Assembly (NCBI RefSeq): GCF_021390675.1
Contig: NZ_JAJEJV010000004.1
Location: 1,054,001 to 1,118,000, forward strand
Reading direction: 5' to 3'
DNA: 64,000 nt
Source: Dyella sp. 2HG41-7
Lineage (GTDB): Bacteria > Pseudomonadota > Gammaproteobacteria > Xanthomonadales > Rhodanobacteraceae
A program made the translations under genes and the position numbers. Each line of letters opens with the position of its first letter. The first letter of the stretch is position 1. The notes beneath the pieces are model-generated. The model had not been told where the DNA came from and made no database searches. It was given only the letters and a program-made list of their open reading frames with translations. Shown piece by piece: positions 1-64,000 of this stretch.

Positions 1-848
1 GAATCGGAGCTGCGGTGATCGTGGCGTTGGCCGGTCTCGGCGCCGGCGTGGCGTTGGCTGTAGCCAGTCCGCGCGATCGCGCCTTGGCCGAAATCAGCAC
101 GCTGCATCAAGAAGTGAAGACGCAAGACAAGCAACTCGGGGATCTGCGCGACGACGCGCACCGTCAACTCGATGCGCTCGCCGTCAAACTTGGCCAGCTC
201 CAGGCGCAGGCAACCCGCCTCAATGCGCTGGGCGAACGCCTGGTGCAGGTCGGCAAACTCGATAGCAACGAATTTAATTTCGATCAGCCGCCGCCGGTCG
301 GCGGTGTGGAAGTGACAACGGGCACCAGCGCCTACGCGCTGCCGCAAACGTTGGATGCCAGCATCGATCAGCTGGCGACCCAGTTCGATACGCAACAGGC
401 GCAATTCGCCGCCATGCAGAGCTTCTTGCTCAATGCGCGTATCGACTCCGACTTGAAGCCGACTGGCATGCCGGCGGATGGCTACATCTCTTCGTACTTC
501 GGCGTGCGCGCCGATCCGTTCGACGGCCTTGCCGCGCGCCACACGGGGCTGGATATCGCGGTGCCCGCCGGCAGTCCGGTGCATACCGTCGCCGAAGGCA
601 TGGTGACTTACGCCGGTGTGCGCAGCGGCTATGGCAACGTCGTGGAAATCGACCATGGCAACGGCTACATGACGCGTTACGCGCACAACAGCAAGCTCCT
701 GGTGCACCCCGGCGAGCACGTTCGGGTGGGCGATGAAATCGCCCAGGCCGGTTCTACCGGCCGCTCCACCGGCTCGCACGTCCATTTCGAGGTTTGGCAC
801 AACGGGCGTGTGGTCAATCCGCTCGCGTACGTGAAAGACCATCGCTGA
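1..848 (+). CDS. M23 family metallopeptidase (5' end outside window)
   Basis: This is a cell-envelope murein endopeptidase of the M23 (LytM/DipM-like) family. The frame is open to the window edge (position 3), so the true start lies upstream and the GTG at 15 is probably internal. A hydrophobic stretch at the very start looks like the end of a membrane anchor, followed by about 50 residues of heptad-rich coiled coil. The C-terminal half carries the M23 domain: RHTGLDIAVPAG supplies the first His/Asp zinc ligands and HVHFEVW the last. All expected metal ligands appear present, so it should be active. It lies directly upstream of secA in the same direction, an arrangement familiar in gammaproteobacteria. 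Confidence 0.85.
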   Translation, partial: IGAAVIVALAGLGAGVALAVASPRDRALAEISTLHQEVKTQDKQLGDLRDDAHRQLDALAVKLGQLQAQATRLNALGERLVQVGKLDSNEFNFDQPPPVGGVEVTTGTSAYALPQTLDASIDQLATQFDTQQAQFAAMQSFLLNARIDSDLKPTGMPADGYISSYFGVRADPFDGLAARHTGLDIAVPAGSPVHTVAEGMVTYAGVRSGYGNVVEIDHGNGYMTRYAHNSKLLVHPGEHVRVGDEIAQAGSTGRSTGSHVHFEVWHNGRVVNPLAYVKDHR

Positions 849-1038
849 GCGCAAGGTATCCTTAGCGCCGGGCGGCACTCTTGAAAGCGCGCTAGAGCAC
901 CGCCACCCCTTGATCCGGGATACGGCGTTTCCGAGAGTTCCCGCGTTTGGGATACCCGGCTGACCCTAGTATCATCAACTCTTTGTCCGTCCGGGCTGGA
1001 CCCGGCGGGCGTTCCTTATTTCCAGATCCGGAAGATCG

Positions 1039-3762
1039 ATGCTCAACCGTGCCCTGACGAGTCTTTTTGGCAGCCGTAACGAACGAGTACTGCGCCAGCT
1101 GTCCAAAACCGTCGCGCGCATCAATGCGCTGGAGCCTGAACTCGAAAAGCTCAGCGACGAGGCATTGCGCGGCAAAACCGACGAATTCAAGCAACGCCTG
1201 GCCAAGGGCGAAACCTTGGACAAATTGCTGCCGGAAGCGTTTGCGGTGGTGCGCGAGGGCGCCAAGCGCGTACTCGGCATGCGTCACTACGACGTGCAGC
1301 TTATTGGCGGCATGGTGCTGCACATGGGCAAGATCGCCGAAATGCGCACGGGGGAAGGCAAGACGCTCGTCGCGACGGCGCCGGTGTATCTGAATGCGCT
1401 CGAAGGCAAGGGCACGCACGTCGTGACCGTCAACGACTACCTCGCCAAACGCGACGCCGCCCAGATGGGCAAGCTGTACAACTTCCTCGGCATGAGCGTG
1501 GGCGTGGTGTATCCGGGCATGGATCACGCCGACAAATTCTCGGCCTACGGCGCCGACATCACCTACGGCACCAACAACGAATTCGGTTTCGATTACCTGC
1601 GCGACAACATGGCGTTGTCCAAAGAGCAGCGCACGCAACGCGGCCTGCACTACGCCATCGTCGACGAAGTGGATTCGATCCTGATCGACGAAGCGCGCAC
1701 GCCGCTGATCATTTCCGGTCCGGCGGAAGATTCGCCGCAGCTCTACATCGCGGTCAACAAGATCGTTCCGCGCATGAAGCGCCAGGAAGTGGAAGACGGC
1801 CCCGGCGATTACTGGGTCGACGAAAAGCAAAAGCAGGTGCATCTCTCCGAAGAGGGCATGCAGCACGCTGAAGAACTGCTGCAACAGGCGAAGGTCATCG
1901 ACGAAGACGGCAGCCTGTACGACGCGCGCAACCTTGCCATCGTCCACCATCTCAACGCCGCGCTGCGCGCGAACGCGATTTATCAGCGCGACGTCGATTA
2001 CATCGTGCGCGACGGCGAAGTCATCATCGTCGACGAATTCACGGGTCGCACGTTGCCGGGTCGTCGTTGGTCCGATGGCTTGCATCAGGCGGTGGAAGCG
2101 AAAGAGGGCGTGCCGATTCAGCGCGAGAACCAGACGCTGGCGACGGTGACGTTCCAGAACCTGTTCCGCATGTACAAAAAGCTGGCCGGCATGACCGGTA
2201 CGGCTGACACCGAGGCTTACGAATTCCAGTCGATCTACGGCTTGGAAGTGGTGGTGATTCCCACCCACAAGCCGATGATCCGCAAAGACAACTCGGACAT
2301 GGTGTTCCTCAGCCAGGACGTGAAGTACAAGGCTGTTATCGAGGACATTCGCGATTGCCACAAGCGTGGTCAGCCGGTGCTGGTCGGCACGGCGTCGATC
2401 GACGTCTCCGAACTGCTGTCCACGTTGCTTGGCAAAGAAAAGATTCCGCACGAAGTGCTCAACGCCAAGCAGCACGAACGCGAAGCGCACATCGTGGCGC
2501 AGGCCGGTACGCCGGGCGCCGTGACCATCGCCACCAACATGGCGGGTCGCGGTACCGACATCGTCTTGGGCGGAAGTCTGGAAGCGGCGCTCGCTGCGCT
2601 GCCGGAAGACATCAGCGAAACCGATCGCGCGCGCGTCAAGTCCGAATGGAAGAAGCGCCACGAGCAAGTCGTCGCCGCCGGTGGTTTGCATATCGTCGGC
2701 ACCGAGCGTCACGAATCGCGCCGCATCGACAATCAGCTGCGTGGTCGCTCGGGTCGTCAGGGCGACCCGGGTTCCTCGCGTTTCTATCTGTCGTTGCAGG
2801 ACAACCTGCTGCGCATTTTCGGCGGCGAAGGCCTGGTGCGCTGGATGAAGCGCTTCGGCATGAAGGAAGACGAGGCGCTGGAAGATCGCATGATCAGCCG
2901 CCAGATCGAAAAGGCGCAGCGCAAGGTCGAACAGCACAACTTCGATATCCGTAAAAACCTGCTCGAATACGACGACGTCGCCAACGATCAGCGCAAGGTG
3001 ATCTATCGCCAGCGCGACGAACTGCTTGAAGAAGACGATGTCTCCGCCACCGTCATCGATATTCGCGAGGACGTAGTGGAGGATGTGGTGCGTCGTTACG
3101 TGCCTGCCGACAGCATCGACGAGCAATGGGATCTCGCTGGGCTGGAGCGCGAACTCGAAAGCGATTTCGGCCTGTCCGCACAACTGAAGTCGTGGTTGGA
3201 GCATCAGTCGGAAGCCGATGCCGAATCGGTGAAGAAGCACGTGCACGGCTTGGTCGAAAGCTTGTTCCAGGCTAAGGAACAGCAGATCACGCCCGAAACC
3301 ATGCGTCAGCTCGAAAAGCACATCATGCTGAGCGTGGTGGACAACGCGTGGAAGGAACATCTGTCCAGCATGGATTACATGCGCCAGGGCATCTATCTGC
3401 GCGGTTATGCGCAGCAGGATCCGAAGCAGGCGTTCAAGCGAGAATCCTTCGAGCTGTTCTCGCAGATGCTGGCGCGTATCAAGACCGAAGTGGTGCAGAT
3501 GCTCGCGCGTATCCGCATTCGCAGCGAAGAAGAAGTCGCTGCGATGGAGGCCGAACAGCAACGCATCGCCGAGCGCATGCAGCGCCAGATGCAGGCCAGT
3601 GGTGGTGGCGCGCCGGTCGGCGGCGCCTTAGGGCTGGATGCAGCGCCGCAAGGTGCAATAACGGCCGACCCGGCGGCGGCCGGTCCGAAGGTGGGCCGCA
3701 ACGATCCGTGTCCCTGCGGTTCGGGCAAAAAGTACAAGCACTGCCACGGGCAGTTGAGCTGA
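1039..3762 (+). CDS. secA: Preprotein translocase ATPase SecA
   Basis: SecA is the motor ATPase that pushes unfolded preproteins through SecYEG. The 907-residue length and full collinearity are typical of proteobacterial SecA. Walker A GEGKT is at residues 105-109 and the DEVD Walker B at 209-212, followed by [10 protein letters not shown]. The helicase-like second nucleotide domain has NMAGRGTDI and [13 protein letters not shown]. The C-terminus ends in the zinc-binding SEC-C motif [14 protein letters not shown], which contacts SecB. The start is ATG 1039, about 190 bases after the M23 gene, so it may have its own promoter. A strong terminator follows at once. Confidence 0.98.
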
Positions 3763-3778
3763 TCGCTCTGAAAATAAA

Positions 3779-3824
3779 AGGCCGGAAGCGTCGCGTGAGC
3801 GCGCTTCCGGCCTTTGCTTTTTGA
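3779..3824 (+). terminator. Intrinsic terminator after secA
   Basis: An 11-bp perfect stem (GGCCGGAAGCG at 3780-3790 pairing with 3802-3812) is followed by a T-rich tract (TTTGCTTTTT). It lies 17 bases after the secA stop and may also serve the leftward apaH operon. Confidence 0.85.
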
Positions 3825-3864
3825 GAGATCGGCAACGCGACAGGCGCAGCACGTATCGCGACGC

Positions 3865-4713
3865 TCAGTCCCCGCCGGGTAAGCGCTTGCGATGCGGCTC
3901 GGCGTCCACCGTGATGTACTGCGGCTCTTCGGTATCCAAACGCAACGCCGTGAGTTTGCCGCCCCACACGCAACCGGTATCGATGCCGTAAACGCCCATA
4001 CCGACGAATCGGCCCAGCGCCGACCAATGTCCGCACACGATGCGCGTGTCGCGTTTACGCACGCCGGGTACTTCAAACCACGGATACATGCCGGGTTTTT
4101 GTGTGCCGGGCGCGCCCTTGCCTTCGAAATCGATGCGGCCGTTGACGTCGCAAAAACGCATGCGGGTCAGCGTATTGATCGAGGCGCGCATGCGCTCGAT
4201 GCCTTGCAGGCGACTTGCCCATGCAGCCGGGCGGTTGCCGAATAGATTCTTCAGCAAACGCGGATGACGCGGACTGGAAAGTTCACGTTCGATTTCCGCG
4301 GCGCATCGCTGTGCTTGCTTCAAGGTCCAGCTCGGCGCGAGGCCGGCGTGCACCATCGTCCAGCCGATGGTTTCGTCGTGATGCAGCAACTTCTGGCAGC
4401 GCAGCCATTCGAGCAATATGGGTGAATCGTCGGCGAACAACACTTCGCGCAATTCCGGATTCACGCGCGCCTGCGCGTCCTGCTTGCGTTGACCGATCGC
4501 GAGCAGACTAAGGTCGTGATTGCCCAGCGTCACCACCACGTTTTCGCGCAGGGAATGCACCAGTCGCAGCGTTTCCAGCGATTGGCCGCCGCGGTTGACA
4601 AGATCGCCGCACAACCACAATTGATCGCAGGCCGGATCGAAGCGCAGCTTGTCGATCAAGCGCTGCAGTTCCGGATAGCAACCTTGGATATCGCCGATTG
4701 CATAGATGGCCAT
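3865..4713 (-). CDS. apaH: Symmetrical bis(5'-nucleosyl)-tetraphosphatase ApaH
   Basis: ApaH hydrolyses Ap4A to two ADP and also removes Np4 caps from RNA. It is a calcineurin-type metallophosphoesterase: the first metal motif GDIQGCYPE is near the N-terminus, then LWLCGDLVNRGG and TLGNHDLSLL. I start it at ATG 4713 (MAIYAIGD), giving 282 residues, close to the E. coli protein; GAGGCGA upstream is a good ribosome site. The frame also opens farther to 4746, but those 11 residues do not fit the family. It is the last gene of the lptD operon, with apaG 52 bases upstream. Confidence 0.96.
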   Translation of the reverse strand: MAIYAIGDIQGCYPELQRLIDKLRFDPACDQLWLCGDLVNRGGQSLETLRLVHSLRENVVVTLGNHDLSLLAIGQRKQDAQARVNPELREVLFADDSPILLEWLRCQKLLHHDETIGWTMVHAGLAPSWTLKQAQRCAAEIERELSSPRHPRLLKNLFGNRPAAWASRLQGIERMRASINTLTRMRFCDVNGRIDFEGKGAPGTQKPGMYPWFEVPGVRKRDTRIVCGHWSALGRFVGMGVYGIDTGCVWGGKLTALRLDTEEPQYITVDAEPHRKRLPGGD

Positions 4714-4765
4714 CAGCGAATCGCCTCGACGGTGCGCCACGTGCATGTCATGAGCGTTTCCTCAA

Positions 4766-5149
4766 TCAATGCAACGTGCGGGGAATGGAAAGCGTGAACG
4801 CCGGAATCGGGGCTTCGAACCGCGTGCCGTCGTCGGCCATCATTTGATAGCTGCCTTGCATCGTACCCACCGCGGTTTCCAGTACGGCGCCGGAGGTGTA
4901 TTCGTAGTCGTCGCCCGGGCGCATCCACGGCTGCTCGCCCACGACGCCCTCACCGTACACTTCTTCCACCTTGCCGTTGGCGTCCGTGATGACCCAGTGA
5001 CGAGTGAGCAAGCGCGCGGGAACGCCGCCGGCATTGTGCAAATGGATCGTGTACGCAAATACGTAGCGATTCTCATTCGGAGCGGACTGATCGGGGACGA
5101 AGCGGGTCTGCACCTGCACGTCAATCGTGTACGGGGATTTCTCATTCAT
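4766..5149 (-). CDS. apaG: ApaG protein
   Basis: ApaG is a small beta-sandwich protein (127 residues, normal length) usually encoded with apaH and rsmA. The family signature [11 protein letters not shown] near the N-terminus, [10 protein letters not shown] and the later [15 protein letters not shown] and GTMQGSYQM motifs are all present. Its biochemical role is still poorly defined: proposals include pyrophosphate binding and modulation of dinucleoside polyphosphate levels. It is encoded leftward between rsmA (103-base gap) and apaH. Confidence 0.96.
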
Positions 5150-5252
5150 AACGCGATTGTACCGTTGTCATCGGCGCTGGGAATCGCCGCGCGCACGCAC
5201 GGTGAATGGTATTCGGCGTGACGGCCGAGTCCGCCTATGCGCCATGGTTGCG

Positions 5253-6047
5253 CTATCGTTCGGAGGCGACTTGCACTTTCGCCAGCCGAACGAAGTCCGC
5301 AGGCGCGAGCGTCTCGGCGCGCGCCTTGGGGTCGACGTCGGCGGAACGGATGGCCTCTGCGTCCATAAGCTGGCGCAGCGCGTTGGAGAGCGTCTTGCGG
5401 CGCTGGGCGAAGGCGGCCTTCACAACCGCGTGCAAGCGCGCCGGGTCCGCGTCGTGACGCTCATCGGGCGACAGCGGGATAAGTCTTACGACGGACGAAT
5501 CTACTTTGGGCGGCGGCCGAAATGCGCCGGGTGGCACATCGAACAACGGCTCGACGCGACACGCAAGCTGCAACATGACCGAGAGTCGCCCATACACCTT
5601 ACTGCCCGGTTCGGCGGCCATGCGGTCGACGACTTCTTTCTGCAACATGAAGTGCATGTCGGTGATCGCCGCCGCGTGCGCGACGCAGTGGAACAGGATC
5701 GGGCTGGAGATGTAATACGGCAAATTGCCTGCAATGCGCAGTCGCGACACGCCTTCGCGGTGCGCCATGGCGGTGAAGTCCACTTTCAGCACGTCGGCAT
5801 GCACGATCGTCAGCGAACCGATGTCGGCGGCGCGGGCATTGAGCTCAGGAATCAAATCCGTATCGAGCTCGATGGCGGTGAGCTTGCCGGCGGCAGCGAG
5901 CAGCGGAAACGTCAGCGCGCCTTCGCCGGGACCGATCTCCACCAGAAAGTCGTCCGGGCGAGGCGATATGGCCGCGACAATGCGCTCGATATAGCGACGT
6001 TCGTGCAGAAAGTGCTGGCCGAAACTTTTCTTGGGACGAGCGCTCAT
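5253..6047 (-). CDS. rsmA: 16S rRNA dimethyladenosine transferase RsmA (KsgA)
   Basis: RsmA makes the adjacent N6,N6-dimethyladenosines at the 3' end of 16S rRNA, a late checkpoint of 30S assembly. The protein has 264 residues, normal length. It opens with the family hallmark KKSFGQHFLHE, followed by the SAM-binding motif VEIGPGEGALT and the catalytic NLPYYISSPIL. Its ATG overlaps the pdxA stop by four bases (ATGA, 6044-6047), which implies translational coupling. Confidence 0.97.
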   Translation of the reverse strand: MSARPKKSFGQHFLHERRYIERIVAAISPRPDDFLVEIGPGEGALTFPLLAAAGKLTAIELDTDLIPELNARAADIGSLTIVHADVLKVDFTAMAHREGVSRLRIAGNLPYYISSPILFHCVAHAAAITDMHFMLQKEVVDRMAAEPGSKVYGRLSVMLQLACRVEPLFDVPPGAFRPPPKVDSSVVRLIPLSPDERHDADPARLHAVVKAAFAQRRKTLSNALRQLMDAEAIRSADVDPKARAETLAPADFVRLAKVQVASER

Positions 6048-7051
6048 GCGATGACTTCTTCAGGGCGTTGCCGCACCACCAGGTTCAACGCCATGTGCGC
6101 GGCGGCGATTAAGCTGGAGGGATCGGCCTTGCCCGAGCCGGCGAGATCCAGCGCGGTGCCGTGATCGACCGAGGTGCGAATAAAGGGTAGGCCGAGCGTG
6201 ATGTTTACGGTGCGGTCGAATGCTTCGCTTTTGAGCACGGGCAGTGCCTGATCGTGATACATCGCCAGCACGGCGTCGTAATGCTGCCGTTGCGCGGGCA
6301 CAAATGCTGTATCGGCGGGCAGCGGTCCAATCAGCGACATGCCTTCTTTGCGCAGCTTGTGCATGGTCGGAATGATGGTTTCGATCTCTTCGCGCCCGAT
6401 ATGACCGCTTTCGCCGGCATGAGGGTTGAGCCCCAACACCGCGATGCGCGGCTGCGCAAAACCGAATTTCGCGCGCAGCTCGTTGTGAACAATGCGTAGC
6501 GTGCGCTCTAGCGAGTTGGCATCGATGGCGGACGATACGGCGCGCAACGGCAAATGCGTTGTGGCCAACGCGACGCGCAATTCGGGACTGGCGAGCATCA
6601 TGACCACGTCGGTGCGACTGCGCTCGGCGAAAAATTCGGTATGTCCGCGGAAGGGAATGCCCGCGTCGTTGATCGACGATTTCTGCAACGGCGCGGTGAC
6701 GACCGCAGCGTAGAGTCCGGCGAGGCAACCGTCTGCTGCTTCGGTCAGCGTCGCCAGTACGTGTTGAGCGTTGCGCGGATCGGGAGAGCCGGGCACTTCA
6801 TCGCATATCAGTGGAATGTGCCGCACGCGTAACGTACCGGGCGTGCGATGTTCGACATCCGCCCCATCGTCGTCGATCAGTTGAATCGCCGCGCCGCAAC
6901 GCGCGGCGGCACGTTCGAGCAACGCACGATCGGTGATCGCAACGAAATTGGCCGCCATGGATGTGGCGGCCAATCGAACGAGCAATTCGGGACCGACACC
7001 GGCCGGCTCGCCTGCTGTGAGTGCGAGCCGTGGAAGCGCGTGACGGTTCAC
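6044..7051 (-). CDS. pdxA: 4-hydroxythreonine-4-phosphate dehydrogenase PdxA
   Basis: PdxA oxidises 4-phosphohydroxy-L-threonine in the DXP-dependent pathway to pyridoxal phosphate. The N-terminus LALTAGEPAGVGPEL is the family signature; metal-binding histidines lie in PFRGHTEFFAE and MYHDQALPVLK. I choose the GTG at 7051 (VNRHALPRLAL, 335 residues); the longer frame to 7126 would run back into surA. The start is 22 bases after the surA stop, without a strong Shine-Dalgarno, so expression probably relies on read-through coupling. Confidence 0.94.
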   Translation of the reverse strand: MNRHALPRLALTAGEPAGVGPELLVRLAATSMAANFVAITDRALLERAAARCGAAIQLIDDDGADVEHRTPGTLRVRHIPLICDEVPGSPDPRNAQHVLATLTEAADGCLAGLYAAVVTAPLQKSSINDAGIPFRGHTEFFAERSRTDVVMMLASPELRVALATTHLPLRAVSSAIDANSLERTLRIVHNELRAKFGFAQPRIAVLGLNPHAGESGHIGREEIETIIPTMHKLRKEGMSLIGPLPADTAFVPAQRQHYDAVLAMYHDQALPVLKSEAFDRTVNITLGLPFIRTSVDHGTALDLAGSGKADPSSLIAAAHMALNLVVRQRPEEVIA

Positions 7052-7073
7052 GGCTAGTCGGTGTGCGTCGTCA

Positions 7074-8420
7074 TTACGACGACGCCTTGGTGTCCGTGCT
7101 GTTGGGATCTTGCAGCTCGGGCGCAAGAATCTTCACGTACGAACTGGAGCGCAGGCCGCGCAGGAAATCGTCGTAGGCCTGGTCGGCTTTGCGGTTGCCG
7201 ATGGATTGGCGCGCCTGATCGCGTGCGATCTGGTTGGTCATATCGCTGCTGCGCGTGCCGAGACGTTGGATGATGTGCCAACCCGCTTCGCTCTGGAACG
7301 GCTGGGAGACTTCACCGTCCTTCAAATCCTGCAACTTCTGGGCGACCAAGGTGCCCCATTCGTTCTGCTGGAACCAACCCATGTCGCCACCGGCGTTAGC
7401 CGTCGTGTCGTCATTGGAATTGTCTTTGGCGATTTTGGAAAAGTCTTCGTGCTTGTTGACGATGCGGTTGTAGAGGTCTTGCGCTTTCTGCTGAGCTTGC
7501 GTCGCCGACAACAATTCGCTGGGGCGGACCAGAATCTGACGCGCGTGGAACTCGGTCACCATCTGCTTGGACTGCGCGCGCTGGTCTTCCAACTGGATGA
7601 TGTGGAAGCCGGTCGGACCATGCAGGATGCCGCTGACTTCACCCGGCTTCAGGCTGCTGATGGTGTCGACGAACGCGGACGGAATTTCATCGATGCGACG
7701 CCAGCCAAGATCGCCGCCATCGAGTGCGTCGGGTGCGTCGGAGAAACGAATCGCCGCGGCCTTGAACGCCATGCCGCCTTTAACTGCGGCCAGCGCTTGT
7801 TCGGCTTTGGTTTGCGCGGCTTGAATGTCGGCGGCCGACGCACCGCTGGGAATGGTGATCTGGATATGCGCCAGATGCACTTCGCCCGTTTTGTAGTTGG
7901 AGCTGTTGAGCAGATTGTTGACTTCGCTTTCCGTGACGTTCACCGAATCGCGCACCACGCTCTGATGCAGCTTCTGCACCACGAGCTGATCGTGCAGCTG
8001 CTGGCGATACGCAGCGTAACTCATGCCCGACTGCTCCACGGCGGCGCGCAACTGGTCGGGGGTCATCTTGTTTTGTTCGGCGACCGACTGCGCAGCCTGA
8101 TCGACATCGGAATCGGACACGCGCACGCCTTGGTCGTCGGCGCGCTGCAACTGCAGCTTCATCAGGATCAGGCGATCGAGCACTTGGCGGCGCAACACAT
8201 CGATGGGCGGAAGCTGACCGGGCTGATTGGCGTACTGCTGCTGGATCGCAGCGACGGCGTCGTTCAATTCGCTTTGCAAGATAACGTCGTCTTCGACGAC
8301 GGCGATGATGCGATCGACCGGCTGTTGACCTGAATCCTGCGGCGACAGGAGCTGGGCCTGGGCTAGCGACGGAATCGCCGAAGCGATCGTCAGCAGGAAT
8401 AATGCAAAAATCTGCTTCAT
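7074..8420 (-). CDS. surA: Periplasmic chaperone and peptidyl-prolyl isomerase SurA
   Basis: SurA escorts unfolded outer-membrane proteins, including LptD, across the periplasm. It has 448 residues, a clear signal peptide (MKQIFALFLLTIASAIPSLA, cleavage after AQA), an N-terminal chaperone region and two parvulin domains, roughly residues 180-285 (KTGEVHLAHIQI onward) and 290-395 (EFHARQILVRPSE onward). AGAAGG lies upstream at good spacing. It follows lptD in the same operon after a 108-base gap, and its main client is encoded immediately upstream. Confidence 0.96.
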   Translation of the reverse strand: MKQIFALFLLTIASAIPSLAQAQLLSPQDSGQQPVDRIIAVVEDDVILQSELNDAVAAIQQQYANQPGQLPPIDVLRRQVLDRLILMKLQLQRADDQGVRVSDSDVDQAAQSVAEQNKMTPDQLRAAVEQSGMSYAAYRQQLHDQLVVQKLHQSVVRDSVNVTESEVNNLLNSSNYKTGEVHLAHIQITIPSGASAADIQAAQTKAEQALAAVKGGMAFKAAAIRFSDAPDALDGGDLGWRRIDEIPSAFVDTISSLKPGEVSGILHGPTGFHIIQLEDQRAQSKQMVTEFHARQILVRPSELLSATQAQQKAQDLYNRIVNKHEDFSKIAKDNSNDDTTANAGGDMGWFQQNEWGTLVAQKLQDLKDGEVSQPFQSEAGWHIIQRLGTRSSDMTNQIARDQARQSIGNRKADQAYDDFLRGLRSSSYVKILAPELQDPNSTDTKASS

Positions 8421-8528
8421 CAGTGAACAGCCTTCTGTCGCCGGTGGCGACGGGGTTATGGAGATAAATCCCGAAATCCGGCCTCGCCGGCCTGGTTCTC
8501 GAGTGGCGCCCAGACCTCGTGGGCGCGC

Positions 8529-11000
8529 TTATTGATAGCCAAGGATATCACGCCGCAGGATGCTGTCCGTCTGACCGCTAAACGTACCCATGCCCTTGAA
8601 TTCCAACTGGAACATGACGGCCGTATCGCTGCCCGGAGGCACCTGGCCCGGCGGTAGGCTAGTGATGACACCATCGTAACCGGTGACGTAGTGGCGGGCG
8701 ATGACGCTGACCTTTACGCAACATCCTTCGTATTGCACGCCTGCGACCGCTTCCACGGTGCGCTTGTCCATCACCGAATACGTCCAATCACCGATCAGGC
8801 GCCAACGTTCCGTGAGCGGATAGACCGCCGAGACGTCGTATTGTTCCAAGAGACCGCGACGGAACCGGTAGGAAAAGTTGAGGATGCCGTCGAAGCCGAG
8901 GCGGCGCTGGATGGTAAAGGTGCCCAGATCGGTTTTGCGTGTGACGGGATTCCAGAGGTACTCCGTGCTGGCCGTCCACTGGTCGTTCAACTGCGTGCTC
9001 AGTTCAGCCACGTAGTCCGAACCGGTCCAGTCCGTGACCGGCGCACAACCTTGCGTCGACGTGCCCGTGCACGGGGCCTGGATGCGCTGCGGCGTGAAAT
9101 AGCGAATCTGGCCGAACGTTGCCGACAAACGCTCCACGCCGCCATCGTCGAGCAGGCGCGTGGTGATCGCGCCCGTCAAGTTGTTCGCGTTCATCTGGCG
9201 GTCCGCGCCCGAGTATTGGTTCGGGGCGAACAACATCCAGTCGTCGAACGCCATCAGTCCCGTGTCGAACAGTGGCAAGTTGTTCTGATTGCGGTACGGG
9301 ACGTAGAGATAATAGAGCCGCGGTTCCAGCGTCTGCGTGTAGTCCGAACCGAACATGGACGTGCTGCGCTCAAAAATCAGGCCCTGATCCAGGCTGACGA
9401 TCGGTAGCGAACGGCTCGGATTGCTTTGCGTGAACGGCGACGTTATTCCGTTGCTGACAGGCGCGTAGTAACTGTAACGCTGGTAACCCGAGTCGAGTGA
9501 ATAAGTGGTGTAGCGATACGCCAGCTTCGGACGAATGAACCAGGCGGGGCCTTGGAAGTCCGCGTCGACATAGGGATACAAATCGAGTCGCGATCCTTCC
9601 ACTTGATTGAATTTGTGGAAGTCCACGGCTTCACTGGTCAGTCCGACGTCATACCAGCGAGCAAAAGGAATATCCGCGTTGAACGTGGCGCGCGGCAGAC
9701 GTTTGTAGGGCTCGACGCTGTTCGGCTCGGACGGATCCACGTTCTGCCACACATCCCCGCCAAACGAGGCGCTCCACCAATTTCCTGAGCCGTTCACGTA
9801 AATGCTGGAAAACAGCTGCGCTGTTGAAATGGTGAAAAGATCGTCGCCGAAGTCGCGCAGATAATTTTGATCCGACGCGCGATTGATGCTCGTATTGAGC
9901 GACCATCCGGGCCAAAGACTCGTGTTGTTGACAAACTTGTACAGGTAACGCTGCTGACCTTGCGTATCGATCGAAGTCGACGTGAGCTTCTGGTCGTTGT
10001 AATTGTCGCGCGGCAGGAATTCGATTTCGAATTCGCCGTTCGTCCTGGGAAACATGTAGCGGACTTCGCCGGCCAACATCGCGCCGCGCTGGGTGTAGTA
10101 ACGCGGCGTCAGCGTCGCGTCGTAGTTCGGCGCCAGGTTGAAGTAGTACGGAATTCGGAACTGATAGCCCGCACGGCTCGTATGTTCGAAGTACGGATAC
10201 AGAAAGCCGCTCTGCCGATCGTTGTTGAGCGGGAACGACATCCACGGAAAATAGAAGAACGGCACGCCGAACATGCTCATGGTCGCGCTGTGCGCAACGC
10301 CGCGAGCGGTAGTGTCGTCCGTGTCGATTTCTTTGGCGCGGATTTCCCAGATGTGATTGCCGATGTCGCAGGTGGAATACGAGGCGGCGGTGTAGCGGTT
10401 GCGATCCGCGTCGAGCATCTGCGCTTGCACTGCGGTGCCGTTGCCGTGCGAATCGAGCATTTGGTAACGCACGTTGCCGGTGGCAAGGCCCGTGCTGCTA
10501 TCGGTATTGCCGGTGATGTGATCGGCGGACAACAAATGCGTGGCTTCTTGGTAATGCACGCCGCCGCGCGCGTCGTAGTCGGTGGTGTCGCTGTTGTAGT
10601 CGGCGAAGTCGGCGTGCAGTTCCTGGTCGGCGCGAATGGTTTTGACGTGGCCGCTCAGGTGATAAACGATCTGATCAGGGCTTTCCACATGATCGGACGC
10701 CACATCGGTCTTGGCGGTGGTGCGCAGCGACGAATCTTTGGTCAGGAACGGGTCGTAGAACTCAAGCATGCCGTTGGGACGGCACAGCGCGAAGTTGTCG
10801 GGGCGGGGCGGACAAATAAAGGTGCCCAGCGGGCAGACCACTTCGGAGCCGTCCAGCGTGGCCTTCGGATGCTTGCTCTGGGATGCGGCATGAACGCCCT
10901 GGCTGCTGAACAGCGCAGCGGCAGCAGCGATTGCTAGCAGGCGGCGTGGAGGCAGAGAACGCGAGGGCGGCAGGCTCTTGGGCTTCACGGAGGCGATCAA
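8529..11000 (-). CDS. lptD: LPS-assembly outer-membrane protein LptD
   Basis: LptD is the barrel that inserts lipopolysaccharide into the outer leaflet together with LptE. It has 823 residues: signal peptide, N-terminal OstA-like jellyroll, then a long beta-barrel rich in aromatic and alternating residues. N-terminal cysteines (VCPLGTFICPP) and an adjacent Cys pair (EGCCVK, near residue 758) match the disulfide scheme known for E. coli LptD. The start is uncertain: TTG at 11000 or GTG at 10988; neither has a strong ribosome site. First gene of the lptD-surA-pdxA-rsmA-apaG-apaH operon and divergent from msrB. Confidence 0.96.
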   Translation of the reverse strand: MIASVKPKSLPPSRSLPPRRLLAIAAAAALFSSQGVHAASQSKHPKATLDGSEVVCPLGTFICPPRPDNFALCRPNGMLEFYDPFLTKDSSLRTTAKTDVASDHVESPDQIVYHLSGHVKTIRADQELHADFADYNSDTTDYDARGGVHYQEATHLLSADHITGNTDSSTGLATGNVRYQMLDSHGNGTAVQAQMLDADRNRYTAASYSTCDIGNHIWEIRAKEIDTDDTTARGVAHSATMSMFGVPFFYFPWMSFPLNNDRQSGFLYPYFEHTSRAGYQFRIPYYFNLAPNYDATLTPRYYTQRGAMLAGEVRYMFPRTNGEFEIEFLPRDNYNDQKLTSTSIDTQGQQRYLYKFVNNTSLWPGWSLNTSINRASDQNYLRDFGDDLFTISTAQLFSSIYVNGSGNWWSASFGGDVWQNVDPSEPNSVEPYKRLPRATFNADIPFARWYDVGLTSEAVDFHKFNQVEGSRLDLYPYVDADFQGPAWFIRPKLAYRYTTYSLDSGYQRYSYYAPVSNGITSPFTQSNPSRSLPIVSLDQGLIFERSTSMFGSDYTQTLEPRLYYLYVPYRNQNNLPLFDTGLMAFDDWMLFAPNQYSGADRQMNANNLTGAITTRLLDDGGVERLSATFGQIRYFTPQRIQAPCTGTSTQGCAPVTDWTGSDYVAELSTQLNDQWTASTEYLWNPVTRKTDLGTFTIQRRLGFDGILNFSYRFRRGLLEQYDVSAVYPLTERWRLIGDWTYSVMDKRTVEAVAGVQYEGCCVKVSVIARHYVTGYDGVITSLPPGQVPPGSDTAVMFQLEFKGMGTFSGQTDSILRRDILGYQ

Positions 11001-11070
11001 TCGGCAACGAAGGGCGTTAAGCTAACAGAAAAGCCCTTTCGTACGGCAGACCTCCCGAGCGAGTAAGCGC

Positions 11071-11478
11071 ATGAACGAGCAAAAGACCGGCAAGACCGAA
11101 GAGCAGTGGCGAGCGAGCCTGACTCCGGAGCAATTCGCCATCTGCCGTTGCTCGGCGACGGAGCCGCCGTTCAGCGGCAAGTGGTACCGCCATAAGGAAC
11201 TGGGCACCTATGTATGCGTGGCGTGCCGGACGCCCTTGTTCTCGTCCGAAACTAAATACGACTCCGGTTCCGGATGGCCGAGCTTTTTTCAGCCGATCAA
11301 GCGAGGTGGGATCAACCTAGTGCCCGACAAAACCCACGGCATGCATCGCACGGAAGTGCGTTGCGCCGAATGCGATTCCCATCTCGGGCATGTTTTTCCG
11401 GATGGCCCCAAGCCCACGGGGTTGCGCTACTGCATCAATTCGCTGGCGTTGGATTTCGAGCCCAGCAAAGGGCTTTAG
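11071..11478 (+). CDS. msrB: Peptide-methionine (R)-S-oxide reductase MsrB
   Basis: MsrB reduces methionine-R-sulfoxide in proteins. It has 135 residues. Four zinc cysteines occur in two pairs (CVACRTP and [11 protein letters not shown]) and the catalytic Cys in [12 protein letters not shown], so it is a complete zinc-type enzyme. There is no signal peptide, which points to the cytoplasm. Its TAG stop (11476-11478) is also the first three bases of the large inverted-repeat element that follows. Confidence 0.97.
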
Positions 11479-11743
11479 GGCCTGTTCGCACTATTTGCGT
11501 AGCCGCGCAGGGAGCTGTTTGCGCGCCAGCCAAGGGAGAGCGAGGGAGTGTACGTCCGTACACGACTGAGCGATGACGCAGGATGGCGTGCAAACAGACC
11601 CGGCCCTACGGGTTGTCGATGAGTGGCCGCCATGCGGCAGCGCGCGGCTTGGCTTGACGGCCAGTCAAGCCGGCGCCACGCATTACCACCTGTCGGACAC
11701 TCATCGACAACGCGGGCTACGCAAATAGTGCGAACAGGCCCTA
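11476..11743. repeat. Nested inverted-repeat element (MITE-like) between convergent genes
   Basis: Two perfect 29-bp arms, 11476-11504 and 11715-11743, run inward from TAGGGCCTGTTCGCAC. Three further inverted repeats are nested inside: 11515-11528 with 11584-11597 (14 bp, one wobble) enclosing the palindrome GTGTACG-TC-CGTACAC (11548-11563); and 11612-11625 with 11698-11711 (14 bp, perfect) enclosing GGCTTGAC/GTCAAGCC (11651-11671). No ORF inside looks real. A TA dinucleotide sits at both outer edges, so a TA-target MITE of IS630/mariner type is possible. A structured RNA or a double terminator for the convergent genes is the alternative. Confidence 0.75.
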
Positions 11744-12661
11744 GTCCATGAGCGCACTAACGTGCGCGCTAACGCTCGCCGCCAGTGCGTGTAGGTCGTA
11801 GCCGCCTTCCAGCGTGGAGACTAGCCGACCGTCCGCGTGCGCACGCGCCAGATCGACCAGGCGCTCGGTAATCCAGGCGTAATCTTCGGTTTGCAGTCGG
11901 ATGTCCGCCAACGGGTCCTGGCGATGTGCATCGAATCCTGCGGACACCATCACCAGCTGCGGCTTGAACGCATGCAGCCGCGGCAGCAACGCGTCGTTCC
12001 ACAAACTGCGGAATTCGTCGGAACCGTCGCCCGGCGACAATGGCGCGTTGACGATGTTGCCCACGCCTTGCTCGTCGGGCATTCCCGTGCCTGGATAGAG
12101 CGGCGACTGGTGCGAGGAGATAAACAGCACGCACGGCTCGCGCTGGAAAATATCTTGCGTGCCGTTGCCGTGGTGCACGTCGAAATCCGCAATCGCCACA
12201 CGCTTGATGCCATGCGCGGCCAGTGCGTGCGCGGCGCCAACGGCGACATTGTTGAATAGGCAAAAGCCCATCGCGGTATCGGGCGTAGCGTGGTGACCGG
12301 GCGGTCGCACGGCGCAGAAAGCGCGCGCGGTTTGTCCGGACATCACTGCATCGACCGCAGCCACCAGCGCTCCCGCCGCGCGCAAGCCGGCTTCGGCGGA
12401 ACCGGGCGACATCAGTGTGTCTTCATCCAGCCGAACGGTGTCCGATTCGGGTGTGATCGCCAGAATGCGGTCCACATAAGCGGGTGTGTGCACGCGCAGC
12501 AGTTGCTCGCGCGTCGCCCGCGGCGCTTCCACGCGATCGAGAGCGGCGAAACGATCCTGATCCAGCGCGTCCAGCACCGCACGCAGACGGGCGGGCGATT
12601 CCGCGTGACCCGGCCCTGGGTTGTGCTGCAGGCAAATGCTGTGGGTAAACAACTGCAGCAT
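11741..12661 (-). CDS. Histone-deacetylase-family (AcuC/HDAC-like) zinc hydrolase
   Basis: This bacterial class II-like histone deacetylase family protein (306 residues) probably removes acyl groups from lysines or polyamines; the substrate cannot be read from sequence. The conserved features are intact: RPPGHHATPD with the catalytic His pair, FCLFNNVAVGA, the zinc ligands in DFDVHHGNGT and in SAGFDAHRQDPL, and the C-terminal LEGGYD. It follows the cobalamin adenosyltransferase by 11 bases. Its TAG stop lies inside the right arm of the inverted-repeat element. Confidence 0.92.
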   Translation of the reverse strand: MLQLFTHSICLQHNPGPGHAESPARLRAVLDALDQDRFAALDRVEAPRATREQLLRVHTPAYVDRILAITPESDTVRLDEDTLMSPGSAEAGLRAAGALVAAVDAVMSGQTARAFCAVRPPGHHATPDTAMGFCLFNNVAVGAAHALAAHGIKRVAIADFDVHHGNGTQDIFQREPCVLFISSHQSPLYPGTGMPDEQGVGNIVNAPLSPGDGSDEFRSLWNDALLPRLHAFKPQLVMVSAGFDAHRQDPLADIRLQTEDYAWITERLVDLARAHADGRLVSTLEGGYDLHALAASVSAHVSALMD

Positions 12662-12672
12662 GCCGTGCCTCG

Positions 12673-13239
12673 TTAAGCGGTCGGCTTACGGCGGCGCTCG
12701 TGCTGCCAGAGCACTTCGCCGTGGCCCCCGGCACGCGCGAGCACGCGACCCAGCACGAACAGCAGATCGGATAACCGATTGAGATAGCGCTGCGCCTGCG
12801 GCCGGACAGCTTCCACGCGCGCCAGCGCAATGACCTCGCGTTCGGCTCGGCGGCACACCGTGCGCGCCAAATGGCAGCACGACGCGGCCATGCCGCCGCC
12901 CGGCAGGATGAAATCCTTCAGCGGAGGCAAGGGCTCGTTAAAACGGTCCAGCACCTGTTCCAACCGGTCGATGTCGGCATCCTCGATCATCGCCATGCCG
13001 GGAATGCACAGCTCGCCGCCCAGATCGAACAGCTCATGCTGCACCTGGGTAAGCGTTTCGCGGATATCCGCATCGACGCCCTCGCAGGCCAGCATCATGC
13101 CGATCGTGCTGTTGAGTTCGTCGACGGTGCCGTAGGCGTTGACGCGCGCGGAATCCTTCGGCACGCGCGAACCGTCGCCCAGGCCGGTGGTGCCATCGTC
13201 GCCGGTGCGGGTGTAGATCTTCGAAAGCCGATTACCCAT
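12673..13239 (-). CDS. PduO-type cob(I)alamin adenosyltransferase
   Basis: This enzyme transfers the adenosyl group of ATP to cob(I)alamin, making coenzyme B12. It has 188 residues. The ATP-binding N-terminal motif KIYTRTGDDGTTGLGDGSR is complete, followed by NAYGTVDELNS; the C-terminal RYLNRLSDLLFVLGR is typical of the PduO/MMAB family. It sits 15 bases after the BtuM-like gene, which fits an uptake-then-adenosylation role, and is followed by the HDAC-like gene. Confidence 0.95.
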   Translation of the reverse strand: MGNRLSKIYTRTGDDGTTGLGDGSRVPKDSARVNAYGTVDELNSTIGMMLACEGVDADIRETLTQVQHELFDLGGELCIPGMAMIEDADIDRLEQVLDRFNEPLPPLKDFILPGGGMAASCCHLARTVCRRAEREVIALARVEAVRPQAQRYLNRLSDLLFVLGRVLARAGGHGEVLWQHERRRKPTA

Positions 13240-13254
13240 GTTTTAGGCGTCAGC

Positions 13255-13854
13255 TCAGTGTTGCGTCTGGCCGCTGTGCTGCGACAGGCGGGACAGCTGC
13301 ACCGCCATCACATGCAGCACCGCGCCCAGGCCGACATACAGCGCAGTCGTCTGCAGGAACGGCAGGTACCAGTCGCCAAGATTTTCGAACCACGCCGCGA
13401 AGGTCTTCGGCGCCGGCACGTGGCTGCTCAACCAATAGAAGCTGCCATTGGAAATGATGTAGCAGGCGTTTTCGCTCACCAGCAGGGCTGCGATCGCCCA
13501 GCCGAGCGTAGAAAGCTTCAGGCCGCGCTGATGCTTCGCCAGCCAACTGCCGCCGATCCACAAAGCGCCATAAGCCGGAACCAGGAACCAGTAACCCAGC
13601 GACACGCAGTAATGGGTCCAGAAATTGATGCCCATATGGGTAATAACGAGGTAGTCGACCAGCACCGCCTCGGCCATCAGCAAGGGGAAGGCCCAGCGGG
13701 CGGAGCCGCTCAACCAGAAGCCGGCCAAGAAGAACACGCCCCACGACGCATCCCAAATGTCGTGATGAAACAGCGACAAATGCACGCGAGTCGCCGCCAT
13801 GACCAAGGCGAGCGCTGCGAAAATGCCAAGACGCTGGGTCTGTGTTGTAGCCAT
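13255..13854 (-). CDS. Probable cobalamin transporter BtuM-like membrane protein
   Basis: A 199-residue hydrophobic protein with about six membrane helices. I start it at ATG 13854 (MATTQTQRLGIF); the frame extends to 13938 without a better start. Size, helix layout, a single well-placed cysteine (Cys83 in WTHYCVSLGYW) and histidines at 25, 30 and 31 resemble BtuM, the solitary ECF S-component-like B12 transporter in which a cysteine coordinates cobalt. Overlap of function with the adjacent adenosyltransferase supports this. The call is by inference from topology and context; no ECF ATPase genes lie nearby. Confidence 0.62.
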   Translation of the reverse strand: MATTQTQRLGIFAALALVMAATRVHLSLFHHDIWDASWGVFFLAGFWLSGSARWAFPLLMAEAVLVDYLVITHMGINFWTHYCVSLGYWFLVPAYGALWIGGSWLAKHQRGLKLSTLGWAIAALLVSENACYIISNGSFYWLSSHVPAPKTFAAWFENLGDWYLPFLQTTALYVGLGAVLHVMAVQLSRLSQHSGQTQH

Positions 13855-13944
13855 GAAACACTCCGTAGAAAAGCAGACAGCCCGTAGGAAGACACCCAGT
13901 TTAGCCCAATGCGAAGTGACACAGGCACCGCGTATCATCCCCCT

Positions 13945-15171
13945 ATGACTATCTCTCCCCCCTTTTCACCCGAAGGCAACGTGCTGGTCGTCGGAGGCGG
14001 ACTGGTCGGCGCCAGCCTGGCCATCGCATTGGATGCGGCGGGATGTCGCGTCACCTTGGTCGAAGCCGCCGCGCCGCGCGCCGATGCCCAGCCCAGTTAC
14101 GACGAACGCAACCTCGCGTTGGCGCGCGCTACGGTGAACGGTCTGGAGGCAATCGGCGTATGGCCGCTCGCCGCGGCGCAAGCCACGCCGATCCGTCATA
14201 TTCATGTAAGTCGTGCGGGCGAGTTCGGCAGTGCGAGGTTGGATGCCGCCAAACACGGCGTCGATGCGCTGGGCTGGACATTGCCGGCGCGCGAACTGGG
14301 CGCCGCGTTGTTGCGAAGGTTGGACAGCTGCCAGCGTCTGGTTCGCCTCGCGCCGGCCAGCCTTACGGGATTGACCAAGTTTGCGGACGGCTGGCGCGCC
14401 GACATCAAAACGCCCGAAGGCATGCAGCATGTCGATGCCGCCTTGTTGGTGGGTGCGGATGGAACGGAATCGTTCGTGCGCGCACAACTCGGCATCGAAG
14501 CCGATGTGCACGACTACGAACAAACGTTGTTCGTATGCACCGTGACGCCGGAACGCGACCATGCAAACCGCGCATGGGAGCGTTTTTCCGATGAAGGCCC
14601 CATCGCCATGCTGCCGCTGGCGGAACGACGCTGCGGTCTGGTGCTCACCGTTGCCTCAGATATTGGTGCAGAAGTCGCGGCATTGAACGATGCGGATTTC
14701 ATCGCGTTGGCCCAACGCCGCTTCGGCTGGCGACTGGGTCGCTTGAGTCGCCCTGGCAAACGTCATCCCTATGCGATTCGCCGCGTCGCCGCACGCAGCT
14801 TGATCGCGCCGCGCGCCGTGCTGGTCGGGAATGCCGCGCAGACCGTGCATCCCATCGGCGCGCAAGGTTTCAATCTCGGCTTGCGCGATGCGTTGACCTT
14901 GTCGGAATTGATCGCTGAAACCACCGACCCCGGTTCCGGCGCACTACTGGAACGCTACGCCGCGCGCCGCGCGCCGGATCGCGAAGGCACCATGGCGATG
15001 AGCCACGATCTGGTGCGTTTCGCTTGCATGCCGCAACCCTGGCTGGCGCCTTTCCGTTCGCTCGCTCTATTGGCCTACGACCGCGTGCCGCCCTTGCAAC
15101 AAGCCTTGGCCAAACGCGGCATGGGATTCCGTGGCGAGCCGCCGCGCGCCGTGTTGGAGCGTTTGCCATGA
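13945..15171 (+). CDS. ubiH: Ubiquinone biosynthesis FAD hydroxylase UbiH
   Basis: A class A flavoprotein monooxygenase of the UbiH/UbiF/VisC/COQ6 family, 408 residues from ATG 13945 (MTISPPFSPEG). The Rossmann motif VLVVGGGLVGASLA is at the N-terminus, then the RNLALAR motif and the FAD ribityl-binding LVGNAAQTVHPIGAQGFNLG. UbiH hydroxylates C6 of the ubiquinone ring. It overlaps the next hydroxylase by four bases (ATGA), a paired arrangement usual in xanthomonads. The exact position specificity (UbiH rather than another paralogue) is inferred from gene order. Confidence 0.88.
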   Translation: MTISPPFSPEGNVLVVGGGLVGASLAIALDAAGCRVTLVEAAAPRADAQPSYDERNLALARATVNGLEAIGVWPLAAAQATPIRHIHVSRAGEFGSARLDAAKHGVDALGWTLPARELGAALLRRLDSCQRLVRLAPASLTGLTKFADGWRADIKTPEGMQHVDAALLVGADGTESFVRAQLGIEADVHDYEQTLFVCTVTPERDHANRAWERFSDEGPIAMLPLAERRCGLVLTVASDIGAEVAALNDADFIALAQRRFGWRLGRLSRPGKRHPYAIRRVAARSLIAPRAVLVGNAAQTVHPIGAQGFNLGLRDALTLSELIAETTDPGSGALLERYAARRAPDREGTMAMSHDLVRFACMPQPWLAPFRSLALLAYDRVPPLQQALAKRGMGFRGEPPRAVLERLP

Positions 15172-16370
15172 GGACTGTTCCGGCAGGACAGCGTCGCGCG
15201 CCGGCGTTGGATATCGCAGTCGTCGGCGGCGGCATGGTGGGTGCTGCGGCGGCGCTTGCGTTGAGTCGCGCCGGCTTCAATACCGCGTTGCTTGAGTCGC
15301 GCGCGCCATCGGCATGGCAACCTGAGGATGAGTTGGATCTGCGCGTGGTCGGCTTGGCGCCGTCCTCCATCGCGCTGCTGGATGAGCTCGGCGTTTGGAC
15401 GTCCATTCGCGACGCGCGCGCCTGTCCCTATGCGCATATGCATGTATGGGACGCCGAAAGCGGCGCCGCCATCGATTTCGATGCGGCGAGCGAAGGCCGC
15501 GATCAACTCGGTTACATCGTCGAAAACAATCTGGTGCAGTGGACGCTGTGGCAGGCGCTGGAAGCCGCCGGCGTGCAACGGTTGTGCCCAGCCACCGTCA
15601 AAGATTTCGAGATGCGATCCGATCGCGTCATGCTGGAATTGGCAGATGACGAAAGCGTCGCCGTACGCTTGCTGGTCGCTGCCGATGGCGGTAACTCGCC
15701 GCTGCGCGAACGCGCAGGCATCGCCACGCGCGGACGCGATTACACGCAGCGCGCGGTCGTGGCGAACGTAGAAACCGAACGCGTGCATGCGCATACGTGC
15801 TGGCAGCGCTTTCTTTCTACCGGTCCGCTCGCCATGCTCCCGCTTGCGGACGGTCGCAGTTCCATCGTCTGGTCGCTGCCGGAAAGCGAAGCGCAGCGCG
15901 TGCTTGCGCTGAACGACGAGGCTTTTATGCAAGAGCTCGGCATCGCCAGCGACTTTCGCCTCGGGCGCATCACTGGCACCACGAAACGCGCAGCATTTCC
16001 CTTGAAATTGCAGCTTGCCGAGTCGTATCAGGCGGAGCGCTTCGTGCTGCTCGGCGATGCGGCCCATGTCGTGCATCCGCTGGCGGGGCAGGGCGCCAAT
16101 TTGGGTTTGCGGGACGTCACCGAATTGCGCGATACCCTGGTCGCAGCGCGTGATGACGGGCGCGATTTCGCATCCGCGCACGTGTTGCGCCGTTACGCGC
16201 GCCGCCGTCGCAGCGCCGATACGCTCGATGCCTACGGATTCGACGCGCTTGCGCGCATTTACACCTGGCAAAGCGCACCTTGGGTGGCGGCGCGCGGCAT
16301 GGGTGTTCGCATCGTCGATCGTTTGCTGCCATTGAAACGACGGCTGGCGTCGCACGCGGCCGGTCTATAA
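15168..16370 (+). CDS. ubiI: UbiI/VisC-type ubiquinone biosynthesis FAD hydroxylase
   Basis: Second UbiH-family monooxygenase, 400 residues. The ATG at 15168 overlaps the ubiH TGA; the frame runs upstream to 15024 but that part is inside ubiH. It has DIAVVGGGMVGAAAALAL for the FAD dinucleotide, DLRVVGLAPSS, and VLLGDAAHVVHPLAGQG with NLGLRDV for the ribityl site. It probably carries out the C5 hydroxylation (UbiI) or a related ring hydroxylation. A strong terminator follows, ending the operon. Confidence 0.85.
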   Translation: MRTVPAGQRRAPALDIAVVGGGMVGAAAALALSRAGFNTALLESRAPSAWQPEDELDLRVVGLAPSSIALLDELGVWTSIRDARACPYAHMHVWDAESGAAIDFDAASEGRDQLGYIVENNLVQWTLWQALEAAGVQRLCPATVKDFEMRSDRVMLELADDESVAVRLLVAADGGNSPLRERAGIATRGRDYTQRAVVANVETERVHAHTCWQRFLSTGPLAMLPLADGRSSIVWSLPESEAQRVLALNDEAFMQELGIASDFRLGRITGTTKRAAFPLKLQLAESYQAERFVLLGDAAHVVHPLAGQGANLGLRDVTELRDTLVAARDDGRDFASAHVLRRYARRRRSADTLDAYGFDALARIYTWQSAPWVAARGMGVRIVDRLLPLKRRLASHAAGL

Positions 16371-16372
16371 CT

Positions 16373-16405
16373 ACACGCCCGCTATTGCAGCGGGCGTGTT
16401 TTTTT
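16373..16405 (+). terminator. Intrinsic terminator after ubiI
   Basis: An 11-bp perfect stem, ACACGCCCGCT (16373-16383) with AGCGGGCGTGT (16389-16399), 5-base loop, then a run of seven T. Confidence 0.92.
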
Positions 16406-16436
16406 GCTGCTTTTCATCAAACAGAGGGATCACATC

Positions 16437-17231
16437 ATGCGTTTCGCTCGAGTGGTTTGTCTTGCGTTACTCGCCGGCGTGAGCGTTGCCGCGCAGGCCA
16501 AAATGGTGCATCGCCCAGTGGAATGGACCCTGGACGGCACGCATTTCAAAAGCGTGCTGGTGTACGACGACGCCGGCCATGCCAAACGTCCGGGTTTGGT
16601 GATGGTGCCCAATTGGTACGGCATCAACGACACGGCTGTAAAAAAAGCCGACATGATCGCGGGCAAGGATTACGTGATCCTGCTCACTGACATGTACGGC
16701 GAAAATGTCCGGCCGCAAGAAGGGCATGCCGATCAGGCGCAGGCAGCCACCAAGCCGCTGTACGGCGACCGCGCGATGATGCGCAAACGCATCGACGAAG
16801 CGCTTGCGCAATTGAAAGCGCAAGCTGCAAACGCGCCGATCGACACCACCAAGCTCGCCGCGATCGGCTTCTGCTTCGGCGGCACGGCCGTGCTCGATCT
16901 GGCGCGCAGCGGCGCAGATATCGCGGCCGTCGTGTCCTTCCACGGTGGCTTGAAGACCGATGACCCGGATCTGGCCAAGAACATCAAAGCCCGCGTGCTG
17001 GTGATGAACGGCGCCGACGACAAAGGCACCATGCCCGACGCCGACAAGTTCATGGATGAAATGCGCGCAAGCCCTGCCGATTGGCAATTCGTGGTGCTAG
17101 GCAATGCCGTGCATTGCTTCACCGAAACGGAAGAAAACTCGCCGGGCTGCAAGTACGACCCGCGAGCGGCGGCGCGCAGCTACCGGTTGATGCACGACTG
17201 GTTGCACGCAGCATTCAGCGGCACGCCCTAA
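16437..17231 (+). CDS. Secreted dienelactone hydrolase family protein
   Basis: An alpha/beta hydrolase of the dienelactone hydrolase family, 264 residues from ATG 16437 (GAGGG upstream). A signal peptide (MRFARVVCLALLAGVSVAAQA) sends it to the periplasm, unlike classical cytoplasmic DLH. The cysteine nucleophile is Cys146 in GFCFGG, with Asp194 (NGADDKG) and His226 (AVHCFTE) completing the triad. The natural substrate is unknown; no aromatic-degradation genes are nearby. It has its own position between two terminator-like structures. Confidence 0.88.
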   Translation: MRFARVVCLALLAGVSVAAQAKMVHRPVEWTLDGTHFKSVLVYDDAGHAKRPGLVMVPNWYGINDTAVKKADMIAGKDYVILLTDMYGENVRPQEGHADQAQAATKPLYGDRAMMRKRIDEALAQLKAQAANAPIDTTKLAAIGFCFGGTAVLDLARSGADIAAVVSFHGGLKTDDPDLAKNIKARVLVMNGADDKGTMPDADKFMDEMRASPADWQFVVLGNAVHCFTETEENSPGCKYDPRAAARSYRLMHDWLHAAFSGTP

Positions 17232-17249
17232 GAGTCGTGCGCTGCATGG

Positions 17250-17278
17250 GTTGGGGCGACGTTTAGCGAAGCCCCAAT
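17250..17278. terminator. Hairpin between convergent hydrolase and ispB genes
   Basis: TTGGGGC (17251-17257) pairs with GCCCCAA (17271-17277). It could terminate from both sides, but no long T-tract is present, so this is a weak call. Confidence 0.4.
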
Positions 17279-17304
17279 CTGGCGAATGATCCGATGAACT
17301 TGAA

Positions 17305-18327
17305 CTAGAACGTGCGCTGGACGGAGTAGTCCGCCAGCGTCGTCAACGCATCGCGGTATGACGAAGGCGGCAGCGCCGCCAATGCTTCGCGCGCCGCCCG
17401 CGCATGCCGTAGCGCACACTCGCGCGTGCGTTCGATGGCGCCGGATTCGCGAATGGCGAGAAGAATGTGATCCAGCGATTCCAGTCCGCCATGCTCGATG
17501 GCGTGGCGCATTTCGCGCGCCTGCTCAGCGCCGACGCGTTGCAGGGCGTAGATCAGCGGGAGCGTGGGCTTGCCTTCGGCGAGGTCGTCGCCGATGTTTT
17601 TGCCGAGCGTGCGCGCATCGCTGACATAGTCGAGTAAATCGTCGGCGATCTGGAACGCGTAACCAAGCTGCATGCCGTAGCGGCGCAGCGCGGCCACTTG
17701 CGTGTCGGGCAGTCCGCCCAGCAGTCCGCCCAGTTCCGTGGCGGCGGCGAACAGCACCGCGGTCTTGCGCTCGATCACCGCCAGATACGCCGCCTCGTCC
17801 ACATCGGCATTGCCGATATTGAGCAGCTGCAGCACCTCGCCTTCGGCGATGGTGTTGGTGGTATCGGCCAGGATGCGCATGATGCGCATATCGTCCAGCT
17901 CCACCATCAGCTGGAAGGAACGGGAATACAGAAAATCGCCCACCAGCACACTGGCTGCATTGCCCCACAGCGCATTGGCCGTTTTGCGGCCGCGACGCAG
18001 ATCCGACTCGTCCACCACGTCGTCGTGCAACAGGGTGGAGGTGTGAATGAACTCGATCACCGCCGCCAGCTTGATGTGCTTGTCGCCGCCGTAGCCAGCC
18101 GTGCGGGCCGCCAAGGCGTGCAGCATCGGCCGCAGGCGTTTGCCGCCGCCGGCGATGATGTGGTCGGCGATCTGGTTGATCAGCACCACGTCGGAGGCGA
18201 GTCGTTGCCGCACCAGGGCATCGATGCGCTGCATATCGCCTTCGGCGAGGGCGCGAACCCCAGCAAAATCGCGAGCGGGATCGATAGTCTGGAGAACGGA
18301 GGTGTTCATGCGGCTGGGGCTGGACAT
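17305..18327 (-). CDS. ispB: Trans-polyprenyl diphosphate synthase (IspB type)
   Basis: It makes the long polyprenyl chain (probably octaprenyl) of ubiquinone by successive isopentenyl additions. It has 340 residues; GGKRLRP binds IPP, the first aspartate-rich motif DDVVD is at 102-106 and the second, DDLLD, at 229-233. Start at ATG 18327; an internal ATG at 18309 (MNTSVLQ) is an alternative. It is divergent from ssb, across a 171-base gap, and functionally linked to the nearby ubi genes. Confidence 0.93.
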   Translation of the reverse strand: MSSPSRMNTSVLQTIDPARDFAGVRALAEGDMQRIDALVRQRLASDVVLINQIADHIIAGGGKRLRPMLHALAARTAGYGGDKHIKLAAVIEFIHTSTLLHDDVVDESDLRRGRKTANALWGNAASVLVGDFLYSRSFQLMVELDDMRIMRILADTTNTIAEGEVLQLLNIGNADVDEAAYLAVIERKTAVLFAAATELGGLLGGLPDTQVAALRRYGMQLGYAFQIADDLLDYVSDARTLGKNIGDDLAEGKPTLPLIYALQRVGAEQAREMRHAIEHGGLESLDHILLAIRESGAIERTRECALRHARAAREALAALPPSSYRDALTTLADYSVQRTF

Positions 18328-18498
18328 AGAACCCCAATTATAGAGGTCACAATCGCTTTACGTGTGATCTTGCCGGATATTTACACGCAAGCAAGCGGCG
18401 GCTGACGCGGATGCGGCCAAAAGGCCGCCGGATGCGGTCCCCGACCGTGTGTTAGCATGCTCGATCAGCCCTCATAAGGCATCGTTTTCGAGGATCTC

Positions 18499-18999
18499 AT
18501 GGCCCGCGGCATCAACAAAGTCATCCTGGTCGGCAACCTTGGCGCGGATCCGGAAGTCCGCTACACCACCGGCGGCACCGCGGTCGCCAGCCTGAGCGTC
18601 GCGACCTCCGAGCAGTGGACCGACAAGCAAAGCGGCCAAAAGCAGGAGCGCACCGAGTGGCATCGCGTCAAGCTGTTCGGTCGCCTGGCGGAGATCGCCG
18701 GCGAATACCTCAAGAAGGGCCGTCAGGTCTATATCGAAGGTTCGCTGCGCACCGACAAATACACCGGTAAGGACGGCGTCGAGCGTTACTCCACCGACAT
18801 CGTCGCCAGCGACCTGCAGATGCTGGGCGGTGGTGGCGAAGGCGGCGGCATGGGCGGCGGCGCGGGCGGTTATCGCGAACGCCAGCAGAGCAGCAGCCCG
18901 CGTCAGGGTGGCGGCGAATACGCCAGCTCGCAGCCGCGTCAGTCGGCTCCGCCGCCGGAGATGAGCAATCAGTTCGACGATGACGATATTCCGTTCTGA
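18499..18999 (+). CDS. ssb: Single-stranded DNA-binding protein SSB
   Basis: SSB coats single-stranded DNA and recruits repair and replication proteins. It has 166 residues: an N-terminal OB fold ([35 protein letters not shown]), a Gly/Gln/Ser-rich linker from about residue 110, and the conserved acidic tail DDDDIPF that partner proteins bind. GAGGATCT upstream gives a good ribosome site for ATG 18499. Its terminator follows directly. Confidence 0.97.
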
Positions 19000-19025
19000 T
19001 TTCGTCGATGCAACACGTTCGAAAC

Positions 19026-19052
19026 AAGCCCGCCGAGATGGCGGGCTTTTTA
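19026..19052. terminator. Terminator after ssb
   Basis: A 9-bp perfect stem AAGCCCGCC (19026-19034) with GGCGGGCTT (19040-19048), then TTTTTATT. The lipoprotein stop codon on the other strand lies in the T-tract, so convergent genes share the structure. Confidence 0.88.
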
Positions 19053-20960
19053 TTGCGGCGAATTTGCGCCTTCCGGCCATAGACGATGCAGCTCGTTGGC
19101 ATGCAAGCGAAGGATGCGCCGCAGTTCGATAATCGCTTGTGGCGTCTCCTGCACATCGTGCCAGGACGGCACGGAAAGTTCGGAATCTGCGCCATCCAGA
19201 TGCGCGCTTGCGTAAGGCACCACACCGTCGTCGGATTCGGCGAGCGGGCCGTTCGATTTATAAATGCCTACGATGGTGTGGTAGTGCACGGCAGGCGAGA
19301 TCGGCAGCGTGCTGGACGCCTTGATGAAAGGGTCTTCGTTGCTGAGGTTGTCGATGCTGTTGGGGATGCGCGCCGCAGCGCCGGGTTCGGCGTTTTTGCC
19401 TTGCATCGAATCGGTGATGTTTTTGCCTTCTTCCAATAACGTCAGAGGCAGCCGGATCAAGCCACCTATCCAGCGTGCCAACTTCCATTGTGCGACCGGC
19501 GTCCCGCGGTGCGGCGCGGCAAGAAATACCGCGCGCGAAACCTGTGGCATCGGCTCGAATTGCAGATAAGGCGCAAGGCGTTGCCGCAGCGCTTTACGTT
19601 GTTCGTCCGACAAACCGGGGCGCTCGGGCACGACGCTCCACAACTTGTCGTCGCTCGATGAAACCAGCAAGCGAGCGATCACGCCGCCCATGCTGTGACC
19701 GATCACTACGATATGGTTGGATGCGGTGGCACGTCCGGAGGGGTCGAAGTGCTGCAAGGTTTCGTCGATGGCCTTGCGGATTTGCATCAAGTTGGCCGCC
19801 ACCGGCGCGTTGGTGGGGTAATACACCTCCCACACTTGATACGTGTGCCGCAGTTGTTCGTCGCCCATCACTTCGTTGACGACGTTGATCCACGCTTCAG
19901 GGCTGCTGGCGAGGCCGTGCAGCATGATCACGGTGAGCCGATTTGGGTCGTAGGGCTGCATCAGCAGAACTTCGGGTTTGTTGATGCCACCACGACCGAA
20001 CAGCGCACGCAGGGAATCTTTTGCGAAGCCCGACTGCGCGAGCCAGACGCCGTACGCGGCAGTGAAGTTGGCGGCTAGCGGAATGTTCTGGCTATCAAGA
20101 GAGATGCTGCTATCGATGTACGGATTTTTCGCGTACACACGGACGTCGTGCGTATCGAGCACGCTTTGCAACGTTTCGCCCGGAAATTTCAGCACGGCGG
20201 TCATCGGTACGTAATTGGATTCGCGCCACGGACCGGTGTCGGGAGGCGTCGCGCCAATTGCGACGAATTCCGAGCCGAAGCCGTCGCGGCGATACACGTT
20301 GCGCAGCCCGCTAAAGCGCAATCCTTCGGCGGGAATCAAATCGTGCGGGATATGATCGCCGGAGCCGAGATAAACATCGGAATCGGGCTTTAGCAGTTGC
20401 CATCCCGCGACGGGCGCACTTGTCCAATTCGTGCCAAGCTTGGGAAGAAGTTTGAAGAAGCTCGCCACCGCGCGTTGCGTGGCGTAGTTGTAAAAACTCA
20501 GTACTTGCGATTGGCGCGTTTCGAAGACGCGTTCGCCAGGCGCGCGCGCGGTATAGAACAAATAAGCGTAGGCGTAACGCGCCGATTGCAGGTAGGCATC
20601 GAGTGCCGTATCGCTGATGGGTTCGCCTTTGCTGGCGCGATCGATCTGGATGGCAAACGACAACCACAATTCCGAAAGCGCGGACAGGCGGCGTTCGTCA
20701 TTCAATCCGTCGGAGTAGAGCAGAGTGTTGGTGCAACGAGGGAAATTTGCCGCGCATGTATCGCGATTGAGCGCCACCACATTGAGCGATTGGATGGTGC
20801 TGTCGCTCAGGGCGCGCGTACTCAGCACATCACTGCGCCGTTGCGCGGCATAGTCTTTTTGCGTCACGTGGTGAATGCCCACCATGGCGCATCCAGCGGA
20901 CAGCAGCAGGGGCGTCATGGCAACGACGCGCAATATCCAGTTTGCCTTGCGGCCTTTCAT
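19050..20960 (-). CDS. Lipase-like alpha/beta hydrolase lipoprotein
   Basis: A 636-residue protein with a lipoprotein signal: the lipobox LLSAGC places the lipidated cysteine at residue 24. The C-terminal half is an alpha/beta hydrolase (VIMLHGLASSPEAW, then the nucleophile elbow GHSMGG near residue 421), suggesting an esterase, lipase or PGAP1-like acyl hydrolase. The first 300 residues match no domain I can name; they include the DTCAANFPRCTNTLL cysteine pair. The substrate is unknown. It is divergent from the DUF4105 gene, with the two transcripts starting within about 80 bases. Confidence 0.82.
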   Translation of the reverse strand: MKGRKANWILRVVAMTPLLLSAGCAMVGIHHVTQKDYAAQRRSDVLSTRALSDSTIQSLNVVALNRDTCAANFPRCTNTLLYSDGLNDERRLSALSELWLSFAIQIDRASKGEPISDTALDAYLQSARYAYAYLFYTARAPGERVFETRQSQVLSFYNYATQRAVASFFKLLPKLGTNWTSAPVAGWQLLKPDSDVYLGSGDHIPHDLIPAEGLRFSGLRNVYRRDGFGSEFVAIGATPPDTGPWRESNYVPMTAVLKFPGETLQSVLDTHDVRVYAKNPYIDSSISLDSQNIPLAANFTAAYGVWLAQSGFAKDSLRALFGRGGINKPEVLLMQPYDPNRLTVIMLHGLASSPEAWINVVNEVMGDEQLRHTYQVWEVYYPTNAPVAANLMQIRKAIDETLQHFDPSGRATASNHIVVIGHSMGGVIARLLVSSSDDKLWSVVPERPGLSDEQRKALRQRLAPYLQFEPMPQVSRAVFLAAPHRGTPVAQWKLARWIGGLIRLPLTLLEEGKNITDSMQGKNAEPGAAARIPNSIDNLSNEDPFIKASSTLPISPAVHYHTIVGIYKSNGPLAESDDGVVPYASAHLDGADSELSVPSWHDVQETPQAIIELRRILRLHANELHRLWPEGANSPQ

Positions 20961-21040
20961 CGGTTCTTCTCGGTCATGGAAGCAGGATGAGCGGTCGTTG
21001 CCGTTCTATTATCCATGCATTGGCGACGCGGAGAAGGCGA

Positions 21041-22036
21041 ATGTGGGTACGGTCGACCTTGAACGTGCTGCCCGTTGTCGCGGCCGCGCTCTCCGGCGGC
21101 TGGGGCGCGCTGGCCATCTGGTATCAATTTCCAGGCGAAACGGCGTCGCGCTGGATCGCCAGCATTGTTTGGGCGGCTTTCGTGGTGGCGTTGATTGTGA
21201 CAGCCTGGGTGCGCCGTACCGGTTTGCCCATCGGCGTTTATGCGCTCTGCTTCATGATGTTGTTGGCGTGGTGGAGCACCATCGCGCCCTCCAATCATCG
21301 AGACTGGGCGGACGATGTGGCGCGTTCAATGACGGGCGATATCGATGGGAGTCGTGTCACCTTGCACAACGTGCGCGACTTCAACTGGCGCTCGGAAACC
21401 GACTACGACATCCGGTGGGAAACACGCCAATACGATCTGGATCGTCTGTCCGGCGTCGATGTGATTCTTTCATCGTGGGGCATGCCGGGGATCGTGCATG
21501 CCTTGATGTCTTTCGGCTTCGACGACGGTTCGCGCGTGGTGCTATCGGTGGAAGTGCGCCGGCAAAGGGATAAGGATTTTTCGTCGATTGGTGGCTTTTT
21601 CAAACATTTCGAACGCACCATCGTCGCCGCAGACGAAAGCGACGTAATACGTTTGCGCACCAACGTTCGCGGCGAAACCGACCACCTCTATCACTTGCAA
21701 ATGAGCAAGCAAGCGATGCGCGCGCTGTTTGTTTCCTACATACGCGAAGCCAACGAATTGACCGTGAAGCCGGCGTTCTACAACACCGCGACGTCGAACT
21801 GCGTAAGCATCGTGTACGACATGGCCAAGCAGATCGATCCGAAGTTGCCGTACGACTATCGCCTGCTGCTGACAGCGTATTTGCCCAGCTATCTCTATCA
21901 AGTCGGCGCGCTGGACAAACGTTATCCGCTCGCCGTTTTGACCGCGCAAGGCGATATCACGATGCGCGCTCGCGCCACCAAGCCGGGCGACGATTTTTCG
22001 CGAGCGATTCGAACACCGCCGGAGCCGGGACTGTAA
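21041..22036 (+). CDS. DUF4105 (Lnb N-terminal-like) membrane protein
   Basis: It has 331 residues from ATG 21041, where GAGAAGG gives a good ribosome site. Three hydrophobic segments occupy the first 90 residues, then a soluble domain that probably faces the periplasm. The core VTLHNVRDFNWRSETDYD, then SSWGMPGIVHAL and a later Asn-Cys (TSNCVSIVYD, Cys near 252) fit DUF4105, a papain-like fold whose Cys and His are thought catalytic. Members of this group include the lipoprotein N-acyltransferase Lnb; whether this protein has that activity is unknown. Its divergent neighbour is a lipoprotein hydrolase. Confidence 0.75.
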   Translation: MWVRSTLNVLPVVAAALSGGWGALAIWYQFPGETASRWIASIVWAAFVVALIVTAWVRRTGLPIGVYALCFMMLLAWWSTIAPSNHRDWADDVARSMTGDIDGSRVTLHNVRDFNWRSETDYDIRWETRQYDLDRLSGVDVILSSWGMPGIVHALMSFGFDDGSRVVLSVEVRRQRDKDFSSIGGFFKHFERTIVAADESDVIRLRTNVRGETDHLYHLQMSKQAMRALFVSYIREANELTVKPAFYNTATSNCVSIVYDMAKQIDPKLPYDYRLLLTAYLPSYLYQVGALDKRYPLAVLTAQGDITMRARATKPGDDFSRAIRTPPEPGL

Positions 22037-22042
22037 AAGCAC

Positions 22043-22065
22043 GAAAGCCCCGAAACGGGGCCTTC
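22043..22065. terminator. Hairpin between convergent DUF4105 and epimerase genes
   Basis: GAAAGCCCCG (22043-22052) pairs with CGGGGCCTTC (22056-22065) with one mismatch and a 3-base loop. It lies between converging stops and probably ends both transcripts; a T-tract is lacking. Confidence 0.5.
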
Positions 22066-22097
22066 GCATACGCATCGCATCCGTTTTCAACGTTGGC

Positions 22098-23315
22098 TTA
22101 TGGCTTGCCGCCGCTGCGGATCAAGGCCATCACTTCGTAGCTCGCGCCCATGGTGTGATAGTCGACTTTGCCGGCGGGGCTTTTCTCACCGCTGTACTTT
22201 TTGTTGTCCTGCGTGAGGATGCGATACCACGCGCCGTAGGTGTGATCGACAAAGTGATCCCACGAGTAGGCCCACAAGTTGCCGTACCACTCGTCGTATT
22301 TCGCATCGCCCGTGCGTGCGTGCAACAACGCAGCGGCGGCCAGCGATTCGGCCTGCACCCAGAAATATTTATCGCCGTCGCACACCGTGCCGTCCGGCGC
22401 GAAGCCGTAGCACATGCCGCCGTTGACCGAATCCCACGAATATTTGAGCGCGGTATCGAACAAATGCTGCGCCGTCGGCAGAATCCACGTTTCCTCGCGC
22501 CCGCGTTCAAGCAGCAGCGGTTCGAGGATCATCAACAGCTTCGCCCACTCGGTTTGATGACCGGGCTGGAAACCCCACGGGCGGAACAAATGCTTGGGAT
22601 CGTCGAGGTGGTAATTCCAGTCGATGGTCCAATCGACGTGGTAGTGCTCCCACACCAGACCGTTGCCGAGCTTGGCCTGGCGTTGCGTCATGGTTTGCGC
22701 AAGCGTCAGCGCGCGCTCGAGATAACGCGGTTCGTCACTGGCCTGATACGCAGCGAGCATCGCCTCGCACATATGCATGTTGGCGTTTTGCCCGCGATAC
22801 GTGCTGAAGTTCCACTGCGGATCAGCCTCGTCGCGATAGAGGTTTGCTTGCGCATCCCAGAAATGTTTTTCCAGCAGCTGCCACGTTTCGTCCATCCACG
22901 CCGCGGCTTCTTTGACGCCGGCCTTCAGTGCGGTGGAATAGGCGAGCAGTACGAATGCGACGCCGTAGCAATGATTGGTGCGATCTTCCGGCTTGCCGTC
23001 GCGCAGCGTCCAGGCGTATCCGCCTGTGGATGGATCGCGATGCACGTCGCGCAGATAACGCAGACCGTGATGGGCGGCGTCCAGATATTCCTGCTTGCCG
23101 AATTCGATCGCGGCCATCGCGTAGTTGAAGACGAAGCGCGTGCTGCTTACCAGATGACGATGGCTGGTGTCGTACACCGTGCCGTCGTCGCGAAAGTAAT
23201 GGAAAAAGCCGCCGGTGGGATCGATGGCGCGCGGATGGTAGAACGCCATGGTTTGCGCGATGTGCTCGCGCAGAAATGATTCGGAACGAAAATCCGGATG
23301 AGCCGGCGTGGTCAT
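22098..23315 (-). CDS. AGE-family epimerase/isomerase, probably D-mannose isomerase
   Basis: A 405-residue (alpha/alpha)6-barrel protein of the N-acylglucosamine 2-epimerase superfamily. The family's catalytic-site motif PGHQTEWAKLL is near residue 253 and the C-terminal DYHTMGASYEV supplies another His. I start it at ATG 23315, which overlaps the kinase stop by four bases; the frame continues upstream to 23648, inside the kinase gene. The context (alpha-mannosidase, sugar transporter, fructokinase-like gene) suggests interconversion of mannose and fructose, as in YihS and bacterial mannose isomerases, rather than acetylated sugars. That choice is inference. Confidence 0.86.
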   Translation of the reverse strand: MTTPAHPDFRSESFLREHIAQTMAFYHPRAIDPTGGFFHYFRDDGTVYDTSHRHLVSSTRFVFNYAMAAIEFGKQEYLDAAHHGLRYLRDVHRDPSTGGYAWTLRDGKPEDRTNHCYGVAFVLLAYSTALKAGVKEAAAWMDETWQLLEKHFWDAQANLYRDEADPQWNFSTYRGQNANMHMCEAMLAAYQASDEPRYLERALTLAQTMTQRQAKLGNGLVWEHYHVDWTIDWNYHLDDPKHLFRPWGFQPGHQTEWAKLLMILEPLLLERGREETWILPTAQHLFDTALKYSWDSVNGGMCYGFAPDGTVCDGDKYFWVQAESLAAAALLHARTGDAKYDEWYGNLWAYSWDHFVDHTYGAWYRILTQDNKKYSGEKSPAGKVDYHTMGASYEVMALIRSGGKP

Positions 23316-24289
23316 GCGTAAGTCTCCATAAACTGAATGGCTTCGTCGGCGTGAGGCATCGCAGCGAACGAGCCGTGACGGGTCACCGCCACCGCGCCGC
23401 ACGCGCTGGCGAAACGCAGCGCGGCGTGCAAGCGGGGCAGAGTGGCGACCCATGCGTCGAGATTGTCGGCGGTGATTTCCTGATGCTCGAATTGATAGAG
23501 CAAGCCGCCGACGAACGCGTCGCCGGCGCCAGTGCTGTCCACCATCGGCACGTTGTAGCAAGGCAATTCGCCTTGCGCATCCGGATGGAACCAACGCAAG
23601 GGATGCGGGCCGTCCGTCACGATCAGCAAGCGCGCAGTGCCGCTCCACAAGCGTTCGAGCAACGCCTCTTCGCCCTCATCCGCCAGCCAGTCGAACTCCT
23701 CGGCGCTGAGTTTCACCACATCGGCTTGCAGCAGCGCCGGCCAGACATGGGAACGCGGCTCGGAACCGCGCGGCCAAAGCGCCGGGCGCAGATTGAGATC
23801 GAAACTCACCAGCGCGCCGGCCTGTCGCGCGCGACGCATGCCCGTGAGCGTGACGTCGGCCAAGTCGGGATCGGTCATGCTGTTGGAGCAGATATGGAAC
23901 ACCGCAGTGTTCTCGAACGTCTGCGGACGAAAATGCTCGATGCGGAACAGCAGATCGGCGGATGGCGGACGGTAGAAGGCGAAGCTACGCTCGCCGCGTC
24001 CATCCAGGGTAACGAACGCCAAGGCGGTATTCGCCTCGCCGGTGCGCGCGACGTCGGCCGTATCCACGCCCGCCTGTTGCAGGCTGTGCATCAAGAAATC
24101 GCCGAAACGATCAAGCCCCAACATACCCGCAAAACGCGCGTGACTACCCAGTTTGGCGACCGCAACCGCCACATTGGCAGGTGCGCCGCCGGCGAAAGGA
24201 ATGAAGTGACGTGCAAAGCCGTGGCCGTCGGCGCCCTCGCCGTGCATGTCAATCAATGCCTCGCCGAAGCAGAGGATGGAACGTTTCAT
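23312..24289 (-). CDS. PfkB-family sugar kinase, probably fructokinase
   Basis: A ribokinase-fold kinase of 325 residues. ILCFGEALIDMHGE opens it, then FAGGAPANVAVAVAKLG (signature 1), and near residue 250 DSTGAGDAFVGGLL, the ATP-binding and catalytic-base signature 2. The start is ATG 24289, with GGGG upstream; a TTG lies just before it. In this locus it most likely phosphorylates fructose made from mannose by the next gene, to which it is coupled by an ATGA overlap. Another hexose substrate cannot be excluded. Confidence 0.9.
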   Translation of the reverse strand: MKRSILCFGEALIDMHGEGADGHGFARHFIPFAGGAPANVAVAVAKLGSHARFAGMLGLDRFGDFLMHSLQQAGVDTADVARTGEANTALAFVTLDGRGERSFAFYRPPSADLLFRIEHFRPQTFENTAVFHICSNSMTDPDLADVTLTGMRRARQAGALVSFDLNLRPALWPRGSEPRSHVWPALLQADVVKLSAEEFDWLADEGEEALLERLWSGTARLLIVTDGPHPLRWFHPDAQGELPCYNVPMVDSTGAGDAFVGGLLYQFEHQEITADNLDAWVATLPRLHAALRFASACGAVAVTRHGSFAAMPHADEAIQFMETYA

Positions 24290-24460
24290 CAAAAAACCCC
24301 AAATTGAAAACGAATTGTGATCTTTCTTCCTTGCCGCGTCGTGACGAGCGGTGCAGTGACAGGCGATCGTGCGTGGTATCGAGACCGCGGTGCGTTTCCG
24401 GTTGTGGCCGCAAACGTGCTGTTCACATCACCTCTCCCGACACGGAGAGAAAACAAATTT

Positions 24461-25783
24461 CTATTCCGGATTGACCGGCGCACTGCGAATATTCGAGCCG
24501 CTCCAACCGTAGAAGACGATGTACGCGTAGCACAGCAACGGCAAATAGAACGCATGCTGCACGCCGATGTGATCGGCCAGAAAACCTTGCAACTGAGGGA
24601 CCACTGCGCCACCGACAATCGCCATGATCAGCAAACTCGAGGCTTTGCCAGTGAGCGGGCCCATGCGCTCGATGCCGAGCGAGAATATGGTGGGGAACAT
24701 GATTGAATTGAAAAGGCCGATCGCCACGATGCTGTAAACCGCCACATCGCCGCTAGTCGATATTGTTGTCAGCAACAAGATCACGTTCACCACTGCAAAG
24801 ATGCTTAGCAACTTGCGCGGCGAGAATTTCGCGAGCAACACGGAACCGAGAAAGCGGCCCAGCATCGCGCCGCCCCAATAGAGCCCCACATATTTCGCCG
24901 CGACTTGTTCCGTCATGTGACCGATCGTCGGCCCTGAAAGATAGTTCACCATGAAGCTGCCGATCGATACTTCAGCTCCGACATAGAAAAAAATGGCGAA
25001 GACGCCGAACATCACATGTGGATACCGCAACGCATCCAACAGCGTGTGATGACCGGTATCGGCCTGCTCGGTGCTTTCTTTTAGCGTCGGCAGTCGGAAG
25101 ATCCATACAAACACGGCCAACAAAATCAGCACAACGGCCAGGCCGATATAAGGCGTTTGCACAGCCTGCGCTTCTTGCGTGCGATAGAGCATCTGCTGCG
25201 TGGCGGAAAGGCTGGCGATTTCAGCCGCGCTTTTAACCTGGGTAGAAAGAATGAACATGCTGCCGAACCAAGGCGCAATCGTTGTGCCCAACGAATTGAG
25301 CGCTTGCGCCAGGGTGAGTCGGCTGGAACTGGTTTTTTCGGGCCCAAGCAGCGCTACGTAAGGATTGGCCGCTACCTGCAACACTGTGATGCCTGTTGCG
25401 AGCACAAAAAACGCACCGAGAAATGCGGGATACCAGCGCAGTCCCGCCGCTGGCCAGAAACCCAGCGCGCCGATGCCGGCAATTACCAGGCCCGTCACGA
25501 TGCTTTTCTTGTAACCGAGATGGGCGACCAATCGTCCGGCCGGTAACGACATCAGGAAGTAGGTACCGAAGAAGGTGAGCTGCACCAGCATCACTTGTGC
25601 GTAGCTCAGCTCGAACACCGCTTTCAAATGCGGAATCAGAATATCGTTCAAGCACGTCAGAAAGCCCCACATGAAAAACACCGTGGTAATCACGGTGAGC
25701 GCCATCGGGTAGTACGTGTAGCGAGAATCGCTTGATGCCGTCGACGTTCCGGAAGACGGCGCAGTGGGTGCGGTAAATGCCAT
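24461..25783 (-). CDS. FucP-family sugar:proton symporter (MFS)
   Basis: A 440-residue, 12-helix inner-membrane transporter from ATG 25783. The N-terminal pattern FFMWGFLTCLNDILIP is the hallmark of the FucP/GlcP (fucose, glucose/galactose) subfamily of the major facilitator superfamily. Downstream of the LacI gene by 17 bases and upstream of the kinase, it is the likely importer of mannose or mannobiose released by the GH92 enzyme. A 171-base gap to the kinase holds a small CTCTCC/GGAGAG hairpin (24432-24449) but nothing else clear. Confidence 0.92.
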   Translation of the reverse strand: MAFTAPTAPSSGTSTASSDSRYTYYPMALTVITTVFFMWGFLTCLNDILIPHLKAVFELSYAQVMLVQLTFFGTYFLMSLPAGRLVAHLGYKKSIVTGLVIAGIGALGFWPAAGLRWYPAFLGAFFVLATGITVLQVAANPYVALLGPEKTSSSRLTLAQALNSLGTTIAPWFGSMFILSTQVKSAAEIASLSATQQMLYRTQEAQAVQTPYIGLAVVLILLAVFVWIFRLPTLKESTEQADTGHHTLLDALRYPHVMFGVFAIFFYVGAEVSIGSFMVNYLSGPTIGHMTEQVAAKYVGLYWGGAMLGRFLGSVLLAKFSPRKLLSIFAVVNVILLLTTISTSGDVAVYSIVAIGLFNSIMFPTIFSLGIERMGPLTGKASSLLIMAIVGGAVVPQLQGFLADHIGVQHAFYLPLLCYAYIVFYGWSGSNIRSAPVNPE

Positions 25784-25800
25784 GTGTGGTTTCCGGATGG

Positions 25801-26850
25801 TCAGGCGTGAGGCGGGCTGCTGCTTTCGCGCACGAGCAAATGCACAGGTGCGGTGGTTTGGTGCGGCGGTGCGGACGGATCGCGTACGCGCTGAAGTATC
25901 AATTCCGCCGCCTGCCTGCCACGATCGCGCGGCGTTACGGCAAGCGTCGTCAGCGGCGGCGCGCTGACGGCCGCTTCGGCGATATCGTCGAAGCCGGTGA
26001 GCGCGAAATCGGTGCCGGGCTGCAATCCGCGTTGATGCAAGCCGAGCATCAAACCGAGCGCGACCGCATCGTTGTAGCAAACGGCGGCGGTGGGCGCGTG
26101 TTTGCCGTTGAACAGCTGATCGCTCTGCGCGACAGCGTCCAAACGGTTGGGAATGCATTCCACCACCCAGTTCGACTCGACCTGCAGGCCTGCGGCTTGC
26201 ATCGCGTCGGCATAGCCGCTGCGACGTTGACGGCACGAACTCGAACCTTGATGGCCGCCGTAGAACGCAATGCGTTTATGACCTTGGCCGATCAAATGTT
26301 CGGTGGCGAGGCGCGCGCCGCGCTGGTTGTCCAGAAACAGACGATCCCAGTGATCGCACGCGGCGACATCGCCGCTTACTTCGCGGTTGAACAGCAGCAG
26401 CGGCGTCTGCGAACCGACGGCGGAGAGCAACTGTTGCGCGTCGCTTCCTTCGGCAGGCGACAAAATGATGCCGGCCGGTCCGTGTTCCATCAGCGAACCG
26501 AGCACCGCCAATTCGCGTTCGGTCGATTCGCCAGTGCTGCCCAGCAAGGTGACGAAACCGGTGTCGCCCAAAATTTCATCGACCCCCGCCGCGAATTCCG
26601 CGAAGAACGGGTTGGCCAAATCGTTGAGCACGAGCGCTATGCTCGACGACGTGCGCCGGCGCAAATTCGCCGCCGCGCGGTTGTAGACGTAGCCCTGGCG
26701 GCGAAGTTCTTCTTCCACGCGCGCGCGGGTGTGCTTGTTGACCAGTGGACTGCCCCGCAGGACAAGTGACACCGTCGCCCGGGAGACGTCGCAGCCCGCG
26801 GCAATATCGCTAAGGGTGACCTTGCGGCCGACCGGCGGTGTGTTCCCCAT
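25801..26850 (-). CDS. LacI-family regulator of the mannoside locus
   Basis: A 349-residue LacI/GalR repressor. The N-terminal helix-turn-helix VTLSDIAAGCDVSRATVSLVL and hinge helix are followed by a periplasmic-binding-protein-like effector domain (SIALVLNDLANPFF onward to FALTGFDDIAEAA). It is the first gene of the leftward operon and divergent from the GH92 gene. Two palindromes with a central CG (26869-26884 and 26960-26975) in the shared promoter region are its likely operators, so it probably controls both its own operon and the mannosidase. The effector sugar is not known. Confidence 0.92.
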   Translation of the reverse strand: MGNTPPVGRKVTLSDIAAGCDVSRATVSLVLRGSPLVNKHTRARVEEELRRQGYVYNRAAANLRRRTSSSIALVLNDLANPFFAEFAAGVDEILGDTGFVTLLGSTGESTERELAVLGSLMEHGPAGIILSPAEGSDAQQLLSAVGSQTPLLLFNREVSGDVAACDHWDRLFLDNQRGARLATEHLIGQGHKRIAFYGGHQGSSSCRQRRSGYADAMQAAGLQVESNWVVECIPNRLDAVAQSDQLFNGKHAPTAAVCYNDAVALGLMLGLHQRGLQPGTDFALTGFDDIAEAAVSAPPLTTLAVTPRDRGRQAAELILQRVRDPSAPPHQTTAPVHLLVRESSSPPHA

Positions 26851-26868
26851 TTATGCCAGGTCCTCGCT

Positions 26869-26884
26869 TTTAGAACGATCCAAA
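26869..26884. promoter_or_regulatory. Putative LacI-type operator 1
   Basis: TTTAGAACGATCCAAA is a near-palindrome with a central CG, 18 bases upstream of the LacI start codon. It differs by one base from the copy at 26960. The position suggests autoregulation of the leftward operon. Confidence 0.6.
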
Positions 26885-26959
26885 TTTACCCGAACCGGCA
26901 TTTTTGTGATCACGCACTGCAACATGCCAAGTTCTTCCCCCAAATGGTAGTTTGCGCCA

Positions 26960-26975
26960 TTTGGAACGATCCAAA
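26960..26975. promoter_or_regulatory. Putative LacI-type operator 2
   Basis: TTTGGAACGATCCAAA is palindromic at 14 of 16 positions, TTTGGA/TCCAAA around a CG centre, the pattern bound by many LacI-family repressors. It lies 111 bases before the GH92 start codon, probably at or near its promoter. Confidence 0.65.
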
Positions 26976-27086
26976 CCATCCGGCCCCCGGCTGACCCCGT
27001 CTCGAAAGGGACCTTTGGCCAGTTACGAGGTTCCACCGGCTGGCTCGCCAATCCCAACCCGAAGACATTAACAGGCCCCTATCCCC

Positions 27087-29423
27087 ATGAACCATCGCCT
27101 GATCCGCTCGTGTCTTGTCCTGACCATCATGGCATCGCTGGGGGCGCTTTCCGCGGCCCAGGCGGCCGAGCAGCACGCCGCCGATGTCGATCCCCGTATT
27201 GGCACGGGCGGTGACGGACACGTTTTCCCAGGCGCCACGGTGCCGTTCGGGATGGTCCAGCTGTCACCCGACACGGCGATGCCTGACTTCAAGCACGCGT
27301 ACAAGTGGGCGGCCGGCTATCAGTACAACGACCCGACCATCATGGGTTTCTCCCATACGCACTTCTCCGGCTCCGGTCACTCCGATCTCGGCGATGTGCT
27401 GGTGATGCCGATCGCGGGCGATGTGAAGCTCGATCCGGGCGATGAGAACGTGCCCGGCAGCGGCTACCGCTCGCGTTTCGACCACAACACCGAAGTGGAG
27501 CAGGCCGGCTATTACGCCGTCACGCTGAGCGACTACGGTGTCCGCGCCGAACTGACCGCCAGCCGTCGCGTGGGCTGGCATCGCTACACCTTCCCGACCG
27601 GCAAACCGGCGCATCTGTTGCTCGATCTTCGCCCGAGCATCTACGACTATCCTGGCAAAGTGGTGTGGTCGAACCTGCAGGTGCGCGCGGACGGCACCGT
27701 CACCGGATGCCGCGTGACGCGCGGTTGGGCGCCAGGTCGCGAACTGTGTTTTGCGATGCGCTTCAATCAGCCGATGACGTCGCGCGAGCTCTATAACCGC
27801 GAATCCGATGTTCTCTACAAGGGTTTCAAAGGTCCGGGCTATCAAGCGCAGGACAGCAACGCGCAGAACGGTCGCGCCATCGTCGGCGTGTTCGACTTCG
27901 GCGACCTCAAGCAACCGCTGTTGGTGAAAACGGCGATTTCTTCCGTGAGCGAAGCCAATGCGATCGCCAATCTCGATCACGATGGCCAGGGCTGGAATTT
28001 CGACGCGCACCGCAGCGATGCCGCCGCCGCGTGGGACAAAGCGCTGGCGGGCATCGATGTCGACGGCTCCAAAGCTTTGCGCACGCAGTTCTACACCGCG
28101 CTGTATCACGCGATGATCTCGCCGAGCCTCAGCACCGACGTCAATGGCGAATACCGTGGACCGGATTATCAGGTGCATCACGCCGACGGCTTCGATTTTT
28201 ATTCGAGCTGGTCGGTGTGGGACGTGTATCGCGCGCAACAGCCGTTGATGATCCTGCTGCATCCCGATCGCTCGGTGGACTTTGTGCGCTCGCTGATCGC
28301 CTCGCAGCAGGCCAGTCCGTTCGGCATGTTGCCGGTGTGGGCGTATCAAGGTTTGGAAACGTGGTGCATGACCGGCTACCACTCGGTCGCGATCATCGCC
28401 GATGCCTATATCAAAGGCATTCGCGGCTTCGACGCCGACAAGGCGATGAAGGCGATGGTGTCCACTGCCACCTACGGCGATTACGGTGACCTCGCCGATT
28501 ACATGAAGCTCGGCTACGTGCCCATCGACAAGGAAGTGGAAGGCGGTTCCAAGACGCAGGAATACGCTTATGACGACTGGGCCATCGCGCAGATGGCCAA
28601 GGCGATGGGCAAGCACGACATCGTCAACACGTTCGACAAACGCGCCACGTATTGGCGCAACGTATGGGATCCCAAGACCGGCTTTATGCGCGCCCGACTT
28701 ACCGACGGCAAATTCCGCGAACCGTTCGATCCCACCAGTGCAGGCTACGGCGACGATTACACCGAAGCCAATGCCTGGCAGTACTCCTGGTATGTGCCGC
28801 AGGACGTGGCCGGATTGATCACCGCGATGGGCGGTGACGAATCCTTCACAAACAAGCTCGATCAAATGTTCGACGCCAAGGTCGATCCGTCGATCTTCAA
28901 AAATGTGGAGGACATCACAGGTTTGATCGGTTGGTACGCACACGGCAACGAGCCCAGCCACCACATCGCCTACCTGTACGACTACGCCGGCGAGCCGTGG
29001 AAAACGCAGCAACGCCTCAAACAGATCATGGACAACGAGTACGGTCCGGGTCCGGCCGGCTTGATCGGCAACGACGATCTGGGCCAGATGTCTGCCTGGT
29101 ACATCTTCACCGCGTTGGGTTTCTATCCGGTTACCCCGGCCAGCGACGAATACGCCATCGGGCGGCCGTTTGTGCCGCGCGCCGCGATTCATTTGAGCAA
29201 TGGCCACACCTTCACCATCACGGCCTCGCCGATGGATGGCGAGCATCCGTTCGTGGGCGATGTCACGCTCAACGGCAAGCCTTTGGATCGTGTTTATCTG
29301 AAGCACGCGGACATCCTTGCCGGCGGCGAGCTGCACTTCACCATGCAGGCGCAGCCGAACAAGACCTGGGGCCAGGCAATCTCCGCGCGCCCTGCGTCCA
29401 TGAGCGCCTATTCCAAGAAATAA
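27087..29423 (+). CDS. Secreted GH92 alpha-mannosidase
   Basis: A 778-residue glycoside hydrolase family 92 enzyme with a signal peptide (MNHRLIRSCLVLTIMASLGA, cleavage after AQA). GH92 enzymes are calcium-dependent exo-alpha-mannosidases, often alpha-1,2, that trim N-glycans and mannans. The N-terminal VDPRIGTGGDGHVFPG and VPFGMVQLSPDT, the central SWSVWDVYRAQQPL and FGMLPVWAYQG, and the C-terminal GNDDLGQMSAWYIF are family motifs. It would release mannose in the periplasm or outside for the transporter and isomerase/kinase encoded divergently. The linkage preference cannot be read from sequence. Confidence 0.94.
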   Translation: MNHRLIRSCLVLTIMASLGALSAAQAAEQHAADVDPRIGTGGDGHVFPGATVPFGMVQLSPDTAMPDFKHAYKWAAGYQYNDPTIMGFSHTHFSGSGHSDLGDVLVMPIAGDVKLDPGDENVPGSGYRSRFDHNTEVEQAGYYAVTLSDYGVRAELTASRRVGWHRYTFPTGKPAHLLLDLRPSIYDYPGKVVWSNLQVRADGTVTGCRVTRGWAPGRELCFAMRFNQPMTSRELYNRESDVLYKGFKGPGYQAQDSNAQNGRAIVGVFDFGDLKQPLLVKTAISSVSEANAIANLDHDGQGWNFDAHRSDAAAAWDKALAGIDVDGSKALRTQFYTALYHAMISPSLSTDVNGEYRGPDYQVHHADGFDFYSSWSVWDVYRAQQPLMILLHPDRSVDFVRSLIASQQASPFGMLPVWAYQGLETWCMTGYHSVAIIADAYIKGIRGFDADKAMKAMVSTATYGDYGDLADYMKLGYVPIDKEVEGGSKTQEYAYDDWAIAQMAKAMGKHDIVNTFDKRATYWRNVWDPKTGFMRARLTDGKFREPFDPTSAGYGDDYTEANAWQYSWYVPQDVAGLITAMGGDESFTNKLDQMFDAKVDPSIFKNVEDITGLIGWYAHGNEPSHHIAYLYDYAGEPWKTQQRLKQIMDNEYGPGPAGLIGNDDLGQMSAWYIFTALGFYPVTPASDEYAIGRPFVPRAAIHLSNGHTFTITASPMDGEHPFVGDVTLNGKPLDRVYLKHADILAGGELHFTMQAQPNKTWGQAISARPASMSAYSKK

Positions 29424-29431
29424 TGCGATTG

Positions 29432-29461
29432 GACGCCCTTTCCTGGATGGGAGAGGGCGTC
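29432..29461 (+). terminator. Hairpin after the GH92 gene
   Basis: GACGCCCTTTCC (29432-29443) pairs with GGAGAGGGCGTC (29450-29461) with one wobble, 9 bases after the stop. There is no T-tract, so termination strength is unclear. Confidence 0.5.
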
Positions 29462-29598
29462 GAAACCGCCGAAACAGCGAGTTAACGCGCTCTAACAGGA
29501 TATTTTTGTAAGCGAAGTGCTATCGCACTGGTCAGCGAGTGCAAACATGCGCAGAATGCATGCACTGTGCCGTAGCGCTTACGAATCAAGGGCGGTTG

Positions 29599-31395
29599 AT
29601 GATTCCAGGGGGAGTGCGACAAGTAGCGGCGATGCCATGGCGCACCGGCGGCCTGCTGCTTGCTGTGCTCGTGATTGTGGCGTTGCCGTACATGATCACG
29701 CGCGGCAGTTCGCAGCAATCCTTCGAAGCCGGCGAACTGGTGACCCGTTCGGCGGAAGTCAAAGCGTTGGCTTACCGCATTGCCGATCAAACCCACGCTG
29801 CCGAATCGGCGCTGCAGCATCTGCTCGCGGATGATCCGGTCGCCCACGCCGAAACCACGGCGTTGAACGCCGAGGGCACGGTGCCGGGCCTGTTGGACGA
29901 ATTGCGCCGCATGACCGCCGACAACGTCATGCAGCAACGTCTGGTGGATCAATTGGGCGCGGTGGAAAACGGTCGCCTGGCGTTGTTGCATCAAGCGATC
30001 CAGCGCTATCGCCAGAACGATCGCGCCGGCGCCACGCAAGCCTTGCGCGATGCCGACGCGCTGTTCCACATCGACGACGTGACCGACAAGATCGTCGCCA
30101 ATGCGGAAGAGACATTGCAGCAGCGTCGCGAGGCCGCCAAAAAGCAGTCCTACAACAGTCGCCTGGTCGTCACGATGACCGCTGCGGCGCAGCTCCTGAT
30201 GCTGCTAATCGTGGTGGTGGTGTCCGAGCGTCAGATTGGACGGCGACTGCAAGCCGAAGTGCGCGAGCGCGAAGCCGTGCAACGCTCGCAGATGATTTTG
30301 CAGGCCGTGCGCGAACCCATCGCCTTGCTCGACAATAATCTTCACACCTTGCTGGTGAACGCGGCTTTCAGCGAGTTGTACGGCGTTCCCGAGGAAAGCC
30401 GTGAGGAATACCTGGAAGACATCGGCCAAGGCGCATGGGCGGACGAAGTGTTGCTGCAGCGTCTGCGCGATGTGCTGTCGCGCGATCGCGAGCTGTGGGA
30501 TTTCGAACTCACCCAGCGCACCATCGATGGCGTGGAGCGCCATGTCGTGATCAATGCGCGCCGGTTGCAACAGCGCGACAGCCAAAATCCTGCGCTACTG
30601 CTGACAGTCAGCGATGTCACCGCGCGTGCGCTGGTCGAGCAGCAAGTGATGGAGCTCAATCATCAGCTCGAAAGCAAAGTCGCGCAGATTTCCGACGTGA
30701 ACCGCGAACTGGAAGCTTTCAGTTATTCCGTTTCGCACGATCTGCGCGCACCGTTGCGACACATCACGGCCTTCGCGCAAAAACTGGAAACGCATCTGGG
30801 CGAAGGCGCCGATAACACGGCGCTTCACTATCTCAGCGTGATTCGCGAAGCTTCGCATCGCATGGCGCAGCTGATCGAAGATTTGCTGGTGTTCTCGCGC
30901 CTGGGGCGCGGAGCGCTTCGTCTGCAGGCGGTCGATATGCAATCGCTCGTCGAGGAAGCATGCTCGTTCGCCGAATCCGAAGCGCCGGGTCGCAAAATTC
31001 AGTGGCAGATCGAATCGCTGCCGGTGGTGGTGGGCGATGAAAACATGCTGCGCACGGTCTGGCAAAATCTGATCGGCAACGCCGTCAAATACACCGGACA
31101 ACGCGACATCGCGAATATCAGCGTCTCCGTGCAGCGCAGCGAAGGCGGCGACTACGAATTCACCGTGGCCGACGATGGTGCGGGCTTCGACATGCGCTAC
31201 ATCGAAAAACTTTTCGGTGTATTCCAGCGCCTGCACAAGGCCAGCGAATTTCCGGGTAACGGTATCGGTCTGGCTAATGTTCGGCGTATCGTGATGCGTC
31301 ATGGAGGTCGCGTCTGGGCAGAAGGCGAGCCGGGAGTCGGCGCCCGCTTTCACTTCACGCTATCGGCCATCGAACCGCCAACGGCATCGCCATGA
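29599..31395 (+). CDS. CHASE3-like/PAS membrane sensor histidine kinase
   Basis: It has 598 residues from ATG 29599, with AAGGGCGG upstream; the frame starts at 29539 but has no better site. Domain order: membrane helix (about 17-33), an all-helical periplasmic region resembling CHASE3 (35-180), second helix (188-208), PAS domain (230-350), HisKA with FSYSVSHDLRAPLRHI, and HATPase with NLIGNAVKYTG and NGIGLANVRRI. The kinase half resembles phytochrome-type kinases. Its stop overlaps the next response-regulator gene by four bases, so the two probably form a phosphorelay. The signal is unknown. Confidence 0.9.
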   Translation: MIPGGVRQVAAMPWRTGGLLLAVLVIVALPYMITRGSSQQSFEAGELVTRSAEVKALAYRIADQTHAAESALQHLLADDPVAHAETTALNAEGTVPGLLDELRRMTADNVMQQRLVDQLGAVENGRLALLHQAIQRYRQNDRAGATQALRDADALFHIDDVTDKIVANAEETLQQRREAAKKQSYNSRLVVTMTAAAQLLMLLIVVVVSERQIGRRLQAEVREREAVQRSQMILQAVREPIALLDNNLHTLLVNAAFSELYGVPEESREEYLEDIGQGAWADEVLLQRLRDVLSRDRELWDFELTQRTIDGVERHVVINARRLQQRDSQNPALLLTVSDVTARALVEQQVMELNHQLESKVAQISDVNRELEAFSYSVSHDLRAPLRHITAFAQKLETHLGEGADNTALHYLSVIREASHRMAQLIEDLLVFSRLGRGALRLQAVDMQSLVEEACSFAESEAPGRKIQWQIESLPVVVGDENMLRTVWQNLIGNAVKYTGQRDIANISVSVQRSEGGDYEFTVADDGAGFDMRYIEKLFGVFQRLHKASEFPGNGIGLANVRRIVMRHGGRVWAEGEPGVGARFHFTLSAIEPPTASP

Positions 31396-31835
31396 ACAGT
31401 CCATTGCGAACCATCTTGCTGGTTGAAGATAGTCCGGTCGATGCGGAAATGACCATGGACGCCCTGCGCGACGCACACCTGATCAATCCGGTGGTGCACG
31501 TGGAGGACGGCGTGGATTGCCTGGACTGGCTCTACGCGCGCGGCAGCTTCGCCGGACGCCCGGACGACGAACCCGCCGTGGTGCTGCTCGACATCAAAAT
31601 GCCGCGCATGAACGGGTTGGATGTGCTGATGCAAATGCGCTCCGACGAACGATTCCGCCGCACGCCGGTGGTGATCCTGTCGTCCTCGCGCGAGGAAAGC
31701 GATCTGGCGCGCAGCTGGGATCTGGGCGTGAACGCCTACGTCATCAAGCCCGTCGACGTGGACCAGTTTTTTCAGGCAGTGCGCACGCTGGGCCAGTTCT
31801 GGGCGGTGCTGAATCAGTCGCCGGAGCCCGAATGA
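31392..31835 (+). CDS. Single-domain response regulator
   Basis: A stand-alone receiver domain of 147 residues. The acidic pocket (VEDSPVDAEM), phosphoacceptor Asp67 (VVLLDIKMPRMNG) and Lys119 (VIKPVD) are intact, so it should accept phosphate. It lacks an output domain. It overlaps the kinase before it and the hybrid kinase after it by ATGA on each side, which implies coupled translation. This type, similar to Rcp1-like regulators, usually passes phosphate or acts by protein contact. Confidence 0.93.
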   Translation: MNSPLRTILLVEDSPVDAEMTMDALRDAHLINPVVHVEDGVDCLDWLYARGSFAGRPDDEPAVVLLDIKMPRMNGLDVLMQMRSDERFRRTPVVILSSSREESDLARSWDLGVNAYVIKPVDVDQFFQAVRTLGQFWAVLNQSPEPE

Positions 31836-33502
31836 AGCGCCGTTACGGCCCGAATGCCGCCGAGGGCGTGAACGCCTCTTCCAGCGGTGGCGCATTGAAA
31901 TATGATGATTGGATGCCGGACAAGTCCAATCAACAGCGCTCGCTGCCGCGGATACGGATTCTGCAGGTCGAGGACAGCCCGCTCGATGCGGAGCTGGTCC
32001 TTACCGAGCTGCAGGCCGATGGCATCGATTACGAAGTGCGCCTGGTCGACGACGAGCCGGCCTACGTGCAGACGCTGAAGGATTTCGGGCCGCACATTGT
32101 GCTGTCGGATCTCAGCATGCCCGGGTTCTCCGGGCAGCGCGCATTGGAACTGCTGCGCGAACACAGCGCGAATATCCCTTTTATTTACGTGTCCGCCACG
32201 CTGGGCGAAGAAGCGGCCATCGCGGCGCTGCGCGAAGGCGCCACCGATTACATCCTCAAACAGAATCCCGCCCGATTGGCGAGCGCGGTGCGTCGCGCCA
32301 TGCGCGAAGCCGACGAGCAGCGCGCACGGGCGCGCGCCGAGGCGGAGTTGATCCGCATCCAGCGTTTCGAAAGCCTCGCCATGCTGGCGGGTGGGTTGAG
32401 CCACGACCTACGCAACTTGCTGCAGCCACTGCTGCTGGCGGGCGACAGCTTGCAGGATTACCAATCCGATCCGCGCCTGGCGCGCTTGGGCGCGCTGGTG
32501 CGCGACTGCGGTCGGCGCGGTTTGGAAATGGTGCAATCCATGTTGTCGTTCGCGCGCGGCGCGCGCCGCGCCGAACAGGTCAAAGTGCAGGCGCTGGTCG
32601 ATGCGTTGTCGCTGCTGTTGCAGGGCAGTGTGCCGCGTGGTGTGACGTTGGATATCGATGTCGCCGACCCGCAGCTCACCTTCGAGGGCAATCACACCGA
32701 ACTGCAGCAGTGCCTGCTCAATCTTTGCCTCAACGCGATTCAAGCGATGCCCAACGGCGGTGTGTTGCGTGTGTCCACCAGCAAGGTGCCGTTGGAGCGG
32801 AGCTTTTTTCAGGAGCACGAAGAGGCGCAACCCGGCGAATTCGTGCGCTTGTCCGTATCTGACAACGGCATGGGTATGACCGAAGAAGTGCGCAGTCGGC
32901 TGTTCGAACCGTTCTTCACCACCAAGGAAGGCGGAACGGGCTTGGGCCTGCTGTCGTGCCGTCGCATCGTCTACAGCCACGGCGGCGCGATGCGCATGGA
33001 CAGCATCGTGGGCGAGGGTTCGTGCTTCGATTTGTATATTCCGCTGTCGCGCCCGCTCGCCGATACATCCGATTTGAGCGAAACCGATGCGCATCTGCAC
33101 GGCAATGCCGAGCATGTGCTGCTGGTAGTGGAAGAAGCCGGCCAGCTTACGCTGCTGAGCGACACGCTCGACGCCTGGGGCTATGAAGTGCACGGCAGCC
33201 AGAGCGGCACTGCCGCGCTGCAATGGATCGAAGCCTGCGGCCTGCCCGATCTGGTGGTGCTGGACGCGGATATGAGTCTATTCACCAGCGAGCGCACGCT
33301 CGCGGCGCTCAGCAAGTACGGCTATCGCAACGGCGTACTGGTGCTATGCCGCGCAAACAGTCCGGCGGATTCGACCAACCTGCAAATGCCCGGCAACCGC
33401 GTGCATCGATTGAACAAGCCCGTAAGCACGCGCGCGCTGCTTCAGGCGGTGCGTCATACCTTGCACGTAGGCGGTCACGATAAAGAAAAGCCGCGGTCGT
33501 AG
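31832..33502 (+). CDS. REC-HisKA-HATPase-REC hybrid signalling kinase
   Basis: It has 556 residues starting at ATG 31832 (ATGA overlap); ATG 31913 (MPDKSNQQ) is an alternative. The N-terminal receiver (VEDSPLDAE, Asp93, Lys143) leads to a kinase with His191 in LSHDLRNLLQPL, LNLCLNAIQAMPNGG and GTGLGLLSCRRIV, then a C-terminal receiver-like domain. In that last domain the acidic pair is replaced (LVVEEAGQ) although an Asp (VVLDADMS) and Lys (LNKPVS) remain, so it may be a weak or pseudo-receiver. There is no membrane segment. It probably receives phosphate from the two genes upstream. Confidence 0.88.
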   Translation: MKRRYGPNAAEGVNASSSGGALKYDDWMPDKSNQQRSLPRIRILQVEDSPLDAELVLTELQADGIDYEVRLVDDEPAYVQTLKDFGPHIVLSDLSMPGFSGQRALELLREHSANIPFIYVSATLGEEAAIAALREGATDYILKQNPARLASAVRRAMREADEQRARARAEAELIRIQRFESLAMLAGGLSHDLRNLLQPLLLAGDSLQDYQSDPRLARLGALVRDCGRRGLEMVQSMLSFARGARRAEQVKVQALVDALSLLLQGSVPRGVTLDIDVADPQLTFEGNHTELQQCLLNLCLNAIQAMPNGGVLRVSTSKVPLERSFFQEHEEAQPGEFVRLSVSDNGMGMTEEVRSRLFEPFFTTKEGGTGLGLLSCRRIVYSHGGAMRMDSIVGEGSCFDLYIPLSRPLADTSDLSETDAHLHGNAEHVLLVVEEAGQLTLLSDTLDAWGYEVHGSQSGTAALQWIEACGLPDLVVLDADMSLFTSERTLAALSKYGYRNGVLVLCRANSPADSTNLQMPGNRVHRLNKPVSTRALLQAVRHTLHVGGHDKEKPRS

Positions 33503-33506
33503 CGCA

Positions 33507-33531
33507 CTCCTCCTCGACGGCCGAGGAGGAG
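33507..33531. terminator. Hairpin between convergent hybrid kinase and pilR
   Basis: CTCCTCCTCG (33507-33516) pairs perfectly with CGAGGAGGAG (33522-33531), 5-base loop. It fits in the 44-base gap between two stops and could act both ways; no T-tract. Confidence 0.5.
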
Positions 33532-33546
33532 CGATGGCGATTTACA

Positions 33547-34986
33547 TCAATCGATGCCGAGCTTCTTGAGCTTGTAGCGTAGCGCGCGGAACGTAATGCC
33601 CAATTTCCTCGCCGCCGCCGTCTTGTTGTAGCGCGATTCTTCAAGCGCCTTCATGATCGCGGTGCGCTCGAGGTTGCTGATGTAGTCGTCCAGCGGCAGC
33701 TCGCTCGAAGGCGTATTCGTGCTGGGCGACGACGCAGGCACATGGCTCGGCGAAAACGCGGAAGGCGCGTGATGCGTGGCGTGCATCGGGGCGCCGGTAT
33801 CCGCACTGTGGTTTTGCGGGCGCTGCGGCAGCATCAGATCGCTGGCGTCGATGCGATCGCCGTCGCACATCGCCACCGCGCGTTCCAGGATGTTTTCCAG
33901 CTCGCGCACGTTGCCGGGGAATCCGTATTCCTCCAGCGCTTGGCGTGCTTCGGGCAACAGGCGCACCGGCGCGCTGGCGCCGCTTTTGTTTGCCAATTGG
34001 CGCAACACGAAATCGGCGAGCAAGGGAACGTCGCCGCGACGTTCGCGCAGCGGCGGCACGCGCAGTTCGATCACATTGATGCGGTAGAACAAGTCCTGAC
34101 GAAACTGACCTTGTTCGACCAGCGCGGCGAGATTCTTGTGCGTGGCGGACAGGATGCGCACGTCCACCGCGATTTCCTCGCGCGCACCGATCGGGCGCAC
34201 GGCTTTTTCCTGAATCGCGCGCAGCAACTTCACCTGCATATGCAAGGGAAGTTCGGCCACCTCGTCGAGGAACAGCGTGCCGCCGTGGGCGGCTTGGAAC
34301 AAACCTTCTTTGTCGGCGACCGCGCCGGTGAAGCTGCCTTTGCGGTGACCGAAGAATTCGCTTTCCATCAGCTCCGACGGAATGGCGCCGCAGTTGACCG
34401 GAATAAACGGCCCGGTCGCGCGCGGCCCTTGCTCATGGATCAGACGCGCCACCAACTCTTTGCCCACGCCGGATTCGCCGGCGATGTACACCGGCGCCTG
34501 ATTGCGCGCCAGTTTGACAATAGTGTTGCGCACCTGCTGCATGGCCGACGAATCGCCGATCAGGCGTTCGGCCGAGCCGGTCGATGCGGTGCTGGCGCCG
34601 GCGCCGGTGCGCTTTTCTTCGGCCAGCTTCAAGGCCGTGCGTACCAATCGGCGCAGCATTTGGATGTCGACGGGCTTGGAAACAAAGTCGAACGCGCCGG
34701 CCTTCAGCGCCGTGACGGCTGCGTCAACGTTGCCGTAGGCGGTGATCATCGCCACGGGCGTTTCGTCGTATTGGGCCGCGATCAGCTCGACGATTTCCTG
34801 GCCGCTGCCGTCGGGCAAACGCATGTCGGTAAAGCAAAGATCGTAACTGCGCTCGGAAAGCGCCTGACGTGCTTCGGCCACCGTGCCGACCGCATCGACC
34901 TTCAGGTCCATGCGGCCCAGGGTGATCGTCAGGAGCTCGCGGATGTCGCGTTCGTCGTCGATGACCAGTACGGTCTGTTGGCTCAT
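33547..34986 (-). CDS. pilR: Sigma-54-dependent response regulator PilR
   Basis: An NtrC-class activator of 479 residues. Receiver with Asp10/Asp11, phosphoacceptor Asp54 (CFTDMRLPDG) and Lys104; AAA+ domain with Walker A GESGVGKE (170-177), GSFTGA loop (217-222) that contacts sigma-54, and GGTLFLDEVAEL; C-terminal Fis-type helix-turn-helix TAAARKLGITFRALRYK. PilR activates type IV pilin transcription with PilS. The likely partner kinase is not adjacent but 15.7 kb away (50690-52309), with sugar genes between. The pilR name rests on similarity and on that partner beside sucCD. Confidence 0.85.
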   Translation of the reverse strand: MSQQTVLVIDDERDIRELLTITLGRMDLKVDAVGTVAEARQALSERSYDLCFTDMRLPDGSGQEIVELIAAQYDETPVAMITAYGNVDAAVTALKAGAFDFVSKPVDIQMLRRLVRTALKLAEEKRTGAGASTASTGSAERLIGDSSAMQQVRNTIVKLARNQAPVYIAGESGVGKELVARLIHEQGPRATGPFIPVNCGAIPSELMESEFFGHRKGSFTGAVADKEGLFQAAHGGTLFLDEVAELPLHMQVKLLRAIQEKAVRPIGAREEIAVDVRILSATHKNLAALVEQGQFRQDLFYRINVIELRVPPLRERRGDVPLLADFVLRQLANKSGASAPVRLLPEARQALEEYGFPGNVRELENILERAVAMCDGDRIDASDLMLPQRPQNHSADTGAPMHATHHAPSAFSPSHVPASSPSTNTPSSELPLDDYISNLERTAIMKALEESRYNKTAAARKLGITFRALRYKLKKLGID

Positions 34987-35065
34987 GATTCGGAGGCGAG
35001 GGTGGGTTGCCGTTCAGGATACTCGCCGCACACGCCAGTGGCAAAGCATCTTGAGTCCATGTAAG

Positions 35066-36142
35066 TCAGCGACCAAGGTGATTGAGGAAGTACCTCACAA
35101 TTACGCGATAGGCATCCTGCGATTCCGGCATTTCCGGGTCGGAAAAGAAGGAATGCCACATCCCTTCCCATACGTGCAGTTCGGTCGGCACGCCGGCCCG
35201 GTCGAGCAATTGCTGGCTGGCGAGCACCGAACTCATCGTGCCGTCGCGGGTGCCGGTGATCAGCAGGGTTGGCGGGAATTTAGCCAACAGGGTTGGCGAC
35301 ACGCCTGGTTGCACCAGCGGATCGTGGGGATTGGAGCCATGGAAGTAGGGCAGGTCCGCGAACGTGAGGCGATGCTCGGGCACGCCTTGTCCGTTCAACA
35401 CCGGCGCGACGTAGGCGGCATCGCCATCGATATCCAACAGCGAACCGCAGAACGTGCCGATGGCGGCGGGCGTCGGCAGTTTGTCGGTGATCAGGCGCGC
35501 GACCGCCTCGCCAGTGAGAATGCCGCCGGCCGAGCAGCCGTAGATGCCGATCTCATCGGGCTTGTATTGCTTGAGCAGCGCGCGATACACCGCTTCGACA
35601 TCGTCGCTCGCGGCGGGGAATGTATGTTCGGGGCCCTGGCGATAATCGACTGTGATCACCTTGATGCGCCCGATGCTGGCGATCGGTATCGACTCTACCA
35701 GACCGCCGCTATGCGCGCCCCAGAGAAACGCGCCGCCGTGCAGATTGATCAGCACGCGATGAAGGTTCGCCTCGGAGACGCCCTGCGCAGGCAGCACGAT
35801 ATCGGTGCCAACGCCTGCGATCGTCTCGCTGTGGATCTTTACGGGATACATCTTCTCCATGCGCGTCGCGCGATCGCTGTTCATGCGGTCGTAGAACGCG
35901 CGATTCTGCGCGATGGGCGCGGAAAGCGGCGGCGCCTTGCTGCCGGCGGCCAGCATTTTGGGAAAGAACGCACGCGCTTCCGGCGACGCGTAGACGGAAT
36001 ACGGAATGGAGAGCGCGGGCGAGGTCACGCTGCCGTCGGGTTGGAAGCTCGGTGCTTTGTCCTGCGAGTACGCCGTTGAACTTGTTGCGTTGACGATTAA
36101 CAGCAAGGCTGAGGCGAAGAGTGAGAAACGCAATGCACGCAT
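35066..36142 (-). CDS. Secreted HSL-type alpha/beta hydrolase (esterase)
   Basis: A 358-residue esterase of the hormone-sensitive-lipase group. I start it at ATG 36142, which gives a signal peptide (MRALRFSLFASALLLIVNA); the frame extends to 36220 without one. The oxyanion motif HGGAFLWG, nucleophile elbow GCSAGG, then GTRDGTMSS (Asp) and MWHSFF (His) complete the site. It is the last gene of the leftward sugar cluster, 82 bases after the trehalase. It may deacylate sugar esters, but that is inferred only from position. Confidence 0.88.
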   Translation of the reverse strand: MRALRFSLFASALLLIVNATSSTAYSQDKAPSFQPDGSVTSPALSIPYSVYASPEARAFFPKMLAAGSKAPPLSAPIAQNRAFYDRMNSDRATRMEKMYPVKIHSETIAGVGTDIVLPAQGVSEANLHRVLINLHGGAFLWGAHSGGLVESIPIASIGRIKVITVDYRQGPEHTFPAASDDVEAVYRALLKQYKPDEIGIYGCSAGGILTGEAVARLITDKLPTPAAIGTFCGSLLDIDGDAAYVAPVLNGQGVPEHRLTFADLPYFHGSNPHDPLVQPGVSPTLLAKFPPTLLITGTRDGTMSSVLASQQLLDRAGVPTELHVWEGMWHSFFSDPEMPESQDAYRVIVRYFLNHLGR

Positions 36143-36224
36143 GATGCTTTTCCTCAAGACTCGTTTGCGAATAAAACGCCGAACGCCCATCGTTCCCGCG
36201 CGTGCCGAAACGACGGGCAATACA

Positions 36225-37916
36225 TCATGGCGTCGCCGATTGCGGGGGAACGGCGGCCTTCGTCTTCGTGCCGCTAAGGATTTCTTCCATCATCAAATAC
36301 ACGCCATTGGTCCAGCCGAAACCAATCACGTTCGTGGTGTAGCCCGCGATGATTTTTACGTCCGCATTGCCGCTCGCCATGTTGTACTTCTCGCGAATGG
36401 TGCCGTCCGCGGCAAGACTGCGATCGATCGTGGCGCTGAACTTACCAGCGATGCGATGCGCATCGTCGTGGAAGCCATAGGCATCGAGACCGGCCACCGC
36501 AAGCCAATTGGTGGGCGCCCAACCGAACGGATTGTCCCATTGCGCGCCGCTGGGACGATCATCCATCGTCAATCCGCCTTGCAGTTCGAAAATGGAAAGC
36601 TTGCTGCGTACTGCCGCGGCTTGCTGCGGCGAGGCCGCACCGGCCCATAGCGGATAGAACGTCGTGAGGTACGGCAAGTTAGATGGCTTGCCCGCGACGA
36701 AATCGTAATCGCGGTACATGCCGTCGTCGGCGCGCCACAAATATTTGTCCATCGCTTCCTTGCGCGCGGCGGCAGCCTGCGCCCAGCGCGTGGCGTCGGC
36801 GGTTTTGCCGAGTTGTTGGGCGAAGTCGTGCAAATCCAGTTCGTAGCGATAGAGCAGGCTGTTCAAGCTCACATCGGCGTAGTGATGCGTCGATCCCGCG
36901 AACGGGCCGTAATGGAAATTGGTATCGAAGCCCGACTCGCGCATCGCGCGATCGCCGTGGTAGTAGTCGGCGGTCAGGCGATATCCACCGAACCAATCGT
37001 CTGCGCACACCTTGGATGCGCGAACGTCGCAGCTCTCCGTTTTCAGGCGCTCCGCTTCGGCATCGTTGGGATGTTCGGTCGCCTTGATCAGATAACCGGG
37101 ATTGTCCGTGGAATGCGCGATCAACCATTTGATCACACCACGGTAGTAACTGCTGGTTTGGGCTTCCAGCACCGGGCCGTTACCGAAATCGTAATAGCGC
37201 GCCAGGCCGGTGTTGCCGGCCTGGTGTTCCGGGCGCGTCCAGATGTCGTGATTGCGCACGGCGAGCGGGTACGCTTTTTCGAGCCATGCGCGCTTCTCGT
37301 CCGCATTGTGGAAGCCAGCTGGATCGTTGAGCACCGCCACCATCATCTGCGTCAGAAACGGCGGTTGCGAACGGCTGAGGTAATACGTGCGATTCGCGTT
37401 GAGCACGCCGCCGTAGTACTGCACTTCAAACAGTGCGTTGTCGACCATATCGCGCGCAAGCTCGATGCGGTGATCGGCCACCAATCCCAGCAAGATGAAA
37501 TAACTGTCCCAACCGTACATCTCGTTGAAGAACCCGCCGGGCACGACGTACGGATGCGGTAAATACAAAAGCCCCTGCACCGGAAGTTTGGTCGCGTCGA
37601 TATCGCCCAGTTGCTCGACCGTGTGCGGCAAGGTATGCAAGTCGATATTGCATCGCTTCTGCACTTGCGCGAGATCGGCGGGTGGCGTGAATTGCGCCGG
37701 CACGTAGAGTACGGGACGCGTTTTAATTTTAGGATCGGTCAGCGACGCGCAATTGTCCTGAGAACGCGTGAGCGTGCTCCAGGCTTTGTCGATATAGGCG
37801 CGAGTCTTGACGGGATCGGGCTGAGCCGCCGAGGCAGTTGCAACTAGGGTAGTGGAAAGCAGCAGTGCCAAGAATTTTGTTTTTGAAAGATCGAATGTAC
37901 GGCGTTGTGTCTTCAT
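36225..37916 (-). CDS. treA: Periplasmic alpha,alpha-trehalase (GH37)
   Basis: Trehalase splits trehalose into two glucose units. It has 563 residues from ATG 37916 (MKTQRRTFDL), spaced properly from GGGGA; the ATG six bases earlier is too close. A signal peptide ends near ATASA. Both GH37 signatures are present: PGGFFNEMYGWDSYF (near residue 130) and QWDNPFGWAPTNW (near 457). The active-site residues appear complete. It is encoded with a second periplasmic glucoside hydrolase, TonB receptor and transporter. Confidence 0.93.
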   Translation of the reverse strand: MKTQRRTFDLSKTKFLALLLSTTLVATASAAQPDPVKTRAYIDKAWSTLTRSQDNCASLTDPKIKTRPVLYVPAQFTPPADLAQVQKRCNIDLHTLPHTVEQLGDIDATKLPVQGLLYLPHPYVVPGGFFNEMYGWDSYFILLGLVADHRIELARDMVDNALFEVQYYGGVLNANRTYYLSRSQPPFLTQMMVAVLNDPAGFHNADEKRAWLEKAYPLAVRNHDIWTRPEHQAGNTGLARYYDFGNGPVLEAQTSSYYRGVIKWLIAHSTDNPGYLIKATEHPNDAEAERLKTESCDVRASKVCADDWFGGYRLTADYYHGDRAMRESGFDTNFHYGPFAGSTHHYADVSLNSLLYRYELDLHDFAQQLGKTADATRWAQAAAARKEAMDKYLWRADDGMYRDYDFVAGKPSNLPYLTTFYPLWAGAASPQQAAAVRSKLSIFELQGGLTMDDRPSGAQWDNPFGWAPTNWLAVAGLDAYGFHDDAHRIAGKFSATIDRSLAADGTIREKYNMASGNADVKIIAGYTTNVIGFGWTNGVYLMMEEILSGTKTKAAVPPQSATP

Positions 37917-38009
37917 ACCCATTCCCCATCCGAGGCGAACGGCGGCCGTGCCGGCAGCCCTACGCGTGTTTGCATCAGAGATCGTGGCAGGTGAGTGTTG
38001 CGTGTCCGC

Positions 38010-38042
38010 GGATATCGCGTGTTAGCGCGATATCCATTTTTT
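38010..38042 (+). terminator. Strong hairpin with T-tract in the gap before treA
   Basis: GGATATCGCG (38010-38019) pairs perfectly with CGCGATATCC (38026-38035), loop TGTTAG, then ATTTTTT. It has the form of an intrinsic terminator for rightward transcription, although the genes on both sides run leftward. The arms also contain GATATCGCG, related to the GATATCGATATC palindrome at 49494, so an operator is an alternative. The rest of the 222-base gap shows nothing clear. Confidence 0.5.
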
Positions 38043-38138
38043 GGGGCGAAACGTGATGTGTCTGAGCGCCTGGCGCTTCCGACCCGCGAGCGCTTATGTC
38101 GACTGGCGCCGAGCAGACGAGCGTCGTGCTCCGCTTCA

Positions 38139-39959
38139 TCATGTCGAGTTTCTCGGCACGACATCGAACGCCACCGTAAGTCGTGTCTTGTCGCTGTGGA
38201 ACGGCACGGTGCCATGCCAGAAATACGAGGGGAACAAGACGAGCTTGCCCGCTTCGGGTCGGACAATATGCTGCGTGCGTAACAGAGGCGTCGTCATGAT
38301 GCTGGGCTGTCCGAACGCCAGACATCCATCCGGTGTGGAGGCGTTGTCCATGCTGTCGGGAAGATCCACGTAGAACGCGGAAGAAATCCATCCTCGCGGA
38401 TGCACGTGATTGTTGTGATAGCCCGCGTTGCGTAGCCGTACCGACCAACCGCCGTTGTAGCGATACGTCCCGCGATTGCGACGGCGCAATGGATCGGAGC
38501 CGTTGCCGATATGTGCGAGATACGCCTGGATCGGTTCGTCGAACGCGCGAAACAGCGCCTGGATGACCGGGTCCGCTTGACGCGTCAGATCGCCGGTGGT
38601 TTCAGTGCCGTGTCGTAATGATTGGTGCAGCAGCGGATGACCGTGCGGATTGTGAAGGCGTTCCAGACTGCGCTTGAGGTCGTCGAGGAATTGCGGCAGA
38701 TCCGACCATGGTGGCGGCGCTTGCAAGGTTTGCGCGCGAATCAACGTCGAATAATCGCAAAGCTCGTCGTAGCGTTCGTCGCCGAGCAAACGCCATGCGG
38801 TGGTTTGCAGTGCGATCAGGTATTGATCGTCCGGGTTGTTGGCGAGCAGCGTTTCGCAGTGATGCAGTGCTTGTTGCGCATCGCCGGTACCGAGCAGCGC
38901 GGCCGCCAACACGTTTTGCGCGGCGGCAGAAGAGGGCGATTGCCGTAAAGCGCGTTCCGCCAAGGTCAGCGCGGCGGCCGGATGGAATTCCAGCGCAGCC
39001 AATCCAGCGCGCACCAATAATGTCGGTGAAGCATGTTCATGCGCCGCCGACGCCGCCAGACAGAGGTAAGCGCCGCGCGCATCGCCCGCGCCTTGCAGGA
39101 CGGCCGCTTTCGCCGCAAGCAAGGCTTCATCGCCCTGGAATATTTGCAACGCAAGATCGAGCGCCGCGGTAGTTTCTGCGGTATCGCCGGTGCGAATCCA
39201 CACCAATCGCGCGAGATGATCGTGCGCTTCGACATGGCGCGGCTCCTGTCGCACGCAATCGCGCAATGCCGCTTCGGCGGATTCGAGCTTGCCCAGTGCG
39301 ATCAGGCTGTTCGCGTGCGTGAAATAGACGGCCGCGGTCCGATGCCCGAGTGCGAGCGCGTGGTGGGTCGCGAGTTCGGCTTCGGCATGTCTGGATGCCG
39401 TGGCCAGCGCCATCGCCAGCGCGTGCGCGGCTGCAGGATCGTTGGGAGACGCTTCCACGCGCTGGGTATAAAACGCGACGGCTTCGTCCTGTCGACCGAG
39501 CGCGGCGAGCGCTGCGATATGTTGCGAGATCAACTCGGCCGAGAGTTGCCCTGCGTTGCACAGCGGCGCAAGCACGGCCAGCGCCTCCGTCGGGCGCTGC
39601 TGATCGTTGTAATGGCGTGCGAGCAAGAGCGCCGCGTGCGGCAAGCGCGGGGCGACACGTTGCAGCAGCGGTATCGCTTCGTCCGTGCGGCCGCGGTTCA
39701 ACAGTAATTCGCCGAGCGAAACCCAGGTCGGCGCCCAGCCTGGATCGACGGTCATGGCTTTGCGCAGCAGCGCCTCCGCGCCATCGATATCGCCTTGCGT
39801 CTGGCGAATGCCGCCGAGCAGGCGCATCGCTTCGGCGTAGTCGGGATAGTGTTCGACGATGGACTGCAATTGCCCGTGCGCGCCGCGAAGATCCCCCGCC
39901 TGCAGCAGCTTGCCGACCTGCTGCATAGATGCGAGAAGCGCGGGCGCGAGTGAGGACAT
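38139..39959 (-). CDS. TPR-repeat protein with C-terminal 2OG-Fe(II) oxygenase domain
   Basis: It has 606 residues from ATG 39959 (MSSLAPALLASM). The first 380 residues are about ten tetratricopeptide-like repeats (for example YAEAMRLLGGIRQTQGDIDG). The C-terminal 200 residues resemble putative 2-oxoglutarate/Fe(II) dioxygenases: candidate metal histidines in NNHVHPRGWISS and FPSYFWHGTVPF, followed by KTRLTVAFDV, where the Arg could bind 2-oxoglutarate. There is no signal peptide, so it should be cytoplasmic. It begins 5 bases after the GH65 stop and is thus part of the sugar operon. Its substrate, possibly a protein, is unknown. Confidence 0.82.
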   Translation of the reverse strand: MSSLAPALLASMQQVGKLLQAGDLRGAHGQLQSIVEHYPDYAEAMRLLGGIRQTQGDIDGAEALLRKAMTVDPGWAPTWVSLGELLLNRGRTDEAIPLLQRVAPRLPHAALLLARHYNDQQRPTEALAVLAPLCNAGQLSAELISQHIAALAALGRQDEAVAFYTQRVEASPNDPAAAHALAMALATASRHAEAELATHHALALGHRTAAVYFTHANSLIALGKLESAEAALRDCVRQEPRHVEAHDHLARLVWIRTGDTAETTAALDLALQIFQGDEALLAAKAAVLQGAGDARGAYLCLAASAAHEHASPTLLVRAGLAALEFHPAAALTLAERALRQSPSSAAAQNVLAAALLGTGDAQQALHHCETLLANNPDDQYLIALQTTAWRLLGDERYDELCDYSTLIRAQTLQAPPPWSDLPQFLDDLKRSLERLHNPHGHPLLHQSLRHGTETTGDLTRQADPVIQALFRAFDEPIQAYLAHIGNGSDPLRRRNRGTYRYNGGWSVRLRNAGYHNNHVHPRGWISSAFYVDLPDSMDNASTPDGCLAFGQPSIMTTPLLRTQHIVRPEAGKLVLFPSYFWHGTVPFHSDKTRLTVAFDVVPRNST

Positions 39960-39964
39960 GGGTG

Positions 39965-42211
39965 TCACAATGCCCTGCGGACCAGCTCCGCCTTGTCTTG
40001 GGCATTGCGCTTGATGGTGATGTCGTATTGCTTGCCCTGGAAGCTGACGCGCTTGAGCGTCAGCGCGTTCCAATGCAACGGCAGCACGGGGGCATATTCC
40101 GCGTCCAATCCTTTGTCGTCGATACGCAAACCGGTCAGTCCGTAAATCATGCTTTGCAGAAAGCCGGACGACGTGGCGAGGATGTAGCCCGCATTGTTCG
40201 CCACGGTTTCCGTGCGTACATTAAAAGGCGGCTTGAGGAATCCGACCAGGTTGCGCTGAATCCAATCGCCGGCCGATTTAGCATCGCCCAGTTCCGACGC
40301 GCCGACGGCGAGCATAACCATCATCATTTCGTTCGGATCGTCGCCGTGAACTTTCAGTTCGTGCAGCTGGAAGTCGAAGTCGTTACGACGCACAGCTTCC
40401 GACATCGGCAGATCGAGATTCGGATACATCAGCCACGCCAGCGACGAGCCCATCCAGGTGATCTTGTCGTGCGGCACGGATTGGTCGAAGTCCAGATGGC
40501 GCTGTTCTTTTTCCAGGAACGGGATGTACATCTTCGACGCGATCGTCGCCCATTGCGGGTCGGCAGGCTCGCCGACTTTCTTCGCCGCTTCGATGGCGAT
40601 TTGCAGCGCCTTGCGTGCAGCCGCGTTGGTGAACGAATCGTTCGGCACGTCGTCGTACGCTTCGTCGGGCGACGTCACGTGCATGATCTCGTAGCGATCT
40701 TCCGCCTTGTTATAGGTGACGCGACTGGCCCAGAACTCGGCGATCTCGCGAATCACCGGCCAGCCGTATTGCTTGAGCCACGCATCGTCGCCGCTGGCCA
40801 GGTAGTACTGCCATTGTGCGATGGCGATATCGGCGTTGACGTGGATCTCGCGGAATACGCCGTATGCGAAATGCGGTGTGTTGTCGACGCCGGTTTGCGG
40901 ATCGGATTCCCATGGATACATCGTGCCCTTCGCGCCGTACTGGATCGCGCGTTCGCGTGCGGGCTGCATGGTGCGATTGCGGAACATCACGATCGGCTTG
41001 GCGCGTTCCGGATGCAGCAACAACAGCGCGGGGAAGACCCATGAATCGCTGTCCCAAAACGCGTGACCGGCGTAATTGGGCGTCAGCGCGCAAGCGCCCA
41101 TCGGCCACGCGGTGCCGACGGTCGTATTGGAGAGCAGATAATAGAGATCGGAGTGCACGGCTTTTTGCACCTGCGGGTCGCCGTCCACCACGATGTCCGA
41201 CTTCCACAGCTCATGCCATGCAGTTTGATGCTTGGCGAGCAGCGCATCGAAACCGCTTTCGCGCGCTTGCTTAGCGAGCGCGACATCCGATTGCGCATCG
41301 CCGCCCCAATCCTGGCGCGATGCGGCGAGGTATTTGGTGAAGGTGTATGTGGTTCCCTTGGCGACTTTCGCGGTGACGTGCAGCGAGAGCAGGTTGGAGG
41401 TTTTGTCCAGCTTCACGTTTTGGATCGTCAGATTCTTCGGCAGTGCGACGGCCGCTGCCTCGGCCATGCTCAAGCCTTCTTTGGCGCGGCCATCGAGCCA
41501 TAATGTCAGCGTTTTCGTATCGCCATCGCTCGACGTGACTTCGGTGTAACCGGGATACCAGACCGCTGCGCGGTCGGGTGTGGGGACCGGTTTGTTGTCG
41601 AGATTCTGTCCGCTCGCAATCACGGCCGAAATCATTTCGTCGCCCGTCATGCTGCCGATGGGGAAGCGCGGCTGATGTTCCGTCCACAGGCGGATGGGAA
41701 AGGTGAGTTCCACGCTGCCGTCGAACTGCGGCGTTATGGAAATTTGCGTGGCCGCAAGATGCGTATCCGCCTGGCTGACGAAGGTGATCACCTTCACATC
41801 GGTCGACTTGTTGGCGTAATCGAAGCGATAGCGCGTGGTGAGCGTGCCGTCGTGCATGTCGAGCGTCTGCGCGTAGTCGGCGAAAATTTTCTTGTCCAGA
41901 CGCGTGGAATTGATCCAGCCGCCGCCGGGGTTGTAGTCGATCTCGCTCCAGCCGGGAATCGCGGCGGGGCGCGACGCATCGCGTTTGTCGTAATCCATAA
42001 ACGCGACCATGTAGGCACGCGCAGGCTCGGTGCCGCGCGGCGAGGTCATCGTCGAGAAATAACCGTTGGCCAGATAGCTCGGGAAATAGCTGCCAAAATT
42101 GTCCGCGGAAGCGGTAAGCAGAAAACTCGGATCCGTCGCCGCGTGCGACGCGGGCGCCACGGCAAAAGCGGCGAGAAACAAACCGGAAAAGCCGAAGCGG
42201 CGAAAACTCAT
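39965..42211 (-). CDS. Periplasmic GH65 alpha-glucoside hydrolase
   Basis: A 748-residue family GH65 protein with a signal peptide (MSFRRFGFSGLFLAAFAVAP, cleavage after SHA). It has an N-terminal beta-sandwich domain and an (alpha/alpha)6 barrel with HAFWDSDSWVFPALLLLHPE and the catalytic-acid motif TSPDEAYDDVPNDSFTN (Glu near 515). A periplasmic location, where free phosphate and export of sugar phosphates make phosphorolysis unlikely, suggests a hydrolase such as acid trehalase or kojibiose hydrolase. It lies between the MFS transporter and the TPR-oxygenase. The exact substrate is not determined. Confidence 0.87.
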   Translation of the reverse strand: MSFRRFGFSGLFLAAFAVAPASHAATDPSFLLTASADNFGSYFPSYLANGYFSTMTSPRGTEPARAYMVAFMDYDKRDASRPAAIPGWSEIDYNPGGGWINSTRLDKKIFADYAQTLDMHDGTLTTRYRFDYANKSTDVKVITFVSQADTHLAATQISITPQFDGSVELTFPIRLWTEHQPRFPIGSMTGDEMISAVIASGQNLDNKPVPTPDRAAVWYPGYTEVTSSDGDTKTLTLWLDGRAKEGLSMAEAAAVALPKNLTIQNVKLDKTSNLLSLHVTAKVAKGTTYTFTKYLAASRQDWGGDAQSDVALAKQARESGFDALLAKHQTAWHELWKSDIVVDGDPQVQKAVHSDLYYLLSNTTVGTAWPMGACALTPNYAGHAFWDSDSWVFPALLLLHPERAKPIVMFRNRTMQPARERAIQYGAKGTMYPWESDPQTGVDNTPHFAYGVFREIHVNADIAIAQWQYYLASGDDAWLKQYGWPVIREIAEFWASRVTYNKAEDRYEIMHVTSPDEAYDDVPNDSFTNAAARKALQIAIEAAKKVGEPADPQWATIASKMYIPFLEKEQRHLDFDQSVPHDKITWMGSSLAWLMYPNLDLPMSEAVRRNDFDFQLHELKVHGDDPNEMMMVMLAVGASELGDAKSAGDWIQRNLVGFLKPPFNVRTETVANNAGYILATSSGFLQSMIYGLTGLRIDDKGLDAEYAPVLPLHWNALTLKRVSFQGKQYDITIKRNAQDKAELVRRAL

Positions 42212-42255
42212 GGATACTCCATCAGTGAGGCGATACGCGAGATAGATCGGCGCCG

Positions 42256-43518
42256 CTATTTGACGGCGAGGGCGATGGTTGCCGGACCAGCGCCGGCACG
42301 ATCGGTTTCGCGCTTAAAGAAAAACAGCGTAATCAGGATCAACAGCATCGGCAACAGCGAAAAGTAAAACGCGTGAATGCCGTCGAAGCGTGAAAATACG
42401 ATTGCCGTGATACGTGAGCCGAGCGTCCCGCCCAACGCGGAGAAGATCACGATTAAACCCGTCATCGGCGCATGCGAGGGTTTAGGGAGCGAGCTCAGCG
42501 CTACGGAGTTGATCACCGGATAAATCGGCGCCATCAATAAGCCGATTAAAGGAATCAGATACGCCGCCACCGGCGCGTTCAACCAGCCGATATCGGCGCG
42601 CTCTACCACTCCTTGCGCGAGTGGCAAAGTCAGCGTCACCAGCAATCCCATGCCGAGCACGCAAATATTCAACAGTGCGTACCAGCGCATGCGACGCAGC
42701 AACTGTCCGGCGACGATGCGACCCACTGCCGAGGCGCCGGCGAGAATAGTCGCCAGCTGGATGCTCATCGCATTGGGCAGCTTGAGGATCTCGTTGTTGA
42801 ACGTCGGCAGCCACGTGCTAAAGCTTTGCTCGATTAGCACGTACAAAAAAGCGGAAGCGAGAAACACGTAAACCAGCGGCCGCAAAAACAGGTGAAGCAT
42901 TTCCAGCAACGACCCGCGCATGGTTTTGGTTTCTTCCGTGTGCGCGGCCGATTCGTCCATGCGCGATGTGGCGAGCAACGCGATCACCAGCACGCACAGT
43001 ACCGCCAGCACCCAATAAACATTCAGCCACGACGCATTGCCAGGCTTCGTGCGATCGACGAAGGCGCTGAACAGCCACCCTGCCGCAAGCACGCCGATCA
43101 TAAACAAGCCTTCGATGGTGTTAGTGAGCCGGCCGTGTTCGCTACGGTCGTCGGTCAGGAGTCCAATCGAGGAATACACCGCCACCTTGGTAAGCGCGAA
43201 CGACACGCCGACGCAGGTGAACAACAGCTCCGTTGTGCGGAAGCTGGGATACAACGGCATCAGCACGCATGCGCAGGCAACGATGCCCAACGCGATCATC
43301 ATCGCGCGCCGATAGCCAAGCAGGGGAAGAAACGAAGCGACAAGAAACGACGTAATCGCAATGGGCAGATCTTTGAACAGCTCCAGCAGGCTCGCCTGCG
43401 GCTTATCGACGCCGAAGGTGTAGATCGATTGCAAGATGACCGTACCCACGCTGTTGAGCAAAATCGCAAAGACCATATAGATCAGAGCGAGCGCGGCGAT
43501 CATGCGGAATCGGTTCAT
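42256..43518 (-). CDS. MFS sugar transporter of the glucobiose island
   Basis: A 420-residue inner-membrane protein with about 12 helices of the major facilitator superfamily (MNRFRMIAALALIYMVFAIL onward). Charged loop signatures such as GYRRAMMIALG and the polar cytosolic loop DESAAHTEETKTM in the middle are typical. Located between the TonB receptor and the periplasmic GH65 gene, it is the likely importer of an intact disaccharide or of glucose released in the periplasm. It shows no close FucP motif, unlike the transporter at 24461. Confidence 0.85.
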   Translation of the reverse strand: MNRFRMIAALALIYMVFAILLNSVGTVILQSIYTFGVDKPQASLLELFKDLPIAITSFLVASFLPLLGYRRAMMIALGIVACACVLMPLYPSFRTTELLFTCVGVSFALTKVAVYSSIGLLTDDRSEHGRLTNTIEGLFMIGVLAAGWLFSAFVDRTKPGNASWLNVYWVLAVLCVLVIALLATSRMDESAAHTEETKTMRGSLLEMLHLFLRPLVYVFLASAFLYVLIEQSFSTWLPTFNNEILKLPNAMSIQLATILAGASAVGRIVAGQLLRRMRWYALLNICVLGMGLLVTLTLPLAQGVVERADIGWLNAPVAAYLIPLIGLLMAPIYPVINSVALSSLPKPSHAPMTGLIVIFSALGGTLGSRITAIVFSRFDGIHAFYFSLLPMLLILITLFFFKRETDRAGAGPATIALAVK

Positions 43519-43719
43519 GGCGACCTGCCTGGTGACACATTGCGTGGTGAAACAAACCCCCTCGCCGAACGCAGCCGCCGAAGCCGTGCGGGTTCATAAA
43601 CCCGCCGCGACAGTGACTGACGAACGAACTCTACAACGTGTTATGGGCGGAAAGTCCATGGCCGGATGGTGCGTCCGGCCATGGGTGCCCAAAGGAGGGG
43701 AGGGCGTCTAACAAATCGG

Positions 43720-43745
43720 CCCCTCTCCCTGGCAGGGGAGAGGGG
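43720..43745. terminator. Hairpin downstream of the TonB receptor gene
   Basis: CCCCTCTCCC (43720-43729) pairs with GGGAGAGGGG (43736-43745), 10 bases before the receptor stop on the leftward strand. Strong stem but poor T-tract in either direction; it may attenuate read-through into the transporter gene. The rest of the 236-base gap shows no gene. Confidence 0.45.
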
Positions 43746-43754
43746 AAAAGCACA

Positions 43755-46316
43755 TCAGAAGTTGTACTTCACCTGCCCGTTCACCTCGCGGCCCTCGATC
43801 GAGCGGGCCAGGATCACGCCGTTGGAACTGGCGAAGCCGAACAGACGCGCATTGCCTTCCGTGATGCCGATCTGATTGGTCAGGTTGGTGCCTTGCACGC
43901 CCACCACCCAATGTTGACCCACATTGGCTGTCACGCCGAAGGCCAGATCGTAGTAGTTGCCGAGCGGCTGCTGCTGGATCAGATCGCCGTAACGATTGCC
44001 GACGTATTCGTAGGTGATCCACGCTTTCACGCTACCCCAGGAAGTGGGAATGGTGTACGACGGCGTCAGACGGAACTGGAACTTCGGCTGACGTTGCAAC
44101 TGCATGCCGTTGATGCTGGAGCATGCGTTGGCGCCGGCCTGCGTCGTGTAGGTGATGCAACCGATGTAACGGTAGTAATGGCCGTCCATATAGTCGCCCG
44201 AGAACGTAACCGCGGCATTTTCGAACGGCTTGACTGTGGTGATGAAATCCACGCCCTTGGACTGCGATCCGTACACATACGTGTTCTGACCGGTATCGGT
44301 GGTGATGGTGTACGGCACGTTGTAGAACAAGCGGCGATACGCGCTGACGTCGGCGTAGATCCAATCGGCCTGATACTTGAAGCCGATTTCGTAGTTCTTG
44401 ATCTTTTGCACCGGCGTAGTCGGCAAGCCGCGCAGATCGTCGAAGTCCGGGAAGTGCACGCCCAGGTTTGCGCGCACGTAGGCGCTCATGCTCGGGTTGA
44501 ACTCGTAGTTGGCGCCCAGCGTCCAGGACTTCTCCGTCTTGGAGAAATTGATGTACTGATTGCCGGGTGCGAAGTATTGCGAGCTGTTGTTGTAGAGCGT
44601 GTACGGGTTGTCGTCCAGGTCACCCTTGGCCGTGTTGGCGATAGCGCCGTTGGCGTTCTGATGCTCCACACGGATGCCGCCGTCGATCAGCCAATTGTCG
44701 ATCTTCCACGAATCGGTCAAGAAGAACGCCGAGTTGAAACCGTGCCAACGTTCTTTGATGGCCGCTGCGGAAACGGCGCTGACGAAGCCTTGCGGGTCGG
44801 TGAGATCCCACGTGTTTACGCCATTGGTGAGCGACACCACGATCGGGTTCGGATTGTTGACGGCTTGCAACAACATGTTGTTGCCGAGGAACCACGTGTC
44901 ATGGTCCTGATAGACGGCCGTGTAGTTGCCCAGCGTCAACGTATTGCCTTCGAACAACTCCTTACTGACGTGGAACTCGTTGCTCGCCGCTTCGAGATTC
45001 TTGCGCACCCACCACAGACCTTGCTGCGTGACGTTCTGGCCCAAACTGGCCGACTGACCATTCGTATACGTAGCGTTGGCGACGAGGCCGGCCGGAAGAC
45101 CGTCGGCCGTTTCCTGGCTCGCGATGTAGCTACCGAGCGTGGTCGGGTTGTCGCCCGTGCTGAAGAACGAAATGGTGTTCAACTCGCCTGCGGTAAAGCC
45201 CAGTTTGTCGGACATCGACCAGCCATTGCCGAAATCCCAGTCGAAGTTCGCGCCGAACGTGCGGATATCCGCACCGCGGCCCTTTGCGAGATTGGCGTCG
45301 ACGCCGCCAGGCTTGCAGCCAAGGGTGAAGCAAGGCGTGGTCTCGATGAATTCACGCTGGTCGGCCTTGCTGCCGAAGGTGCCGGTGAGCGCATCGAAAT
45401 ACGGATAGTTGGAGAACTGGCCCTTGCTCGGATTGAGGATCGGCGTGTCGGTGACGAACTGGTTGTGATCTTTCAATGCGCGCGCATAGAACATTAGCGA
45501 GCCGTTATCCCAGTCGCGCGTGATCGTCGCGGTAAACTGGCCGCCGTTGTCGGCAGGGAACTGCGGATCGCGCACGCCGTCGGAACGACGCCAGAAGCCA
45601 CCCACGCTGCCATACCAGTTGTTGGCGATCTTGAAGCCAAGGAAACCGTCGAGGCGATACAACCCTTCCGAACCGTAGGTGACGCCGATGTCGCCGGATG
45701 GCGTATCGGTGCCTTCGCGCAGAATGAAGTTGGACGTCACGCCAGGCTGGCCGTTGCCGTACAACACCGACGGACCGCCTTGCACGATTTCGACGCGATC
45801 GATGGTGTCGTCGAGGCGGAACATGGACGATTGATCCATGAACGACAGATTCGACATCGGGTAGATCGGCGTGCCATTGAGCTGGCCCGTGTAGTACGGC
45901 GCGTCGCCGCCGCCCGGGAAGCCGGCGACTTCGATATTGGCGCCGGTCTGACCGCCGGACGATTCGGGATACACACCTGGCGAGGCTTTCAACAGATCGG
46001 CCACGCTCTTGGGGTTGGCTTCTTTGATCTGTTGCGCGGTCATCGAGGTGATCGAGTACGCGGCGTCGATTTTCTTGATACCGCCGAACGTGGCGGTGCC
46101 GGTCACCACCACTTGCTGCAGGGTTGAAGCATTCTTGGCATTGGCGCTCTGCTGTGCACCGGGACTGGCTTTGACGGCGGGCGTCGTCGGTGCCGTAGTC
46201 GCCGGCGTCGTCGTCGTTTGCGTCTGGCTCGTGTCCTGCGCATAGACGGCGCCGGACACAAGCGTGGCCGTAATAGCAGCCGACAACGCTACGCGTGTGA
46301 GTGGCTTGGTCTTCAT
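43755..46316 (-). CDS. TonB-dependent outer-membrane receptor
   Basis: An 853-residue receptor from ATG 46316, with GGGGAGA at proper spacing (a TTG lies one codon upstream). Signal peptide (cleavage after VYA), a Thr/Pro/Ala-rich linker, a TonB-box-like VVVTG, plug domain (SVADLLKASPGVYPE) and a 22-strand-type barrel ending QVKYNF with the terminal Phe needed for BAM insertion. It should import a glucobiose or oligosaccharide for the periplasmic GH37 and GH65 enzymes. No substrate-binding SusD partner is encoded, which fits Proteobacteria. Confidence 0.93.
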   Translation of the reverse strand: MKTKPLTRVALSAAITATLVSGAVYAQDTSQTQTTTTPATTAPTTPAVKASPGAQQSANAKNASTLQQVVVTGTATFGGIKKIDAAYSITSMTAQQIKEANPKSVADLLKASPGVYPESSGGQTGANIEVAGFPGGGDAPYYTGQLNGTPIYPMSNLSFMDQSSMFRLDDTIDRVEIVQGGPSVLYGNGQPGVTSNFILREGTDTPSGDIGVTYGSEGLYRLDGFLGFKIANNWYGSVGGFWRRSDGVRDPQFPADNGGQFTATITRDWDNGSLMFYARALKDHNQFVTDTPILNPSKGQFSNYPYFDALTGTFGSKADQREFIETTPCFTLGCKPGGVDANLAKGRGADIRTFGANFDWDFGNGWSMSDKLGFTAGELNTISFFSTGDNPTTLGSYIASQETADGLPAGLVANATYTNGQSASLGQNVTQQGLWWVRKNLEAASNEFHVSKELFEGNTLTLGNYTAVYQDHDTWFLGNNMLLQAVNNPNPIVVSLTNGVNTWDLTDPQGFVSAVSAAAIKERWHGFNSAFFLTDSWKIDNWLIDGGIRVEHQNANGAIANTAKGDLDDNPYTLYNNSSQYFAPGNQYINFSKTEKSWTLGANYEFNPSMSAYVRANLGVHFPDFDDLRGLPTTPVQKIKNYEIGFKYQADWIYADVSAYRRLFYNVPYTITTDTGQNTYVYGSQSKGVDFITTVKPFENAAVTFSGDYMDGHYYRYIGCITYTTQAGANACSSINGMQLQRQPKFQFRLTPSYTIPTSWGSVKAWITYEYVGNRYGDLIQQQPLGNYYDLAFGVTANVGQHWVVGVQGTNLTNQIGITEGNARLFGFASSNGVILARSIEGREVNGQVKYNF

Positions 46317-46400
46317 CAAACGTTCTCCCCAACGGTTTGTATGTGATGGTGCGGCGTAACCGCGTGTTTAGTTGTTTCTTCGTTCTTGTTTCTTGTTTCT

Positions 46401-49400
46401 CTAAACAAACAAACTGATGTCGAACGCACCTACGTTCGGCAACAGCAGATCTGCACCGGCCAAGGCTTGCGCCTGGCCGACTCCAACCGCTTTCATTCCT
46501 GCAGCGTGAATGCTGGCGATCCCTGCCGCGGCGTCTTCCACGCCAAGACACTCGCTCGGCTCCAAGCCGAGGCCGCTTGCCGCGGCCAGGAAAATCTCGG
46601 GATCGGGTTTTGCGCGACTGATGCGGTTTGCATCCACCACGTAGTCGAACAATTCGGCGATACCGAGCCTTTCCAGCAAAAGGGGTGCATTGCGGCTGGC
46701 CGACGCCAGCGCGGTTTTCAAGCCAGCGCGGCGCACCGATTCGACGGCGTGGCGCGCGCCCGGCAGCAGATTTTCCGGACCGAAATATTCGATCTGCTGC
46801 TTGTAATACTCGTTCTTGCGCGAAGCGAGCGCTTCTTTCTCGTCTTCGGAATACGTGTGCGATGCGTTTTCCAAAATGATGTCGAGCGAAGCGCGGCGAT
46901 CGACGCCTTTGAGCCGCTCGCCGACCGAGTCGTCGAACGGAACGCCGATTTCCGACGCGAGTTTTTTCCATGCGGCGTGATGCACCACCGCCGTGTCGGC
47001 AATCACGCCGTCGAGGTCGAAGATCACGCCCTTGGTCGATGGATGCGCCGACGCTTGCAGCGGCAAGTTGGCCGTGTGGCCTGCATAGAGCAGCAGGCTC
47101 TTGCCGTGATGCATGATTTCCAGCTGCACGCCTTCGGTCAGCGTGTATTCCACGCGATCTTTGTTGACCGAAACGCGAATGTGGTTGTTGCGCCAGTTCA
47201 CGCCGAAGCGGTAGCTGTTCCACGACGCGGGCAAGGTTGGCGAGAAGGACGGCCGACCATCCACCGCGCGCATGCCGCCGAATCCCCATGCCAACGCAAG
47301 CCAGCTGCCGGCCATCGCCGCCATATGCACGCCGTGCGAGGTGTTGCCGTGCAGGTTGTCCAAATCGACGCGCAGCGTATCCAGAAAATATTGATACGCC
47401 TTCTGCGCGTATCCGACTTCGGACGCAACGATGCTGAAGGTCGACGCGGACAGCGTGGAATCGTGCACGGTCACTCCTTCGTAGTAATCGAAGTTGCGCC
47501 GCTTGCTTTCTTTGTCGATGCCGTGGCCGGCAAGCACAAAGGCCTGCAGCACGTCCGCCTGCTTGCACACTTGATGGCGATAGATCGTCAGTGGATGCAG
47601 TTGCAATAACAGCGGACGATGACCGTGCTCGCCGGGGCGTGCGATGGGAAGGCGGGGTTTATCGAGAAAGTCGTCGTCCTGCGGAAAAATGCCCAGCTGC
47701 GGATCGACCGGCAGATACATCGCATCCGCGGCGGCGAGCCATGCGGCAATTTCCTTATCCGACAACTCCAGTGCCGTGGCGATGCGCGCGTACTCGTGCG
47801 GACGTTCGCGCCCCAGTTGCGATGCGATGTCGGCGGCGTAGCGCAGATGCTGTTGCGCCATCAAGTTGGTGTAGTAGTTGTTGTCGACCAGCGCGGTGTA
47901 CTCGTCCGGCCCGGTTACCTGGCAAATGCAGAACGCATGGCCGCGACGTGGGTTGTAGTTGCCCACGTGGTGCCACAGGCGCGCCGTTTCGAACAACATT
48001 TCGGCGCCGCCGCGCACAAAAAAATCCGTATCGCCGGATGCGTCCACATACATGCGAATGGCGAACGCTATCGCCGCATTGATGTGATATTGCGCCGAGC
48101 CGGAAGGAAAATACGCCGAACACTCATCACCGCTGATCGTGCGCCACGCGTACAACGCGCCGGCGGGATGATTCATTTCGCGCGCGTGATTGCGCGCGCG
48201 GTCCAGCGTGCTGATGCGATATTCGAGCATGCTGCGTGCGCGCTCGGGCGAGGTCGCCGCCAGCACCGGTAGAATGAACGCCTCGGCGTCCCAGAAATAG
48301 TGGCCTTCGTAACCTTCGCCGGTCAGGCCTTTGGCGGCGGCGCTGCCGCTGCCGTCGCGCGCGACCGATTGCAGCAAGTGATAGAGGTTGAAGCGCAGCG
48401 CTTGCTCCACGGCGGTGTCGCCGTCGATCTCCAGATCCACTTCGCGCCAGAACGCATCGCAGGCTTTCGCTTGCTCGGCGCGGTGCGTGTCGAAGTCAAC
48501 AGTGAGCGCACGTTCCAGCGTGGTGGCGGCCGCATCGAGCAACGAGGCTTCGGTGTCGCCACCTTCGGGGCGGCTCCACGCATACGCGACGTACTTTTCC
48601 AGCACCACGCTGTCGCCGGGATGCAGCTCGGCGACAAAGTCCTGCTGCACGTCTTCGGCGTCGTCGACGAGGGCGCGCGAGAACGCGAGGTTCGGCTGCG
48701 TCATACGATGCCGTTGCACGCTCGCCAGGCGAATATGACTGCTTTGCGTGCGTTGGCAGATCGACGCGATGGTGCGATCGGCATCGGACGCGGTGACGCT
48801 CAGGCCGCCGCTGATGCGCGCGCCGATACGCGGATCGTCGCCTTGTTCGGCGGCGGTGTTGCTGGCGATCAGTTGGGATTCGAGCGTGATCGGCCCGTGG
48901 TAATCAACGGAGGTGACGCGATAACGGATGCACAACAGGTTAGGGGTGTGCAGGGGAACGATCCGCTCCGCGTCGATCTGCAGGGTGACGCCGGTGGGGG
49001 AGCGCCAGCGCAGGGTTCTTTCCAGACAGCCGGCGCGCAAATCCAGCGCTTGCTCGAACGCCAGCCATTCGCCTTCGCGCAGATAGACCGGCGCCTCGCC
49101 CAAACGCAAGCCGATGCGTACGCCGTCCGGTACCGGGATGCGCGTGTCGGTGGTGCGGGCGAAGCCGGGGAAGCGTTCGTGGTATTCGATCGGCGTGCGT
49201 TCCCATACGCCGGTGAGAAACGTGCCTTGGGTGGGACTGCGATCTTCTTCCAATGCGCCGCGCACGCCGAGTGTGCCGTTGGCCAGCGCGAACAGGCTTT
49301 CGAACTTGGCCAGTTCGAATCCCTTTGGACGCTGAGCATGAACGACCCGCCAGGGATCGGGGGATGCCTGGTATGCCGGTTCCATGGCTACGGCTTGTGC

Positions 49401-49433
49401 ATCGTGGCTGTGCACGCATTCTCCCCTTGGCAT
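46401..49433 (-). CDS. GH65 disaccharide phosphorylase fused to beta-phosphoglucomutase
   Basis: About 1010 residues. Residues 1-790 are a cytoplasmic GH65 phosphorylase: WRTISGDECSAYFPSG and the catalytic acid in VTGPDEYTALVDNNYY (Glu near 505). Residues 800-1010 are a HAD-type beta-phosphoglucomutase: FDLDGVIADT, GVDRRASLDIIL and GVEDAAAG. The fusion would turn an alpha-glucobiose plus phosphate into glucose and beta-glucose 1-phosphate, then glucose 6-phosphate. The SAYF(P)SG loop resembles trehalose and kojibiose phosphorylases more than maltose phosphorylase. The start is uncertain: ATG 49433 or 49385; the frame opens to 49646 but would cross the operator. Confidence 0.88.
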   Translation of the reverse strand: MPRGECVHSHDAQAVAMEPAYQASPDPWRVVHAQRPKGFELAKFESLFALANGTLGVRGALEEDRSPTQGTFLTGVWERTPIEYHERFPGFARTTDTRIPVPDGVRIGLRLGEAPVYLREGEWLAFEQALDLRAGCLERTLRWRSPTGVTLQIDAERIVPLHTPNLLCIRYRVTSVDYHGPITLESQLIASNTAAEQGDDPRIGARISGGLSVTASDADRTIASICQRTQSSHIRLASVQRHRMTQPNLAFSRALVDDAEDVQQDFVAELHPGDSVVLEKYVAYAWSRPEGGDTEASLLDAAATTLERALTVDFDTHRAEQAKACDAFWREVDLEIDGDTAVEQALRFNLYHLLQSVARDGSGSAAAKGLTGEGYEGHYFWDAEAFILPVLAATSPERARSMLEYRISTLDRARNHAREMNHPAGALYAWRTISGDECSAYFPSGSAQYHINAAIAFAIRMYVDASGDTDFFVRGGAEMLFETARLWHHVGNYNPRRGHAFCICQVTGPDEYTALVDNNYYTNLMAQQHLRYAADIASQLGRERPHEYARIATALELSDKEIAAWLAAADAMYLPVDPQLGIFPQDDDFLDKPRLPIARPGEHGHRPLLLQLHPLTIYRHQVCKQADVLQAFVLAGHGIDKESKRRNFDYYEGVTVHDSTLSASTFSIVASEVGYAQKAYQYFLDTLRVDLDNLHGNTSHGVHMAAMAGSWLALAWGFGGMRAVDGRPSFSPTLPASWNSYRFGVNWRNNHIRVSVNKDRVEYTLTEGVQLEIMHHGKSLLLYAGHTANLPLQASAHPSTKGVIFDLDGVIADTAVVHHAAWKKLASEIGVPFDDSVGERLKGVDRRASLDIILENASHTYSEDEKEALASRKNEYYKQQIEYFGPENLLPGARHAVESVRRAGLKTALASASRNAPLLLERLGIAELFDYVVDANRISRAKPDPEIFLAAASGLGLEPSECLGVEDAAAGIASIHAAGMKAVGVGQAQALAGADLLLPNVGAFDISLFV

Positions 49434-49493
49434 CGCTTGGTAGGTCTTTTCATCGGCCGCCTCGGCCTGTGGTGCGCGAGCATAAGATTTCAG

Positions 49494-49521
49494 TGATATC
49501 GATATCAAGATATCGATATCA
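49494..49521. promoter_or_regulatory. Tandem LacI-type palindromic operator
   Basis: Two copies of GATATCGATATC (49495-49506 and 49509-49520), each a perfect palindrome with CG centre, are separated by AA; the whole 28-base block reads as an inverted repeat except for that AA. It lies between the GH65 fusion gene (start 49433) and the divergent LacI gene (start 49667), the expected site for control of both. Confidence 0.7.
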
Positions 49522-49666
49522 TATTCGCAGCGCAGCATGATGCGCCTCGGGGCGTGTCCAAAATGTGGTTGCAAAAGAAACTGTATTGGTGCAATGGACG
49601 CCGCTACGGCACACTTGCCGTGCACGTCGCAACCGTATTGATGCATCCACTTGAGGGGGTCGCCGT

Positions 49667-50680
49667 TTGACGCAGCCCAAGAAGAAACAACCTCTTGCGC
49701 ACCGTCCCAGCCTCACCATGGCGGACCTCGCGGAGCTTGCCGGCGTATCGAAAATCACCGTGTCCAGGGCCTTGAGCGAAAGCCCTTTGGTCAATGCCGA
49801 GACACGGGAACGGGTCCAAGCGCTGGCGCGCAAACATGGCTACAAGTTGAACGTCAGTGCGCGCAACCTGCGTTTGCGCCGCAGCCATACGGTTGCGGTG
49901 ATCGTGGAGATGAAGCCGTCTTCCGAACGCACCATGTGGGATCCATACCCGCTATCGCTGCTCGGTGGTATCTCGCAAGAGCTGACGTCGGCCGGTTACA
50001 GCGTGCTGCTCACCACGCGGCAAGGTGCTTCGAATGCCCCAGTGCAAGCGGCGGACGGTTTGATTTTGCTGGGTCAGGGTGTGCATCAGGACGCCGTACG
50101 CTACTACGACAAGGTCGGGTTGCCGATGGTGGTGTGGGGCGCGGCCGGGCAAGGCGGCGACGACCACATCGTGGTCGGCAGCGATAACCGCCAGGGCGGC
50201 ATCAGCGTGGCGGAGCGTTTTATTTCCATTGGGCGGCGTCATCCGGTTTTTATCGGCAATCCCGATCACCCGGAAATGGCGCAACGCCTGTTCGGATTCG
50301 TCGACGAACTGGCCAAGCACGGCATCAAGCCGCTGCTGATGCGCCGGGCGGACTTTACGTTGGAATCGGGCATCGAAGCCGTGCAGTCGCTGTCCGAACG
50401 CAAAGTGCGTTTCGATGCGATCTTCGCGTGCAGCGACTTGCTCGCCATGGGCGCGATTCGCGCACTGGTGGAACTGGGTCAGTCGGTGCCTAACGATGTT
50501 TCCGTGATCGGCTACGACGATACGCCGCTCGGCGCGAGCTTCCTGCCGCCGTTGAGTACGGTGCGGCAGAACTGGCAGGAAGGCGGCGTTCTGCTTGCGC
50601 GCAAAGTGCTCGCGCAGATACACGGGCAGTCGGTGCAGTCGCAGATGATGGCGACGACCTTGGTGGTCAGATCGACCTGA
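49667..50680 (+). CDS. LacI-family regulator of the glucobiose island
   Basis: A 337-residue LacI/GalR protein with a TTG start at 49667, eight bases after GAGGGGG. The helix-turn-helix is LTMADLAELAGVSKITVSRA and the effector-binding domain runs from TVAVIVEMKPSS to SVIGYDDTPLGASF. It is divergent from the GH65 fusion gene, with the tandem palindrome at 49494 in between, so it is the probable local repressor, released by an imported sugar. It converges with pilS (stops 9 bases apart). Confidence 0.92.
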   Translation: MTQPKKKQPLAHRPSLTMADLAELAGVSKITVSRALSESPLVNAETRERVQALARKHGYKLNVSARNLRLRRSHTVAVIVEMKPSSERTMWDPYPLSLLGGISQELTSAGYSVLLTTRQGASNAPVQAADGLILLGQGVHQDAVRYYDKVGLPMVVWGAAGQGGDDHIVVGSDNRQGGISVAERFISIGRRHPVFIGNPDHPEMAQRLFGFVDELAKHGIKPLLMRRADFTLESGIEAVQSLSERKVRFDAIFACSDLLAMGAIRALVELGQSVPNDVSVIGYDDTPLGASFLPPLSTVRQNWQEGGVLLARKVLAQIHGQSVQSQMMATTLVVRST

Positions 50681-50689
50681 CGGTCGACG

Positions 50690-52309
50690 TCAGGCCGCCG
50701 GTTCGATCCGCACCGGCGGCGTCAGCACCAATCTGAAACAACTGCCGCCACCAGCCACGCGCACGTATTCCAACGCGGCTTGATTGGCTTCCGACATTTG
50801 TCGTGCGAGATAGAGCCCTAAGCCGGTGCCGTATTCGTGCGTGGTGTAGAAGGGTTCGAAAATCTGCGCCGCGACTTTCGGCGCGATACCCGGGCCGCGG
50901 TCGATCACTTCCAGAATCGGTACGCCGTGTTCGCCGTGACGCACCACCACCAGCACGCGCGCCGATTCGCCGGGCATGCGTCCGTAACGCAGCGCGTTTT
51001 GCACCAGATTCCACACCACTTGATGCAATTGCTGCGGATCGGCCACCGCGATCACGGGCGCGGCGCTGTTGTCGATCACGCGCAACGAATCGTTGCCCAG
51101 ATCGTTGCCTTGCTTGTATTCCTCGACAAAACTTTGCGACCAATCGCCGAGATTCAGCGACTCGGGTCGCGATCGCTCGCGTCGCGACAACTGCAAAATA
51201 TTTTCGATGATGTCGTTGAGGCGACTGCAGTGGTTGTTGATGATTTCCACCATGCGCAAATCGGTGGGGCCCATCTCGGTAGACTCGGCCAGCAATTGGG
51301 CGGAGTAGCGAATCGCCGCGAGCGGATTGCGGATCTCGTGGGCGATCGAAGCCGACAGGCGTCCCAGCGATCCGAGTGTGAGTTCTTCGGCGCGGCGCGA
51401 TACCAGCGAGGTGTCGTCCAGAAAAATCAGCACCAGGGAATCGTCGTTCGGCGCAAGGCGACTGAATCGCGGCACCACTTCGGGCATACCGTCGGCCAAT
51501 TGCGTGGCGGTTTCGTCCAGCTTGCCCGAGGTGATCCAGTGATAAAGGCGGCGCGACAATTCCGGCGCGACGCGCCCCAGATCGCGTTGATCGGACGATG
51601 GATTGCCCAGCAGCATCCACGCCGCCTCGTTGATCTGATGGATGCGATTGGCGTCGTCCACCAGCATCACGCCGGTTTTCATGCGCCGGATGATCAGCTC
51701 GTTGACCTGCGACAGGTTGACCAAATCGATGCTGCGCTGCTCGGCCAGCGCTTCGCTGGCGCGCAGTTGGCGACCTAAAACATTACACAGCACCACGATC
51801 GCGAAATAAGCCATGCCGAGCAGGCTCGATTCCAGCAGATCCCGGTCGTCGGTCGCCGCCGCATGCGGCAGCAAAAAAAAGCTGCGCCCCAAGACGCCCA
51901 GGGTCGCGAGCGCCGCAAGAAACAAGGCCAGGCGCAGCGGCAGCAGCAGCGCTCCGGCCGCTAGGTTCATCGCCAGCATCATGGCGATGCCGATGCGGGC
52001 GTCGTTCATGGCGGCGATGGCCAGCACCGCCGCCGCTATATCCACGACCAGGGTGCCCAGAATCCCGAGCCAACCCAGCGACCGGGTCATATGCGTAAGG
52101 GAAACCACCCCGAGGGCGAACAGCAGGTAGCCGGCCGCGACCAGACGGGCGAGCTCGATATTGTCCAGGTGCGGCCAACCCATGCCGGCTGGGGTGAAGG
52201 CCAGGCCGGAATAAACCAGGGCCTGGGCCAGCCTGAAATAATTCAGGAATAAAAGCTCGTGGCGGGTCGTCGTGCTGTTGGGCGAATCGGACATCGCGCG
52301 GCTGGACAC
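50690..52309 (-). CDS. pilS: Membrane sensor histidine kinase PilS
   Basis: A 539-residue kinase; ATG 52294 (MSDSPNSTT) is an alternative start. Six hydrophobic segments cover residues 20-190, as in PilS, then a PAS-like domain (MLVDDANRIHQINEAA), HisKA with the active His in SIAHEIRNPLAAIRY, and HATPase with NLVQNALRYGR and YGTGLGLYLARQM. PilS senses pilin in the inner membrane and phosphorylates PilR. It sits beside sucC, as I recall for other xanthomonads, but its partner pilR lies 15.7 kb away across the sugar island. Confidence 0.85.
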   Translation of the reverse strand: MSSRAMSDSPNSTTTRHELLFLNYFRLAQALVYSGLAFTPAGMGWPHLDNIELARLVAAGYLLFALGVVSLTHMTRSLGWLGILGTLVVDIAAAVLAIAAMNDARIGIAMMLAMNLAAGALLLPLRLALFLAALATLGVLGRSFFLLPHAAATDDRDLLESSLLGMAYFAIVVLCNVLGRQLRASEALAEQRSIDLVNLSQVNELIIRRMKTGVMLVDDANRIHQINEAAWMLLGNPSSDQRDLGRVAPELSRRLYHWITSGKLDETATQLADGMPEVVPRFSRLAPNDDSLVLIFLDDTSLVSRRAEELTLGSLGRLSASIAHEIRNPLAAIRYSAQLLAESTEMGPTDLRMVEIINNHCSRLNDIIENILQLSRRERSRPESLNLGDWSQSFVEEYKQGNDLGNDSLRVIDNSAAPVIAVADPQQLHQVVWNLVQNALRYGRMPGESARVLVVVRHGEHGVPILEVIDRGPGIAPKVAAQIFEPFYTTHEYGTGLGLYLARQMSEANQAALEYVRVAGGGSCFRLVLTPPVRIEPAA

Positions 52310-52472
52310 GGGTTTTGGGCGCTCGGCAGGTGGGTTTGGGTCAGTGTATCGGTAGGAAAGTCTCGCCCGCTATGTAGCCGTTCTCCTTACGCGTCGTGAG
52401 GGTATTTCGGGCCCGCCCCTTTCCATCGCGGCCGGCTTCCGCGAAAATATCGGGCCGTATTGCGCGGTTTTC

Positions 52473-52490
52473 GTCGTGGCGAACCACGAC
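52473..52490 (+). promoter_or_regulatory. Leader hairpin upstream of sucC
   Basis: GTCGTGG-CGAA-CCACGAC is a perfect 7-bp stem with a CGAA loop, 109 bases before sucC. Its function is unknown; it may be a structural part of the sucCD leader. Confidence 0.35.
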
Positions 52491-52540
52491 CGCAGCGCAC
52501 TGCAAGCCGGTAGTGCGTTTCACCGCCGTCCGTCCTCCCA

Positions 52541-52576
52541 AGCTTGTGCTGTCGTTACCGCACAAGCTCGATTTTT
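52541..52576 (+). terminator. Attenuator-like hairpin in the sucCD leader
   Basis: AGCTTGTGC (52541-52549) pairs with GCACAAGCT (52560-52568), followed by CGATTTTT. It has the form of an intrinsic terminator just 22 bases before the sucC start, so it may attenuate sucCD transcription or terminate an upstream leader transcript. Confidence 0.5.
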
Positions 52577-52598
52577 CCCCATTCACTCGAGGTATCGA

Positions 52599-53759
52599 AT
52601 GAATTTCCACGAGTACCAGGCTAAAGAGCTGTTCGCGCAGTACGGCATCGCCGTGCCGCCGGGCAAAGTTGCCAATTCCCCCGACGCCGCCGTCGACGCC
52701 GCCAAGCACCTTGGTGGTTCGCAGTGGATGGTCAAGGCCCAGATCCACGCAGGCGGCCGCGGCAAGGCCGGCGGCGTCAAGTTCTGCAAGAGTCTGGATG
52801 ACGTCCATGCCGCCGCCAAAGGCATGCTGGGCAAGAACATGGAAACCTACCAGTCCGCCGGCCGCGCGCTGCCGGTGAACCTGGTGCTGGTCACCGATGC
52901 CACGAACATCGCCAAAGAGCTGTATCTGTCGATCCTGGTCGACCGCGACAGCAAGGCCGTTACCTTTATCGCCTCCAAGCACGGCGGCGTGGACATTGAA
53001 CAGGTGGCCAAGGAAACGCCGGACGACATCCACACCATCGTGGTCGATTTCGTCGAAGGCCTGCAGCCGTACCAGTGCCGCCAGCTCGGTTTCGCGATGG
53101 ATCTCAACGCGAAGCAGGTAACCCAGCTCACCAAGATCATGCTGGGCCTGTACAAGCTCTTTAACGAGAAAGACCTCTCGCTGGTCGAGCTCAACCCGCT
53201 CGCCATCCTCGAAGACGGCAACCTCGCCGCCCTCGACGGCAAGGTCAACTCCGACGACAACGCCGAGTTCCGCCACGCGGACCTGGCCAAGATGCGCGAC
53301 CTGTCGCAGGAAGACGCCGCCGAAGCGGCCGCCGTGCAGCACAACCTCAACTACGTGACCATGGACGGCAACATCGGCTGTATGGTCAACGGCGCGGGTC
53401 TGGCCATGGCCACCATGGACGTGATCAAGCTGGCGGGCGGCGAGCCGGCCAACTTCCTCGACGTTGGCGGCGGCGCCACCAAAGAGCGCGTCACCGAAGC
53501 GTTCAAGCTGATTCTTTCCTCCGACAAGGTGAAGGCCATCCTGGTCAACATCTTCGGCGGCATCGTTCGCTGCGACCTGATCGCCGAAGGCATCATTGCC
53601 GCGGTGAAGGAAGTGGGCCTGAAGATTCCGGTGGTGGTGCGCCTGCAGGGCACCAACGTGGAGAAGGGCCGCGAGCTGCTGGCCAACTCCGGTCTGGCGA
53701 TCACGCCGGCCGACGATCTCAACGACGCGGCGAAGAAAGCCGTGGCCGCCGCGAAGTGA
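52599..53759 (+). CDS. sucC: Succinyl-CoA synthetase beta subunit
   Basis: SucC with SucD interconverts succinyl-CoA and succinate with substrate-level phosphorylation in the TCA cycle. It has 386 residues from ATG 52599 ([12 protein letters not shown]), after CGAGGTA. The ATP-grasp N-terminal domain includes [16 protein letters not shown], and the C-terminal CoA-ligase domain GGGATKERV and [11 protein letters not shown]. All follow the E. coli pattern. sucD begins 14 bases downstream. Confidence 0.97.
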
Positions 53760-53773
53760 GGAGCGAGTAAACC

Positions 53774-54649
53774 ATGAGCGTTTTGGTCAATAAAAACACC
53801 AAGGTGATCGTGCAGGGCTTCACCGGCCAGCAGGGCACCTTCCACGCCGAACAGGCGATCGACTACGGCACCAAAGTTGTCGGCGGCGTGACCCCGGGCA
53901 AGGGCGGCACCGAGCATATCGGTCTGCCGGTTTTCAACAGCGTGTCCGAAGCGGTGGAAGAAACCGGCGCCGACGCGTCGGTGATCTTCGTGCCGCCGCC
54001 GTTCGCCGCCGATTCGATCCTCGAAGCGATCGACGCCGGCGTGCGCGTGATCGTGACGATCACCGAAGGCATTCCGGTGCTCGACATGCTGCGCGTGAAG
54101 AACGTGCTGGCGCAGCATCCGGAAACCGTGCTGATCGGACCGAATTGCCCCGGCATCATCACGCCGGGCGAATGCAAGGTCGGCATCATGCCGGGTCACA
54201 TCCACAAGCCGGGCAAGGTTGGCATCGTGTCGCGCTCCGGCACGCTGACGTACGAAGCCGTGTTCCAGACGACCAACGAAGGCCTGGGTCAGTCCACCTG
54301 TATCGGTATCGGCGGCGACCCGATCAACGGCCTGAACTTCATCGACTGCTTGAAGTTGTTCCAGGACGATCCGCAGACCGAAGGCATCATCATGGTCGGT
54401 GAAATCGGCGGCAGCGCGGAAGAAGAAGCGGCTGAATTCATCGGCGAATACGTCAAGAAGCCGGTGGTGTCGTTCATCGCAGGTGCGTCGGCTCCGGCCG
54501 GCAAGCGCATGGGTCATGCCGGCGCGATCATCTCCGGTGGCAAGGGCACGGCGGCGGCGAAGTTCGCTGCGCTGGAAAAGGCCGGCGTCACCACGGTGAA
54601 GTCGCCGGCGGATCTGGGCAAGACGCTCGCAGGTCTGTTGAAGAAGTAA
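53774..54649 (+). CDS. sucD: Succinyl-CoA synthetase alpha subunit
   Basis: The 291-residue CoA-binding subunit. [15 protein letters not shown] opens the Rossmann CoA domain; the phosphohistidine lies in the C-terminal [14 protein letters not shown]. Length and order follow the family. It is co-transcribed with sucC, with a ribosome site AGGAGCGAG just before ATG 53774, and is followed by a strong terminator. Confidence 0.97.
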
Positions 54650-54670
54650 GTCGTCGTCATCGACGCATGC

Positions 54671-54699
54671 AAAAAGGCCGCGGCAACGCGGCCTTTTTG
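54671..54699 (+). terminator. Terminator after sucD
   Basis: A 12-bp perfect stem, AAAAAGGCCGCG (54671-54682) with CGCGGCCTTTTT (54687-54698), and a GCAA tetraloop. The T-tract is part of the stem. Confidence 0.93.
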
Positions 54700-54817
54700 T
54701 TGGGCGATGTTTCAAGCTTGTAACACTCCACAACGCGCGCCGATATGTCATTCGACAACGCGTGCGTTTCGTGCCAGCGTAAAGCTCCGCGCATGATGGC
54801 ATTGGGGGGTGCTCTGC

Positions 54818-55795
54818 ATGACCGCTTCGTCACGTCCGCCGTTCTTGTATCCGCCCGGCTCGCCGTTGATGCATCCGCCGCTCGCGCTGCAGAAGGCGCG
54901 TCTGTACGGTTTCTGGGTGCCCGGCGATTTAAATGCGTTGCAAAAGAGCATCGATCGCACGCTCAACGATTGCAGTCGCGGCGACATGCACTTCGCTGTG
55001 CTTACGCATTACGTGTTGCTGAGTTTTGCCGAGATCCGCCACGCGCATAGCGCATATCCCGTCGATGTGGTGAAGGGTTGGGGGAAGGAAGTCGACATCG
55101 TTACTTGGGTGATGGTGGGCGCGACCAAGCCGGGCGAGGTGTTGCCGACGTTTTACGCGTATCCGTTGCACATTTGGGTCGACGACGCTATGGCGTTGAT
55201 CAACGGTCGCGAGTTGTACGGCTATCCGAAATACGACTGCTTGTACGCCATGCCGAATCCGGACGAACTGCCCACCACGTTTCGTCTCGCGGCCAAAGGC
55301 TTTCAACCGTTTTCGCCGGAATCCGAATTGGCGATGCATCCCTTGCTCGATCTGGATGCGTTGCCCGGCTTGCTCGATGAGCCCACGAAAGATGTGCTTG
55401 CGTGGCGCGAAGGGTTGGTTGCGGCCATGCATGAAACGCCGGGTTTCTGGGATACGCATCCGGCGTGGCGCAAAACCTTCGACAAATGGTTCGAATTTTT
55501 TCCCGGCGTCGATCAGATCTTCCTCAAACAATTTCCCGACGGCACCGGGCATCGCGCGGTGTATCAAGCCATTGTCGCCGCACCGGCCAAAGTCAAAGAA
55601 ATTCGCGCGCTCGCGCTCTTGAGCGGTCGCTACGACATGCGACTGCATCCCTTCGACAGCTTTCCGCTCGATCGAACGCTGGGCTGGAAGGTTGGGTTGC
55701 AGCAAGCGCATTGCGGCTTTCGCATCGATTTCGATTTTGAGGTCGGCGAGGGCGTCGAGTTGGTCGATAACTCCATTCGCAAGGAGCACGATTGA
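54818..55795 (+). CDS. Acetoacetate-decarboxylase-like protein
   Basis: A 325-residue protein of the acetoacetate decarboxylase superfamily. Start ATG 54818, eight bases after GGGGGG; a GTG at 54809 is possible. The family motif NGRELYGYPKYDCLY aligns with the Schiff-base region of ADC: Lys138 matches the catalytic Lys, but the neighbouring second Lys of the clostridial enzyme is Tyr139 here. It is longer than classical ADC (about 245), with extra sequence around residues 180-240 (WREGLVAAMHETPGF). It shares the TGATG junction with the FAD gene. The reaction is unknown; hydrolase-aldolase chemistry is as likely as decarboxylation. Confidence 0.75.
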   Translation: MTASSRPPFLYPPGSPLMHPPLALQKARLYGFWVPGDLNALQKSIDRTLNDCSRGDMHFAVLTHYVLLSFAEIRHAHSAYPVDVVKGWGKEVDIVTWVMVGATKPGEVLPTFYAYPLHIWVDDAMALINGRELYGYPKYDCLYAMPNPDELPTTFRLAAKGFQPFSPESELAMHPLLDLDALPGLLDEPTKDVLAWREGLVAAMHETPGFWDTHPAWRKTFDKWFEFFPGVDQIFLKQFPDGTGHRAVYQAIVAAPAKVKEIRALALLSGRYDMRLHPFDSFPLDRTLGWKVGLQQAHCGFRIDFDFEVGEGVELVDNSIRKEHD

Positions 55796-57978
55796 TGGAA
55801 ACACAACCCGAGCGCATCGCCATTCTCGGTGGCGGTGTAGGAGCGATGACGGCTGCGTTTTGGTTGAGCAGCGTGGAGAACTGGCAAGAGCGCTATCAGA
55901 TCGACGTCTATCAAATGGGTTGGCGACTCGGCGGCAAAGGAGCTAGCGGACGCAATGCAAGCATGGCGCAGCGTATCGAAGAGCACGGATTGCATATCTG
56001 GTTCGGCTTTTACGACAACGCATTTCAACTCATGCAACAAACGTATGCGGAACTCGCGCGTCCTCCCGGCAGCCCGCTGGCGGCCTGGACGGATGCGTTC
56101 AAACCGCAGCATTTCGTTTGTCTCGCCGAACTTATCGAAGCGAGTTGGCGCGTGTGGCCGATCGATACGCCGCAATTGCCCGGCACGCCCGGCATGCCGC
56201 GCGGGCCTGAAACGATCGGCGACATCGTGGGTGAATTGCTGGATTGGCAACGTTCGTGGTTCGAATCCTGGGCGATGACGTTTCTCAAACATGCGGGTTC
56301 GCCCTTTCGCATGGGCGAACATCGTGAAAGTCGATTGCACGATTTGCTGGCGGCAGCGCGCGCCGGCCTGACGGCATACGAAGACGTGGGCGATCCCTTG
56401 ACGGTTGCGCGCAAGGCGAGAGACTTGGCGCGTTCGTCCGCGAAATCCGCGCCGGGCGACGGCGCCGCGGCCGCCGATTGGCCGGCCGTGCTGAAGTTGT
56501 TGCAGGAGCTTCAACACGCTCTGCACGATGTCGCTGCGCCATTTGGCGATCCCGATACCTGGTCCGACGACTGGCGTCGACTGTATTTGGCGTTGGATAC
56601 ATCGTTAGCTGTCGGTGTCGGTATGTTGATGGACGACGTGATCGGAAAGGGTTTCGAAGTCATCAACCACATCGACTTCCGCGCCTGGTTGACGCAGCAC
56701 GGCGCGCAACCAGTCAGCGTGAACGGTGCGCCCGTGCGTGGCTTTTACGATCTAGTGTTTGCCTATCGAAATGGCAATCCCGCACAACCCAATATCGAAG
56801 CCGGCACCATGTTGCGCGGCATGCTCAAAGTGGGCCTGAGTTATCGCGGCGCGTTGATGTACAAGATGCAAGCCGGCATGGGCGATGTGGTGTTTGCGCC
56901 GGTGTACGAAGTGCTCAAGCGCCGTGGTGTGCAATTCCACTATTTCCACAAGTTGTGCGAGTTGCGCCCCGATGCGTCCAATACAAACGTCGACGAGATC
57001 GAATTGGAGCAACAGATTGCGCTGCTCGGCGATAACTACGAGCCATTGGTCGACGTAAACGGGTTGCCATGCTGGCCTTCGCAGCCGTGTTACGAGCAGA
57101 TCGATCCCCGGCAAGCGGCCTTGCTTCAAGCGCATGACGTCAATCTGGAAAGCCATTGGACGAATTGGCCCGACGTGTATCGCCAGGCGACCGGCGCATC
57201 GCTGCCGCATAAAACATTGCGTAGAGGCATCGATTTCGACCACGTGGTGTTCGGTTTGTCGGTCGCGAGCCTTGCTGTGGTGGCGCAGCCTTTGTTGAAA
57301 ATCAGCGATGCGCTGAAGCGATGCAGCGATCACATCGAAGCCGTTGCGACGCAGGCTTACCAGGTCTGGTTGAATCAGGATTTGCAGGGCATCGGCTGGA
57401 GCGATCGCGGCGAAAACGACGAAGAGCCCGTGCTATCGGGATTCACCGAGCCGTTCGACACTTGGGCGTCGATGGATCAATTGCTGTGCCGCGAAACATG
57501 GCCGCCGGATCACACGCCGAAAAACATCGGCTACTTCTGCAACGCGCTGGCGCTCGATAACTATCCGCAGCCTGGAGACAGCGATTTTCCCGCGCGCTGC
57601 GCCACCTTAGTGAAGGCGACGGCGATTCATCAGTTGCAAACGGATATCGGCGCGCTCTGGAGCGAAGTGGGCCATCGGGGATTTCCATGGAACTGGCTGG
57701 TCGATCCTAAGGAAGGCGCAGGTGTAGCGCGCTTCGACAGTCAGTATTGGCGTGCGAATGTCGATCCTTCCGAGCGCTATGTGTTGTCGTTGGTCAACAC
57801 GAGCCAGTATCGATTGCACGCTGATAAATCCGGTTTCGCCAATCTTTTTCTCGCGGGCGATTGGTTGAAAACCGGACTCGACGCGGGTTGCGTGGAAGCG
57901 GCCGTGATGGGGGGTATGCAGGCGAGCAGGGCGATTTGCGGTGTGCCCGCGCACATTCAAGGCGAGCGTGGTTGGTAG
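55795..57978 (+). CDS. FAD-dependent desaturase/isomerase-like oxidoreductase
   Basis: A 727-residue flavoprotein. ATG 55795 shares one base with the stop of the decarboxylase-like gene. The dinucleotide-binding motif IAILGGGVGAMTAAFWL is at residues 8-24, followed by QMGWRLGGKGASGRN, and HGLHIWFGFYDNAFQLM, which resembles phytoene-desaturase and carotene-isomerase relatives. The C-terminal NLFLAGDWLKTGLDAGCVEAA closes the FAD domain. No crtB or other carotenoid gene is nearby. It is larger than typical desaturases (about 500), with an insertion around residues 210-330. The substrate is unknown. Confidence 0.78.
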   Translation: METQPERIAILGGGVGAMTAAFWLSSVENWQERYQIDVYQMGWRLGGKGASGRNASMAQRIEEHGLHIWFGFYDNAFQLMQQTYAELARPPGSPLAAWTDAFKPQHFVCLAELIEASWRVWPIDTPQLPGTPGMPRGPETIGDIVGELLDWQRSWFESWAMTFLKHAGSPFRMGEHRESRLHDLLAAARAGLTAYEDVGDPLTVARKARDLARSSAKSAPGDGAAAADWPAVLKLLQELQHALHDVAAPFGDPDTWSDDWRRLYLALDTSLAVGVGMLMDDVIGKGFEVINHIDFRAWLTQHGAQPVSVNGAPVRGFYDLVFAYRNGNPAQPNIEAGTMLRGMLKVGLSYRGALMYKMQAGMGDVVFAPVYEVLKRRGVQFHYFHKLCELRPDASNTNVDEIELEQQIALLGDNYEPLVDVNGLPCWPSQPCYEQIDPRQAALLQAHDVNLESHWTNWPDVYRQATGASLPHKTLRRGIDFDHVVFGLSVASLAVVAQPLLKISDALKRCSDHIEAVATQAYQVWLNQDLQGIGWSDRGENDEEPVLSGFTEPFDTWASMDQLLCRETWPPDHTPKNIGYFCNALALDNYPQPGDSDFPARCATLVKATAIHQLQTDIGALWSEVGHRGFPWNWLVDPKEGAGVARFDSQYWRANVDPSERYVLSLVNTSQYRLHADKSGFANLFLAGDWLKTGLDAGCVEAAVMGGMQASRAICGVPAHIQGERGW

Positions 57979-57983
57979 CCTGA

Positions 57984-59792
57984 TTACTCGGAGCGCGCTT
58001 CAGGCAGCGCCTGCTCGCTAAGGCGTTCGGTGCGGCGGTACGACTTGTGCGCATACATAGTGCGATCGGCTTGGCGCACCAGCTCGGTGAAATCGGCGCT
58101 GCTGAAACGGCGTTGATCCGGCGGCGCGCTGCATAACCCGAAGCTGATGCCGGCGCCGGGGAAATCGCTGTGGCGCAGCGATTGATCCAGTTCGCCCAGC
58201 GCGCGCGCCAAACGTTGCTGCCCGAGTTCGTCGCCGTAGGCGATCACTGCGAATTCGTCGCCGCCCAGGCGAAAGGCTCGGATCAAGTCGCCCAGGCGCG
58301 CCAAGCCCTCGCCGACGGCGCGCAACAAATCATCGCCTCGTTCGTGACCTTGGCTGTCGTTGACGAGTTTGAGTCCGTCCAGATCGATCATGCCGATCTG
58401 CCAGGTGCCCTGCGCAGGATTGGTGTTTTCGCGGCGCGTGATCTCTTCGACCATCACGTTGAAGGCGAGGCGATTACCCAGGCCCGTCAAGGGATCGATG
58501 GAAGCCTTGGCGATGGCTTCCTGCATGCCGCGGCGAAAGCGCTCGCGGCCGTCTTCGACCAATTTGACATGATCGGCCAACGCGAACGCCAGCAACATCG
58601 CTTCGCACGCATTGCCCATCAATGTTAGCAGATCGGCGTTGTCCACCATGCTGGGAATCAAGCCGAAGTTGACCGGAAGAATGATCACGCCCGGCACCAG
58701 AACCGCCATAAACGCCAAGGTGAAAAAGCGCGCGCGGCGGACGCCTCGCCACAACGCCCACAAACCCATGCCCGCCGAATAAAGCACCACGATCGACACC
58801 GCGAACGTGGCGATAAGAAACGCCAACTTCGGAAAGAGCAGCGATACCGGCAGCGCGATAATGGCCGCCACCGCAATGCCATAACCTACGCGCGCCATCT
58901 GCGGCGCATGCCGACGCAAATCCAGAAAGCGAATCGTAAAGCGCGCATGCACAACGGGAAGCAGAATGAACCACTGCGCGAAGTTGACCGGCTCCGTGTC
59001 GATACCCAGCCAACTTTGCGGCACGCCGAAAAAGAAGCCCCAGCCGGCGACCAGGATCAACGCCTGGCATCCGTAAAGCCGATAACCCTGATCGCGTATC
59101 CACAAACCCACGAACAAAATGAAAATGCCCAGCCCAAACAGCACGCCCAGCGAGCCGAGCATAAGCGCCGATTCATTGGTTCGTCGCTGGTGATATTCGG
59201 CGCGCGTCTGCACGTCGACGCGCGGCATGGCCGTAAAAAACTTGGACGTCACGCGAATCACCACCGCATAGCGATGCCCCGGCGTCAGCGTCACGGCGGC
59301 AACGCCGCGCGGCACTTCGTAGACATCCTGCGTCGCGCCCGTCTCTACGTACTGCTGCGAACCATCGTCGCCCAGCACAAGCATGCGGGCGCTGTCGTAG
59401 TACGTATTGTCGAACGTCACCACCCAGGCGGACGCGGGTTTCGACGGGGTGAAGCGCGCCACCAGCCAGAAATCGCCGCCGAGCATATTGACCGACGGCA
59501 ATGGCGGGCGTGCGGCCAGCCAATGATTCAATTCGGCGTAGCTTTGCGGGCGGGCGTCGTTCACGTCGGCCTGATAGGTGGCGAGCGGCGGCGACTGTGG
59601 CGCGGGACCGAAGAGCTGCAAAGGCCGGGCGTCGACCGGCGTCGGCCGACCGATCAACACGAAAAAGCAAAGCAAAAGGCTGACCAGGCCACGGTCCAGC
59701 GACCGCCGCAACGCGGGTTCCTGCGCGTGCAAGTGACGACGCAAAGCTGCGCCCCTTAGCCAGTCTGCGTCCGGCGATGGTAGCACTGGCAC
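57984..59792 (-). CDS. 7TMR-DISM diguanylate cyclase
   Basis: A 602-residue membrane enzyme that should make cyclic di-GMP. After a signal-anchor (GLVSLLLCFFVLIG) comes an extracellular DISMED2-like beta domain (about 55-190), seven membrane helices (200-400) and a GGDEF domain (DPLTGLGNRLAFN; RLGGDEFAVI). The active-site GGDEF is intact. The product-inhibition site RxxD five residues before GGDEF is absent (those positions are GDLI). The start is uncertain: GTG 59792 lacks a clear ribosome site. It points away from nadE. Confidence 0.9.
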   Translation of the reverse strand: MPVLPSPDADWLRGAALRRHLHAQEPALRRSLDRGLVSLLLCFFVLIGRPTPVDARPLQLFGPAPQSPPLATYQADVNDARPQSYAELNHWLAARPPLPSVNMLGGDFWLVARFTPSKPASAWVVTFDNTYYDSARMLVLGDDGSQQYVETGATQDVYEVPRGVAAVTLTPGHRYAVVIRVTSKFFTAMPRVDVQTRAEYHQRRTNESALMLGSLGVLFGLGIFILFVGLWIRDQGYRLYGCQALILVAGWGFFFGVPQSWLGIDTEPVNFAQWFILLPVVHARFTIRFLDLRRHAPQMARVGYGIAVAAIIALPVSLLFPKLAFLIATFAVSIVVLYSAGMGLWALWRGVRRARFFTLAFMAVLVPGVIILPVNFGLIPSMVDNADLLTLMGNACEAMLLAFALADHVKLVEDGRERFRRGMQEAIAKASIDPLTGLGNRLAFNVMVEEITRRENTNPAQGTWQIGMIDLDGLKLVNDSQGHERGDDLLRAVGEGLARLGDLIRAFRLGGDEFAVIAYGDELGQQRLARALGELDQSLRHSDFPGAGISFGLCSAPPDQRRFSSADFTELVRQADRTMYAHKSYRRTERLSEQALPEARSE

Positions 59793-59830
59793 AGGGGGCT
59801 GGGCGCAGGAAGAAATGGCGGATCTTCGCG

Positions 59831-59872
59831 GCTTTCGGTGGGTTTCGATTCATTGCGAAACTCACCGAAAGC
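59831..59872. repeat. 17-bp inverted repeat in the nadE upstream region
   Basis: GCTTTCGGTGGGTTTCG (59831-59847) pairs with 59856-59872 with one wobble and an 8-base loop. It occupies the 248-base divergent gap between the diguanylate cyclase and nadE. There is no T-tract. It may be a REP-type repeat, a leader structure or a regulator site; nothing else stands out in the gap. Confidence 0.6.
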
Positions 59873-60040
59873 GGGTGGACCGACGTCGCCGAGGCATCGG
59901 GTTCCAAATTTGCGTCGCTCCGATGGTCCAATGGCGTGAGCGCGTGCCTTTCGGGTTGACCAGGCCTTAAGGGAAATGCCTTGTCCAACGCCGCTTCGAC
60001 TACCATTTAGCACCCACCGTCCCTGGACCATGACAAACCG

Positions 60041-61681
60041 ATGGCCGTACTTCGCCTGGCGCTGGCTCAGCACGATTTCCCCGTTGGCGCCGTCGCCGCC
60101 AATACTGTCAAAGTGCGCGACCTGATGACGCAAGCCCACGAAGGCGGCGCATCGCTGGCCGTGTTTCCTGAGCTCACAATCAGCGGCTACCCGCCGGAAG
60201 ATCTCCTTCTTCGGCCGAGCTTTCTCGCGGCGTGCCAAGACGCGATCGAAGAACTGACGGCGGATACCAACGGATTGGCCGCGATTGTGGGTTTTCCGCA
60301 CAGCCTCGGCGAGGTTTACAACGCGGCCGCGTTTCTGCGCGGCGGCCAGATCGCCCAGATCACGCACAAACAAGCGTTGCCCAATTACGGCGTGTTCGAC
60401 GACAAGCGATATTTCCGGCGCGGCCACAGCAGCGCGGTCGCCGTCGTAGACGGCGTTCGCGTTGGCTATCTGATTTGCGAAGACGTATGGCAGGCGGAAC
60501 CCGCCGCAGAAGCCGCGGCCGCTGGCGCGGAGCTGATCGTGGTGATCAACGCCTCGCCCTGGGACGACGCCAAACAGGCGGCACGCGAAGAAGTGCTGGT
60601 CGCGCGCGCCAAAGAAACCGGTTGCGCGTTTATTTATCTCAACCTCGTCGGCGGGCAAGACGAAGTGGTCTACGACGGCGGTTCCATGCTCGTCAACGGC
60701 GATGGCAGCATCGCCGCGCGCGCGCCGACGTTCGTCGATGCGCTGCTGTGGGTGGATTTCGATACGGAAGATCGCAGCTTGCATGCTCGCGATTGGCCCA
60801 GCGTGCCGGATACCTCGCACGAAGCGACGCTGTATGTGGCGCTGGTGCGCGGCATTCGCGATTACATCGACAAGAACGGTTTCGATGGCGTGCTGCTGGG
60901 TCTTTCCGGCGGCATCGATTCGGCGCTTACCCTGGCGCTTGCGGTGGATGCGCTGGGCTCCGATCGCGTCACGGCGGTGATGATGCCGATGCGTTACACC
61001 TCGCAGCTTTCGCTCGACGGCGCGCGCGAACAGGCCGAGCGGCTTGGCGTGGACTATCACGTGATCGGCATCGAGCCGGTCTACGAATCGTTCATCACGG
61101 CGCTTACGCCGGTGTTCGCCGGCAAGCAGCCGGATATCACCGAGGAAAATCTGCAATCGCGCACGCGTGGTGTGATGCTGATGGCCATGTCCAACAAACA
61201 TCGTCGACTGTTGCTCGCGACCGGCAACAAGAGCGAGATGGCGGTGGGCTACGCCACGTTGTACGGCGATATGTGCGGCGCGTATGCGCCGTTGAAGGAC
61301 GTGTACAAAACCGAGGTATATCGCCTCTCACGCTGGCGCAACGAAGCGGAAACTCGCCAAACCGGCAACGCGAACGATTGGGTAATTCCGCCTGCGGTGA
61401 TCGAGCGTCCGCCGTCCGCGGAGCTGCGCGACAATCAAACCGATCAAGATTCCTTGCCGCCGTACGACGAGCTGGACGCAATCCTTGCGCGTTTTATCGA
61501 GGACGAACAATCGCAGGCGGAGATCATTGCCGCAGGCTTCGATGAAAGCACCGTGCATCGTGTGGTGCGCTTGGTGCTGATCAACGAATTCAAGCGTCGT
61601 CAGGCGGCGCCGGGTCCGCGCGTGACCACGCGCGCGTTCGGCCGCGAGCGTCGTTATCCGATCACGTCGGGCTGGAAATAG
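60041..61681 (+). CDS. nadE: Glutamine-dependent NAD+ synthetase
   Basis: NadE amidates deamido-NAD, using ammonia channelled from glutamine. It has 546 residues: an N-terminal nitrilase-like glutaminase with Glu44 (FPELTISGY), Lys110 (ITHKQALPNYG) and Cys146 (YLICEDVW), then a synthetase domain with the PP-loop SGGIDSA at 289-295. The catalytic triad is complete, so it does not need free ammonia. It is monocistronic, with a strong terminator after it. Confidence 0.97.
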   Translation: MAVLRLALAQHDFPVGAVAANTVKVRDLMTQAHEGGASLAVFPELTISGYPPEDLLLRPSFLAACQDAIEELTADTNGLAAIVGFPHSLGEVYNAAAFLRGGQIAQITHKQALPNYGVFDDKRYFRRGHSSAVAVVDGVRVGYLICEDVWQAEPAAEAAAAGAELIVVINASPWDDAKQAAREEVLVARAKETGCAFIYLNLVGGQDEVVYDGGSMLVNGDGSIAARAPTFVDALLWVDFDTEDRSLHARDWPSVPDTSHEATLYVALVRGIRDYIDKNGFDGVLLGLSGGIDSALTLALAVDALGSDRVTAVMMPMRYTSQLSLDGAREQAERLGVDYHVIGIEPVYESFITALTPVFAGKQPDITEENLQSRTRGVMLMAMSNKHRRLLLATGNKSEMAVGYATLYGDMCGAYAPLKDVYKTEVYRLSRWRNEAETRQTGNANDWVIPPAVIERPPSAELRDNQTDQDSLPPYDELDAILARFIEDEQSQAEIIAAGFDESTVHRVVRLVLINEFKRRQAAPGPRVTTRAFGRERRYPITSGWK

Positions 61682-61703
61682 CGCGCAAAAACTTCAACCA
61701 ATA

Positions 61704-61740
61704 AAAAAGCCGGTGGCTCGACGCGCACCGGCTTTTTGTT
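61704..61740 (+). terminator. Terminator after nadE
   Basis: A 12-bp perfect stem AAAAAGCCGGTG (61704-61715) with CACCGGCTTTTT (61726-61737) and T-rich tail. It also lies 20 bases from the bamD stop on the opposite strand and can serve both. Confidence 0.92.
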
Positions 61741-61757
61741 TTCTGTGAAGCGATGAC

Positions 61758-62618
61758 TCAGTAGTGACCCGAGAACGGAATCATCTTGCGGATGATCGAC
61801 GGCGAGTGCGGCCACCGGGCGTCTTTCAGGTACGGATGATCCGGATAGTTGGTCGTCAACACCTGGCGCACCTGCTCCGCCTGCTGCTTCTGGCCCAGCG
61901 CCAGATAGCTGCGGCACATGATCGCCAGCGCATCGCCAGCCTGCGGCGACTCCTGATAGTGCTCGATCACGTACTGCGCGCGGTCGGCCGATGCTACATA
62001 CGCCTTGTTTCGTAGATAGAACTCGGCCACGTTGATTTCGTACTGCGCCAGCACGTTGCGAAGGTAGATCATGCGCTGGCGGGCGTCGGCCGTGTAGGCG
62101 CTGTCGGGGAAGCGGCGGCTGAGTTCCGCGAAATCGTCGAACGATTTCAGGTTGTAGCCCTGGTCGCGGCGCGCCTGCGCACCTTTGGCCTCATCGGAGA
62201 ACGTGCGCTCGATAATGCCGGTAGTGCGATCGAAATTGATCATACCGCGCAAGTAATAGGCATAATCCACGTGCGGATTGAGCGGGTTGGTCTTGATGAA
62301 GCGGTTGATCGTGGAATACGCGTCGTCCGGCTTGTTGTTCTTGTATTGAGCGTACGTCAGCTCAAGCTGGGATTGCTCATTGAACGGGCCGGACGGGAAG
62401 CGGGCGATCAGACGCTGGTACGCTTTCTCGGCTGCCGAGTAATCGGCATGGACGAGATCGTTATGCGCTTTGGCGTAAAGCTGCTGCACGGGCAGGGTGT
62501 CGAGCGGATCGCCGCCGCGCCGGAACCACGAGCAAGCGCTCATCGTCAGTGCCAGAACCAGCACGATCAGTACTTTAAGGACAGTTGTCGGGTTAGCCGG
62601 CAGCTTGGTTACGCGCAT
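61758..62618 (-). CDS. bamD: Outer-membrane assembly lipoprotein BamD
   Basis: BamD is the essential lipoprotein of the BAM complex that folds outer-membrane barrels. It has 286 residues from ATG 62618 (MRVTKLPANP); the frame runs to 62702 but crosses rluD. The lipobox LTMSAC puts the lipidated cysteine at residue 29. Five tetratricopeptide-like repeats follow (AKAHNDLVHADYSAAEKAY; YYLRGMINFDRTTG). It is divergent from rluD, across only about 70 bases, so the two share a promoter region. Confidence 0.95.
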   Translation of the reverse strand: MRVTKLPANPTTVLKVLIVLVLALTMSACSWFRRGGDPLDTLPVQQLYAKAHNDLVHADYSAAEKAYQRLIARFPSGPFNEQSQLELTYAQYKNNKPDDAYSTINRFIKTNPLNPHVDYAYYLRGMINFDRTTGIIERTFSDEAKGAQARRDQGYNLKSFDDFAELSRRFPDSAYTADARQRMIYLRNVLAQYEINVAEFYLRNKAYVASADRAQYVIEHYQESPQAGDALAIMCRSYLALGQKQQAEQVRQVLTTNYPDHPYLKDARWPHSPSIIRKMIPFSGHY

Positions 62619-62691
62619 GAGGTAGGGTTCAGATGTTTGAGCGAAAAGGGATGATAGCCGAAACCGGCCGCCGGCCGGGGAGCTCGGCCGC

Positions 62692-63663
62692 ATGACCGTC
62701 ATCCGTCACGAGGCGATTGTCCCCCTCTCGGCGGCGGGTCGGAGATTCGACCAGGCCTTGGCCGAGATGTTCCCCGATTATTCCCGCTCCCGGCTCACGA
62801 CCTGGATCAAGGCCGGCGCCGTCACGTTGGACAACGCGCCGGCCGCGCCGCGCCAGCTGCTCAAAGGCGGCGAGCGTGTGTTACTGGAGGCGGAGCTGGA
62901 GGTCGAAGTCGCCAGCGCGCCCGAGGCCATCGCGCTGGACATCCGGCATGAAGATGAACACCTGCTGGTGCTGAACAAGCCGGCCGGTCTGGTGGTGCAC
63001 CCTGGCGCCGGCAATCCGGCCGGCACGGTGCTCAACGCGCTGCTGCATCACGATCCGAAGCTGGCGGAATTGCCGCGCGGCGGCATCGTGCATCGGCTCG
63101 ACAAAGACACGTCCGGCCTGATGGTGGTCGCCAAGACGCTCGCCGCGCACACGGCGCTGGTCGACATGTTGTCCCGTCACGATGTGGAGCGTCAGTACGA
63201 AGCCGTGGTGCTGGGCGCGCTGATCGCCGGGGGCACCGTCGATGCGCCGATCGGCCGTCATCACACCGACCGATTGAAACAAGCGGTGCGCGACGAAGAG
63301 GATGGCAAGCACGCCGTCACGCACTATCGTCTACGCGAACGCTTTCGCGCCCACAGCCTGATTCAGTGCAATCTGGAAACCGGACGCACGCACCAGATCC
63401 GCGTGCATTTGGCGCATATCGGTCATCCGCTCGTCGGCGATCCGCTATACGGCGGCAGCTTGAAGCTGCCCAAGCGCGCGACACCCGAACTGGTCGCCGC
63501 GTTGCGCGGGTTCCGTCGTCAGGCTTTGCATGCGGAGCGTTTGTCGTTCGTGCATCCGGTGAGCGGCGAAACGCTGTCGTTCGAATCGCCGCGACCGGAC
63601 GATATGAATGCCTTGATCGTCGCCATTCGCGACGATCTGGCCGCCAACGGCACGGACGACTGA
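62692..63663 (+). CDS. rluD: 23S rRNA pseudouridine synthase RluD
   Basis: RluD makes pseudouridines 1911, 1915 and 1917 in helix 69 of 23S rRNA. It has 323 residues: an N-terminal S4 RNA-binding domain (residues 15-75, [17 protein letters not shown]), then the catalytic domain with Asp in [16 protein letters not shown] and the later [17 protein letters not shown]. The order bamD (divergent), rluD, pgeF is conserved in gammaproteobacteria. It is followed 13 bases later by pgeF. Confidence 0.95.
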
Positions 63664-63676
63664 CGCGGTGTCTTCC

Positions 63677-64000
63677 ATGACCGACGCCTGGATCTTTCCC
63701 GACTGGCCCGCGCCGCGCAGCGTGCATGCGGCCATCACGACGCGCGATGGTCCCGGTGTGTCGCAGTCGCCGTTCGGGCGCTTCAACCTCGGTTTGCGCA
63801 GTGGCGAAGATGGCGCCGTCGTGCACAGCAATCGCAGCGCGTTGCGCCAATCGCTGGCGTTGCCGGCCGAGCCGCGCTGGCTCAAGCAAGTGCACGGCAC
63901 CGTAGTGGCCGATCTTGGGCCGCTGCCCAGTCCCGTCGAACCCGAAGCGGACGCCGCGGTATCGCATTTGCCCGGCACCGTGCTGGCGATTCTCACCGCC
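63677..64000 (+). CDS. pgeF: Polyphenol-oxidase-family protein PgeF/YfiH (3' end outside window)
   Basis: The first 108 residues of a YfiH/LACC1-family protein, open to the window end. It starts at ATG 63677, 13 bases after rluD. FGRFNLGLRSGED and WLKQVHGTVVAD near the N-terminus are family motifs. In E. coli, PgeF corrects misincorporated serine in peptidoglycan precursors; other members have purine nucleoside phosphorylase activity. The active-site His and Cys residues lie largely beyond the window, so function cannot be judged further. Confidence 0.9.
   Translation, partial: MTDAWIFPDWPAPRSVHAAITTRDGPGVSQSPFGRFNLGLRSGEDGAVVHSNRSALRQSLALPAEPRWLKQVHGTVVADLGPLPSPVEPEADAAVSHLPGTVLAILTA

Follow-up and report, generated by a model that had tools for sequence, protein, structure and literature searches.

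Analysis of a 64,000-nucleotide stretch of the Dyella sp. 2HG41-7 genome (NZ_JAJEJV010000004.1, positions 1,054,001 to 1,118,000; hereafter the window) revealed a gene for an ADC-fold enzyme overlapping a gene for a phytoene-desaturase-like flavoenzyme, with a 7TMR-DISM receptor gene immediately downstream. The coupling of the two enzymes is well supported by the loci of relatives, many of which encode them as a single protein. We tentatively read the locus as a signal-synthesis-and-reception module, in which the pair would make or convert a lipophilic compound, possibly of isoprenoid type, and the adjacent receptor would sense it.

The features of the locus are listed in Table 1. The two open reading frames and their TGATG overlap, already reported in a preliminary description of this DNA, were both read directly, the stop codon TGA (55793–55795) overlapping the ATG (55795–55797) of the flavoenzyme gene. 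The open frame of the ADC-fold gene begins at a GTG (54809), but the ATG at 54818 matched the relatives better. The receptor and flavoenzyme genes converge tail to tail, with 5 bp between them. A consensus scan of the region found no promoter and did not report the inverted repeat at 54670–54699. The metabolic genes around the pair encode succinyl-CoA synthetase (upstream) and NAD synthase (downstream), and neither recurred beside the pair outside Rhodanobacteraceae in the neighbourhood comparison. A functional tie to sucCD or to the NAD synthase gene was rejected because this gene order recurs solely within Rhodanobacteraceae and because the terminator-like repeat lies between sucD and the pair. 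The earlier statement that the pair has no metabolic neighbour therefore roughly holds, but it overlooked the receptor gene, a neighbour that is conserved though not metabolic.

Table 1. Features of the ADC-fold/flavoenzyme locus (positions in the window)
Feature	Position (bp)	Strand	Basis
Terminator-like perfect inverted repeat with a T tail; lies between sucD and the ADC-fold gene	54670–54699	unassigned	Repeat search
ADC-fold enzyme gene (325 aa from ATG)	54818–55795	+	Pfam ADC above cut-off; AlphaFold2 model
Lys/Tyr codons (Schiff-base Lys, residue 138 from ATG; Tyr in place of the adjacent Lys)	55229–55234	+	Homologue alignment
TGATG stop-start overlap of the ADC-fold and flavoenzyme genes	55793–55797	+	Direct reading
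Phytoene-desaturase-like flavoenzyme gene (727 aa)	55795–57978	+	NAD_binding_8; weak HpnE/carotene desaturase matches; model nearest rice phytoene desaturase
7TMR-DISM receptor gene with GGDEF (diguanylate cyclase) output	57984–59792	-	Pfam domains above cut-off; linkage

The ADC-fold protein scored above the cut-off for Pfam ADC (PF06314; 32.4 bits against 29.8). Sequence searches of solved structures gave no matches; an AlphaFold2 model (pLDDT 83.9) searched with Foldseek gave 20 matches with E < 0.001, all of which were chains of the ADC superfamily. Alignment of the model with solved structures of this superfamily gave Z scores of 16.6–19.3, the highest (19.3) being to 3c8w. The protein thus shares PF06314, the fold and the position of the Schiff-base lysine with ADC, MppR, Swit_4259 and the Streptomyces bingchenggensis aldolase-dehydratase. 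It differs from the solved members in being longer (325 aa compared to 244–266 aa), in having only 12–17% identity to them and in being coupled or fused to a flavoenzyme. In classical ADC a second lysine adjoining the Schiff-base lysine lowers its pKa. The preliminary description had noted that the active-site lysine is retained and its neighbour replaced by tyrosine, and an alignment of 27 homologues agreed with this: the Schiff-base lysine was present in all 27, and the residue after it was Y, F, T, S or M and never lysine. As the adjacent lysine is absent, acetone formation, or identity as a classical ADC, was set aside as unlikely.

The flavoenzyme scored above the cut-off for Pfam NAD_binding_8. 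Its best sequence profiles were HpnE and zeta-carotene desaturase, all under cut-off: it scored 43.6 bits against HpnE (TIGR03467; equivalog cut-off 283.05), and 15 and 40.5 bits against the phytoene and zeta-carotene desaturase profiles TIGR02731 and TIGR02732 (cut-offs 569.4 and 622.15). With scores so far below the cut-offs, identity as HpnE or as phytoene or zeta-carotene desaturase proper was rejected. Among the fold matches of its model, 5mog (rice phytoene desaturase) came first, with E 2.4e-12 and a TM score of 0.74 normalised to target length; a shared fold is not proof of function. At 727 aa compared to 466–472 aa it is approximately 260 residues longer than 5mog, and its model has a long helical stretch around residues 141–320; the earlier remark that both proteins are enlarged was thus borne out. 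Certain dinucleotide-binding and C-terminal positions, which we take to be flavin-site motifs, were invariant or almost so in the alignment. The flavoenzyme tree had long branches and was poorly resolved at depth, and no curated name was found for the fused enzyme family.

Relatives were sought with peptide patterns taken from the flavoenzyme of the window, a method that favoured close relatives; among the 24 loci so obtained, an ADC homologue adjoined the flavoenzyme or was in the same open reading frame in 23. The two were fused into one protein at 14 of the 24 loci, 12 in the order ADC-FAD and two in the order FAD-ADC. The tails of the latter (L040 and L044) had weak ADC likeness by hhalign (probability 51, E 1.5e-4), and the lysine aligned. 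Genes around these loci were called with a home-made caller, which missed the Crp gene of L040. Within the family to which the window belongs, the ADC and FAD profiles matched an identical six of 147 genomes. The neighbourhood survey that the preliminary description had proposed thus found a conserved pair. That description had also named separation of the genes in most genomes as grounds against a link: in the clade of the window the pair stays together, whereas no ADC was detected beside the flavoenzyme of one close member (L020) or of the more distant L042, L043, L046, L058 and L059. An unrelated, unnamed protein family occupies the ADC position in L042 and L043, and the ADC-like genes of L045 are divergent and several genes distant. 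The pair is rare and patchy, occurring in 5/398, 3/369 and 3/337 genomes. In the flavoenzyme tree the Deinococcales locus L018 sits inside a proteobacterial clade, which indicates that the module has moved between phyla.

The receptor scored above the cut-offs for 7TMR-DISMED2 (24.1 bits against 22), 7TMR-DISM_7TM (88 against 29) and GGDEF (72.3 against 23.8). It shares these domains and an intact GGDEF motif with 7TMR-DISM diguanylate cyclases and is predicted to synthesise c-di-GMP. What sets it apart is its membership of a separate subfamily that goes with the enzyme pair. A 7TMR-DISM gene adjoined the pair in 14 of the 18 flavoenzyme genomes tested and was absent beside it in four. These genomes carried 0–6 such genes, the linked copy being the sole one in five of the 14, and chance adjacency was at most 0.002 per genome under the assumed gene density. 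In L018 the linkage was kept with the receptor on the opposite side of the pair. Both a profile and a receptor tree placed the pair-linked receptors in one subfamily. Because linked members had seeded the profile, the fair test is provided by the five linked receptors outside the seed set (L084, L088, L096, L098 and L100; 199–308 bits). The subfamily test covered the 30 of 38 DISM places that were given loci, the other eight all being unlinked; the tree excluded L102 and L110 (short unlinked matches) and ten unlinked rows without a match, and the L009 receptor lay outside the set checked. Strong homologues of the sensor were found in the six pair genomes and one other among the 147 family genomes, and in 1/369 Gammaproteobacteria. 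Two receptors (L010 and L023) carried a histidine kinase in place of GGDEF. G408 retained the receptor and lacked the pair, and L099 had a second receptor copy with no pair beside it.

Further signalling genes accompanied the remote relatives of the flavoenzyme, beside which class III cyclases, kinases or response regulators were often found. Response_reg showed no clear excess (4/51 neighbours compared to 3/140 controls, the latter being 140 of 282 control genes, with the genes at both ends of each control stretch dropped). No signalling gene was directly beside the pair of L039 (Catenovulum), where a 'diguanylate cyclase' approximately 2 kb upstream had no Pfam match, or among the three nearest genes of L024 (Thermoleophilaceae). 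Squalene/phytoene synthase (PF00494) was encoded in 21 of the 24 genomes; because three were without it, a strict requirement for this enzyme was rejected.

In the module reading, the two genes would form one bifunctional enzyme unit, present as two proteins in the window and as a single chain in many bacteria. The flavoenzyme, judging from its phytoene-desaturase-like build, probably acts by oxidation or desaturation on a long hydrophobic chain that may be isoprenoid, and the ADC-fold partner may then act on a carbonyl via its Schiff-base lysine by decarboxylation, retro-aldol cleavage or aldol-dehydration. The receptor would sense either the product or the substrate with its periplasmic/7TM region and would set c-di-GMP via GGDEF, or act through a phosphorelay in two relatives. 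The gene pair, the fusions, the co-occurrence, the folds, the retained lysine and the linked receptor subfamily come from the computational comparison, whereas the reaction, the substrate class, the ligand and the choice of making over consuming it are inferred. Counting against this reading are the pairless receptors of G408 and L099, the four genomes without an adjacent DISM gene, the three without squalene/phytoene synthase and the lack of a signal exporter beside the pair. The proposed hydrophobic ligand is also a misfit with the carbohydrates that DISMED2 is predicted to sense in the available text of the review PMC8846402, and this counts against it too. The undescribed two-enzyme pathway suggested by the preliminary description stood in part: the fusions and shared genomes strongly supported the coupling, and the literature searched gave no described pathway for the pair, but its picture of a free-standing pathway missed the linked receptor and signalling genes. 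A substrate of polyene or isoprenoid type is weakly supported.

Several other explanations were weighed. The enzymes may alter or degrade an external hydrophobic compound (e.g. from plants, fungi or algae) while the receptor reports it for a c-di-GMP-driven change of lifestyle. Such a catabolic or detoxifying role would suit the rare, patchy distribution, the outward-facing periplasmic sensor domain and a FadL-type channel gene in the Azospirillum cluster; it is nonetheless unlikely, as uptake, CoA-ligase and beta-oxidation genes did not recur beside the pair outside Rhodanobacteraceae and the output at most loci is c-di-GMP and not a transcription regulator. We give still less credence to a pigment or membrane-lipid pathway, in which the pair would make an isoprenoid or polyene with a structural or protective role and the linked signalling proteins would just sense envelope state or stress. 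The desaturase fold, the frequent squalene/phytoene synthase and the L057 cluster, with its carotenoid oxygenase gene, point that way, but further carotenoid or hopanoid genes did not recur beside the pair, the synthase is missing from three genomes and the receptor is one dedicated subfamily.

Joint travel between phyla (L018) and the lone receptor of G408 are consistent with ordinary specialised metabolism accompanied by a functionally unrelated receptor. That this is so seems improbable given the recurrence of the link, amid differing surroundings, in 14 of 18 genomes at a chance adjacency of at most 0.002 per genome, the keeping of the sensor while the output domain was swapped, and the unrelated signalling genes that accompany remote relatives. 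The least credible explanation, which we regard as very improbable, is that the fused protein acts as a sensor or binding protein, responding to flavin redox or ligand state and communicating directly with the signalling protein, no compound being made. Its signalling neighbours and the replacement of ADC in L042 and L043 would fit, but the lysine is retained in all 27 aligned ADC homologues, the presumed flavin-site positions are near-invariant and DISMED2 lies outside the membrane.

The module reading has a working parallel in DSF/Rpf quorum sensing, in which an enzyme for a lipophilic compound, an RpfF-type enoyl-CoA hydratase synthase, lies beside a c-di-GMP-acting receptor and the signal is of a diffusible fatty-acid type. 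The window locus would share that arrangement if the reading is right. It differs in its enzyme folds (ADC and NAD_binding_8 families) and receptor type, and no RpfF-type synthase was annotated directly beside the pair. It is possible, though doubtful, that the locus represents a new signalling class, in which the fused ADC-fold/phytoene-desaturase-fold enzyme makes a lipophilic signal, like an apocarotenoid or oxidised isoprenoid, read by a dedicated 7TMR-DISM subfamily, remote relatives feeding class III cyclases, STK-AAA-GAF kinases and phosphorelays.

For the ligands of this receptor subfamily the literature, as far as the available text of PMC8846402 goes, offers just the DISMED2 prediction, and the enzyme pair is a direct handle on them. 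A signal would mean a further synthase-receptor system, one whose chemistry is unfamiliar; a substrate would still reveal a receptor ligand and what the fused enzyme family does.

The two ORFs were confirmed by sequence reading at the positions first claimed for them, in the same direction and overlapping at TGATG, and each is present once in the genome of Dyella sp. 2HG41-7. Pfam placed the first in the ADC superfamily at 32.4 bits, above the cut-off of 29.8. Its AlphaFold2 model (pLDDT 83.9) matched at E < 0.001 exclusively ADC, MppR, Swit_4259 and the S. bingchenggensis aldolase-dehydratase, with VIA Z values of 16.6–19.3 for these ADC-superfamily entries before falling to 6.2 for the next. 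The preliminary description had the active-site Lys kept and its adjacent Lys replaced by Tyr; this proved correct, the active-site Lys being found in 27/27 ADC homologues and followed by Tyr, Phe, Thr, Ser or Met, and by Lys in none of the 27. The second ORF contained a dinucleotide-binding motif and resembled HpnE and the carotene desaturases only weakly. Its model (pLDDT 82.7) came closest in fold to rice phytoene desaturase, at E 2.4e-12 and a target-length TM of 0.74, with amine oxidases ranking behind.

The two enzymes are one unit. A survey of 84,980 species genomes found 24 flavoenzyme loci, 23 of which had an ADC homologue beside the flavoenzyme or in the same ORF, which upholds the coupling originally proposed. 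The two-gene arrangement of Dyella and similar genomes accounted for nine loci, an ADC-FAD fusion (1029–1071 aa as called) for 12 and the reverse order, FAD-ADC, for two, in Thermoleophilaceae (Actinomycetota). The sole locus lacking ADC, in Massilia, probably reflects joint loss of ADC and receptor. Plasmid records also contributed Catenovulum, with the pair as two genes; Azospirillum, where the FAD and ADC genes overlap by 4 bases as annotated and the cluster also has a FadL-type channel and another flavoenzyme; and Qingshengfaniella, whose FAD gene ends in a divergent tail resembling ADC. Within the 147 family genomes, hits of the ADC profile fell in the same six genomes as those of the FAD query and nowhere else. 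The pair family is rare (5/398 Pseudomonadota; 3/369 Gammaproteobacteria; 3/337 of a second class) and occurred in 5/12 genomes of the window's own genus.

Coordinates and neighbours of the features discussed (L-numbers are related loci in other records)
Locus	Position	Strand	Feature
Window	50690-54699		upstream of pair: gene for a sensor histidine kinase, on the minus strand; sucC and sucD, encoding succinyl-CoA synthetase
Window	54670-54699		terminator-like perfect inverted repeat ending the sucC/sucD stretch
Window	54818-55795	+	ADC-fold gene
Window	55795-57978	+	phytoene-desaturase-like flavoenzyme gene
Window	57984-59792	-	7TMR-DISMED2/7TMR-DISM/GGDEF receptor gene, tail to tail with pair
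L020	7977-10070		Massilia cavernae flavoenzyme without ADC or adjacent receptor; long branch inside fused clade
L018	5293-10133		Deinococcales MAG: fused enzyme and receptor, inside proteobacterial clades of both trees
L124	8928-8955		G408: pair cleanly absent, receptor kept, surrounding gene order conserved
L057	6108-17459		two flavoenzyme genes flanking an ADC gene, then, within one run of genes, carotenoid-oxygenase (RPE65) and class III cyclase-AAA_16 genes
L042	14195-15148		unnamed family in ADC's place; no Pfam match
L043	8282-9193		same unnamed family in ADC's place; no NCBIfam match
L040, L044, L057			Guanylate_cyc-AAA_16 protein beside flavoenzyme
L042			STK-AAA_16-GAF protein ending in cyclase beside flavoenzyme
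L041			STK-AAA_16-GAF protein ending in histidine kinase beside flavoenzyme
L043			STK-AAA_16-GAF protein ending in histidine kinase with receivers beside flavoenzyme
L059			PAS-histidine kinase beside flavoenzyme
L060			receiver-HD protein two genes from flavoenzyme

The earlier statement that the pair has no metabolic neighbour roughly held, but a conserved non-metabolic neighbour exists, a receptor. Every one of the 12 ADC-FAD fusion loci had a 7TMR-DISM protein adjoining the pair, as did the Rhodanobacteraceae examined for it (the window and genomes G518, G432, G498, G519 and G529). Its output domain was GGDEF at 10/12 fusion loci; at L010 and L023 the same sensor was kept and the output swapped for HisKA-HATPase-receiver-Hpt. 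A DISM_7TM search of 18 whole genomes revealed 0–6 copies each (38 in total), with a copy adjacent to the pair in 14, and in five of these (G1193, G1194, G1198, G1199 and G1202) it was the genome's sole copy; the 14 well-known control genomes had none. With two neighbour positions and our assumption of ~0.9 genes per kb, a copy would lie adjacent by chance with a probability of at most 0.002 per genome. An adjacent copy was lacking in G585, where the contig ends within the fused gene, in G719 and G356, both on distant branches of the flavoenzyme tree, and in G1197, from Massilia, whose flavoenzyme has no ADC next to it. The related genomes of L012 and L026 carried a second, unrelated-looking 7TMR-DISM-GGDEF gene ~5 kb beyond the linked receptor on the same contig.

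The linked receptors belong to a single subfamily. A sensor profile built from nine linked sensors scored at least 199 bits on 14/14 linked sensors, five of them not seeds, and at most 46 bits or no match on 15/16 unlinked ones; the exception, L099, is a second receptor copy in the Deinococcales genome (that of L018), with no pair nearby. In a receptor tree that also included three unlinked sensors, these were split off at 100/99 from the 14 linked ones and L099; the two sensors with kinase output nested among those with GGDEF. The position of L018 reflects either module transfer between phyla or a mis-binned contig. Among the 147 family genomes, sensor homologues above 350 bits occurred in the six pair genomes and G408, the next best scoring 98 bits (Fisher p 5.5e-10 for co-occurrence with the pair, kinship ignored). 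G408 shared the gene order of G518 except that the pair was missing from its place between the receptor gene and a transporter-like gene; the receptor was kept at 69% identity, lower than most of its neighbour genes. Among 369 Gammaproteobacteria, a strong sensor homologue was found solely in the window's genome.

Remote flavoenzyme relatives often adjoin signalling genes (table). At 14 loci that have no DISM neighbour, the nearest two genes per side (51 genes in all; L025, on a short contig, omitted) included six with AAA_16 and four with Guanylate_cyc, each present in at most 1/140 control genes from other stretches of 10 surveyed genomes (worst-case Fisher p 0.0016 and 0.019, respectively). 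No such gene lay directly beside the flavoenzyme at L039, L024 or L045; L046 had a winged-helix/TPR regulator neighbour, and at L058 a cyclic-nucleotide-binding protein is encoded two genes off. The unnamed ADC-replacing proteins of L042 and L043 (41% identity over 256 aa) span a Bacteroidota plasmid and a gammaproteobacterium, with large STK-AAA_16-GAF kinases alongside.

Among the open-licence papers brought up by full-text searches on the enzymes, their combinations, the signalling link and 7TMR-DISM, none described the pair or its receptor link in its title or the start of its abstract; a description elsewhere, as in subscription papers or preprints, is possible. A Legionella cluster in PMC5413113 contains genes for an ADC and an adenylate cyclase, among others; this gene set differs from that of the pair. 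DISMED2 is predicted in PMC8846402 to sense carbohydrates.

Squalene/phytoene synthase was present in 21/24 flavoenzyme genomes (absent from G719, G1194 and G1198) versus 7/14 control genomes. The clearest natural pointer to the substrate is the L057 cluster, which, together with this occurrence and the phytoene desaturase fold, makes an isoprenoid-type substrate plausible. The computational evidence for coupling, folds, lysine and receptor linkage is compatible with a scheme in which the flavoenzyme would oxidise a hydrophobic chain, and a carbonyl on that compound would be bound by the ADC-fold Lys as a Schiff base. The receptor may then bind product or substrate and set c-di-GMP. That compound may be external, a substrate, or self-made, a signal; we favour a self-made compound, because the survey showed no catabolic genes recurring next to the module outside Rhodanobacteraceae.
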